Shown: positions 1 through 37,388 of the stretch, piece by piece
How positions within the stretch are numbered: position 1 is the stretch's first letter
How the letters are laid out: each line of letters begins with the position of its first letter
NCBI GenBank assembly: GCA_030693415.1
Contig: JAUYAR010000018.1
Location: 1 to 37,388 of the forward strand
Reading direction: 5' to 3'
From: Candidatus Cloacimonadaceae bacterium
Lineage (GTDB): Bacteria > Cloacimonadota > Cloacimonadia > Cloacimonadales > Cloacimonadaceae
Length of the DNA: 37,388 nucleotides
The notes under the pieces: model-generated
The model's input: only the letters and a program-made list of their open reading frames with translations
Databases searched by the model: none
Told to the model about the DNA's origin: nothing
Translations under genes and position numbers: made by a program

Positions 1-393
1 AAGCAGAGGTAAATTAACTAATGTTGTATTGGCAGTTACAGTAAACGCATTAGATTGCTTGGGGTAATAGAAGTTAACTGTCCCGGGTTGGAACAGCTCG
101 CATTCCACATAGTACTGCCCAGGTGGTAAAGCGGTTGCCACAAAGGTAAACTGCCCGGATGAGATAGGCGCAATTTCCGCAACAAGCCGCAAATTGGCAA
201 CATTGTAAAGTCTTGCTTGGGCAAGGGTGAGGGAGACAATATCTGGATTTGTGTTCAGTGCGACAGATCCATTTACTGTTACCGCAAAAATCTGACCGGT
301 TATTAGCAGGATAGCCGCAACTAAAAGTAGTTGCTTAATCTCCTTGGGTGTGCGGAGTGAGGTAGCTTTGCCTGATAATAATCTTCTCTTCAT
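1..393 (-). CDS. Exported protein, 5' part only (runs off the window)
   Basis: An open frame of 131 codons starts at ATG 393 and reads without a stop to base 1, so the C-terminus lies outside the window. GGAG sits 7 bases before the ATG. The N-terminus has basic residues (MKRR, later KEIK), then a hydrophobic run LLLVAAILLITG ending near QIFA, a convincing signal peptide. The mature part begins VTVNGSVAL and is rich in beta-type sequence, including LPPGQYYVE. This is typical of the small beta-sandwich (carboxypeptidase-regulatory or SpaA-like) modules found in secreted FCB proteins. The full protein is probably a multi-domain surface or secreted protein, but the domain assignment is inference and no enzyme motif is visible. 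Confidence 0.7.
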   Translation of the reverse strand, partial: MKRRLLSGKATSLRTPKEIKQLLLVAAILLITGQIFAVTVNGSVALNTNPDIVSLTLAQARLYNVANLRLVAEIAPISSGQFTFVATALPPGQYYVECELFQPGTVNFYYPKQSNAFTVTANTTLVNLPLL

Positions 394-442
394 TTTGAAT
401 CTCCATTTTATCATTATGGTTTAGGTTTTGCAAAAATTGCAT

Positions 443-481
443 CTCTGATCTTTTCCGCTTCGCTGTCAAGAAAAATCAGAG
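443..481. repeat. Imperfect inverted repeat, possible hairpin
   Basis: CTCTGATCTTTT at 443-454 pairs with AAAAATCAGAG at 471-481, with a single bulged C and a 16-base loop. It lies downstream of the HNH gene and upstream of the exported-protein gene, both on the minus strand. It could be a weak terminator or an RNA processing site. No clean T-run follows it, so the role is open. Confidence 0.4.
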
Positions 482-671
482 TTATCTGATTTTGAAACCT
501 GAACATTCTCTGCAGAAATAATCTGCGCCTTATCAACATTCATCATTTGTCATAAACCTCCTTCGGGAAGGCGTCTTCCCATAAACATCAAACCTCAGAT
601 ATTGCGCATACGACTCACTCGACATGCACACGGGAGCATGATGAAAATGTATCTTGTCTTTGCGTTCCGCT

Positions 672-992
672 CTATGAGCAGATCCACGGATAGGCATTAC
701 CCTTGCGACGGTTATTTTTCCAATGAAGGGGCTGCAGGTTGCCGGGCAAATCTGTTCCGCCTTTTTGTACCGGGATGATGTGATCAATCTCCCAGCCACA
801 GAGCGATGAAGTGTCTCCATAACTGTCAAATTGGATTATGGAACCTAAAACATCGGCTCTCTTTTCGGTGGTACCGAAACCGGATTGATATCTCGCTTTT
901 TCCCACACGTCCCGGATTTCGCGCTCAGAGAAACTCGCACCGTTCGCTTTCATGTTCCGCACGTATTTCCCCTTTGCATCGAGCAAAAACAT
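672..992 (-). CDS. Small HNH endonuclease
   Basis: A 106-aa protein with a complete HNH core: EIDHIIPV around residues 69-75 (His71), then GGTD, NLQPLH (Asn85, His90) and WKNNRRKG (Asn94). This beta-beta-alpha metal fold cuts DNA in many phage, mobile and toxin proteins. Apart from a short helical N-terminal part (residues 20-45) there is no room for a second domain, and no signal peptide is visible, so it should act in the cytoplasm unless delivered by another route. Its ATG overlaps the stop of the exported-peptide gene in TAATG and the ribosome site is poor (AAGGTG, 11 bases away), so translation is probably coupled. The biological target is unknown; it could be a stand-alone nuclease or a toxin-like effector. 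Confidence 0.85.
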   Translation of the reverse strand: MFLLDAKGKYVRNMKANGASFSEREIRDVWEKARYQSGFGTTEKRADVLGSIIQFDSYGDTSSLCGWEIDHIIPVQKGGTDLPGNLQPLHWKNNRRKGNAYPWICS

Positions 993-1204
993 TACAAGTA
1001 ATACACCTTGATTACACCGTCAACGATTACCAGGATGTATTTGCCGGTGGAGTCCTCATAGACCACTTTGATGAGAGGATCACTGATGCATCCGATATAG
1101 ACGGGCAAAGTATAAGGGTCGATGTTCTCATGCTTTGTGTTTCCCAGCAGGTTGCCCATTCCAAGCAGCAGGAACAACACGGTCGTAGCTAAAAGTTTTT
1201 TCAT
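992..1204 (-). CDS. Small exported protein of unknown function
   Basis: A 70-aa protein with signal peptide MKKLLATTVLFLLLG, followed by about 50 residues. These end in a beta-strand-rich stretch (IKVVYEDSTGKYILVIVDG). AAGGAG lies 7 bases before the ATG. It is translationally joined to the HNH nuclease gene (TAATG) and follows the sigma-factor-like gene. One cysteine (residue 39) is present but no lipobox. I recognise no family. The tight coupling with the nuclease suggests a joint role, for example an envelope partner or an immunity-type protein, but that is speculation. Confidence 0.65.
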   Translation of the reverse strand: MKKLLATTVLFLLLGMGNLLGNTKHENIDPYTLPVYIGCISDPLIKVVYEDSTGKYILVIVDGVIKVYYL

Positions 1205-1290
1205 TTCAAAACTCCTTTATTTTTATACACGTATAGTGTGAGATAAAGGAAAAGTGTCGGTACCAATAGCGTGGAAATGATTGTCTGGTA
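1201..1290 (-). other. Hydrophobic reading frame, possible small membrane peptide or frameshifted tail
   Basis: In the frame -1 to the sigma-like gene, codons past that gene's stop encode a polar stretch. A clear membrane-type segment (IISTLLVPTLFLYLTLYVY) and a basic end (KNKGVLK) follow. The TGA overlaps the next ATG as ATGA. No ATG or GTG start with a ribosome site exists in this frame; the only long version begins at a TTG at 1404, inside the upstream gene. It is therefore either a chance frame, a membrane tail once attached to the sigma-like protein and lost by an indel, or a peptide with an unusual start. Confidence 0.2.
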
Positions 1291-1295
1291 ATCAG

Positions 1296-2375
1296 CTACG
1301 ATAGGTTGAAAATAGTCTGTGGCAAGGTCATTTTCCCTGTTTCGATCTCCGGTTCTTTGCCTTCCCGAATGGGGATCATTGACGCAAGACGGTGGCGCTT
1401 GCAAGTCCTGATCAGTATCCGATTTGCTTTGCTAATAAATATCTCGAGCGAGATCATGATTGAATTCACCCCGTCGGCGTTATCAAATAGATAGACCCGA
1501 TAACGGTTGTCGCCCACAGGCGTGATGCCCCAATCGAAGACATTTTGCACTCCGTCAAACACGTCACCGTATTTGCGCAGAAATTCCGTATGGTTGGTTT
1601 CGCGTTGCCGGGAGATGGCATTTGCCTTGCAAAGATCGACCAGCTTGCCCAAAAAACGTCTGATCGCCTTATATTTCTCATAAGTGAGAATCTGCGGTGT
1701 GCTGTCCCAGCCATGCGCTTTGAGGTAAGAGGCTTTGAAGTTGTGCCGGATCCGAACACTCTGTTCTCTCGCGCAGGCATAGCTGTTTTTGGTCGCGGCT
1801 GCATATTGCTTCAGGTCTTTGTATTGCATCATCTGTTGATATTGGCGCAAGTCCTTTCCGGCGAGATACTTGATGGCGCTTGGCTGATTGATGCTTTCCA
1901 AAGCTGGCAGTTCGTGCTCGAGGACTTGAACCGCGATCTGCTCTTCACGGATGAGCTCGGAAACGAGCTTTTCGTTTCGAATCTCGTCCCGGATGTTCCG
2001 AATGATGAGATTGAGAGTGACCTTGTGCAGCCAGCCCTTGATAAATTGTTTGGGAGTATTGGATTTGAGCAGGATGATCATCGCGTCTTGAGCGATCTCA
2101 TCCGCCAGATCAGGTTTTCCGGTGTGTCTGAGGGCAAGCGAGAAACTATATCTGCGCAGCTCGGTAAAATAGGTTTCGATCGCGGCGCGGGTTTGATATT
2201 CCGATGATTCTGAGCTCCTTGATAAACCTTTCCCCGCCTTTCTTAACATGTACTGATTTGTAATATCTGTGGCATAATCACGCGTACCGGCTTCTGAGCC
2301 CAGCCGTGAATGTACTTTCCGGTATAACTGCTCATAGCTCGGGTCGTTTGTCTCAAGTGCGGACATATTAAACAT
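1296..2375 (-). CDS. ECF-like sigma factor (sigma-70 family) with extra C-terminal domain
   Basis: A 359-aa protein counted from ATG 2375 (MFNMSA), chosen because GAGG lies 6 bases upstream; a longer frame to 2417 lacks a ribosome site. Residues about 66-135 match sigma region 2, with KPDLADEIAQDAM, then FIKGWLHKVTLNL and a basic helix. Residues about 175-216 (DLKQYAAATKN, then REQSVRIRHNF) look like the region 4 helix-turn-helix. The last ~120 residues, including FDWGITPVGDNRYRVYLFD, form an additional domain I cannot name. The length is well above the ~190 aa of simple ECF factors. It should direct RNA polymerase to a special promoter set, plausibly including the genes just downstream. No anti-sigma factor is evident. 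Confidence 0.7.
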   Translation of the reverse strand: MFNMSALETNDPSYEQLYRKVHSRLGSEAGTRDYATDITNQYMLRKAGKGLSRSSESSEYQTRAAIETYFTELRRYSFSLALRHTGKPDLADEIAQDAMIILLKSNTPKQFIKGWLHKVTLNLIIRNIRDEIRNEKLVSELIREEQIAVQVLEHELPALESINQPSAIKYLAGKDLRQYQQMMQYKDLKQYAAATKNSYACAREQSVRIRHNFKASYLKAHGWDSTPQILTYEKYKAIRRFLGKLVDLCKANAISRQRETNHTEFLRKYGDVFDGVQNVFDWGITPVGDNRYRVYLFDNADGVNSIMISLEIFISKANRILIRTCKRHRLASMIPIREGKEPEIETGKMTLPQTIFNLS

Positions 2376-2400
2376 ATCTTTCCTCATACAACATAGCGCA

Positions 2401-2428
2401 AGGATAAACGCATACAAAAACTTGTCAA
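2401..2428 (-). promoter_or_regulatory. Candidate sigma-70-type promoter of the sigma-like gene
   Basis: On the minus strand a perfect TTGACA (2428-2423) is followed after 16 bases by TATCCT (2406-2401). The ATG of the sigma-like gene lies 26 bases further on. Confidence 0.4.
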
Positions 2429-2470
2429 GCAGAATTATCCCAGTTTTTCATATTTATTGATATCCTATAG

Positions 2471-2581
2471 TCATTTGAGCATAGTGCACTTGCCACTGAT
2501 AGTCTGCATGGCTGATTTGAAACGAATGTGGTAGATGCCGCTGACAGCAGTTTCACCTTTTCGGTTCATGCCGTTCCACTG
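2471..2581 (-). other. Detached C-terminal end of a T9SS sorting domain, in frame after an amber codon
   Basis: Directly after the TAG at 2584-2582 the same frame stays open for 36 codons to a TGA at 2473-2471. It reads QWNGMNRKGETAVSGIYHIR and ends TMLK. This is the standard second half of a Por-secretion-system C-terminal sorting domain (WNG...G..V.SGIY.....) and continues the first half found at the end of the upstream cyclophilin. The TAG is therefore a nonsense change, a sequencing error or a read-through site. Confidence 0.75.
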
Positions 2582-3562
2582 CTACGTGTTCATGCCTATG
2601 GCAGAGAGGAATGCGGTTTCACGATGGATGATTCGACCCCTGAGATCGAACACCTCTATATCAAATAATCCCGGTTCGGCAGTAGTAAAACTTGCTTTGA
2701 TTCCGCTTTTGGAAGGATTGGGGTGAATGTGCAGAATCTGGGGAATCTGGGGAACTGTCTCATCCGAGATTGCTGAGCCGACCACGAGGCTCCAATTGAT
2801 TGTATGCTGCCAGTCGTCGCTGCTGACGGTGCATTGCACCTGATGGTTTCCGCTTTGGCTGAAGACAGTTTCAAAGATAAAGTCATCGAAATTAGTCGAG
2901 GGAGTTCCATCCACCGACCAGTTGAAATGCAGCGGCGAATGGTTTGCAACCGCTTCCACGATAAACATTTGGGGGATTCCCGCGGAGCAATAGATCGTCT
3001 CGGTTGGGGAGGGCGAGATATTTACGATAGACAGATCAAGTATGCTCAGCGTGTTTATCGTGACCGGCGTGAGGGGAAGATTATTGGCGTTCGTAGGCAC
3101 TGCTCCGATGGCGAGGACGTTTGCGAGCCCTTCAATCACCTTTCCAAAGACGGCATAATTTCCATTGAGATGAGGCTGCGGTGCCAGAGTAAAGTAGTAT
3201 TGCGAGCCGGCAGAGTTTGGCGCATTGGTTCTCGCCATGGCAAGGATGCCGGCTTGGTTGTGATTGAGATCGGGATGAAACTCATCCATGATCGTGTAGC
3301 CCGGTCCCCCATAACCAGTTCCGTAAGGACAGCCGTCTTGAATGACGAATCCGTTGATCACCCGGTGAAAGATCAACCCATTGTAGAATCCGCTGTTGGT
3401 TAGAGAGATAAAGTTGTTTGCAGTGATCGGTACCAGATCGTTATAGAGCTCAACGGTAAAAGAGCCCATGGATGTGTTCCAACGGGCGAAACGCAAGGCA
3501 CAGAGCGGGCTCGCCGCCAACAGCGCCAGTATCAATACAATGATATAAAACCTGATCTTCAT
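2582..3562 (-). CDS. Secreted cyclophilin-type peptidyl-prolyl isomerase, C-terminal sorting domain interrupted
   Basis: 326 aa from ATG 3562; GAGGTG lies 5 bases before it, and a TTG four codons upstream is a worse start. Signal peptide at residues 1-22. Residues about 27-175 are a cyclophilin domain, with IFHRV (catalytic-type Arg67), SAGSQYYFTL (Gln121) and NYAVFGKV. It should catalyse cis-trans isomerisation of prolyl bonds outside the cytoplasm. Residues about 190-260 look like a PKD/Ig-type beta module. The end (IHPNPSKSG, then FDIEVFDLRGRI) is the first half of a T9SS type A sorting domain, cut by TAG at 2584-2582. The missing half follows in frame to 2471. Without it, outer-membrane secretion and anchoring should fail, while the isomerase itself could remain active in the periplasm. 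Confidence 0.85.
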   Translation of the reverse strand: MKIRFYIIVLILALLAASPLCALRFARWNTSMGSFTVELYNDLVPITANNFISLTNSGFYNGLIFHRVINGFVIQDGCPYGTGYGGPGYTIMDEFHPDLNHNQAGILAMARTNAPNSAGSQYYFTLAPQPHLNGNYAVFGKVIEGLANVLAIGAVPTNANNLPLTPVTINTLSILDLSIVNISPSPTETIYCSAGIPQMFIVEAVANHSPLHFNWSVDGTPSTNFDDFIFETVFSQSGNHQVQCTVSSDDWQHTINWSLVVGSAISDETVPQIPQILHIHPNPSKSGIKASFTTAEPGLFDIEVFDLRGRIIHRETAFLSAIGMNT

Positions 3563-3638
3563 GATCCACCTCAAGCATATATGCTATTTGTTTCACATGA
3601 TACAGAAGAGACGTTTTATGGCAAGCTTTTTTTGGGGG

Positions 3639-3662
3639 GTAGCGCAGGATGCCGATCCTGCG
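3639..3662 (+). repeat. REP-like hairpin, copy R1
   Basis: GTAG (3639-3642) is followed by a perfect 8-bp stem, CGCAGGAT/ATCCTGCG, closed by a GCCG loop. The GTAG foot is the hallmark of REP sequences mobilised by REP-associated Y1 transposases. It lies 3' of speE and faces copy R2. Confidence 0.75.
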
Positions 3663-3695
3663 GATTGAAAACCGGTCAACCATAATTATCGTTTC

Positions 3696-3719
3696 CGCAG
3701 CAACGGCATGCTGCGCTAC
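3696..3719 (-). repeat. REP-like hairpin, copy R2
   Basis: Read on the minus strand: GTAG, then CGCAGCAT, loop GCCG, TTGCTGCG, with one T-T mismatch next to the loop. It is inverted relative to R1, 33 bases away, giving a BIME-like head-to-head pair between speE and the cyclophilin gene. Confidence 0.7.
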
Positions 3720-3731
3720 ACAACGAACCTT

Positions 3732-4583
3732 TTATCCGATTAGCGCTTTGGCGAATTGGGGCAGGGCAAAGCAAGCGCGATGGATATCCGCGTTATAGTA
3801 TTTCAGCTCTCCCGAATACTCATTAATACGCGGGAAAACATCTTTGGCAAATGGATCGTGGACTTTTGACGCCATCTGATACATCCACAGCCCAGCTTGA
3901 TAGGTTTGGATCGCGGCTGTGTATGCATAGACGGCAGGAAAGATCGATCTCAGGCTTTGATTGCTTTTTCTGATAACCTTTTGCAGATCGGGGATATAGG
4001 GGCTTTCGCTCTGAATGCAGAGCATGCCGTCCGGCTTCAGTGAATCGAAACAATTTTGATAGAAATCGGTGTGAAAAAGCCCTTCCGCGGGTCCGACCGG
4101 ATCGGTGGAATCCACCAAAATGACGTCGAAAGCAGCCATGTTTTGTTTCAGATACTCGATTCCATCGCGGAAGATCAAGCTTGCCCGCGGATCTTGTTCT
4201 GAGGCGGTCAGTTCGGGAAAATACTTGCGGGAAACGCGGGTGACCATCTCATCGATCTCCACCTGCGTGGCTTGTTTGACCCCTGGATGGGAAAGCACGC
4301 GTTTCAGCGTTCCGCAATCTCCACCGCCAATTATCAGCACCCTTTCCGGTCGAGGATGAGTGAACAGCGTGGGATGGCAAAGCATTTCGTGATAGACGAA
4401 TTCATCAACGGTGGTGAGCATCAACACTCCGTCCAACAGCATGACGGTGCCAAAATCCGGGGTGTCGATGATCTCGATCTTTTGATAGACGCTCTCCTCA
4501 ACGTGCAAACTTTTTATCACGGCAAAGGTCAATCCGCGTCCCGGACTGTGAAAGTCTGTGTGCCAGCGAGCGGAATCGCTCAA
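3732..4583 (-). CDS. speE: Spermidine synthase (polyamine aminopropyltransferase)
   Basis: A 283-aa enzyme that moves the aminopropyl group of decarboxylated S-adenosylmethionine onto putrescine (or a related amine) in the cytoplasm. Visible motifs: FHSPGRGLTF near the N-terminus, IIGGGDCG (86-91) as the nucleotide-binding loop, QVEIDEMV (107-114), and DSTDPVGPAEGLF (158-170) with catalytic Asp158. The loop usually reads GGGDGG, so the Cys at 90 is a mild oddity. Length is normal. The start is a TTG at 4583 overlapping the speD stop (TTGA); it places the conserved N-terminus correctly and no better ATG exists. It forms an operon with speD, which supplies its substrate. Confidence 0.95.
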   Translation of the reverse strand: MSDSARWHTDFHSPGRGLTFAVIKSLHVEESVYQKIEIIDTPDFGTVMLLDGVLMLTTVDEFVYHEMLCHPTLFTHPRPERVLIIGGGDCGTLKRVLSHPGVKQATQVEIDEMVTRVSRKYFPELTASEQDPRASLIFRDGIEYLKQNMAAFDVILVDSTDPVGPAEGLFHTDFYQNCFDSLKPDGMLCIQSESPYIPDLQKVIRKSNQSLRSIFPAVYAYTAAIQTYQAGLWMYQMASKVHDPFAKDVFPRINEYSGELKYYNADIHRACFALPQFAKALIG

Positions 4584-4969
4584 GCGCCCTCCGGCTTGTG
4601 CATTAGCTTGGCGCCATGAGTGTCAAAGAGACCGCGTTTGAGTTCCATCTTGCTGGAGTGCTTGCTCTTAAAGGCATCTTTGAGATGATTGAACAGCGCC
4701 CAGGGATCGATGGTCTCGCCGCAAGTGAAGATATCCACGGCGGCGTATCCATATTCGGGCCAGGTGTGAATTGCCACGTGGGATTCAGCGATTACGACGA
4801 CGCCGCTCACGCCAAATGGCGAGAAAGAATGAAAGGTATGGGAGACGACGGTTGCCTGTCCGATTTCGCAGGCTTTGATCATCGCTTCGGCGATGTATTT
4901 TTCGTCCTTCAATATCTCTGTATCGCATTCGTAGAATTCCACGAGTATTTGTATTCCAAGTGCTTGCAT
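4580..4969 (-). CDS. speD: S-adenosylmethionine decarboxylase proenzyme (short bacterial class)
   Basis: A 129-aa pyruvoyl-dependent enzyme that makes decarboxylated SAM for spermidine synthesis. The self-cleavage motif AESHVAIHTWPE is present. Cleavage should fall between Glu62 and Ser63, with Ser63 becoming the pyruvoyl group; His68 and Cys83 (in DIFTCG) are the processing and proton-donor residues, at the same numbers as in the Thermotoga maritima enzyme. AGAGGAA precedes the ATG by 5 bases. It overlaps speE downstream, and a 55-aa ORF lies upstream in the same orientation. Confidence 0.95.
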   Translation of the reverse strand: MQALGIQILVEFYECDTEILKDEKYIAEAMIKACEIGQATVVSHTFHSFSPFGVSGVVVIAESHVAIHTWPEYGYAAVDIFTCGETIDPWALFNHLKDAFKSKHSSKMELKRGLFDTHGAKLMHKPEGA

Positions 4970-5018
4970 TAGATTCCTCTTATGTGTTTATTAATCAGCG
5001 GATTTGGGTGAGATTGTC

Positions 5019-5078
5019 AGAACAGGGTAAAGTAAACTTGTTCTAACGGTCCGGATTGGCTTTACTGCCAAGTGGCAG
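5019..5078 (-). promoter_or_regulatory. Two small inverted repeats in the speD leader
   Basis: Between the 55-aa ORF and speD there are two short inverted repeats: CTGCC/GGCAG (5065-5078, 4-base loop) and AGAACA/TGTTCT (5019-5024 and 5039-5044). Neither is followed by a T-run. They could fold in the mRNA and affect speD translation; the role is inference. Confidence 0.3.
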
Positions 5079-5083
5079 CTTTC

Positions 5084-5251
5084 TTAGCTGATGCGGCTGT
5101 GAGAGGTGCTTGAAGGTTCCAATGTCGCGTTAAATGCTGAGAGCATAACAAGAACCTCCTTATCGTCAAGCTTCTCGGAGAGACGATCGAGCAGCCGTTC
5201 GGGATTGGCTTCTTTGTTATATCGCAGGTGCGTTATCGAGGACTTTTTCAC
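5084..5251 (-). CDS. Small ORF (55 aa) at the head of the speDE operon
   Basis: A GTG at 5251 has a strong AAAGGAG 5 bases upstream and opens a 55-codon frame beginning (M)KKSSITHLRYNK. A charged helix (ERLLDRLSEKLDDKEVLVML) and a serine-rich end follow. There is no signal peptide or membrane segment. A good promoter lies 30-57 bases upstream, and speD starts 115 bases downstream on the same strand. I recognise no family. It may be a small cytoplasmic protein or a leader peptide tuning speD expression. The ribosome site and amphipathic helix favour real translation. Confidence 0.6.
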   Translation of the reverse strand: MKKSSITHLRYNKEANPERLLDRLSEKLDDKEVLVMLSAFNATLEPSSTSHSRIS

Positions 5252-5280
5252 GGCTACTCCTTTCTTGATTTTATGCGCCC

Positions 5281-5308
5281 ATTTTTGAGAAGGCGGTTTT
5301 TCTGTCAA
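5281..5308 (-). promoter_or_regulatory. Candidate promoter of the 55-aa ORF-speD-speE operon
   Basis: Minus-strand TTGACA (5308-5303), a 16-base spacer, and AAAAAT (5286-5281). The GTG start is 30 bases downstream. The spacing matches the candidate promoter at 2401-2428. Confidence 0.45.
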
Positions 5309-5370
5309 GCAAGAAAATCTCTTGACTCAGAGCATGAGGATAAAAAGCCTGACCAAAAGGGAGAAAACGC

Positions 5371-7344
5371 ATGTGCGGAATCAGCGGAATATACTGTCTT
5401 GACGCGAGAGCTGGAATCGATGGTGCAATGCTTGAACGAATGACCGGTTTGATCAAACACCGGGGACCGGACGACGAAGGATATCTGGATATCCATCGTG
5501 GAGAAGCGCGTCATTACCGAGGACATGACAGCATCAGCGAATTTGATAATCTGCCCAGTTTGCCCCAAAAACTTGCCGCCACCCTCGCTTTCGGCTTCCG
5601 CCGTCTTTCAATTCTTGATCTCAGCGCTGCCGGACATCAACCGATGAGCGACAATAAACATGGTCTGCACATCGTTTTCAACGGAGAAATCTATAACCAT
5701 GTCGAGCTGCGCGAGGAACTGAAAGCGCTTGGCTACGAATTTGTCAGCGGATCGGACACCGAGGTGATCCTCAAAGCCTATCATGCTTGGAAAGATGCTT
5801 GCTTGCAAAGATTTAACGGTATCTGGGCATTCGCGCTTTGGGATGCCGAAGCCGGACGCCTATTTTGTGCGCGCGACCGATTTGGCGTGAAGCCGTTCTA
5901 TTACAAGGTTATAGGTAAAAAACTCGTCTTCGGCTCCGAGATCAAGCAATTGGTCGATGCCGATGACCAAAAAGACCTGAATCTGCCGATGCTCTTGCGC
6001 GGCATGAAGATAAACGGCATGCTCGCATACGGGGAAGAGACCTATTTCAAAAATATCAAAGCCCTGCGCCCGGGACATTTTCTTTCGGTAAACAACGGCA
6101 AGATAGAGACCAAAGAGTATTATACACTTGACCCAGAGACCTTTGAAAGCAGCAAATTGAGCTTTGAAGATGCCGCGCAACGCTATCGGGAACTCTTTCT
6201 CGATGCCGTGCGTCTGCAGCTCAGAGCAGACATTGAAGTGGGAAGCTGTCTCAGCGGCGGTCTTGATTCATCCGCCATCGTTAGCGCGGCATCATCAATG
6301 ACTGAAAAACCTCTGAAAACTTTTTCCGCCTGGTTTGGCGAGGTTCCCGCTCTGGATGAAAGAAAATGGATCAAAGAGGTTTGCCGATCCGCAGGCTGCG
6401 TATCCCATCTCGTTTCTCCATCCGCGGCAGCGGCAATGGCGGATTTTTCCGATGCCGCTTTCTATAACGATCTGCCTCTGGGAGCTGGTTTTGCCGCTCA
6501 GCACGCGGTGATGAAACTTGCTCAGGCTCAAGGGATCAAAGTTCTTTTGGATGGACAAGGCAGCGACGAACTCAGCGGCGGCTACCGTCATGCCCAATAC
6601 CGCTATTTTGCGGATTTGATCAGACGCGGAGAGCTAAAAACGCTTCCGTCACAGCTTGGCTCATACTTAGCGGGAAAGAATGCCGCTGATAAAGTCTCAA
6701 GCCTTATCAAGATCGCGCTTTCCGGCATCTTCAGCGAGAGGAAACTCTATGGCTATGAACTGAAACACCTGCGTTTTGATCCCTTTGTTCCACATTTTAC
6801 TCTAAAAGCCCTCAAATCATCCCAAGGCAATATCTTCACAGAGATCAAAGATTTCGCCCCCGGCAAGCTTTCCTCGTTCCTGTATAATATGATCTACACG
6901 ACTTCGCTGCAGACCCTGTTGCATTATGAAGACCGCATGTCCATGGCGGCGGGCATCGAAAGCCGTGTGCCGTTTCTCGATCACCGTTTGGTGGAGCTGG
7001 TTTTTTCCCTGCCTTCAAGCTATAAAATCAAACCTCCTCAGGGCAAGCTAATCCACCGTGCCGCCATGCAAAGCATCGTTCCCGAGGCAATCTTCAAACG
7101 CAGGGACAAATCCATCTTCGGCGCACCCTTCCATCAATTGTGGATGCGAAACCAACTCAAGGACGAGATCGGTTCGCTGTTCACAGACCATGTTTTCCGT
7201 GGGCGCGGCATCTGGAATCTGCCATTGATCAACGCCCGCTGGCAGAGCTATCTCAAAGGCGATAACTCACAGGCGGAGATGCTCTTCAACATCCTTTCCG
7301 CGGAAATCTGGTTTCGCCGCATGATCGACCAAACAATCAAATGA
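5371..7344 (+). CDS. asnB: Asparagine synthetase, glutamine-hydrolysing
   Basis: A 657-aa class II glutamine amidotransferase fused to an ATP-dependent synthetase. It makes asparagine from aspartate, glutamine and ATP. The start MCGISGIY leaves Cys2 as the N-terminal nucleophile once Met is removed; AAGGGAG lies 7 bases upstream. Residues ~1-230 are the glutaminase domain, with RGPDDEG, FGFRRLSILD, FNGEIYN and SGSDTEVI. The synthetase domain holds the pyrophosphate loop LSGGLDSS (294-301) and LLDGQGSDELSGGY. The C-terminal part keeps HYEDRMSM and ESRVPFLDHRLVE. Length is typical of the ~610-660 aa family. The gene is divergent from the speDE operon and followed after 21 bases by a lipoprotein gene. 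Some family members amidate other molecules, but the motifs fit standard AsnB. Confidence 0.93.
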   Translation: MCGISGIYCLDARAGIDGAMLERMTGLIKHRGPDDEGYLDIHRGEARHYRGHDSISEFDNLPSLPQKLAATLAFGFRRLSILDLSAAGHQPMSDNKHGLHIVFNGEIYNHVELREELKALGYEFVSGSDTEVILKAYHAWKDACLQRFNGIWAFALWDAEAGRLFCARDRFGVKPFYYKVIGKKLVFGSEIKQLVDADDQKDLNLPMLLRGMKINGMLAYGEETYFKNIKALRPGHFLSVNNGKIETKEYYTLDPETFESSKLSFEDAAQRYRELFLDAVRLQLRADIEVGSCLSGGLDSSAIVSAASSMTEKPLKTFSAWFGEVPALDERKWIKEVCRSAGCVSHLVSPSAAAAMADFSDAAFYNDLPLGAGFAAQHAVMKLAQAQGIKVLLDGQGSDELSGGYRHAQYRYFADLIRRGELKTLPSQLGSYLAGKNAADKVSSLIKIALSGIFSERKLYGYELKHLRFDPFVPHFTLKALKSSQGNIFTEIKDFAPGKLSSFLYNMIYTTSLQTLLHYEDRMSMAAGIESRVPFLDHRLVELVFSLPSSYKIKPPQGKLIHRAAMQSIVPEAIFKRRDKSIFGAPFHQLWMRNQLKDEIGSLFTDHVFRGRGIWNLPLINARWQSYLKGDNSQAEMLFNILSAEIWFRRMIDQTIK

Positions 7345-7365
7345 CACTACCTTTCGGAGCATAAT

Positions 7366-8250
7366 TTGAGATATCCAAGCACTATATTTTGCATGATGAT
7401 GATCCTGTCACTCAACTCCTGCAAGTGGCTTTTCCAGAAACCCATCTTGGAAAAGATCCACGACGTGAAGGTGCTTTCCTTCAGTCCGGATAAGATCGAA
7501 TTAGAGATCGCGATTTCGGTCAAAAACCCAAATTCCTACCAATTGAAGCTGAATCAACTCAATATTGATCTGCTCAACATAGACCGGGATCGCATTGGAA
7601 TGGCGGAACTGAGCAAAGCGGTGGAGATTCCGAAAAAACGCTCAGCCGCGCTGCATTTCAAGGTCAGCCTCGAAAGCCGCCCCACCGTGCGGATGATCAA
7701 CAAATCCGATTCAAGAGTCTTTTTCTACGTGAGCGGCAAAGGCGAGGGCAGGGTGCTTTGCTCAAATAAAAAGTTCGATTTTGAAGAACCTGTTGAGCTC
7801 GACTTGCGCAAACACCTTGAAGACATGATCCCGCGCTTTGAAGCCGAAGGCGCCGGTCTTTTTCAGATTAAACGCAGCTATGTGGACAAACTTGGCATCG
7901 CGGAAACCAAAATCAAGATCGATTTCATCCTGCTCAATCCCTACGGTTTCACTTTCCGGCTAAAGGAGTTTCCCGCGGAGATTTTTATCAATGACAAACC
8001 CGCCGGAACGGGAAACCTCGCCAACCAGCTCAATTTCGACGAGAATATATTTTCCCGGGAAGAGAGCATGCAGTTTAAGGTGAATAATTGGAAATCCATC
8101 ATCGGCGCGGTCAAGGGTGCCGTCAAAGGCGAGATCACTTATCGCGTCAGAGGCATGCTCATCATCGACGCCTATGGCATCGAGATCCGCAAACCCTACA
8201 CCTATGAAGGCAGCGTGCCTGTCAGTCTCAGCGATTATCTGTTGAATTGA
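7366..8250 (+). CDS. Lipoprotein with two LEA14/WHy-like domains
   Basis: 294 aa from a TTG at 7366 (GGAG 7 bases upstream); ATGs at residues 10-12 are alternatives. A short signal ending LSLNSC puts the lipid-bearing Cys at residue 19. Residues ~30-115 carry the WHy pattern, with VKVLSFSPDKIELEIAISVKNPN. A second copy at ~170-285 has IDFILLNPYGFTFRL and a matching beta pattern, so the protein looks like a tandem duplication. LEA14-type proteins are linked to desiccation and stress protection, but bacterial envelope forms are poorly understood. It probably sits on the periplasmic face of a membrane. The upstream neighbour is asnB; a repeat-rich gap follows. Confidence 0.75.
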   Translation: MRYPSTIFCMMMILSLNSCKWLFQKPILEKIHDVKVLSFSPDKIELEIAISVKNPNSYQLKLNQLNIDLLNIDRDRIGMAELSKAVEIPKKRSAALHFKVSLESRPTVRMINKSDSRVFFYVSGKGEGRVLCSNKKFDFEEPVELDLRKHLEDMIPRFEAEGAGLFQIKRSYVDKLGIAETKIKIDFILLNPYGFTFRLKEFPAEIFINDKPAGTGNLANQLNFDENIFSREESMQFKVNNWKSIIGAVKGAVKGEITYRVRGMLIIDAYGIEIRKPYTYEGSVPVSLSDYLLN

Positions 8251-8433
8251 AGCATCGCCGCAACCCGATGCTATGCTGAAGCCATCACCTATAACTTCAT
8301 ATACCACATACTCTCTCAAGCTTCGACTATAGCTAACCGCTTTCTTTGCATTGCGTTTCATATTTTTCCTCACTTTAACTGTCAACCAAAATCAGGAAAG
8401 ATCAAGGAAAGATCACTATTTCTTCCTCTTTTC

Positions 8434-8510
8434 AAAGCGTTAATCAAGCCTTAATCAAGCGTAATAAAACTAACGCTTGATTAACGCTTGATTAAGGCTT
8501 GATTAACGCT
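8434..8510. repeat. Palindromic array of 11-bp units, copy A
   Basis: The left arm has two units (TTAATCAAGCC, TTAATCAAGCG) after AAAGCG. A 12-bp core, TAATAAAACTAA (8462-8473), follows. The right arm has three units (CGCTTGATTAA twice, GGCTTGATTAA) and CGCT. The arms are inverted copies, and the variant CC/GG unit is outermost on both sides. A REP hairpin starts 8 bases after the array. A second array at 24422-24509 has the core reverse-complemented. Confidence 0.85.
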
Positions 8511-8518
8511 GTCAAGTA

Positions 8519-8542
8519 GTAGCGCAGTATGCCGATCCTGCG
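8519..8542 (+). repeat. REP-like hairpin, copy R3
   Basis: GTAG, then CGCAGTAT, loop GCCG, ATCCTGCG, with one T-C mismatch in the stem. It directly follows palindromic array A, with the GTAG foot toward the array, as in copy R5. Confidence 0.7.
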
Positions 8543-8555
8543 GAAACGAAAGTTT

Positions 8556-8585
8556 GGGCAAAAAATGGGCAAAAAATGGGCAAAT
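8556..8585 (+). repeat. Short tandem repeat
   Basis: Two full copies and one partial copy of the 11-bp unit GGGCAAAAAAT in direct tandem. No function is visible. Confidence 0.7.
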
Positions 8586-8797
8586 CTGCCCCCCTATCTT
8601 CCCAAATCTTCCGAAGATGTATCCCCACAGCTTTCCATAATATCTTTCCATAATGTTGATCCTCAAGGGCGTGAGGAGGGTGAAAATGCAACTGGAATTC
8701 CCCGGCAAGATTAACGTGGGTATCTGAGCAAAGATTAGTATTGACAAGGAGGGGGGATTTCAGAAACTTGGGCAATGATATAAGGGAGAAGATTTCG

Positions 8798-11700
8798 ATG
8801 TTTATAGATCATAGATACGAAGTGTTGGAATCACTTGGTTCCGGCACCTGGGCAAATGTCTATAAAGTGCGTGATATCCGCACTGGGGGGCTTTTTACGC
8901 TGAAGCTTTTCCAATATCTGTCTTCGGAAGATATCTATGCCCGGTTCAGCGCTGAAGACATGCATCACATCACCAAGATTGAGCATCCAAACCTCGCTCA
9001 GGTGGTGGATTTTGGTCATGTGGGCGATCATATCTACTTTATCAGCGACTATTTTGAGGGCAATACGCTCAACAGTTTCCGGTTTGGCAAGACCAAGATC
9101 GGCGCTCTCTATGAGATCGTCGTCCAGATCTGCTACGCGCTCCACGCCTTGCACACCCAAAACATCATCCACAAAGACCTGAAGCTGGAAAACATCCTCT
9201 ACAAAACAGACTCGAAACAGACTATAGTCAAGCTGATCGATTATGGATTTTCTAAGGTGGATGTGAAAAGCACTTCGCAGATGATCTCCGGCACCCTGCC
9301 TTATGTCGCGCCGGAAGTCTATATGGGAAAAGAGGTTGGCTTTGCCAGCGATTTCTATTCACTGGGCGTGATCCTCTATCGCATTATCACCCGCACCTTT
9401 CCATTTAACCTTGAACAAATCAACACTCTGATTTCCGGCAGTCAACAGTATTTCATCCCCATTTTCCCGTCGGAGTCGAATAAGGACATCCCCCTATCAC
9501 TGGAAAAGCTCGTTTTGCGGCTGCTTGAACGCAATCCAGACAACCGTTTTCAGAGCAGCCAGGAAATCATTGCTTATATCAACCGCGCCACAGAGCGCCA
9601 ATATCCCTTCTCCCTCTCGTGGTCGATGGTCAATACAATGCGTTTCAACAGCTATATTGTGCGTGAAAACTATTCCCACCAGATTCTCGATCACCTGCCA
9701 TCGGTGCAACAATCCAACGGCAAAATCATCTCGTTGATGGGTGGTGACGGACTCGGCAAGGACAACATCCTCACGCTATTCCGCTACCACCTCCTTGGCG
9801 GAGAGTATTTTATCTATGACTATGCCTGCACAAGAACGGATCACGAGGCTTTTTTTGCGCTGATCAAGGAATACATCCAATCCTTCTCGCCGGAGGAGAT
9901 CAACGAGTATGTGAGCTTGCAAAATATCTCGGATAAGTTTAAGAGCTATCTCTTTGCCTCTGAGAAGGAAGCGAAAACGCTCACCCAAACCCAGGAAGAG
10001 CTTCGCATAGATTTTGACTCCGTGAAATCGTTATTGATCGATCTGAGCATCCGCAAGCCGATTATCTTCATTATCCGCAATTTCCAATACGTCAATCGCC
10101 ACACGATCGATTTCATCAATTATCTTTCACCCTTCCTCGTGCGCAACCGGATCATGGTGGTGCTGAGTTGCAATGAATTCAACAAAATAAACCAGATCGA
10201 ACACACTATCCTTGTCCACATCCCGATGCTCAGCACGGAACAAACTCTGGCATACATGAAACGCCTTGTCCATGAATCGGTGCCTGAGAGTTTCGCCACC
10301 ATCGTTCATCACCGCAGCGCAGGAAATCCGCAATTTGTGCGCGAAATCATTGTGGATCTGACACTGAAGAATAAGATCAAGAGAGTTGATGGGGAATTGA
10401 TATTCCCTGATACGCTCGCCGGTTATGCCATACCAAGCCGCATCCTCCATTCGGTCTATTCTCGCATGAGCCATATCACAGCGGCGAACTATGCCCATCT
10501 GCAAAAGTTATCCGTTGTCCAGACCCCGCTCTCCCGTGAATTGATTCTTTCGATCCTCAAATTGAGCGATAGCGATCTCTATAATCTGTTGGGTGATGCC
10601 ACCTACAACGAGATTCTCGTCAAATGCGGCAAACATTACTATTTTACATTTCCGGAAGCAAAGCTCCGCTTTTTTGAAGAAACCGCGGTCAAAGTGCATA
10701 TTCTCGTCTCCAAACGCGTGATCCGCTACTATAAAACCAAGACAGTGACGGACATCGAGACCTGTCGTGGCATCATCGCCAATTCCGAGATCGCGGGAGA
10801 CCTTGTTTGTAAGCGTCTTTTCTGCCTGCGCCTTTATCAATTGCTCAGCGAGGAAAACCATCATGAAGCGGCTTATGAAGCGATCCTCAGCGCGCTCAAG
10901 ATAGATTTTGAGCCCGCCGCGGGCATCGATATGAAGGATGTCATCCTTGATCTGATCTGCTTTCAGGAAAAGACGGAGATCACTGGGTTTTTCAAGGAAG
11001 CGGATTTTATAATCGACCATCGGGACAGCATCCCTGAGCTGTTTGAAAAGTATTATGTTTTGGGCACCCTCAAGCTCCTCGCTGAGGACACGGGCAATGC
11101 TCTTGAACTCTTCAAACAAGCGGAAAAGCTTGCCCTCACCGGCAGACAGCGAGTTCAGGGCTATCTTTCTCTCGCGCAAGTCTATAACCGCATCGATTCT
11201 AAGCAGATGAAGCTCTGTCTGGACAAGATCGATCCCCATCAGCTCAGTCTTGACCTGAAGATCGCCTATATTGACCGCCTTGCAGTCTATCATTCATTGA
11301 ACAAGGATAACGACAAAGCGATCAAGATCATCGAGGATTTTTTGGCGGAAATCCCTCCCGGACACGACACCCGCGTGATGCTCCGTCTGGCAGCGATCCA
11401 CAACGACCTGGGCGTGTTTTACAGCGATCAGAAAAATATCTCCGAGGCGGCAGAACACTTGAACCTCGCGCTGGGATTGTGGAAACGCCACAACATCAAC
11501 CGTTATTTGGGCTTGATCTACAACAATATGGCGGATCTCTATCTGAAGCAGGGGATCACCGTCGTAGCCATGGAATATGCCAAACAGGCACACCACTATG
11601 CAGCCAAACTCAATCTCACTATCATTCAGTCGCTGGCTCTGCTCAACCAGGGGGAAGCGAAGATCAAGATGGGGGATTTCACGGGAGCGGAGATAAAGCT

Positions 11701-14254
11701 CAACGAAGCCGGAGTATTGGTACGCTCTGTGGGAAGCACCAGATATTTGGATGCGATACAACGCAATCTTGCCCTCGCCAAGAGCAAGATCATCGGCTTT
11801 GGATATTATCTTAGCTTTATCAAGGAAAACGAGCCACAGCTCTTGGAAGGCTATGTCCCCGAGATCAATCCTTTGGTAAAGACCTATTTTTACTATCTGA
11901 ACGAAATGTCCAACCCCCAAAAGCTGCGTCGTCTGGTACGCAAAAACGTGCATATCAACTATAGCCACATCCACGAAGAGGAATTTTATCACAACGTCCT
12001 CAGCTTGCTCGCTTATTCCGAAAAGGACTATGAAACCGCGCTCAGCGAACTCAAATTGGCGATGCGCTATGCGGGTGAGATCAGCAATAATTATGCCATC
12101 GCCGTGTTCTATACGATGCAGGTCTTTTGCCATTACGGCATGGGAGACTATCAAAAGGCAAGGGAACTGGTGGAAACCGCGAGACCAATCATCGCGGAAA
12201 ACGAGTATCGCTATTGGCAGATGAAGCTGGATATCATATCGCTGATGCTTGACCTCGTAGATGAAGAGATCCCCCTGCGCGGCATTCTCCGGGAGGTTAA
12301 CCGTCGTCTGGAACTCTGTGGAGAGTATCATTATTATCAACTCGCCGTAGAACTGATGCAAATGAAGGTCCAAATCCTCCTTGTGATGAACGCCGAATTA
12401 AACGCTTTGGAAGAATATGAACGCTATCAGGCGTTCCTCGATAAGGTGACTGCGGATATCTGCGAGGACGACCGAACCAACTATATCGCCGTAAATCTCG
12501 GCAATCTCAAGACGCTCAAAAAGTTTGAGCTGGTACGCATCGTTTCCCGCAGCAAGGATATGCGCAACAAATGGAACGAGCTCTTATATAACATCGCCAA
12601 TCTGAACAGCGTGGAACGCATCCGCTTTCTCATCGAAAAAGGCATCTGTCAGGTGATCTCTCCCTGGCAATTTAAGCTCATGGTCTATTCGGAAAAGATA
12701 TCCAATTACTATTGTTTTCATAGCTATAACTGTGCTCAGGATAGCCTGATAACCCCAGAATATCTTCCTTATGTGGAGAGGGCATTTGATGCGGATAACT
12801 TGGTCGTTTTCACTTTTCATCATCAACACACCATGATCATCCCCCTGGTCTCCGGAACCCGCAGGATCGGATTCATCATTGTGAACGACTCCGGCGAGCT
12901 GGAATTCACCCGCTCTGAGATGTCGATCATCCGCAGCGGCAGACAACACATCGCTGCTCTGATTATCAGGATCAACGACTATTCCGAAATCACTTTGCGC
13001 ATCGCCAAAATGAACCAACTGATGAAGATCTCAAATGAACTGATGCGCAACGTCGATATCCTCGATCTGGAACGGGAGATCGTTTCAGCCGCGATCGATT
13101 TTACCAACGCCACGCGTGGGTTTTTGATCAAAAAGGACGCTGAGGGAAACAACCTTTATCAAGTGCAGATGGATCACCAAAAGCAAATACTTTCCAATGT
13201 GTCCGGCATCAGCAAGACAGCGCTTTCCATGAGCCAAACTTCCCAAAGCGCAGTGAGCACCTTCAACGCCCTCGAGGACAAGAGTTTCAAGAGTTCGATC
13301 AGCGTTCAGGAATATGCCATCCACACCATCTATAGCTGCCCGATCAGGGTAGATATGATCGTCTATGGCTATCTCTATCTGGATAATCTGGGAGAGAACA
13401 CTCGAGAGATGTATCTGAACGATGAGATTATCGATCTCTTTCAAAAACAGGTGGAGATTTCGATCAAAAACGCGCTCCATTATGCTGCCATATTGAAGAA
13501 GGGGTCTGAACTAAACGAGATCGAAAGCATCAAAGACGAATTTATGGCGATCGTCTCCCATGAACTCAATACTCCGCTCACTACGCTGCAAGGCTATGTC
13601 TCCAGGCTCAAGCGCAAGCTCTATTCGGACGATGAAGAACGGCAGGAAATCGTTGGTAAGATCGAGAGCTCGGTCAAGAAGCTCATCCTCAGCTCAGGTG
13701 ATATCAGCACGATGAACTATTACAACTTGGCAAAAGACCTTGTCAAAGCTCCCATCGAAATTACTGAGATAATCGACCTGGTGCATCAGGAAGTGGAGAT
13801 CCTCTCCCGCAAACGTAATATGTTCATCAAGATGGAGATCGAAGCCAAGCTACCCAAGATCATGGCAAACTGGGAAGCCATCCACCGCATGATACACAAC
13901 GTCGTTCTCAACGCCATTCGCTTCACCAACAATTTTGGCAACATCACAATCGGCGTCAGGCGTTCTGTCTTTCCCCAGGAAAAGATCGACAACAAGGAAA
14001 GTCTCGTCATTTTCGTGCAAGACAACGGCATCGGAATACCTGAATTTCAGATCAAAAACATCTTCCGTAAATTCTATGAACTGAACGATATCTATGCCCA
14101 CAAATCCGGCACGGTGGAATATCGCTCCAGCGGATTGGGTTTGGGACTCTCGACTGCCAAACGGATCGCAGAATTACACGGCGGTTCCATCAGCATCAAA
14201 AGCAAGGAAAACGAAGGCACCTCGGTGTTTTTGATCCTCCCCTTCAAACATTAA
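8798..14254 (+). CDS. Giant hybrid Ser/Thr kinase - ATPase-like - TPR - GAF - histidine kinase
   Basis: 1,818 aa from ATG 8798 (AGGGAG 9 bases upstream); a longer TTG frame to 8741 has no ribosome site. Residues ~7-270: protein kinase with GSGTWANVY, IIHKDLKLEN, DYG (~149) and GTLPYVAPE, catalytically intact. Residues ~290-560: AAA/STAND-type module whose Walker A reads GGDGLGKD (Asp instead of Ser/Thr) and whose Walker B acids are replaced (IIFIIRN), so probably not an ATPase. Residues ~640-1260: TPR-like helical pairs. Residues ~1269-1400 and ~1404-1565: two GAF-like domains. Then HisKA with SHELNTPL (His1588), N-box NVVLNAIRF, DNGIGIP and GLGLGLS. No membrane segment, so a cytoplasmic sensor. 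Such dual kinases are known in cyanobacteria and myxobacteria. No receiver domain or response regulator lies nearby. Confidence 0.9.
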   Translation: MFIDHRYEVLESLGSGTWANVYKVRDIRTGGLFTLKLFQYLSSEDIYARFSAEDMHHITKIEHPNLAQVVDFGHVGDHIYFISDYFEGNTLNSFRFGKTKIGALYEIVVQICYALHALHTQNIIHKDLKLENILYKTDSKQTIVKLIDYGFSKVDVKSTSQMISGTLPYVAPEVYMGKEVGFASDFYSLGVILYRIITRTFPFNLEQINTLISGSQQYFIPIFPSESNKDIPLSLEKLVLRLLERNPDNRFQSSQEIIAYINRATERQYPFSLSWSMVNTMRFNSYIVRENYSHQILDHLPSVQQSNGKIISLMGGDGLGKDNILTLFRYHLLGGEYFIYDYACTRTDHEAFFALIKEYIQSFSPEEINEYVSLQNISDKFKSYLFASEKEAKTLTQTQEELRIDFDSVKSLLIDLSIRKPIIFIIRNFQYVNRHTIDFINYLSPFLVRNRIMVVLSCNEFNKINQIEHTILVHIPMLSTEQTLAYMKRLVHESVPESFATIVHHRSAGNPQFVREIIVDLTLKNKIKRVDGELIFPDTLAGYAIPSRILHSVYSRMSHITAANYAHLQKLSVVQTPLSRELILSILKLSDSDLYNLLGDATYNEILVKCGKHYYFTFPEAKLRFFEETAVKVHILVSKRVIRYYKTKTVTDIETCRGIIANSEIAGDLVCKRLFCLRLYQLLSEENHHEAAYEAILSALKIDFEPAAGIDMKDVILDLICFQEKTEITGFFKEADFIIDHRDSIPELFEKYYVLGTLKLLAEDTGNALELFKQAEKLALTGRQRVQGYLSLAQVYNRIDSKQMKLCLDKIDPHQLSLDLKIAYIDRLAVYHSLNKDNDKAIKIIEDFLAEIPPGHDTRVMLRLAAIHNDLGVFYSDQKNISEAAEHLNLALGLWKRHNINRYLGLIYNNMADLYLKQGITVVAMEYAKQAHHYAAKLNLTIIQSLALLNQGEAKIKMGDFTGAEIKLNEAGVLVRSVGSTRYLDAIQRNLALAKSKIIGFGYYLSFIKENEPQLLEGYVPEINPLVKTYFYYLNEMSNPQKLRRLVRKNVHINYSHIHEEEFYHNVLSLLAYSEKDYETALSELKLAMRYAGEISNNYAIAVFYTMQVFCHYGMGDYQKARELVETARPIIAENEYRYWQMKLDIISLMLDLVDEEIPLRGILREVNRRLELCGEYHYYQLAVELMQMKVQILLVMNAELNALEEYERYQAFLDKVTADICEDDRTNYIAVNLGNLKTLKKFELVRIVSRSKDMRNKWNELLYNIANLNSVERIRFLIEKGICQVISPWQFKLMVYSEKISNYYCFHSYNCAQDSLITPEYLPYVERAFDADNLVVFTFHHQHTMIIPLVSGTRRIGFIIVNDSGELEFTRSEMSIIRSGRQHIAALIIRINDYSEITLRIAKMNQLMKISNELMRNVDILDLEREIVSAAIDFTNATRGFLIKKDAEGNNLYQVQMDHQKQILSNVSGISKTALSMSQTSQSAVSTFNALEDKSFKSSISVQEYAIHTIYSCPIRVDMIVYGYLYLDNLGENTREMYLNDEIIDLFQKQVEISIKNALHYAAILKKGSELNEIESIKDEFMAIVSHELNTPLTTLQGYVSRLKRKLYSDDEERQEIVGKIESSVKKLILSSGDISTMNYYNLAKDLVKAPIEITEIIDLVHQEVEILSRKRNMFIKMEIEAKLPKIMANWEAIHRMIHNVVLNAIRFTNNFGNITIGVRRSVFPQEKIDNKESLVIFVQDNGIGIPEFQIKNIFRKFYELNDIYAHKSGTVEYRSSGLGLGLSTAKRIAELHGGSISIKSKENEGTSVFLILPFKH

Positions 14255-14256
14255 AT

Positions 14257-17160
14257 ATGAGATATGCTATGCGAAAGATCAGTCTAATCATCATCCTGAT
14301 GCTCCTCTGTGCCATAGTTTTGAGTGCGCAGAGCCCGCGTGAACTGGATGACTTTTCCTACATCATCGAGCTTTATGACCTGGGCGAATATGCTGAGGTC
14401 GAAAGCGAGATAGATTTCTTCAAACGGCAGTATCCGGATTCGGCTTTCAGGCTCTATACGGATTACATCGTGGCAAACATCGCCCTCAGCCGTGGTGAAT
14501 ATCGACGCAGCCAAACTATCTACAGTGCACTGATCAAGAACAAACTGCATCCGGACATCCTTGGTGACGTCTATCTGAACTATGCCATCAGTTGCTATCA
14601 GACGGGAGAATTGAATCGCGCCATAGAGCTGCTGCAGCATCTATCATCCATACTCGATCACCCTTATTACAACTATCATGCCAACGTCTGGCGGGCGAAG
14701 GCATATTCCGCACAGGGCATGTATCTCTCCGCGGAACACGAATATACCAAGGCTTTGAAACAAACCCCGGCAGACAAACAACTGCGCTTTGATCACTATC
14801 GCGTGCTCCTCAAGCTTGATCGTGACGACCCCGCGCAAACGATGATCGCCAAGGTAGACAGCCTCGAGAGAGAAAGATACACTCTCGCCTGGCTGGAGCA
14901 TCTACTTTATTATCAACGCTATAGTGATATGGATGCCTATCTCGGAAAGAACAATATCAACGTAAGCTCCGCTACCGATCCCATGCGCCTTTTGATGCTT
15001 CGCAAGGCATTGGCGGTCAAAGATATGGCTATGGCAGAGAACCTTCTGGGGATGATAAAGTCTGACCCGGAAGCCAAACGCTATCTGAGAGCGCTGTTTC
15101 TGATGGAAAAAGGAAAAAAAGACGAAGCTGATACCATATTTCGCGATCTGGTACGGGGAGCTGAGCCGGAGATCAGGTTTTTATCCTATCTGGAAAGGCT
15201 CAAAATCAGTTTCGGGACGAATCCACAACAAGCCATCGCTGCTCTCGAGGACTACATCGCATCCCAGACCACGCAAAGCTGGCGGGGCGAGCAGTATTTA
15301 CAACTCGGCGTCTTCTATTTTGACCGACAGGACTATGCTTCCGCCATCCGCAATCTTGTCAAAGCCAGAAACTTTGAGCTTAATCCAGAACTGCTCGACC
15401 GGCTGGAGTTTCTGATCCCGGAAGCCTATTATTTTCTCGGGGAAAAACGTCTCGCAAGGGACAATTTCAACCGCTATCTAAACCTCTATTCACGCGGACG
15501 TTATCGTGAAAAAGCACTCTTGCGCATCGGCATCATCGCCTTTCAGGACAACGATCAAAAACTGGCAAGCGCGAACCTGAAACAGATCGTGGAGATGTAT
15601 CCAAAATCAGAGACGGTCTCGTCGGCGCGTTTCTATCTGGGAGAGATTAATTTTTATGCGTCCAATTACAATCTGGCGCTGACGGATTACACTCTCATCG
15701 AAAATGATCCCAAGCTCGGAACGGATGCGCGTCGCCGCATTGTCCAATGCCTTTTTTACCTGGAGGATTATTCCACCGCCCTGGCGAAACTGGGAAGAAT
15801 CCCCAAATCCGAATGGAACCTTGAGTTGCAATTGCTATTGGCAAGCGTGCATTTCAACCAAAAGAACTATCAGCATGCTCTGATCGAATATACAATCGCG
15901 GAAAACATGGCAACCACGCCACAAAGCAAGACCGAGGCTCAGAGCTACAAAGCCTACACCCTCTATTACCTGAAACGGTTCAACGACGCCTCCGCGCTGT
16001 TCTATGATCTATCCAAGCTTAGCGCCAGTCCGGACATCTATCTCTATCAAGCGGCAAAATCCGCCTACCAGGCTCGCAACTATAAGCATGCTTTGTATTT
16101 ATACGACATGCTCATCGATGAATACCCAGATTCGCCGTATTTCTTGAAAGTCCTCACTGAAATGGCATATTCAAACTATAATCTGGGGCTCTATGAAGTT
16201 GCTTTCGCAGACTGGCTGAATATCCTAAGGCGCTACACGGCGGTCACTTCCATCTCTGTCGAGGATCAAAACCAGCTTGAGGATATCTTCAACGGCATAT
16301 CGATCTCCCTGTCCCATTTGAAGGATATGCAATATGTCGTCGATCTGATAGGGATGGTGGAGACATTCAACAGCGAATACATCAAGTTTGAGCTTCAGTT
16401 CATCCTCGTCAAGCAATACGCGGACACTAAACAGTGGCGCGAACTCTTGGCGGAGGCGGAAAAGATCCGGCAAAACTACCCGACTCGCCGTCATAACGAG
16501 CTTGAGCTCCTGATGGCGGAATCGCTCATCCGTTTGAACCAAGCTGCACGGGCGGAAAGCCTCGTGAGCGACATCGACACGGAAACTATTTCTACCGAAA
16601 ACCTCCTGCGCTTGGGTGAGCTTGCACTGCTAACCAAGGATTATGAAGTTGCCATGGAGAAATATCTCCAAGCCTTTGAACGGCAAGCGAGTCCGGCTCT
16701 GTGGGTGGATATTCTCGATCTCTCTCAAAAGCTTGATTTTAATGATTTTGAGCGGACCTGGCAGATGGGCATGCAGAGGAACTATGCTCATTCACAAGCA
16801 CGCATATTGCGTCTGAACTATCTGATGTACAGTAAGTTAGATGTGGAAGCCGAAAACTTGGCAAATTTGATCCTCGATACGGACAACAACCAGTATAACC
16901 GCGCACAGGCTGAGACCGCCAAAGGAACGATATTCTACCAAAGAAAGGACTTTGTCCGTGCCATTAGTTCCTTTCGCAGGATCCGGCTCATCTTTAGGGA
17001 TTTTCCCGATATCCTTGTCAATGCACATTATTATTACATCGTCAGCCTCATTCAGAACGGCGCTCTCAAAGAAGGACAGCTCGTGCTCTGGGAAGTCCAG
17101 ATTCAATTCAGCGATGATCAGATCATCTCGATCAACAAGCTCCTGGACGATAAAAGATGA
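14257..17160 (+). CDS. Large exported TPR protein
   Basis: 967 aa with an N-terminal signal sequence (MRKISLIIILMLLCAIVLSAQ) after a few extra residues. ATG 14257 lies 2 bases after the kinase stop, and ATG 14269 is an equally good alternative. The rest is almost wholly helical TPR-type repeats, with recurring patterns such as A...Y..A and YP.S......LGEI. It should work in the periplasm as a protein-protein scaffold. The stop overlaps the next ATG (ATGA, 17157-17160), coupling it to an outer-membrane barrel gene. Large TPR proteins next to barrel proteins are common in Bacteroidota-like genomes. The exact partner is unknown. Confidence 0.8.
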   Translation: MRYAMRKISLIIILMLLCAIVLSAQSPRELDDFSYIIELYDLGEYAEVESEIDFFKRQYPDSAFRLYTDYIVANIALSRGEYRRSQTIYSALIKNKLHPDILGDVYLNYAISCYQTGELNRAIELLQHLSSILDHPYYNYHANVWRAKAYSAQGMYLSAEHEYTKALKQTPADKQLRFDHYRVLLKLDRDDPAQTMIAKVDSLERERYTLAWLEHLLYYQRYSDMDAYLGKNNINVSSATDPMRLLMLRKALAVKDMAMAENLLGMIKSDPEAKRYLRALFLMEKGKKDEADTIFRDLVRGAEPEIRFLSYLERLKISFGTNPQQAIAALEDYIASQTTQSWRGEQYLQLGVFYFDRQDYASAIRNLVKARNFELNPELLDRLEFLIPEAYYFLGEKRLARDNFNRYLNLYSRGRYREKALLRIGIIAFQDNDQKLASANLKQIVEMYPKSETVSSARFYLGEINFYASNYNLALTDYTLIENDPKLGTDARRRIVQCLFYLEDYSTALAKLGRIPKSEWNLELQLLLASVHFNQKNYQHALIEYTIAENMATTPQSKTEAQSYKAYTLYYLKRFNDASALFYDLSKLSASPDIYLYQAAKSAYQARNYKHALYLYDMLIDEYPDSPYFLKVLTEMAYSNYNLGLYEVAFADWLNILRRYTAVTSISVEDQNQLEDIFNGISISLSHLKDMQYVVDLIGMVETFNSEYIKFELQFILVKQYADTKQWRELLAEAEKIRQNYPTRRHNELELLMAESLIRLNQAARAESLVSDIDTETISTENLLRLGELALLTKDYEVAMEKYLQAFERQASPALWVDILDLSQKLDFNDFERTWQMGMQRNYAHSQARILRLNYLMYSKLDVEAENLANLILDTDNNQYNRAQAETAKGTIFYQRKDFVRAISSFRRIRLIFRDFPDILVNAHYYYIVSLIQNGALKEGQLVLWEVQIQFSDDQIISINKLLDDKR

Positions 17161-18671
17161 CGAAGAGCCTCCTGATTCCGATCCTCTTCGCGTTTACGGC
17201 TTTTGCCCTCGGACAGGTGCAAACCCTCCCGGAAGTTGAGATTCAGGGCGACGCCAAGATCAGGTTACCATTGATCAAGAAACCGGTGACACTCGAGCAT
17301 ATAGTCAGCGATGCCGATTCACTGCCCAGTTATTATCCTTCTTCATTACCGGAATCTGAGTATGGGCGGTCATTGCTTTTTCATCCAGCCCGCAAGGCAA
17401 CGCTCAAAGCACGGCTCAGCACGGATTTTGGCAGCGAGGTCGCCATCACCTGGTATCCACGTTTGAGACATATACCTCTGCTCAAATTCGACGCTGAAAT
17501 AGGTATTCCCGGCTCCAAGTGGTTATATCAAAGGGAAGAGCTTGATCTGGGCATCCGTCTCAGTCCCCGTCTTGGTTTCAACGCCGGTGGGGGATATCAA
17601 TACGCAGACACCGATTACTATAGAGTCCATGGCTTATACATGAGCCTTGCCAATCGCTATGACAGCCTGCGCATCGGCAGCGTCAAGCTCGCGAACCTGA
17701 ATACTGAGATCGGCTTTGATCACCTCAACCAACAGATCGAACTCGATGGCTTGGGTGGAGACCATATCTATTTGCGTCATAAACACCGCCTGAAGTGGGA
17801 TAAACATCAGCTACAGAGTAGCTTCCTTCTTGCATCAAACGCCACCGGCATCGCTTTGCAATACCGTCCGCTCTACAGTATCTGGAAACTACCGAGGCTG
17901 GAGTATGTCATGTTGACCGATTTCCGTCATATCATTCCAAGCATCGCCTTTTCCCATAGGTTCGATCCCGGCAGAAATCTCATCCTCGATGTGGAGAGCA
18001 GTCCCTACATCGAAACGGCTTCCCAAAACGAGCGACTGAAGGAATATAAATGGTTTGCTTTGGGAACTTACAACCGCGTCTCATCGGTTCCGCTCAATCT
18101 CAACGCGGATATCTATTACTGGGTTCCTTCCATACAGCGCTTGCCGCATGGCAGAAGCATCTATAGCTCACGCCTTGGCAGGATCGGCATATCACATACA
18201 ATGCGTTATATTCTTGATGCCCCAACGCTAGACGGTGGCGGTTATCTGAGATTGCCACGGGTGCGCTATACCGACGTTTTTGAGAATATCAGCGTGCTCA
18301 AATTCGATTATCAGCTCTGGGGAACAGATCTAAGCCAAAGCCTGCAGCTCAATATCTCTCATCTGCCGGATCAGGAGATGAAAGCCAAGCCCTATACACC
18401 TCTCTACACATCGCGCAGCGAGCTTTCCAGACGCGTTTACGACATCGATTTCAAGCTTGGTTTCGTGGCTGAGTATTTTGTCAAAGATCACCTTGGTGAG
18501 AATCTAAAACCGGTGACCGATCTCAGCCTCGGAGGTGAATATCGAGTCTGCAAAAACGGAACCGTCTTCACCACGCTGGAAAATATCTTTGGCACTCCCT
18601 ACCACAGCTACAAAGGTCTTCCTACCAAAGGTAGAAACCTCGTCGCCGGTTTCCGCTACTTGCTCTACTAA
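17157..18671 (+). CDS. Outer-membrane beta-barrel protein, TonB-receptor-like without a plug
   Basis: 504 aa with signal peptide MTKSLLIPILFAFTAFALGQ. The mature start, TLPEVEIQGD, resembles the beginning of TonB-dependent receptors, but there is no room for a plug domain. The body is alternating aromatic/polar beta strands, and the chain ends GFRYLLY, a terminal aromatic signature of barrels inserted by BAM. The phrase LENIFGTPYHSYKGLPTKGR matches the last strands of TonB receptors. It is translationally coupled to the exported TPR gene, so the two probably form a periplasm/outer-membrane complex. The transported substrate, if any, is unknown. Confidence 0.75.
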   Translation: MTKSLLIPILFAFTAFALGQVQTLPEVEIQGDAKIRLPLIKKPVTLEHIVSDADSLPSYYPSSLPESEYGRSLLFHPARKATLKARLSTDFGSEVAITWYPRLRHIPLLKFDAEIGIPGSKWLYQREELDLGIRLSPRLGFNAGGGYQYADTDYYRVHGLYMSLANRYDSLRIGSVKLANLNTEIGFDHLNQQIELDGLGGDHIYLRHKHRLKWDKHQLQSSFLLASNATGIALQYRPLYSIWKLPRLEYVMLTDFRHIIPSIAFSHRFDPGRNLILDVESSPYIETASQNERLKEYKWFALGTYNRVSSVPLNLNADIYYWVPSIQRLPHGRSIYSSRLGRIGISHTMRYILDAPTLDGGGYLRLPRVRYTDVFENISVLKFDYQLWGTDLSQSLQLNISHLPDQEMKAKPYTPLYTSRSELSRRVYDIDFKLGFVAEYFVKDHLGENLKPVTDLSLGGEYRVCKNGTVFTTLENIFGTPYHSYKGLPTKGRNLVAGFRYLLY

Positions 18672-18739
18672 AGGATTTGGAGTTCGCGGAATGTGTGAAA
18701 ATTATCGCTTGAGCAACTCATTGAAAGAGAAGTGCAAGA

Positions 18740-19591
18740 ATGAACGATAGGGTCAGAAAGTATCTCTATCAGGCGGCTCGCTACTTCTTTGGTGATTTCA
18801 ACGGAGTGCAGGTGTTTCTCTATCCCGGTTTGCTGTTCTATCTGATCGACCGTGAGAGCCTGCTTCAAGTTATCACCCGGTTGTTTTTGATCAACGTGCA
18901 TTATTTCCCGATCAGCATATTCTTTATGTTGATGATCTATGTCGGATTCATTATTCTCAAGAAATACACCATGTATTTCACGGACAATGTCCGGCGCTCA
19001 AATACCGACCGCGAGCTATTCAAAGCATTCATTATTGATCTGCACGAAAAGCTTTTGGTCGTGGTCGTGATCTTCATGCTCGCCTATGTCTTTGCCGCTT
19101 TCATGAAATACTTCTATGGTTTCCGGGTGCCGATGAAAATGATCTTTCCGATGGCGACGCGAGTCATCTGCATATTTCTGATCGTTTATTATTATTTGGC
19201 ACATGTGTGGACGGAACCGATCCGCCTCTGTGGCCATAATCTGAAATATTCACGGTTGCGTCTGATGGTATTTATCAGACGCAATCCTTTCTCGTTCATA
19301 CGCTTTAGCATCGTGCTCACGTTGATGATCATGATCAGCAGCAAGCTCTATTATGGCATAGTCCAGTATGTTTTACATCCAATATTGACCGATCTTTCCG
19401 GTGGAAGGGAATCTGCATTTACTTTCATCCTCATCCCCCTTGAAGGAAGCTCTGCTCTGGTCTATAACGTCCTTGTAATCTCCGCAGCATTCATTATCTC
19501 CAACCTGTTTTTCGCTCCGTTGGTCTATGGCGTCAACCTCTTTGCACATCAATATCACCCTTTAAATATGAGATACCAACCCCATGCCTAA
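18740..19591 (+). CDS. Polytopic inner-membrane protein of unknown function
   Basis: 283 aa with about six hydrophobic segments, including FPISIFFMLMIYVGFIIL, LLVVVVIFMLAYVFAAF, VICIFLIVYYYLAHVW, SIVLTLMIMIS and VLVISAAFIISNLFFAPLVYG. These are separated by basic loops (KKYT, RRSN, RLMVFIRRN). There is no ABC, transporter or enzyme motif and I recognise no family. It lies 68 bases after the barrel gene and overlaps the deacetylase gene by 8 bases (ATGCCTAA). It therefore belongs to an envelope gene series and may serve cell-wall or polysaccharide handling. Confidence 0.7.
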   Translation: MNDRVRKYLYQAARYFFGDFNGVQVFLYPGLLFYLIDRESLLQVITRLFLINVHYFPISIFFMLMIYVGFIILKKYTMYFTDNVRRSNTDRELFKAFIIDLHEKLLVVVVIFMLAYVFAAFMKYFYGFRVPMKMIFPMATRVICIFLIVYYYLAHVWTEPIRLCGHNLKYSRLRLMVFIRRNPFSFIRFSIVLTLMIMISSKLYYGIVQYVLHPILTDLSGGRESAFTFILIPLEGSSALVYNVLVISAAFIISNLFFAPLVYGVNLFAHQYHPLNMRYQPHA

Positions 19592-20831
19592 ACAACGCGC
19601 CAAAAGGAAAAAAACCGGCAAAGGGAAAAGCAAAGCCTCGAATATCGGCGTCTTCATCGTTGTCGGATTGATCTGTGCAACGCTCGTGTGGTACATCATC
19701 CGCGACACGTCGATCTTGGAAAGAAGCAAAAACGACGAGAAGTCAGAACAGGAAGCCACCGCTCCAGGCGCAAAGGGAAAAAACTCCAACAACGGGTCAC
19801 AGATATCTCCGACCGATTTATCCGCTGCCCCTGCTGAACAAAGCCTGGATCTCATCATCGAATCCACCCTCGAAAACATGGATATCGCATCCCACATCTA
19901 TCGTCGGCAGACAAAGCCAGATAGCTATATCTACAACGTCCCCCTCAACCGCGGAGAGATGGAGATGAATTATGCAAACATGCTATTCAAGGGCTATGTC
20001 GAGCGTGGGGGAGGAGTGCTTGACACCGCTATCGAAAGCGGTAGCAAACAGATCATGACCTTTAGTAAAAAGGGAGACCCCAAGAAATATCAAGTTGTCC
20101 TCTATTACGATTCCAAGCCCTATGCCACAAAAATCACGTCGCGTAATATCGCCATCGTCGTGGATGATTTTGGCACCATCGGCGGCGAGCTTTTGGAGGG
20201 CTTCTTAGACCTGCCGCCAGAAGTTACGTTCGCCATCTTTCCGGAAATGCACAATAGCGTCCACACCATGGATAGAGCCCATCAGCAAGGACGCGAGAGC
20301 ATCATTCACGTGCCGATGGAACCTATCGGCTTCCCCAAGGTCGATCCCGGTAAAAACGCCATCCTCGTCCAAATGAAGGATGGCGAGATCGACCGTCTGA
20401 TCAACCGCTTTATCAATAATATGCCGCTCTGCATCGGCATCAACAATCACATGGGCAGCCTTGCCACCACCGATCCGGACATCATGCAAGCCGTCATGAT
20501 TACCGTCAAGGCAAGGGACAGGATATTTCTCGACAGCCGCACCTCAAACGTCTCAGTGGCATATCAGACCGCTCAGAAAGCGCATATTCCCGCTTTTCGA
20601 AACGACATCTTTCTGGATTCTCCGGATATCAGCAAAAAAACCATGGACGCCAAGCTGGAACAGATCATTTCCATGTCCGCAACAAACAATAGCATCATCG
20701 CCATCACGCATTGTCATAACAAGGACAAACTTGTCTATTTGCGGGAGTTTATCGCCCGCCTCAGAAAAGAGGGCTTTAATCTGGTTCCGCTTTCCAAGAT
20801 CGGAAAGTATTCGGTTCCGCAAATCTTGTGA
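19584..20831 (+). CDS. Divergent polysaccharide deacetylase family protein (YibQ-like), membrane-anchored
   Basis: 415 aa. A very basic N-terminus (KQRAKRKKTGKGK) is followed by one membrane segment (IGVFIVVGLICATLVWYII), so the rest is periplasmic. A polar linker comes next, then the divergent polysaccharide deacetylase domain from ~185: IAIVVDDFG, FAIFPE, IIHVPMEP, NNHMGS, RIFLDSRTS and IITHC-type strands. The family fold is that of NodB-like deacetylases, but the substrate is unknown in most members. The 3' neighbour uppP and the overlapping membrane protein support a role in the envelope. Confidence 0.85.
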   Translation: MPKQRAKRKKTGKGKSKASNIGVFIVVGLICATLVWYIIRDTSILERSKNDEKSEQEATAPGAKGKNSNNGSQISPTDLSAAPAEQSLDLIIESTLENMDIASHIYRRQTKPDSYIYNVPLNRGEMEMNYANMLFKGYVERGGGVLDTAIESGSKQIMTFSKKGDPKKYQVVLYYDSKPYATKITSRNIAIVVDDFGTIGGELLEGFLDLPPEVTFAIFPEMHNSVHTMDRAHQQGRESIIHVPMEPIGFPKVDPGKNAILVQMKDGEIDRLINRFINNMPLCIGINNHMGSLATTDPDIMQAVMITVKARDRIFLDSRTSNVSVAYQTAQKAHIPAFRNDIFLDSPDISKKTMDAKLEQIISMSATNNSIIAITHCHNKDKLVYLREFIARLRKEGFNLVPLSKIGKYSVPQIL

Positions 20832-20837
20832 GTTGAT

Positions 20838-21650
20838 ATGAACTTCTTTACTTCGATATTAATGGGCATTTTGCAAGGGCTGACGGAGTTTCTCCCCGTG
20901 AGCAGCTCCGGGCATCTCGTTTTAGCGGGTCATCTCTTTGGTATCAAGGAAGATGGCAATATCCTATTTGAAGTGTTTTTGCATCTCGGCACGCTGATGG
21001 CAGTACTCATCTATTTCCGCAAGACTCTGTGGGACTTGGTAGTATCTCTCACAAGCTGGCGCGGAACCTTGCGCAGCCAGGTGCATCGCCACAACCGCCT
21101 CATCCTCCTCTATCTGATCATCGCCACGATCGGTACGAGCATAATCTATTTACTTTTCGGGGATTTCTTCAAGTCCTTGTATGACAAACCGATGGTTGTG
21201 GCATTTATGCTCCTTGTCACCGGCAGCGTGGTTTTCATCTCGGACTACGTCAAAACCGGATCAATCCCTTCAAACTCGATGGGAATCATACGAGCGCTCA
21301 TAATCGGTCTGGCACAGGGGCTGGCGATCATCCCGGGTCTATCGAGATCGGGCGCCACTATCGGCACCTCGCTGTATTGCGGGCTCAAACGCAAAGACGC
21401 TGCATATTTTTCCTTCCTATTGAGCATTCCCGCAATTTTGGCGGCGAATATCAGTGAGTTCGGTGCTTTGCGCCAGCTCGAAACAAAGCAGTTTTCCATC
21501 TATCTGGGTGGATTCCTCGCTTCCTTTGCAGTGGGCTATCTCGTCATGTCCATTCTCATCCAATTGATCCAACAAAACAAGCTGAAATATTTTGCCTATT
21601 ACTGTTGGTTTATCGGACTTTCTGCCATCACTCTGTTGTCCATGAACTAA
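20838..21650 (+). CDS. uppP: Undecaprenyl-diphosphate phosphatase
   Basis: A 270-aa integral membrane enzyme that removes one phosphate from undecaprenyl diphosphate and so recycles the lipid carrier for peptidoglycan and surface glycans. Both signatures are present: QGLTEFLPVSSSGH (13-26) and AQGLAIIPGLSRSG (~158-171). About eight hydrophobic segments and a normal length fit the BacA/UppP family, which can give bacitracin tolerance. The ATG lies 6 bases after the deacetylase stop, so the genes are probably co-transcribed. Confidence 0.95.
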   Translation: MNFFTSILMGILQGLTEFLPVSSSGHLVLAGHLFGIKEDGNILFEVFLHLGTLMAVLIYFRKTLWDLVVSLTSWRGTLRSQVHRHNRLILLYLIIATIGTSIIYLLFGDFFKSLYDKPMVVAFMLLVTGSVVFISDYVKTGSIPSNSMGIIRALIIGLAQGLAIIPGLSRSGATIGTSLYCGLKRKDAAYFSFLLSIPAILAANISEFGALRQLETKQFSIYLGGFLASFAVGYLVMSILIQLIQQNKLKYFAYYCWFIGLSAITLLSMN

Positions 21651-21655
21651 GCATA

Positions 21656-22675
21656 ATGAGCGCGATATCCATCACCGCCCAGGAATTTGACCCCTCCATC
21701 GTGGAGCTTGGCAAGTCTTTTCTGATCATTGGCACTGACGCGTATCTCATAGACCAGGTGTGCGACGCCGTGCGCATAGTCCTCAAAGATAAGTTTGGTG
21801 CGGATATCATCATACTTTATGCAGACGAGATCAAGATCGCTGAATTGAATGATCATCTGGATAGCTTTTCCATCTTTTCCACTGCCAAGTTGCTCTTCAT
21901 CAAAAACGCGGATAACCTAAACGTGAACACGAAAAAGAAGGAACTACAGGCATTGGCGGATTATTTTTCTGCGCCGTCCGAAAACCAGAGCATGCTCATC
22001 GTCGCCGAAAAGGTCGATCTGCGCACCTCCGCTTGGAAGAAGATCAAAGAAGGTTGCATCCACATTTTATGCGATCCTCCAAAGTATGGGACTGCGATCC
22101 GCCCCTGGCTCGAAAAGCAGCTTCGCGCCCATGGTAAAAGTATGGACAGCAGAGCGATCGAAACTTTCTGCTCGCGCATCGAGCTGGATTATGCAAATGC
22201 CAATAACGAACTGACCAAGCTGATCCTGCTCAATCTCGATTCCAAGCTGATCAAGGAAGCGGACGTTTTGATCAGCATCGGCAGCTCGCGCGTGGGAACT
22301 TTGATCGATTTTTATCGTGCGATGGGCACCCGCAACCCAAAGAACTGCCTCGAATTGCTCGAACGTATGCTCAATTCCGAATGGGAGGCATTGCAGGTCT
22401 CTTATCACCTCAATAAATTCTATAACATCATCTGGCGGATATTGTTGCTCAAACAAAACCACATCACTCCAGCCGAGATCCTCAAGACCCATCTGGCAGA
22501 ACTGTATCCCAGGCAGAGACAGGAGTTTATCAATTTCTCAAAAAATTATAATCTTGCCGATATTGAAAACGCCTTGTCTCTGCTTTTGGATACCGATTCC
22601 AAGATCAAGCTCAGCGCCGCCCAACCCGCAGTGCTTCTCGAGATGTGCCTTTTGGGGATCTTGGCGGCAAAATGA
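21656..22675 (+). CDS. holA: DNA polymerase III subunit delta
   Basis: 339 aa from ATG 21656, 5 bases after uppP; an upstream in-frame extension lies inside uppP and is rejected. It begins with the family pattern: SFLIIGTDAYLIDQ, then ADIIILYADE and the LFSTAKLLFIKNAD region. The middle and C-terminal helices (KWEALQ-like EWEALQVSYHLNKFYNIIWRIL) fit the collar domain. Delta opens the beta sliding clamp as part of the clamp loader. The divergent but full-length sequence is usual for HolA outside Proteobacteria. The stop overlaps the malQ ATG (ATGA). Confidence 0.85.
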   Translation: MSAISITAQEFDPSIVELGKSFLIIGTDAYLIDQVCDAVRIVLKDKFGADIIILYADEIKIAELNDHLDSFSIFSTAKLLFIKNADNLNVNTKKKELQALADYFSAPSENQSMLIVAEKVDLRTSAWKKIKEGCIHILCDPPKYGTAIRPWLEKQLRAHGKSMDSRAIETFCSRIELDYANANNELTKLILLNLDSKLIKEADVLISIGSSRVGTLIDFYRAMGTRNPKNCLELLERMLNSEWEALQVSYHLNKFYNIIWRILLLKQNHITPAEILKTHLAELYPRQRQEFINFSKNYNLADIENALSLLLDTDSKIKLSAAQPAVLLEMCLLGILAAK

Positions 22676-24177
22676 AAAAACATGGCGTTTTACTACATAT
22701 CAGTTCTCTGCCGGGAGATTTCGGGATCGGAGATTTTGGTCCTGCCGCTTACCGGTTTGCCGAATATTTAGCGCAAAGAAAATGTGCCTACTGGCAGATA
22801 TTACCACTAAATCATTGCGGTTACGGCAATTCACCATATAATCCTATCTCGGCGTTTGCATTAAATCCATATCTGATCAGTCCGGAATTGCTCTTTCAGG
22901 ATGGGCTTATCGAATATGATGATCTGATCTCTGCAAAGCATCCATCCTCGCCCCAAATCGCCTTCGAAACGGTTTTCAAAGCAAAAGACAAGCTTTTCCG
23001 CAAAGCGGGGGAAAACTGGCTAATAAACCACGACGTCCATGCTTTCATCAATGAAAACGCCTATTGGCTGAAACCATATATTGCATTCACCACCCTGTGC
23101 AAGCTCTATGAGGATTGCACCTGGAACAGTTTCGCGCCCCAGCACAGACGCTATTCGGATCAGCTCTATGACAAGCTGATGGAGGATTTCTCCACCGGAA
23201 TGCTCAATACGGCAGCCTGTCAGGCAATCCTCGAAGATCAGATATCTCGCTTCAAAGCGGTTTTGATCGAAAATAACATCACCCTCATTGGTGATATGCC
23301 GCTCTACCTATCCCTCCACAGCACTGAGGTTTGGGCACATCAGGAGCTCTTTGAACTGACCGAAAACGGCGAGCCCACAAGCGTGGCAGGCGTTCCACCC
23401 GATGCCTTTGCCGAGGAGGGACAGCTTTGGGGAAACCCAATTTACAGATGGGAGACGATGCGCCATCAACGTTATCCGCTTTTCACCGCTCGCATCGGAC
23501 ACGCTCTTAAGTTTATCGACCGCTTGCGTTTGGATCATTTCATCGGATATGTGAACTATTGGAATGTGCCATGTGCTTGGGACGCTAAAACTCAAAAACA
23601 TATCCTGCCGGAAGATGCCAGAGGCGGAAATTGGATCCCTGCTCCGGGAGATGATTTCTTTGGTCATATCTGCTATCATTTTTCCGCCGATCGTTTCATC
23701 GCCGAAGACCTTGGCATCCTAAACGAAGAGGTTTGCCGCATCCGCGGGAAATATGGCTTCCCCGGCATGATCATCCTACAGTTTTGCTTTGAAGAAAGCG
23801 TACCACGGGTACATGAATATCCTTTTGACCGCTATCTCTATACCGGAACGCACGACAATCCGACCATACGTGAATGGTTCGAAGCACTTGAACCAGAATC
23901 AGATAGCTATAAAAACTTAATGCAGTATGTGAAAGAAAATCCGCATATACTTGATCCGCAAGCGGATGAGCAGGAGATAAGCTATAGAATTGATGATTTC
24001 ATCAAAGCCGAAAACATCCACAAACTGATGATAAACATCACACTAACATCAGGTTGCGAAAAAATTATCATTCCCATGCAGGATATTCTTGGGCTGGATT
24101 CCTACGCTCGGATGAATATCCCCGGTACCGCACTTGGTAATTGGCAATGGCGTATGACTGAAAATTTGGTTCTTTGA
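22672..24177 (+). CDS. malQ: 4-alpha-glucanotransferase (amylomaltase)
   Basis: 501 aa from ATG 22672, overlapping the holA stop. It moves alpha-1,4-glucan segments between maltodextrins (GH77). The start HGVLLHISSLPGDFGIGDFG is the family N-terminus. Catalytic residues are visible: nucleophile Asp288 in RLDHF, acid/base Glu345 in AEDLG, and Asp395 in GTHDN. WGNPIYRW and the loop EDARGGNWIPAPG are also present. Length is that of the ~500-aa bacterial type, without the N-terminal extension of enteric MalQ. It implies glycogen or maltodextrin metabolism. It is the last gene of the plus-strand series. Confidence 0.95.
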   Translation: MKKHGVLLHISSLPGDFGIGDFGPAAYRFAEYLAQRKCAYWQILPLNHCGYGNSPYNPISAFALNPYLISPELLFQDGLIEYDDLISAKHPSSPQIAFETVFKAKDKLFRKAGENWLINHDVHAFINENAYWLKPYIAFTTLCKLYEDCTWNSFAPQHRRYSDQLYDKLMEDFSTGMLNTAACQAILEDQISRFKAVLIENNITLIGDMPLYLSLHSTEVWAHQELFELTENGEPTSVAGVPPDAFAEEGQLWGNPIYRWETMRHQRYPLFTARIGHALKFIDRLRLDHFIGYVNYWNVPCAWDAKTQKHILPEDARGGNWIPAPGDDFFGHICYHFSADRFIAEDLGILNEEVCRIRGKYGFPGMIILQFCFEESVPRVHEYPFDRYLYTGTHDNPTIREWFEALEPESDSYKNLMQYVKENPHILDPQADEQEISYRIDDFIKAENIHKLMINITLTSGCEKIIIPMQDILGLDSYARMNIPGTALGNWQWRMTENLVL

Positions 24178-24289
24178 TGACCGATTCTGCCGATTTGCCA
24201 AGCATCGCCCCTGCGATTACTCAAACCGTCATATCCAACCTTCCACCCTGCTATCTATTCATTTTTCAGTGATCTAACAGTATCACAAT

Positions 24290-24308
24290 GACAATCGCCT
24301 CGATTGTC
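24290..24308. repeat. Perfect short hairpin downstream of malQ
   Basis: GACAATCG and CGATTGTC form an 8-bp perfect stem around a CCT loop, 112 bases after the malQ stop. No T-run follows, so it is not a standard terminator; it could stabilise the mRNA end. Confidence 0.5.
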
Positions 24309-24393
24309 CACCCTACTCACCACTCGAGACGTGTGAAATTACAAATCTGACTGCCAATTGACTCTCCAAATTGACTTCCAATTTGCACACCAC

Positions 24394-24417
24394 CGCAACA
24401 TCGGCATGTTGCGCTAC
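24394..24417 (-). repeat. REP-like hairpin, copy R4
   Basis: Read on the minus strand: GTAG, CGCAACAT, loop GCCG, ATGTTGCG, a perfect stem. Relative to R5 the fifth stem pair is A-T instead of G-C, a compensated change. Its foot points toward array B, 4 bases away. Confidence 0.75.
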
Positions 24418-24421
24418 ATCC

Positions 24422-24509
24422 AAAGCGTAAATCAAGCGTTAATCAAGCGTTAATCAAGCGTTAGTTTTATTACGCTTGATTAACGCTTGATTAAGGATTG
24501 ATTAACGCA
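24422..24509. repeat. Palindromic array of 11-bp units, copy B
   Basis: The left arm has AAAGCG and three units (TAAATCAAGCG, TTAATCAAGCG twice). The core is TTAGTTTTATTA (24461-24472). The right arm has CGCTTGATTAA twice, GGATTGATTAA and CGCA. The core is the exact reverse complement of the core in copy A. The array lies between two REP hairpins whose GTAG feet both face it. Confidence 0.85.
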
Positions 24510-24527
24510 GCCAAGGCGGAGAGCAGT

Positions 24528-24551
24528 GTAGCGCAGCATGCCGATGCTGCG
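24528..24551 (+). repeat. REP-like hairpin, copy R5
   Basis: GTAG, CGCAGCAT, loop GCCG, ATGCTGCG, a perfect 8-bp stem. It looks like the consensus form of the family. It follows array B after 18 bases and lies downstream of plsC (minus strand). Confidence 0.75.
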
Positions 24552-24608
24552 GAAGCGACTGGGATAAAATGAATTGAACATGGAGGACGCGGATCGGTAT
24601 GATCTAGG

Positions 24609-25334
24609 TCAAATAGTTTCCAGATTGCTCTTGATAGTGGAGTGCAGAAACTCGCTGAGCTTGTGTTTGTCCCGATAGATGGGATCAGTGGGAAGGATCG
24701 GAGGCAGTATCTTGATCCTGATCAGAGACTTGTGAATCTTTTTGTCAATCTCGAGAATGCGCCAGCTTCCTTTGATCACAAAAGGCACGATGGTCGCGTC
24801 TGCCATCTGTGGCAGTTTGAGGCTGCCGAGATGAAATATTCCCATGGTGTCGCTCTTGCTTCTGGTTCCTTCGGGAAAAATCACCAAAGGATGTCCACCA
24901 CGGATGATGCCGGCGCTGGCTTTGAAGGTTTCCATCGCTTTGCGTGCATTTTTACGATCGATGAACACGCAAGGAATCTCCTTCATCCAGAGGCTCAGGA
25001 TCGGCACTTTGAAGAGCTCCTGCTTGGCGACGAAACCCACGGGCTTGCCGATGAAACCCAGAAAGGACGGAATGTCAAAGAGTCCCTGATGATTGCCGAT
25101 ATAGCAGATGCTTTCGCTAGCGGGAATCAATTCAGCTCCTTCGATGATAACGCGCGAACCCGTGCTGCGCACCGTTACTCTACCCCAAAAACTCACTCCC
25201 GCATGGATCAATCTGCGATATTTCTTTTTGCTCAGGATGAGTTTGAAGGGTACGATAAAGAAATATGCCACCAAGCAAATGAGCATAAATAGCAGAAAGA
25301 AGGTTTTCCATAAGAACGATTTAATCGTATTCAT
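24609..25334 (-). CDS. plsC: 1-acyl-sn-glycerol-3-phosphate acyltransferase
   Basis: 241 aa from ATG 25334, 13 bases after the upstream stop, with AAGGAA upstream; a longer frame to 25373 overlaps that gene. Residues ~5-30 form a membrane anchor. The acyltransferase motifs are GNHQGLFD (His82, Asp87), the FIDRKNARKA block (125-134) and FPEGTRS (153-159). The enzyme makes phosphatidic acid from lysophosphatidic acid at the inner face of the membrane. Length fits PlsC. It is the last gene of a lon, deacetylase-like, plsC series. Confidence 0.9.
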   Translation of the reverse strand: MNTIKSFLWKTFFLLFMLICLVAYFFIVPFKLILSKKKYRRLIHAGVSFWGRVTVRSTGSRVIIEGAELIPASESICYIGNHQGLFDIPSFLGFIGKPVGFVAKQELFKVPILSLWMKEIPCVFIDRKNARKAMETFKASAGIIRGGHPLVIFPEGTRSKSDTMGIFHLGSLKLPQMADATIVPFVIKGSWRILEIDKKIHKSLIRIKILPPILPTDPIYRDKHKLSEFLHSTIKSNLETI

Positions 25335-25347
25335 GCTGATTCCTTTT

Positions 25348-26790
25348 TTACTTCCGCAATTGCCAATCTTCATAGATATCCCGCAGGGAGGTGACCCAAG
25401 CTCGCTTTCTCTGCGCGTAGGCGATTGTCTTCCAATACAATGAAGACCAGCCGGGATAGTCGATGGGATCGAAACTGGTATTGTGCCACAAAAGCGACAG
25501 ATGGGATTGATACTTTGCCGCCATATCGATCAAGCGCTTGAGCGAACGCCTTGCCGCATAGCGGGATAGATTCATCGCCCGATGCGAATAGAGCGTTGTG
25601 TCCATCACGATCAACGGAATCTCGAGAACGCGGAACGGACGGTTTTCTTCAATATTGAATGGCGAAAATGGAAAGGAAATGCCTGCCCGGAAACCGATGT
25701 TTTCCCAGTATCCGAGGGTGGAATCAAATTCGATTCCCGCGTTTTCCAATATAGTGAAGCTCTTTTGATAGTTGAAATGAAGATAATGTGTGCGAAACCC
25801 GGTGGGGTTAAATCCAAGAGCGCGAAGTGTTTCGAGTTCCTGCTTCAGAACCTCTGAGTCGAATGCCGATTCCGGGCTGCCATGCAAACCGACTTCCTGC
25901 TGGCCAAGCAGATCGATGATTTGCTCACGGGCAACGATGTTGGTGATATAGTTTTGCCGCTCATCAGCAAAGTCATCTCTTGCGAGCAGAAACCAGGTGG
26001 ATTTGACTCCCGCTTCAGCTTCTTGACGAACGATGTTTCGGACTATCCGCCAGGGATTATGAAACAGATTCTTGTGCAAAGTGTGTCCTATAGCTTTGTA
26101 GATCGCTGATAAGGGGCGCCCGAGAAATGATGACGCGTTATACTTAAGGGTTTCCGCTCTCTGTCTTGCCGTCCAAAAATCCCAGTAATCGATATCGTGC
26201 GAGAGTGAAACGGCAAAACCGCTGTTCTCTCCCCAATGGATATCTCTCACAAATTCAGGCAGATAGATGCCCATCACATAGAGCAGCATCTGACAATAGA
26301 CGTCCACGACGGGTACTTCTGTGAAATCCCAGCGGTATTGAAGCGACTGCTTGAAATCCACCCTGTCCTTGGCCTGACCATGAAAGCTCATGATGTATTC
26401 GTGCCAACAAGTGAGAAAATAGAATCCGCTGGCAACGATGTCTTTGCGGATCAGACAGTGATCGTTGTCGAAGGAAAAAATCATGCCGTCGCGGGAAAAG
26501 AGGAAGGGGATGAATTCGTTCTTATATTGACGGAAATTAACTTTGTCCAAAGGATAGAGCTCCCTTAGCTCAAAGAAATCCGCCGTTTGCTCATTGAAGT
26601 GAATCTTGATCGGATATTCCTGGTCAGTGGACATCCCGTAGTAGACGTGCACGCTTTCAAAGTGCGTTCCATAAAGGAATTTCGGGTTCAGGCGGAGTAC
26701 CGCACAATAGGTGCGTAAGACAAACTCCGCCTTCGGGATATAGCGTATTGGCAGATTGAGCAGGATGACGATATTGGGATATTTTTCCAT
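25348..26790 (-). CDS. Polysaccharide-deacetylase-like protein with N-terminal extension
   Basis: 480 aa from ATG 26790 (AGGGA 8 bases upstream). Residues ~1-185 are an extra domain of the kind seen in front of some FCB deacetylases. The NodB-type barrel follows: SLSHDID (His198, Asp199, Asp201), a long helical insertion, then STWFLL, EVGLHGS (His303), GFRTHYLHF (Arg333) and LLWHNTSFD near the end. The metal-binding pattern is mostly intact, so it may remove acetyl groups from a glycan; the substrate is unknown. There is no signal peptide, so it is probably cytoplasmic and could act on a capsule, lipopolysaccharide or exopolysaccharide precursor. It lies 29 bases after lon. Confidence 0.8.
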   Translation of the reverse strand: MEKYPNIVILLNLPIRYIPKAEFVLRTYCAVLRLNPKFLYGTHFESVHVYYGMSTDQEYPIKIHFNEQTADFFELRELYPLDKVNFRQYKNEFIPFLFSRDGMIFSFDNDHCLIRKDIVASGFYFLTCWHEYIMSFHGQAKDRVDFKQSLQYRWDFTEVPVVDVYCQMLLYVMGIYLPEFVRDIHWGENSGFAVSLSHDIDYWDFWTARQRAETLKYNASSFLGRPLSAIYKAIGHTLHKNLFHNPWRIVRNIVRQEAEAGVKSTWFLLARDDFADERQNYITNIVAREQIIDLLGQQEVGLHGSPESAFDSEVLKQELETLRALGFNPTGFRTHYLHFNYQKSFTILENAGIEFDSTLGYWENIGFRAGISFPFSPFNIEENRPFRVLEIPLIVMDTTLYSHRAMNLSRYAARRSLKRLIDMAAKYQSHLSLLWHNTSFDPIDYPGWSSLYWKTIAYAQRKRAWVTSLRDIYEDWQLRK

Positions 26791-26819
26791 CTATCTGTCC
26801 CTAACACTGACGTTTATGC

Positions 26820-29165
26820 TCACCCAAGCTCTTTCCTTTTCAGGGGGTTGTCGATCAGCACCTTTGCCAATACTTCCTTCACGTCCTCCACATAAGTGAT
26901 GTCCATTCCTTCGAGAATATCCGGGGAAAAATCAGACAGGGTCTCCATATTTTCTTTGGGCAGGATCAGTTGACGGATTCCGGCACGTCTGGCGGCAAGC
27001 ATCTTTTCCTTGAGTCCGCCGATGGGTAACACTTTGCCGACGAGTGTCACTTCCCCTGTCATGGCGATGTCGTGCCGCACTTTTTTACCGGTGAATAGCG
27101 ATGCCAATGCCGTGGTGAGAACGATACCTGCGGAGGGACCGTCTTTTGGTACGGCACCTGAGGGGAAATGGATGTGGATGTCAAGCTTTTCCAATTCTTT
27201 GGGATTGATGTGATACCTCTGGTAGTTTGCTTTCAGGTGCGAAAGCGCAATGCGGGCGGATTCCTTCATCACTTCGCCTAAAAGACCGGTGAGAATGATA
27301 GCTCCCTTGCCGGGCATTTTGGTGGTTTCACAAAACAGGATCTCGCCGCCATAGCTTGTCCACGCGAGCCCGGTTGCGATGCCGATCTCGGGTTTGCGGT
27401 TTGCCAGTTCCAGTGAGTATTTCCGCGGTCCGAGATATGCCTTGACGTCCGTCCCTTTGATGAGGATATCCTTGTCCACGCCGCTGGCGACCGCTTTGGC
27501 GATCTTGCGCAAGATCGATCCGATGCGCCTCTGCAGATTGCGCACTCCGGCTTCGCGGTTGTAATACCTGATCAATTCCTGCAAAGCGCTCTTGTGAATC
27601 CTGATGTTTCTATCCGCCAAGCCGTTGGCATCCAGTTCTTTGGGGATGAGATAGCTTTTGGCGATCTGAATCTTGTCGTTTTCCAGATAACTGGAGAATT
27701 CTATGATTTCCATGCGGTCTCGCAGTGGCGGAGGAATCGTTTCAAGGGAATTTGCCGTGGTGATAAACAACACTTCGGATAGGTCATAAGCGAGGTTGAT
27801 ATAGTTATCCACAAAACTGTTATTCTGCTCTGGATCAAGCACTTCCAGTAGGGCGGAAGCGGGGTCGCCGCGAAAATCGCGTCCCAGTTTGTCGATCTCG
27901 TCGAGCATGAAAACGGGATTGGCGGTGCCCTGACGTTTGATTTCCATCAATATCTTTCCAGGCATGGCGCCGATGTATGTTCTGCGGTGTCCGCGAATTT
28001 CCGCCTCGTCGTGAATTCCACCCAGAGACATGCGTATGAACTTGCGGTTCAATGCTCTGGCTACGGATTTGCCGATCGAGGTTTTGCCCGTTCCGGGAGG
28101 ACCGACGAAGCAGAGGATCGGACCCTTGAGACCGCCTTTGAGCTTTTTCACCGCGATGAATTCCAGGATGCGTTCCTTAGGTTTTTCCAAACCGTAATGA
28201 TCCTGGGTGAGGATGCGTTCGATCTTTTTCAGATCGAGACGGTCTTTGCTATGAACCCTCCAGGGGAGATTGACGATCCAATCGAGATAATTTCGGATCA
28301 CTCCATACTCGCTGGAGGCAGGTTGCATCACCGAAAGACGTTCCAGTTCCTCGTAGGCGACTTCACGCACATGGTCTGGAAGGTCGTTCTTTTCGATCAG
28401 ATCTTTCCACTTGAGGATTTCCTTGCTCACTTCGTCGCTTTCACCAAGTTCACGACGGATGGCGTCCATTTGCTCGCGCAGGTAATAGCGGCGCTGGTCT
28501 TCGCTCATTTCGAGCTGGATGTTGCTGCGGATGTGGTTTTCCACCTTCATTTGTTTGATCAGCTCCGCGAGGCAGTTGTTCAAGTATCGATAACGTTCTT
28601 TGATATCAATCAGATCGAGAATTGCTTGGCGGTCATCAAGCTGGAGTTCGATGTTTCCGGCGATGATATCCGCCACTCTATCGGCTTGCTTGATATTGCT
28701 GAGCCCGGAGATCATTTCCCGGTTCAAAAGTGTGCTTTCCTGCGCGATCTTTTCGAGAAGTTCGAGAGCGATCGCGCGATAGGCGTGGATCTCGGTGTCC
28801 TCGATGTTTTGTTCTACGATAGATTCCACATCCACCATGATGAAGGGATCACGCTGCGTGACCTTTTGTAAACGGATGCGGGACGATCCCTGCAAGAGCA
28901 GGCTGATCGAGCCGTCCTGATTTCTCAACATGCGCAGGATCGTGACCGCTGTTCCGATCTCATGCAACCCCGTATCCGAGAGCTGCAGCTTATCCCGTTC
29001 GAGGAAAAAAGCCATCGCTTTATCGTTGGAAAGCGCGTGATCGATCACCAATTTGGATTCTTCGTCGGACACCACCAAAGGCATCAACAAATAAGGAAAC
29101 ATCACCACGCTGCTCATGTGCAGAACGGGCAAAGTCCTCGGAACCCGGCTGTTCTGATCTTCCAT
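26820..29165 (-). CDS. lon: ATP-dependent Lon protease
   Basis: 781 aa from ATG 29165 with AAGGAG 8 bases upstream; a GTG three codons earlier touches the ribosome site. Order of domains: N-terminal substrate-binding LON domain (~12-205), helical linker with [21 protein letters not shown]+ ATPase with GPPGTGKT (Lys361), FMLDEID and a sensor region, then the serine protease domain. The catalytic dyad is Ser678 in PKDGPSAG, with the Lys in [12 protein letters not shown]. It degrades misfolded and regulatory proteins in the cytoplasm as a hexamer. Length is normal. It is the first gene of a three-gene minus-strand series; I saw no CIRCE-type heat-shock operator upstream. Confidence 0.97.
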
Positions 29166-29504
29166 CAGTTGCACTCCTTAAATTTTCGTCTTTAGTTATA
29201 TGATATAGCGCTTTGTGCAAAAAGGCAAATCACAGGAGATACCAATGCGCCAAGGCTTGGTTTTTGACAAGGACTTTTTTTATGCCTGGCTTAAAGGGTG
29301 AGCAAACACATAGGATTAGCTTACCCGGCTCAAGAGCCAATAACGGCTTTTGGGACGCCTTATGGTGGGAGATGAAAGACCTTGTGCCATAGGGAAAGAT
29401 GATTGTGCTTGACGTAATCCACCAATTCCTGAGATTGAACGCGAGTCGCCTTATCAGCGAGTCTCTTTACAACTTTGACAGACATAAGTAAATAAGAGGA
29501 TACT
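29166..29504. other. Divergent intergenic region between lon and nadE
   Basis: 339 bases containing the 5' regions of both genes. I see an imperfect inverted repeat, GGGTGAGC (about 29297) with GCTTACCC (about 29318), of unknown use. A TTGACA at 29475 is too close to the nadE start to be a normal promoter. A 41-codon minus-strand frame (29360-29485) has no ribosome site. No RNA gene is recognised. Confidence 0.5.
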
Positions 29505-30269
29505 ATGAGAAATTTGAACCCGCATAACGAGATCGGGCGCATCTGCGCATTCATTCGCGACTATCTGGAAAACAGCGGATTCGAAAAAGTGATTCTGGGA
29601 CTTTCCGGAGGGATCGATTCCTCCGTTTCTGCTGCTTTGGCTGCACGGGCAATCGGTGCTGAAAATGTGATCGGAGTGATGATGCCCTATCGAAACAGTC
29701 ATCCGGATTCTTTGGATGACGCCACCGAATTGGCAATACTGCTACACATCGAACATCATGTGGTTTCGATCAGCAGTATGACCGATGCCTATTTTGCCGG
29801 TTTCGAACCGGAAGCCACGTTGCTCAGACGCGGTAACTGGATGGCGCGCATGCGGATGTGCGTCCTCTACGATCTTTCGGCAAAATACAAAGCTTTGGTA
29901 GTGGGAACGAGCAACCGCACCGAACTCTTGGTAGGGTATTTCACCCAACATGGGGATGCCGCCTGCGCCATCGAACCCCTCGGACACCTTTACAAAAGCG
30001 AGGTTTGGCAGCTTGCCCGCGAGCTGAATATCCCAGGCAAAATCATCGAAAAGACCCCCTCCGCTGACCTCTGGGAAGGACAAACCGACGAAGCCGAAAT
30101 CGGCTTGCGCTATAATGAGCTTGATCGCATTCTCTTTGACCTCACCGAATTGGACATCAATTTCCGCGCCGGCGGCAATCTCGATTTTCCGCTTGAGAAA
30201 TATGAGAGAGTTCAGAAGCTGATGCAAAACTCCGCTTTCAAACGCAAACTCCCACCCATTCTGGATTGA
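29505..30269 (+). CDS. nadE: NAD+ synthetase, ammonia-type
   Basis: 254 aa; AAGAGG lies 6-7 bases before the ATG. It adenylates and amidates nicotinic acid adenine dinucleotide to NAD+, the last step of NAD synthesis. Visible: SGGIDSS (34-40), the ATP pyrophosphatase loop, then MMPYRNS, VVGTSNRTELLVGYFTQHGD, PLGHLYKSEVWQLA and PSADLWEGQTDE. There is no N-terminal glutaminase domain, so ammonia (or a partner's ammonia) is the nitrogen donor. Length is typical of the short form. The downstream zinc/TPR gene begins 3 bases after the stop. Confidence 0.96.
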   Translation: MRNLNPHNEIGRICAFIRDYLENSGFEKVILGLSGGIDSSVSAALAARAIGAENVIGVMMPYRNSHPDSLDDATELAILLHIEHHVVSISSMTDAYFAGFEPEATLLRRGNWMARMRMCVLYDLSAKYKALVVGTSNRTELLVGYFTQHGDAACAIEPLGHLYKSEVWQLARELNIPGKIIEKTPSADLWEGQTDEAEIGLRYNELDRILFDLTELDINFRAGGNLDFPLEKYERVQKLMQNSAFKRKLPPILD

Positions 30270-30272
30270 TCG

Positions 30273-31460
30273 ATGCTGCAGCTACTCAAGAAAGACCGTT
30301 GCCCACGCTGCAGAGAAGAACGCGCAGTGCGTCAATGTCCGCGAATCCGAAAAGCGATCGGTTGGCAATGCTGCAACACGTTTCGCCATGATCTCAAATG
30401 CCCGGATGAATGCGGTTTCAAACCGCGTTTTAATGACGAAAAACCCAGTCCCTTTCCCGCTTTCAGAGCGGATTCAAACACTGAATTCCGCCACGCTCTG
30501 AAGCTCTTCATTGATTTTTGGATCAACAAACCCATCGACAAACTCGATGACCTGAGTCCTCTTACTTGCGCCAAAGACAACAAGGACAAGCTCTTGGCAT
30601 GGCTGACAGCGTTTCAGTATCCCGCAAATTTCCCCATGGAATACCTGATGGACAAACTCGGCTTTCCCTCCGAGCGGCTTGAGGAATTCACCGATCCGGA
30701 AAGCGTCACCATGAAATATCTCGACAACCTCATCGCGCTGGAATGGGATAAGCTGCGCGCGCTTAGCGTCAACGATCTACCGATGGATGATGTGTCAAAG
30801 CGCTATGAAGAGATTTTGTCCGCAATTCCCGAATTGAAAAAAGTAAAACACCACAGAGTGATTCAGGGCGGAGTCGCTGATGACGGAGTGACCGCGATGG
30901 TTTTCCTCGAGCTAAATTATAAACATGATTGGACTTTGATCCTCAGTTCAGCCTCTGGAGAGTGGAAAGTGCGCCAAAACCTGGCGGGCAATCCGGGGCT
31001 TTTTTACAATCAGAATAATATCTACAAAGACATCGCCGAAGCACTCTCCGAAGGCAAGGACGACCTCGTCTGGGAATTACTTCAATCAAACCAAAAGCTC
31101 TATCCGGACAGCTCCGACCTCTATTATTACCGCGCGCTGTATTGGCAATTGGTCAAGCAGCCGGATAAGGCAAAGGTGGATTTTTTCAGTTCCATCGCGC
31201 TGGATAACGGATTCTATATGCCGATCTTCACGCTCGGAGCGATCTATTTGAGCGAAAAGAACCCCGCTGAAGCGCTGATCTGGTTTGATATCCTCCACGA
31301 TCGACATCCCGAGGATATCAATGTGACGAACAACCTCGCCGCCTCACTTGCCGGAAAGGGTGAAACGGGCAAAGCGATCGGGCTCTGGAAACGGATTCTG
31401 ACCATCGATCCCAACTATGAACTGGCAAAGAAAAACCTCGAACGCTATGCCGATGGATAA
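30273..31460 (+). CDS. Cys-rich (zinc-binding) plus TPR protein of unknown function
   Basis: 395 aa. The N-terminal ~50 residues carry Cys at 10, 13, 22, 33, 34, 43 and 47 in the pattern CPRC...QCP...GWQCCNTFRHDLKCPDEC. This resembles a small metal-binding module seen in uncharacterised bacterial proteins (CP.......CC...R...CP..C). A helical middle part follows. The C-terminal ~130 residues form TPR repeats (DLYYYRALYWQLVKQPDKA, PAEALIWFDILHDRHPED, GKAIGLWKRILTIDPNY). No signal peptide, so cytoplasmic. It is co-transcribed with nadE and overlaps ribD. Function is unknown; a scaffold or RNA/protein-binding role is possible. Confidence 0.75.
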   Translation: MLQLLKKDRCPRCREERAVRQCPRIRKAIGWQCCNTFRHDLKCPDECGFKPRFNDEKPSPFPAFRADSNTEFRHALKLFIDFWINKPIDKLDDLSPLTCAKDNKDKLLAWLTAFQYPANFPMEYLMDKLGFPSERLEEFTDPESVTMKYLDNLIALEWDKLRALSVNDLPMDDVSKRYEEILSAIPELKKVKHHRVIQGGVADDGVTAMVFLELNYKHDWTLILSSASGEWKVRQNLAGNPGLFYNQNNIYKDIAEALSEGKDDLVWELLQSNQKLYPDSSDLYYYRALYWQLVKQPDKAKVDFFSSIALDNGFYMPIFTLGAIYLSEKNPAEALIWFDILHDRHPEDINVTNNLAASLAGKGETGKAIGLWKRILTIDPNYELAKKNLERYADG

Positions 31461-32574
31461 ACACCTCAAATATATGAAACTCGCCATCCGCGAAGCTGAA
31501 AAAGCGCGCGGGACTTGCTCCCCCAACCCTTTTGTGGGAGCGGTGATTGTGAGAAACGATGCAGTGATCGCCAAAGGTCACACACAAGATTACGGTGGCG
31601 ACCACGCAGAAGCTGACGCACTCAAACAAGCCGGGAAACAAGCTCGCGGAGCCAGTCTCTACGTCACTTTGGAGCCCTGCTCCCATTTTGGCAAAACTCC
31701 CGCTTGCACAGAGGCGATCATCAAAGCTGGTATCAGACGCGTCTTTTTTGGTATAAGGGATCCGAATCCGCTCGTGAAAGGCGATACCGATAATGACTTT
31801 TCCACCCCCGGAATCCTATCCATGCAATACGCCGGAATCGAAGTTCAAGGCGGGCTTTTGAGTGAAATGATAGAGCTTCAATTGGAATCCTACCTCTGTC
31901 GTACTCTGAAACACAGACCTTTCGTGATCTGGAAAGCGGCGCTTTCTATCGATGGAAAATATGCCGCGAACGACGGCAGCGCGAGATGGATTTCAAACGA
32001 GAAATCCCGCAGGGAAACCCACCGGCTCAGGGAAGCCGCGGACGTCGTTTTGACCGGTATCGGCACCGTGCTTGCAGACGATCCGCAATTGCACGTCCGC
32101 TTGAAAAACCCCAGGCACCAACCCATGATCGCGCTGCTCGATCCATATCTGGAGATCCCTCTTGACGCAAAACTAATCTCCGGTATCGATACCAATCCGC
32201 TGACCATCTTTCATGGCAAGGAGATATCGGATCAGGAAAAGCACGATCGTCTTCAAGCCCTTGGCGCTATTCTGATCTCAGTTCCTGCCAAAGCGGAAAA
32301 GCTCGATCTGATTTCCGTCCTCAAACTTCTTTTTGAACAAGGCACAAACAGCGTCCTGCTCGAATGCGGCAGCAAACTCGCCTCATCATTCTTTGCCGAA
32401 AAGCTGGTGGATAAATGCCACATCTTCTTTGGCAACAAGCTCCTCGGAGGCAGAAAAGCCATCCTGTCTGAGCTTCCCATAAACAACATCAAAGACGCCA
32501 TCGAGCTCGATATCAAGATCATCAGCAAGCTTGAAAACGACATTCACGTTGTTGCCTATCCGATTTTCTCATAG
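31453..32574 (+). CDS. ribD: Bifunctional riboflavin biosynthesis deaminase/reductase
   Basis: 373 aa from ATG 31453, overlapping the upstream stop by 8 bases; this places MDKHLKYMKLAIREAE at the family N-terminus (ATG 31447 is an alternative). The deaminase half has SPNPFVGAVIV, the zinc ligands in DHAEADAL (His ~51) and PCSHFGKTPAC (Cys76, Cys85). The reductase half has RPFVIWKAALSIDGK, ARWISNEKSRRETHRLR, VLTGIGTVLADDP and ECGSKLASSF. It converts the first GTP cyclohydrolase II product in two steps. The other rib genes are not in the window. The frame ends in a normal TAG. Confidence 0.95.
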   Translation: MDKHLKYMKLAIREAEKARGTCSPNPFVGAVIVRNDAVIAKGHTQDYGGDHAEADALKQAGKQARGASLYVTLEPCSHFGKTPACTEAIIKAGIRRVFFGIRDPNPLVKGDTDNDFSTPGILSMQYAGIEVQGGLLSEMIELQLESYLCRTLKHRPFVIWKAALSIDGKYAANDGSARWISNEKSRRETHRLREAADVVLTGIGTVLADDPQLHVRLKNPRHQPMIALLDPYLEIPLDAKLISGIDTNPLTIFHGKEISDQEKHDRLQALGAILISVPAKAEKLDLISVLKLLFEQGTNSVLLECGSKLASSFFAEKLVDKCHIFFGNKLLGGRKAILSELPINNIKDAIELDIKIISKLENDIHVVAYPIFS

Positions 32575-32580
32575 CACCCT

Positions 32581-32605
32581 AAAACAAAATGCATTATATT
32601 GTTTT
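32581..32605. repeat. A/T-rich inverted repeat after ribD
   Basis: AAAACAA (32581-32587) and TTGTTTT (32599-32605) form a 7-bp palindrome with an 11-base loop, 6 bases past the ribD stop. It may be a weak terminator or an operator for the cupin gene. Confidence 0.35.
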
Positions 32606-32657
32606 CAGAAGCCGCTATGGTTTCGATTGAACAAGAATACACTTCCTGGAGGAATAA

Positions 32658-33053
32658 ATGAAAGTTATCCATTATGATCAGGTGGAGCTCGAACCCGTTT
32701 ATGCTGATGGCGCCCAAGGCGCAAAGATCCGCTGGCTGGTTGCACAAAAGGACGGAGCGCCAAATTTTGCCCTGCGCATGTTTGAAGTGGAACCGGGAGG
32801 ATACACTCCCTATCACCAACACGACTGGGAACACGAGCTTTTCGTCTTAGACGGCACAGGCGCTTTGGTGACCGAGCGCGGGGATACTCCCTTTGCCGCA
32901 AACGACGTGATGTATGTGGATCCCAATATGCTGCACTCATTCAAGAATACCGGCAATGGCGTCTTGAAGTTTCTCTGCATCATCCCGCATGAGCAGCCCA
33001 TCGTCAAGAAAACCCTCAACCCCTTTGCTGGCGGCGAAGCTAATAACTGTTAG
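32658..33053 (+). CDS. Small cupin-domain protein
   Basis: A 131-aa single cupin with a strong GGAGG 6 bases before the ATG. Cupin motif 1 is GGYTPYHQHDWEHELFVLDG (His53, His55, Glu60) and motif 2 includes DVMYVDPNMLHSFKNTG (His93), giving a full metal-binding set. Small cupins of this type bind a metal and act as isomerases, dioxygenases or sensors; the sequence does not show which. It is cytoplasmic. An M42 aminopeptidase follows 9 bases later, so the two are probably co-transcribed. The stop is TAG. Confidence 0.85.
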   Translation: MKVIHYDQVELEPVYADGAQGAKIRWLVAQKDGAPNFALRMFEVEPGGYTPYHQHDWEHELFVLDGTGALVTERGDTPFAANDVMYVDPNMLHSFKNTGNGVLKFLCIIPHEQPIVKKTLNPFAGGEANNC

Positions 33054-33062
33054 ATTATCAAT

Positions 33063-34124
33063 ATGTTAAGTGAAAAGAATCTCAAGTTCTTGACCGATCT
33101 TGTCAATGCTCCCAGCCCCTCCGGATTTGAAGCTCCGGCTCAGAAAGTGGTGCGTCAATATCTTTCGCCGATTGCCGATCAAATCAGTTCAGACATCAAT
33201 GGAAACCTCATCGCTGTCAAACATGGCAGCGGAAAACTCAAGGTGATGGTGATCGGACACGCGGACGAGATCGGCATGATCGTCAACCACATCGACGAAA
33301 ATGGTTACATTTATGTGAAAACTCTCGGCGGTTTCGACGTCAACATCCTGCCCGGCTTGAGGTTGGATATCTATCATGAGGACAAGGTTCTCCGCGGTAT
33401 TATCGGTAGAAAACCGGTACACATGATGCGCGGCACGGACGACAATCCCAAGCTCAAGCTGGAAGACCTGTGGATCGACATCGGCGCAAAAGACAGAGAG
33501 GATGCTCTCAAGAAAGTTTCCTTCGGAGACATTATCACCTATCACGCCGATTTTGAGATGCTTTCCGAGGATTTGGTCGTCACCAAAGCCACGGACAACA
33601 AAGCTGGAGTCTATGTCGCCGCCGCGGTGATGGCAGAACTTTCAGGGAAGAAACTCAAGGCAAATTACTATGCCGTCTCCTCCGTCGGCGAGGAAACCAC
33701 GATGAAAGGAGCAAGCACGAGCGCGTATCAGATCGAACCGGACATCGCCATCGCGGTGGACGTGACCTTCACATCGGACATTCCCGGAGCGGACAAACGA
33801 ATCTTTGGCGAATTGGCTTTGGGCAAGGGACCGACCATCAGCATCGGCGCCGCTTTGCATCCGGTGATCAAGGACAGATTGATCGCTGCCGCGGAAAAAG
33901 CAAAGATCCCATATCAACTGGAAATAGCGCCAGGCAGGACTGGCACGGACGCGGATGCCATCCACGGTCTGGGAAATGGTACCGCCACCGCAGTTATTGG
34001 TATTCCAAACCGCTATATGCACTCCCCCAATGAAGTTATCTCACTGAGCGATCTGGACAACGCGGTCAAGATGGTCGCTGGATTCATCCTCGCTTTGGAT
34101 GACAAGATCGTTCTTGAGCGCTGA
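33063..34124 (+). CDS. M42 family metallo-aminopeptidase
   Basis: 353 aa. The di-metal site is complete: GHADEIG (His66), ATDNKAG (Asp178), VGEET (Glu210, Glu211), AVDVT (Asp233) and YMHSPNE (His320). TGTDADAI is the family signature near the end. M42 peptidases form large cytoplasmic tetrahedral assemblies that take amino acids off short peptides; members have been misannotated as endoglucanases. It fits a peptide-degrading, amino-acid-fermenting lifestyle. The exact specificity cannot be read from sequence. It is likely co-transcribed with the cupin gene. Confidence 0.93.
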   Translation: MLSEKNLKFLTDLVNAPSPSGFEAPAQKVVRQYLSPIADQISSDINGNLIAVKHGSGKLKVMVIGHADEIGMIVNHIDENGYIYVKTLGGFDVNILPGLRLDIYHEDKVLRGIIGRKPVHMMRGTDDNPKLKLEDLWIDIGAKDREDALKKVSFGDIITYHADFEMLSEDLVVTKATDNKAGVYVAAAVMAELSGKKLKANYYAVSSVGEETTMKGASTSAYQIEPDIAIAVDVTFTSDIPGADKRIFGELALGKGPTISIGAALHPVIKDRLIAAAEKAKIPYQLEIAPGRTGTDADAIHGLGNGTATAVIGIPNRYMHSPNEVISLSDLDNAVKMVAGFILALDDKIVLER

Positions 34125-34194
34125 GGAAGACAATTTCAAAGAGCGAACTTTCGATAATCGAAACTCCTCCTTTATGACTTCGGCAAAATAAGTG

Positions 34195-34221
34195 TTGACG
34201 CATATAGCCTCTTCATACAAT
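34195..34221 (+). promoter_or_regulatory. Candidate promoter of the 58-aa zinc-ribbon gene
   Basis: TTGACG (34195-34200), a short 15-base spacer, and TACAAT (34216-34221), 67 bases before the ATG. The hexamers are good but the spacer is short. Confidence 0.35.
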
Positions 34222-34288
34222 TGGCGGTCAGAGGTGAAATCATCTGGTTTTTTCTTCTGCAAATAGTTTAATATTCAAGGAGATAACA

Positions 34289-34465
34289 ATGGCGAAAAAT
34301 CATCGTGGTAAATTGCTCAGAGTCATGCCTTTTCACGGACGCGGAGAATGTCCCGTTTGTCACCGCACCGGCGTAAAGGTCACACACGAAGTCAAAGCAG
34401 ACGGCAAGACGCATAATGTTTGTAAAATCTGCAAGGGTGTTTCACCCGATAAATTGAGCGCATAA
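34289..34465 (+). CDS. Small zinc-ribbon protein (58 aa)
   Basis: AAGGAG lies 6 bases before the ATG. The 58-aa product starts MAKNHRGKLLRVMPFHGRGE and carries two Cys pairs, CPVC (21, 24) and CKIC (45, 48), separated by a basic beta hairpin: a typical zinc ribbon. The many Lys, Arg and His residues suggest RNA or ribosome binding, and its size resembles small zinc-ribbon ribosomal proteins, but I cannot match it to a named one. It has its own candidate promoter and a strong terminator right after it, so it is probably transcribed alone and at a high level. Confidence 0.85.
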   Translation: MAKNHRGKLLRVMPFHGRGECPVCHRTGVKVTHEVKADGKTHNVCKICKGVSPDKLSA

Positions 34466-34473
34466 GCTTATAT

Positions 34474-34509
34474 GGGAACGGGTTGCAAAACAAGCCGTTC
34501 CCTTTTTTT
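34474..34509 (+). terminator. Rho-independent terminator
   Basis: GGGAACGG and CCGTTCCC form a perfect 8-bp stem (34474-34481 with 34495-34502), followed directly by seven T residues. The stem starts 8 bases after the zinc-ribbon stop. Confidence 0.92.
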
Positions 34510-34530
34510 ATTAAGGGCATAAATTAAGCG

Positions 34531-35304
34531 ATGAGAGCCATCAAAGAACTGGGGCAAAACTTTTTAATCAATCCCTCCATCGCGGCAGCCATTGCCGGTT
34601 TTGCCAATCTCACCCCCGGAGACAGAGTCTGGGAAATCGGCCCCGGAATGGGCATCCTCACCGGCGAACTGATTGAGCGTGGCGCCAAACTCACTGCTTT
34701 CGAGCTTGATCGCCGCATGGAAGAACCCCTCATCGAGAAATATGGCGAACGCTTTGAGCTCGTGATGCAGGATATTCTTAAGCTCGATTGGCAGGAACAA
34801 ATCAATCAGGAACCCGCCAGAATCAAGCTCGTGGCAAATATCCCCTACCAGATCACTTCTCCTCTTTTGAACCTGATCGAACGCCATCACCAGAGCTTCG
34901 AGACCATCGTATTGATGGTGCAAAGGGAAGTGGCTCACCGGCTCGCGGGGTCGCCGAATAACAAGGATTATGGTTTGATGACGATCAAGCTGCAGCTCAT
35001 TTTCGATATCAAACTTTTGCTCGATGTTGGGCGCGAGGAGTTTGATCCCGTCCCCAGGGTCGATTCTGCCGTGATCTCTCTTGCGCAAAGAAAAGATCCA
35101 CCCTTGATCAAAAATCCGCTCAAATTTCGTCAGATCGCCACGGTCGCCTTTGCTAACCGCCGCAAAACGATGCGAAACAATCTATTGGCTTTGATCCCAC
35201 GAGAGCGCGTCGCCATCTTGGAACAGAGCAGCGGCATCGATCTTTCCCGTCGTGGAGAAACCCTCAGTGAAGCTGAATTCATTATTCTCAGCGATCATAT
35301 TTAA
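34531..35304 (+). CDS. ksgA: 16S rRNA dimethyladenosine transferase
   Basis: A 257-aa enzyme that dimethylates two adjacent adenosines in helix 45 of 16S rRNA, using SAM. LGQNFLIN (7-14) is the family start; EIGPGMG (35-41) binds SAM; NIPY (103-106) is the catalytic motif; DPVPRVDSAV and FANRRKTMRNNL occur in the C-terminal part. Length is normal. It begins just after the terminator at 34509. Its 3' end overlaps the next gene by 38 bases in another frame. Confidence 0.96.
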   Translation: MRAIKELGQNFLINPSIAAAIAGFANLTPGDRVWEIGPGMGILTGELIERGAKLTAFELDRRMEEPLIEKYGERFELVMQDILKLDWQEQINQEPARIKLVANIPYQITSPLLNLIERHHQSFETIVLMVQREVAHRLAGSPNNKDYGLMTIKLQLIFDIKLLLDVGREEFDPVPRVDSAVISLAQRKDPPLIKNPLKFRQIATVAFANRRKTMRNNLLALIPRERVAILEQSSGIDLSRRGETLSEAEFIILSDHI

Positions 35305-37066
35305 CATTCTTGCCACTTGCCTGATTGCGGATAACAAAGCGCTCGAGTTCTATTTTTCCGGCAGCGACAACGTCATTGCGATCGAAAACAAGCTTCAATA
35401 TCAGATCACGCCGTTGGCAAACGGAATCATCAACATACGGGGCTTTTCCTCGAACGAAAAGCGCATCAGTTTCAATCAAAACAGCAAGAAATCCCTGCTT
35501 GAGCTTGATTTCGTCATGGACAAACGCTTGCTGCGTCATCGATTTCTCTCAGGCTACGAGTATCTTTATGATCACAGCGACCTCGAGCAGGAACTTTCTC
35601 CTTACGTCAATAAAACGGCTTTTCTTGGCTATGGCATGGATTTCGAACCCCTTGACAGCCTGGAGCTGAGTTTTGGATTAAAGGGACATATTCGCAAGGA
35701 GCAAGACCGCTATCTGATGGGAAACATCCTGTCCAGCGATGGATATCAGGCTTTTGGAGGAGCTCGATTCGCCGCGCGGATCCGAGCCACGGATATTGGC
35801 ATCCATTTCAACGCCGATCAGAAAAAGCTCGATTGGGAACACTTTGATTATGCCGGAGCGGCTGCATATCTCAATCACACCCGCGAAACTCTCTTTTGGC
35901 AAAACAGCTTATCCATCAATCACCGCAAGGACGACCTCTATGTCCTCACCCGCAGCTTGGATATTCGAAATCCCAGTTTCTATACCTTGTCCGACGCACA
36001 GGTTCGCAACGCTCTGTCTTACAATGGTATTGCCGAATTTATGCCTGCCGGTTTTCTCCGCTTGACCTTGCAGGAATACTTCTCGCAAAGGATAACCGAA
36101 CTGGAAAATAATATCGTGCGCAACAACGGCGATTATATCAATCAGGCAGCTCTGAATATCGAAATTTTCCCGCTGGAAAAGATCAACTTGCGATCCCGCG
36201 TCCAACACAGCTTTGCGATCAAGGACTTCAGCTTTTCCCGAAAAACGCGTCACACGGAAAACCGTAGCATCAATACCATGCTTGCCTATGAATACAGCCA
36301 CGGCGATTCACTCTCCGTATCGGCGAATTTTGATCTGCAACGCACCAGTTATCCGGATGACGATCACCGCTGGGACAACGATTTGCTCTCACGAAGCTTC
36401 AGAATCGGAAACGTGCATTACTACAAAGAGCGTATCCGCTTAAGCACCTGGCTAAATTGGAACATCCGCGACGACGTCTATATTGACGGAGTCCTCTCCT
36501 CAAACAACAAGCAGATCCACAGCATCAGCATGATGCCGGATTGCGCCATCCTCCTGGGTGACAGATTGATGTTCAAGCAGAGTTATCAGATCAGAACGGA
36601 CTATAAGGACTATACCTACGAAGCCAGTAAACAATCGCTGTATCGTCAACTGACATATAAATATAACCTCGTTTTTGACAGCTTTCCCCTAATCGCCCGA
36701 TCCGGTGACCAACGTTGGCTCGATCTTCCCTATCGCAGTACCGGAATTGGTGCCTTGATGACGGATATGTTTTTTGGATATGAGCAGAACGAATATGGCG
36801 ACATGCTGAGTAGCGGAGTCTATTCGATCGATTTAAAGAACAAGCGCTATAGTGCGGGATTCACTCTCAAACACGACATCCAAAACCTCTATTACATCCT
36901 TGAACCAAAGTATTCCTGGGGTTCATGGAAAGAATACTACCTCCTCATCGGAGCCGCCTGGCAATTTAATAACCAATCGCTTTTAGAGTTTTCCGTTAAT
37001 CCCGTCGGCGATATTCTTGATAAACTCGACTGGCGAACGACTGTGAATCTCAACCTGCGTTTCTGA
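35267..37066 (+). CDS. Predicted outer-membrane beta-barrel protein
   Basis: 599 aa from a GTG at 35267, chosen because GGAG lies 9 bases upstream and the product then begins with a usable signal peptide (MKLNSLFSAIIFNILATCLIA). A GTG five codons earlier is the alternative. The remainder is alternating beta-strand sequence rich in Tyr, Phe, Asp and Arg, with repeated strand-like blocks and an aromatic C-terminus (TVNLNLRF) that fits BAM-dependent insertion. No plug, enzyme or binding motif is recognised. It overlaps ksgA by 38 bases, so translation is probably coupled to it. Confidence 0.7.
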   Translation: MKLNSLFSAIIFNILATCLIADNKALEFYFSGSDNVIAIENKLQYQITPLANGIINIRGFSSNEKRISFNQNSKKSLLELDFVMDKRLLRHRFLSGYEYLYDHSDLEQELSPYVNKTAFLGYGMDFEPLDSLELSFGLKGHIRKEQDRYLMGNILSSDGYQAFGGARFAARIRATDIGIHFNADQKKLDWEHFDYAGAAAYLNHTRETLFWQNSLSINHRKDDLYVLTRSLDIRNPSFYTLSDAQVRNALSYNGIAEFMPAGFLRLTLQEYFSQRITELENNIVRNNGDYINQAALNIEIFPLEKINLRSRVQHSFAIKDFSFSRKTRHTENRSINTMLAYEYSHGDSLSVSANFDLQRTSYPDDDHRWDNDLLSRSFRIGNVHYYKERIRLSTWLNWNIRDDVYIDGVLSSNNKQIHSISMMPDCAILLGDRLMFKQSYQIRTDYKDYTYEASKQSLYRQLTYKYNLVFDSFPLIARSGDQRWLDLPYRSTGIGALMTDMFFGYEQNEYGDMLSSGVYSIDLKNKRYSAGFTLKHDIQNLYYILEPKYSWGSWKEYYLLIGAAWQFNNQSLLEFSVNPVGDILDKLDWRTTVNLNLRF

Positions 37067-37388
37067 GCCCAAGTTTAGCAAAATAGTGCCCAAAGTTATT
37101 GCAATATAGCTCAAGTGGCAGACCGCTGTCGCTGTACCAGTTTCCCTGTGGTCTTCTTCTCGATAGACACAGATGACGCTGATCGATATGATCATCATGA
37201 TCATTGAAATCTGAATCGAAATAACTTGTTCACCCGTTCACTCGTTCACATCTTGTCAAGTCCTAATATAGTTGACACTAGGTTGCCACTTTTTGCGATA
37301 GCGCTACACCCCTCCATAGTATGCCCCCCAAGCGAAGTTTTCGTGCAGATCAACAAGCCACTGGATACGCGTGAATCCTGTGAGTTAT
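37067..37388. other. Gene-free right end
   Basis: 322 bases with no supportable gene. It contains three direct copies of an 8-bp GTTCACYC word (about 37228-37250) and TGTCAA/TTGACA as an inverted pair (37254-37259 and 37272-37277). The right one, with TGCGAT 16 bases on, could be a plus-strand promoter for a gene beyond the window. A degenerate CTAC end of the REP family may lie near 37303-37310. Confidence 0.5.

Follow-up and report, generated by a model that had tools for sequence, protein, structure and literature searches.

The inverted arrays of 11-bp units in this stretch of Cloacimonadota DNA are, in our view, on balance part of an undescribed pairing of a protein with a DNA repeat, in which an autoregulated DNA-binding protein would be matched to an array at its own promoter and this array would spread through the genome as a selfish repeat. 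The array is linked to the gene of a small basic protein and overlaps its promoter, related genes have arrays of the same 11-bp architecture, arrays and proteins co-diversify, the distribution is patchy, and the context of the gene is not conserved. The window, by which we mean the whole 37,388-nucleotide stretch, is one contig of the source genome (G000; Cloacimonadota, 2.81 Mb, 185 contigs).

The two arrays of the window consist of inverted copies of the unit TTAATCAAGCG placed around a 12-bp core. Copy A (8437–8509, unstranded) comprises GCG, two units (8440–8461), the core (8462–8473), three inverted units (8474–8506) and CGC, and copy B (24425–24508, unstranded) comprises GCG, three units (24428–24460), the core (24461–24472), three inverted units (24473–24505) and CGC. 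The core of copy A, TAATAAAACTAA, is assigned to the minus strand, where it reads TTAGTTTTATTA, which is the core of copy B on the plus strand. A REP lies to the right of copy A (8519–8543, plus strand) with its GTAG foot toward the array, and copy B is bracketed by one REP on the left (24393–24417, minus strand) and one on the right (24528–24552, plus strand), both with the GTAG foot toward copy B. The original prediction was therefore accurate in its positions for both arrays, in describing the two cores as exact reverse complements and in giving the right-hand REPs of both copies the same orientation. Just downstream of copy A, positions 8798–14254 encode an 1818-aa protein with a Ser/Thr kinase domain at the N-terminus, a TPR-like middle and a histidine kinase domain at the C-terminus (Pfam).

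Within the source genome, the window array pattern is much more frequent than chance would allow: 135 matches to the two-unit pattern (68 and 67 on the two strands) stand against 0 for the reversed control, and the core pattern has 40 copies, 20 per strand. Cores unrelated to those of the window, which would have spoken against a single element, are not seen; rather, 36 of the 40 are free of mismatches, and these near-identical copies support the proposal of an undescribed dispersed element. The array spans ~105 bp, and its 11-bp units flank a core of 11 or 12 bp. The number of units is mostly fixed at 3+3 (26/40 copies), whereas the remaining copies have lost whole units to give 3+2, 2+2, 2+1, 2+3 or 1+3; the arms thus expand and contract as suggested, by whole 11-bp units, though most copies are 3+3. 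Every copy with assessable flanks is intergenic, and the flanking gene pairs fall into convergent, divergent and tandem classes much like the background, with none preferred.

Among the genomes examined, the palindromes of the window are a genome-wide repeat confined to a single family of Cloacimonadota. When 84,980 species genomes were scanned with the pattern TTAATCAAGCG-N9..14-CGCTTGATTAA, at least 105 stretches matched, nearly all of them labelled Candidatus Cloacimonadota. Outside the source genome the core is 11 bp long and reads TTAATTATTAA in 84 of 106 cases among the matches listed. A covariance model places the element in 30 of 125 Cloacimonadota genomes, all from one family and spread over nine genera, and copies within one genus range from 0 in some members to at least 31 in others (the palindrome being counted on both strands). 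In aligned arrays the information content drops to zero ~40 bp outside the innermost unit; the two next units outward are not the same in different species, yet inside one element they mostly mirror each other. Two array-bearing contigs sit in bins named for other phyla, L129 in an Atribacteria bin and L178 in a Firmicutes bin. We do not read these as spread outside Cloacimonadota, mis-binning being likely because the L129 gene clusters with Cloacimonadota genes. Our literature search found no paper on such repeats in Cloacimonadota.

The candidate partner protein emerged from open reading frames located within 2.5 kb of arrays in twelve genome groups, which were clustered without prior hypothesis. 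Besides common domains, one family of ~147 aa stood out, and in five genomes only 30–75 bp separate its gene start from an array, such that the proposal to look for a protein tied to the 11-mer proved fruitful. The family is basic (median pI 9.5) and retains Gly14, Arg33, Ser60, Tyr70, Leu107, Ala128, Gly132 and Leu133 as invariant residues. Searches of Pfam, PHROGs, NCBIfam, PADLOC and PDB gave no match, whether to a DNA-binding or catalytic domain or to anything else; 19 divergent paralogs were included as queries for Pfam, PHROGs, PADLOC and PDB. The fold predicted from four close sequences has a pLDDT of 44. The family is multi-copy, with up to 29 members per genome, and is present in 53 of 125 Cloacimonadota genomes. 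The subfamily nearest to the array-linked proteins is found in 22 of the 30 array-bearing genomes, two of these 22 having genes that are contig-edge fragments, compared with 1 of the 20 genomes of the bacterial family that have no array (Fisher p=1e-6, relatedness ignored). Eight array-bearing genomes, some near-complete, do not have this subfamily, and the array-free exception (G010) carries the gene with no palindrome upstream. Carriage by phages or plasmids was considered and dropped, since phage and plasmid records and viral contigs gave no match to the ~147-aa protein and no array was found in viral contigs.

The position of the array relative to the gene coincides with promoter elements. 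Among 54 gene-proximal arrays, TTGACA occurs 26 times on the gene strand and once on the opposite strand. In nearly all members of the top subfamily, the −35 box TTGACA sits at the array's outer edge, −51 to −54 relative to the start codon, and is followed 16–17 bp on by an A/T-rich hexamer resembling NANAAT. This is the usual promoter type, because mraZ promoters of the same genus and family read TTGACA-N17-TATAA. At two loci (L284 and L285) the array lies upstream of the promoter. The natural inference from these sequences is that the ~147-aa protein would regulate its own gene.

Arrays are not restricted to the top subfamily. A palindrome (score of at least 12) lies within 300 bp upstream of 53 of 98 family genes compared with 6 of 400 control genes (p=4e-37), and about half of the paralogs have none within this distance. 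For the 34 palindrome-bearing paralogs outside the top subfamily, the self-match of the arrays is 0.548 at a lag of 11 and 0.449 at a lag of 22, compared with ~0.25 at every other lag. The units themselves differ between paralogs (CATTACGCTAT, GCATTACGGTA, TATCCAGTCGG, TTCATCGGGTG and others), and only the 11-bp periodicity is common. Likewise, a survey of long inverted repeats for periods of 5–20 bp, covering a further 0.7 Mb that had been chosen on the basis of the first array, gave a period of 11 bp wherever any period was strong (79/79). An earlier idea of CtrA/OmpR-type sites, suggested by TTAA every 11 bp, was set aside, as the paralog arrays have other sequences. We also note that the arrays at L142:7729-7820, L172:7722-7816 and L394 and those of G042, G006 and VGPI consist of unrelated units with similar outermost ends, CTTCCTTGCTT and AAGCAAGGAAG, which could be a sequence recognised for spreading.

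The similarity of the arrays follows that of the proteins: sharing of array 7-mers correlates with protein identity (Mantel r=0.75, or 0.59 without the top subfamily; p=2e-4). Part of this co-variation is due to common descent of the flanking sequence, since upstream sequence is inherited with the gene; for other genes at 45–60% identity, upstream similarity was seen in 0 of 6 pairs, a small set. If each paralog array represents a repeat family, its unit should be dispersed in its own genome, and this was predicted and then found. The unit CATTACGCTAT has 32+29 matches in G004 and is also dispersed in two congeners, and CAATACGGACT has 114+117 matches in the source genome, 130+123 in G013, 112+113 in G051 and 19+20 in G007, compared with none or one in five other genomes. 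Dispersal is thereby established for three units. Indeed, the source genome harbors a second array family, with the unit CAATACGGACT/CATTACGGAGT, that is more numerous than the TTAATCAAGCG family of the window (C1:88-143, C2:667-722, C37:49774-49805 and about 60 further loci), and the paralog at C37:49956-50393 has a CAATACGGACT array at −212 to −144. We tentatively extend the proposal to a radiating family of small proteins, each paralog reading its own 11-bp code from an inverted array that lies in its own promoter region and is copied chromosome-wide; these would constitute many independent selfish regulatory pairs and a transposase-free counterpart of REP/RAYT, although we would not yet favor this wider form.

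The neighbors of the partner gene are not common to the genomes, except for two pairs, and gene and array would therefore change place. In the source genome, the copy at C94:8269-8709 is intact and pairs with a TTAATCAAGCG array with the 12-bp core, whereas the copy on C84 is a pseudogene, and its array is built on the 11-bp core seen in other genera. At the mraZ locus, an array of the type described here is present in G042 and absent from congeners with a long enough upstream region, and two congeners carry arrays of other units in the mraZ gap; this empty-site comparison yields no exact insertion point, as the flank beyond is not conserved. No autonomous transposon with matching ends was found in a search near the arrays.

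A second explanation holds that Y1 (HUH) enzymes of the RAYT or IS200 type mobilise the arrays as non-autonomous elements, with the small-protein gene as a passenger that has an array in its promoter by coincidence. The REPs (GTAGCGCAGCATGCCGATGCTGCGG type) form a separate family of 178 copies in the source genome. Within 100 bp of the 40 arrays there are 32 REPs, and every one turns its GTAG foot toward the array; the distances are quantised, mostly 34, 36 or 46 bp, and shifted by 11 or 22 where units are missing. Among the best 94 of the 178 REPs, 41 have a listed array no more than 110 bp away, from one or the other of the two array families, and 40 of these 41 are foot-in; about half have no listed array nearby. 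The composite REP-array-REP unit with inward-facing feet that was proposed for copy B is thus real and general. Window REPs are not all tied to arrays, as a REP pair at 3639–3719 has none; this inverted pair has its feet outward, as an ordinary REPIN, and the array-side REPs face the opposite way.

The foot-in, quantised placement of REPs would suit mobilisation by Y1 enzymes, as would the three RAYT-like genes of the source genome, one of them ~0.6 kb from an array, the IS200-type transposases adjoining arrays or family genes in G004, G007, G013 and G001, and the long hairpins, which fit single-strand transposition. IS200-type Y1 genes beside family genes or 11-bp arrays are seen at G004:C13:556145-557401, G004:C13:288456-289645, L328, L329 and L332. 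However, the RAYT on C45 is flanked by REPs rather than by a TTAATCAAGCG array and is likely the REP enzyme, some of the IS200-type genes have GAGTCC...GGACTC end hairpins of their own that are unlike the arrays, and Y1 genes occur in genomes both with and without arrays. We therefore reject the arrays as ends of RAYT or IS200 elements, their hairpins and flanking REPs being different. A passenger gene also leaves the paralog-specific 11-bp arrays and the match between unit and protein unexplained, and we regard this explanation as unlikely; Y1 enzymes possibly act as helpers of array movement.

A role in chromosome organisation or segregation, where the protein would polymerise along repeats of one helical turn and bridge dispersed sites in the manner of ParR on parC, is in our estimation less probable still. 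The sites recognised by ParR (parC of plasmid R1) and by OmpR/CtrA-type proteins have 11-bp phased units and the adjacent gene is autoregulated, and the phasing of the arrays, their many intergenic positions without a preferred gene orientation, the basic protein and the array over its own promoter are all reminiscent of such systems. In the arrays, however, the units are inverted about a core and exist in tens to hundreds of chromosomal copies, and the ~147-aa family is unrelated by sequence to ParR or OmpR/CtrA. It also speaks against such a role that the arrays are patchy even inside genera and missing in most of the phylum, that several unrelated arrays occur per genome, and that no ParM-like partner recurs beside the gene.

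It is very doubtful that the palindrome acts as RNA, folding into a long hairpin to terminate transcription or to protect the ends of mRNAs. The arms do stay complementary while the outer units vary, with 155 cells changed on both sides between species compared with 88 in shuffles, but symmetric DNA sites yield the same covariation; convergent gene ends are not preferred and divergent sites are equally common, the window has no Rfam match at the gathering score, and the arrays upstream of the promoter (L284 and L285) would escape transcription with the gene. Least probable of all is the DNA switch or replication through a cruciform envisaged in the original prediction: core orientation is indeed divided evenly between the contig strands (20:20), as if at random, and shows no association with REP side (15:9, p=0.31), but this needs no flipping because the palindrome ends are equivalent and a REP attaches at either, no recombinase recurs beside the arrays, and no locus is seen in both orientations (one genome per species).

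Compared with known systems, the array and its protein work most like REP/REPIN-RAYT, with which they share a dispersed, intergenic, multicopy palindrome, a linked low-copy trans-acting gene, a patchy distribution and co-diversification of repeat and protein, but they fall outside that family by its defining features. A REP/REPIN is a hairpin of 20–40 bp with a GTAG (or CGTC) foot, and REPs of this type with GTAG feet are present in the source genome itself, whereas the array has 3+3 units of 11 bp around a core and no foot. Similarly, RAYT is a Y1 transposase flanked by the repeat, whereas the array partner has no Y1 match in Pfam, PHROGs or NCBIfam and, unlike RAYT, has an array overlapping its own promoter. 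ERIC/IRU and BOX elements resemble the array as imperfect palindromes of ~100–130 bp that are intergenic, numerous and without clear target-site duplication, but to our knowledge they have neither a cognate protein nor an 11-bp unit structure. The suggested likeness to MITEs is partial: the short, non-coding, inverted structure and its dispersal agree, flanking direct repeats of 2–8 bp are not in excess at the arrays, and a search near the arrays found no parent element with matching ends.

We therefore return to the pairing of an autoregulated protein with a selfish promoter array. Each array would be recognised, through its multiple units, by one member of the ~147-aa basic family, and in the best-studied subfamily, where the promoter lies inside the array, the protein would bind this array and repress its own gene. 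The copies scattered between genes may then be a selfish palindromic repeat dependent on this protein, with host or HUH-transposase functions perhaps also needed for persistence and spread, while gene and array would travel together between sites and genomes. REPs dock at the array ends with the foot inward. Diversification of paralogs together with their units would give several independent protein/array pairs per genome, as proposed in the source genome for C94:8269-8709 with the TTAATCAAGCG arrays and for C37:49956-50393 with the CAATACGGACT arrays.

It has long been asked how short palindromic repeats that have no recognisable transposase come to colonise bacterial genomes, and we know of no agent for ERIC, BOX and others. 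Here, a repeat class has a linked and co-diversifying candidate protein, with dozens of natural protein/array pairs, such that binding specificity, autoregulation and spread are directly testable in a standard host, with the promoter overlap as a quantitative read-out. Swaps of specificity are available in nature as a series of paralogs, in what is a candidate DNA-recognition family without known fold.
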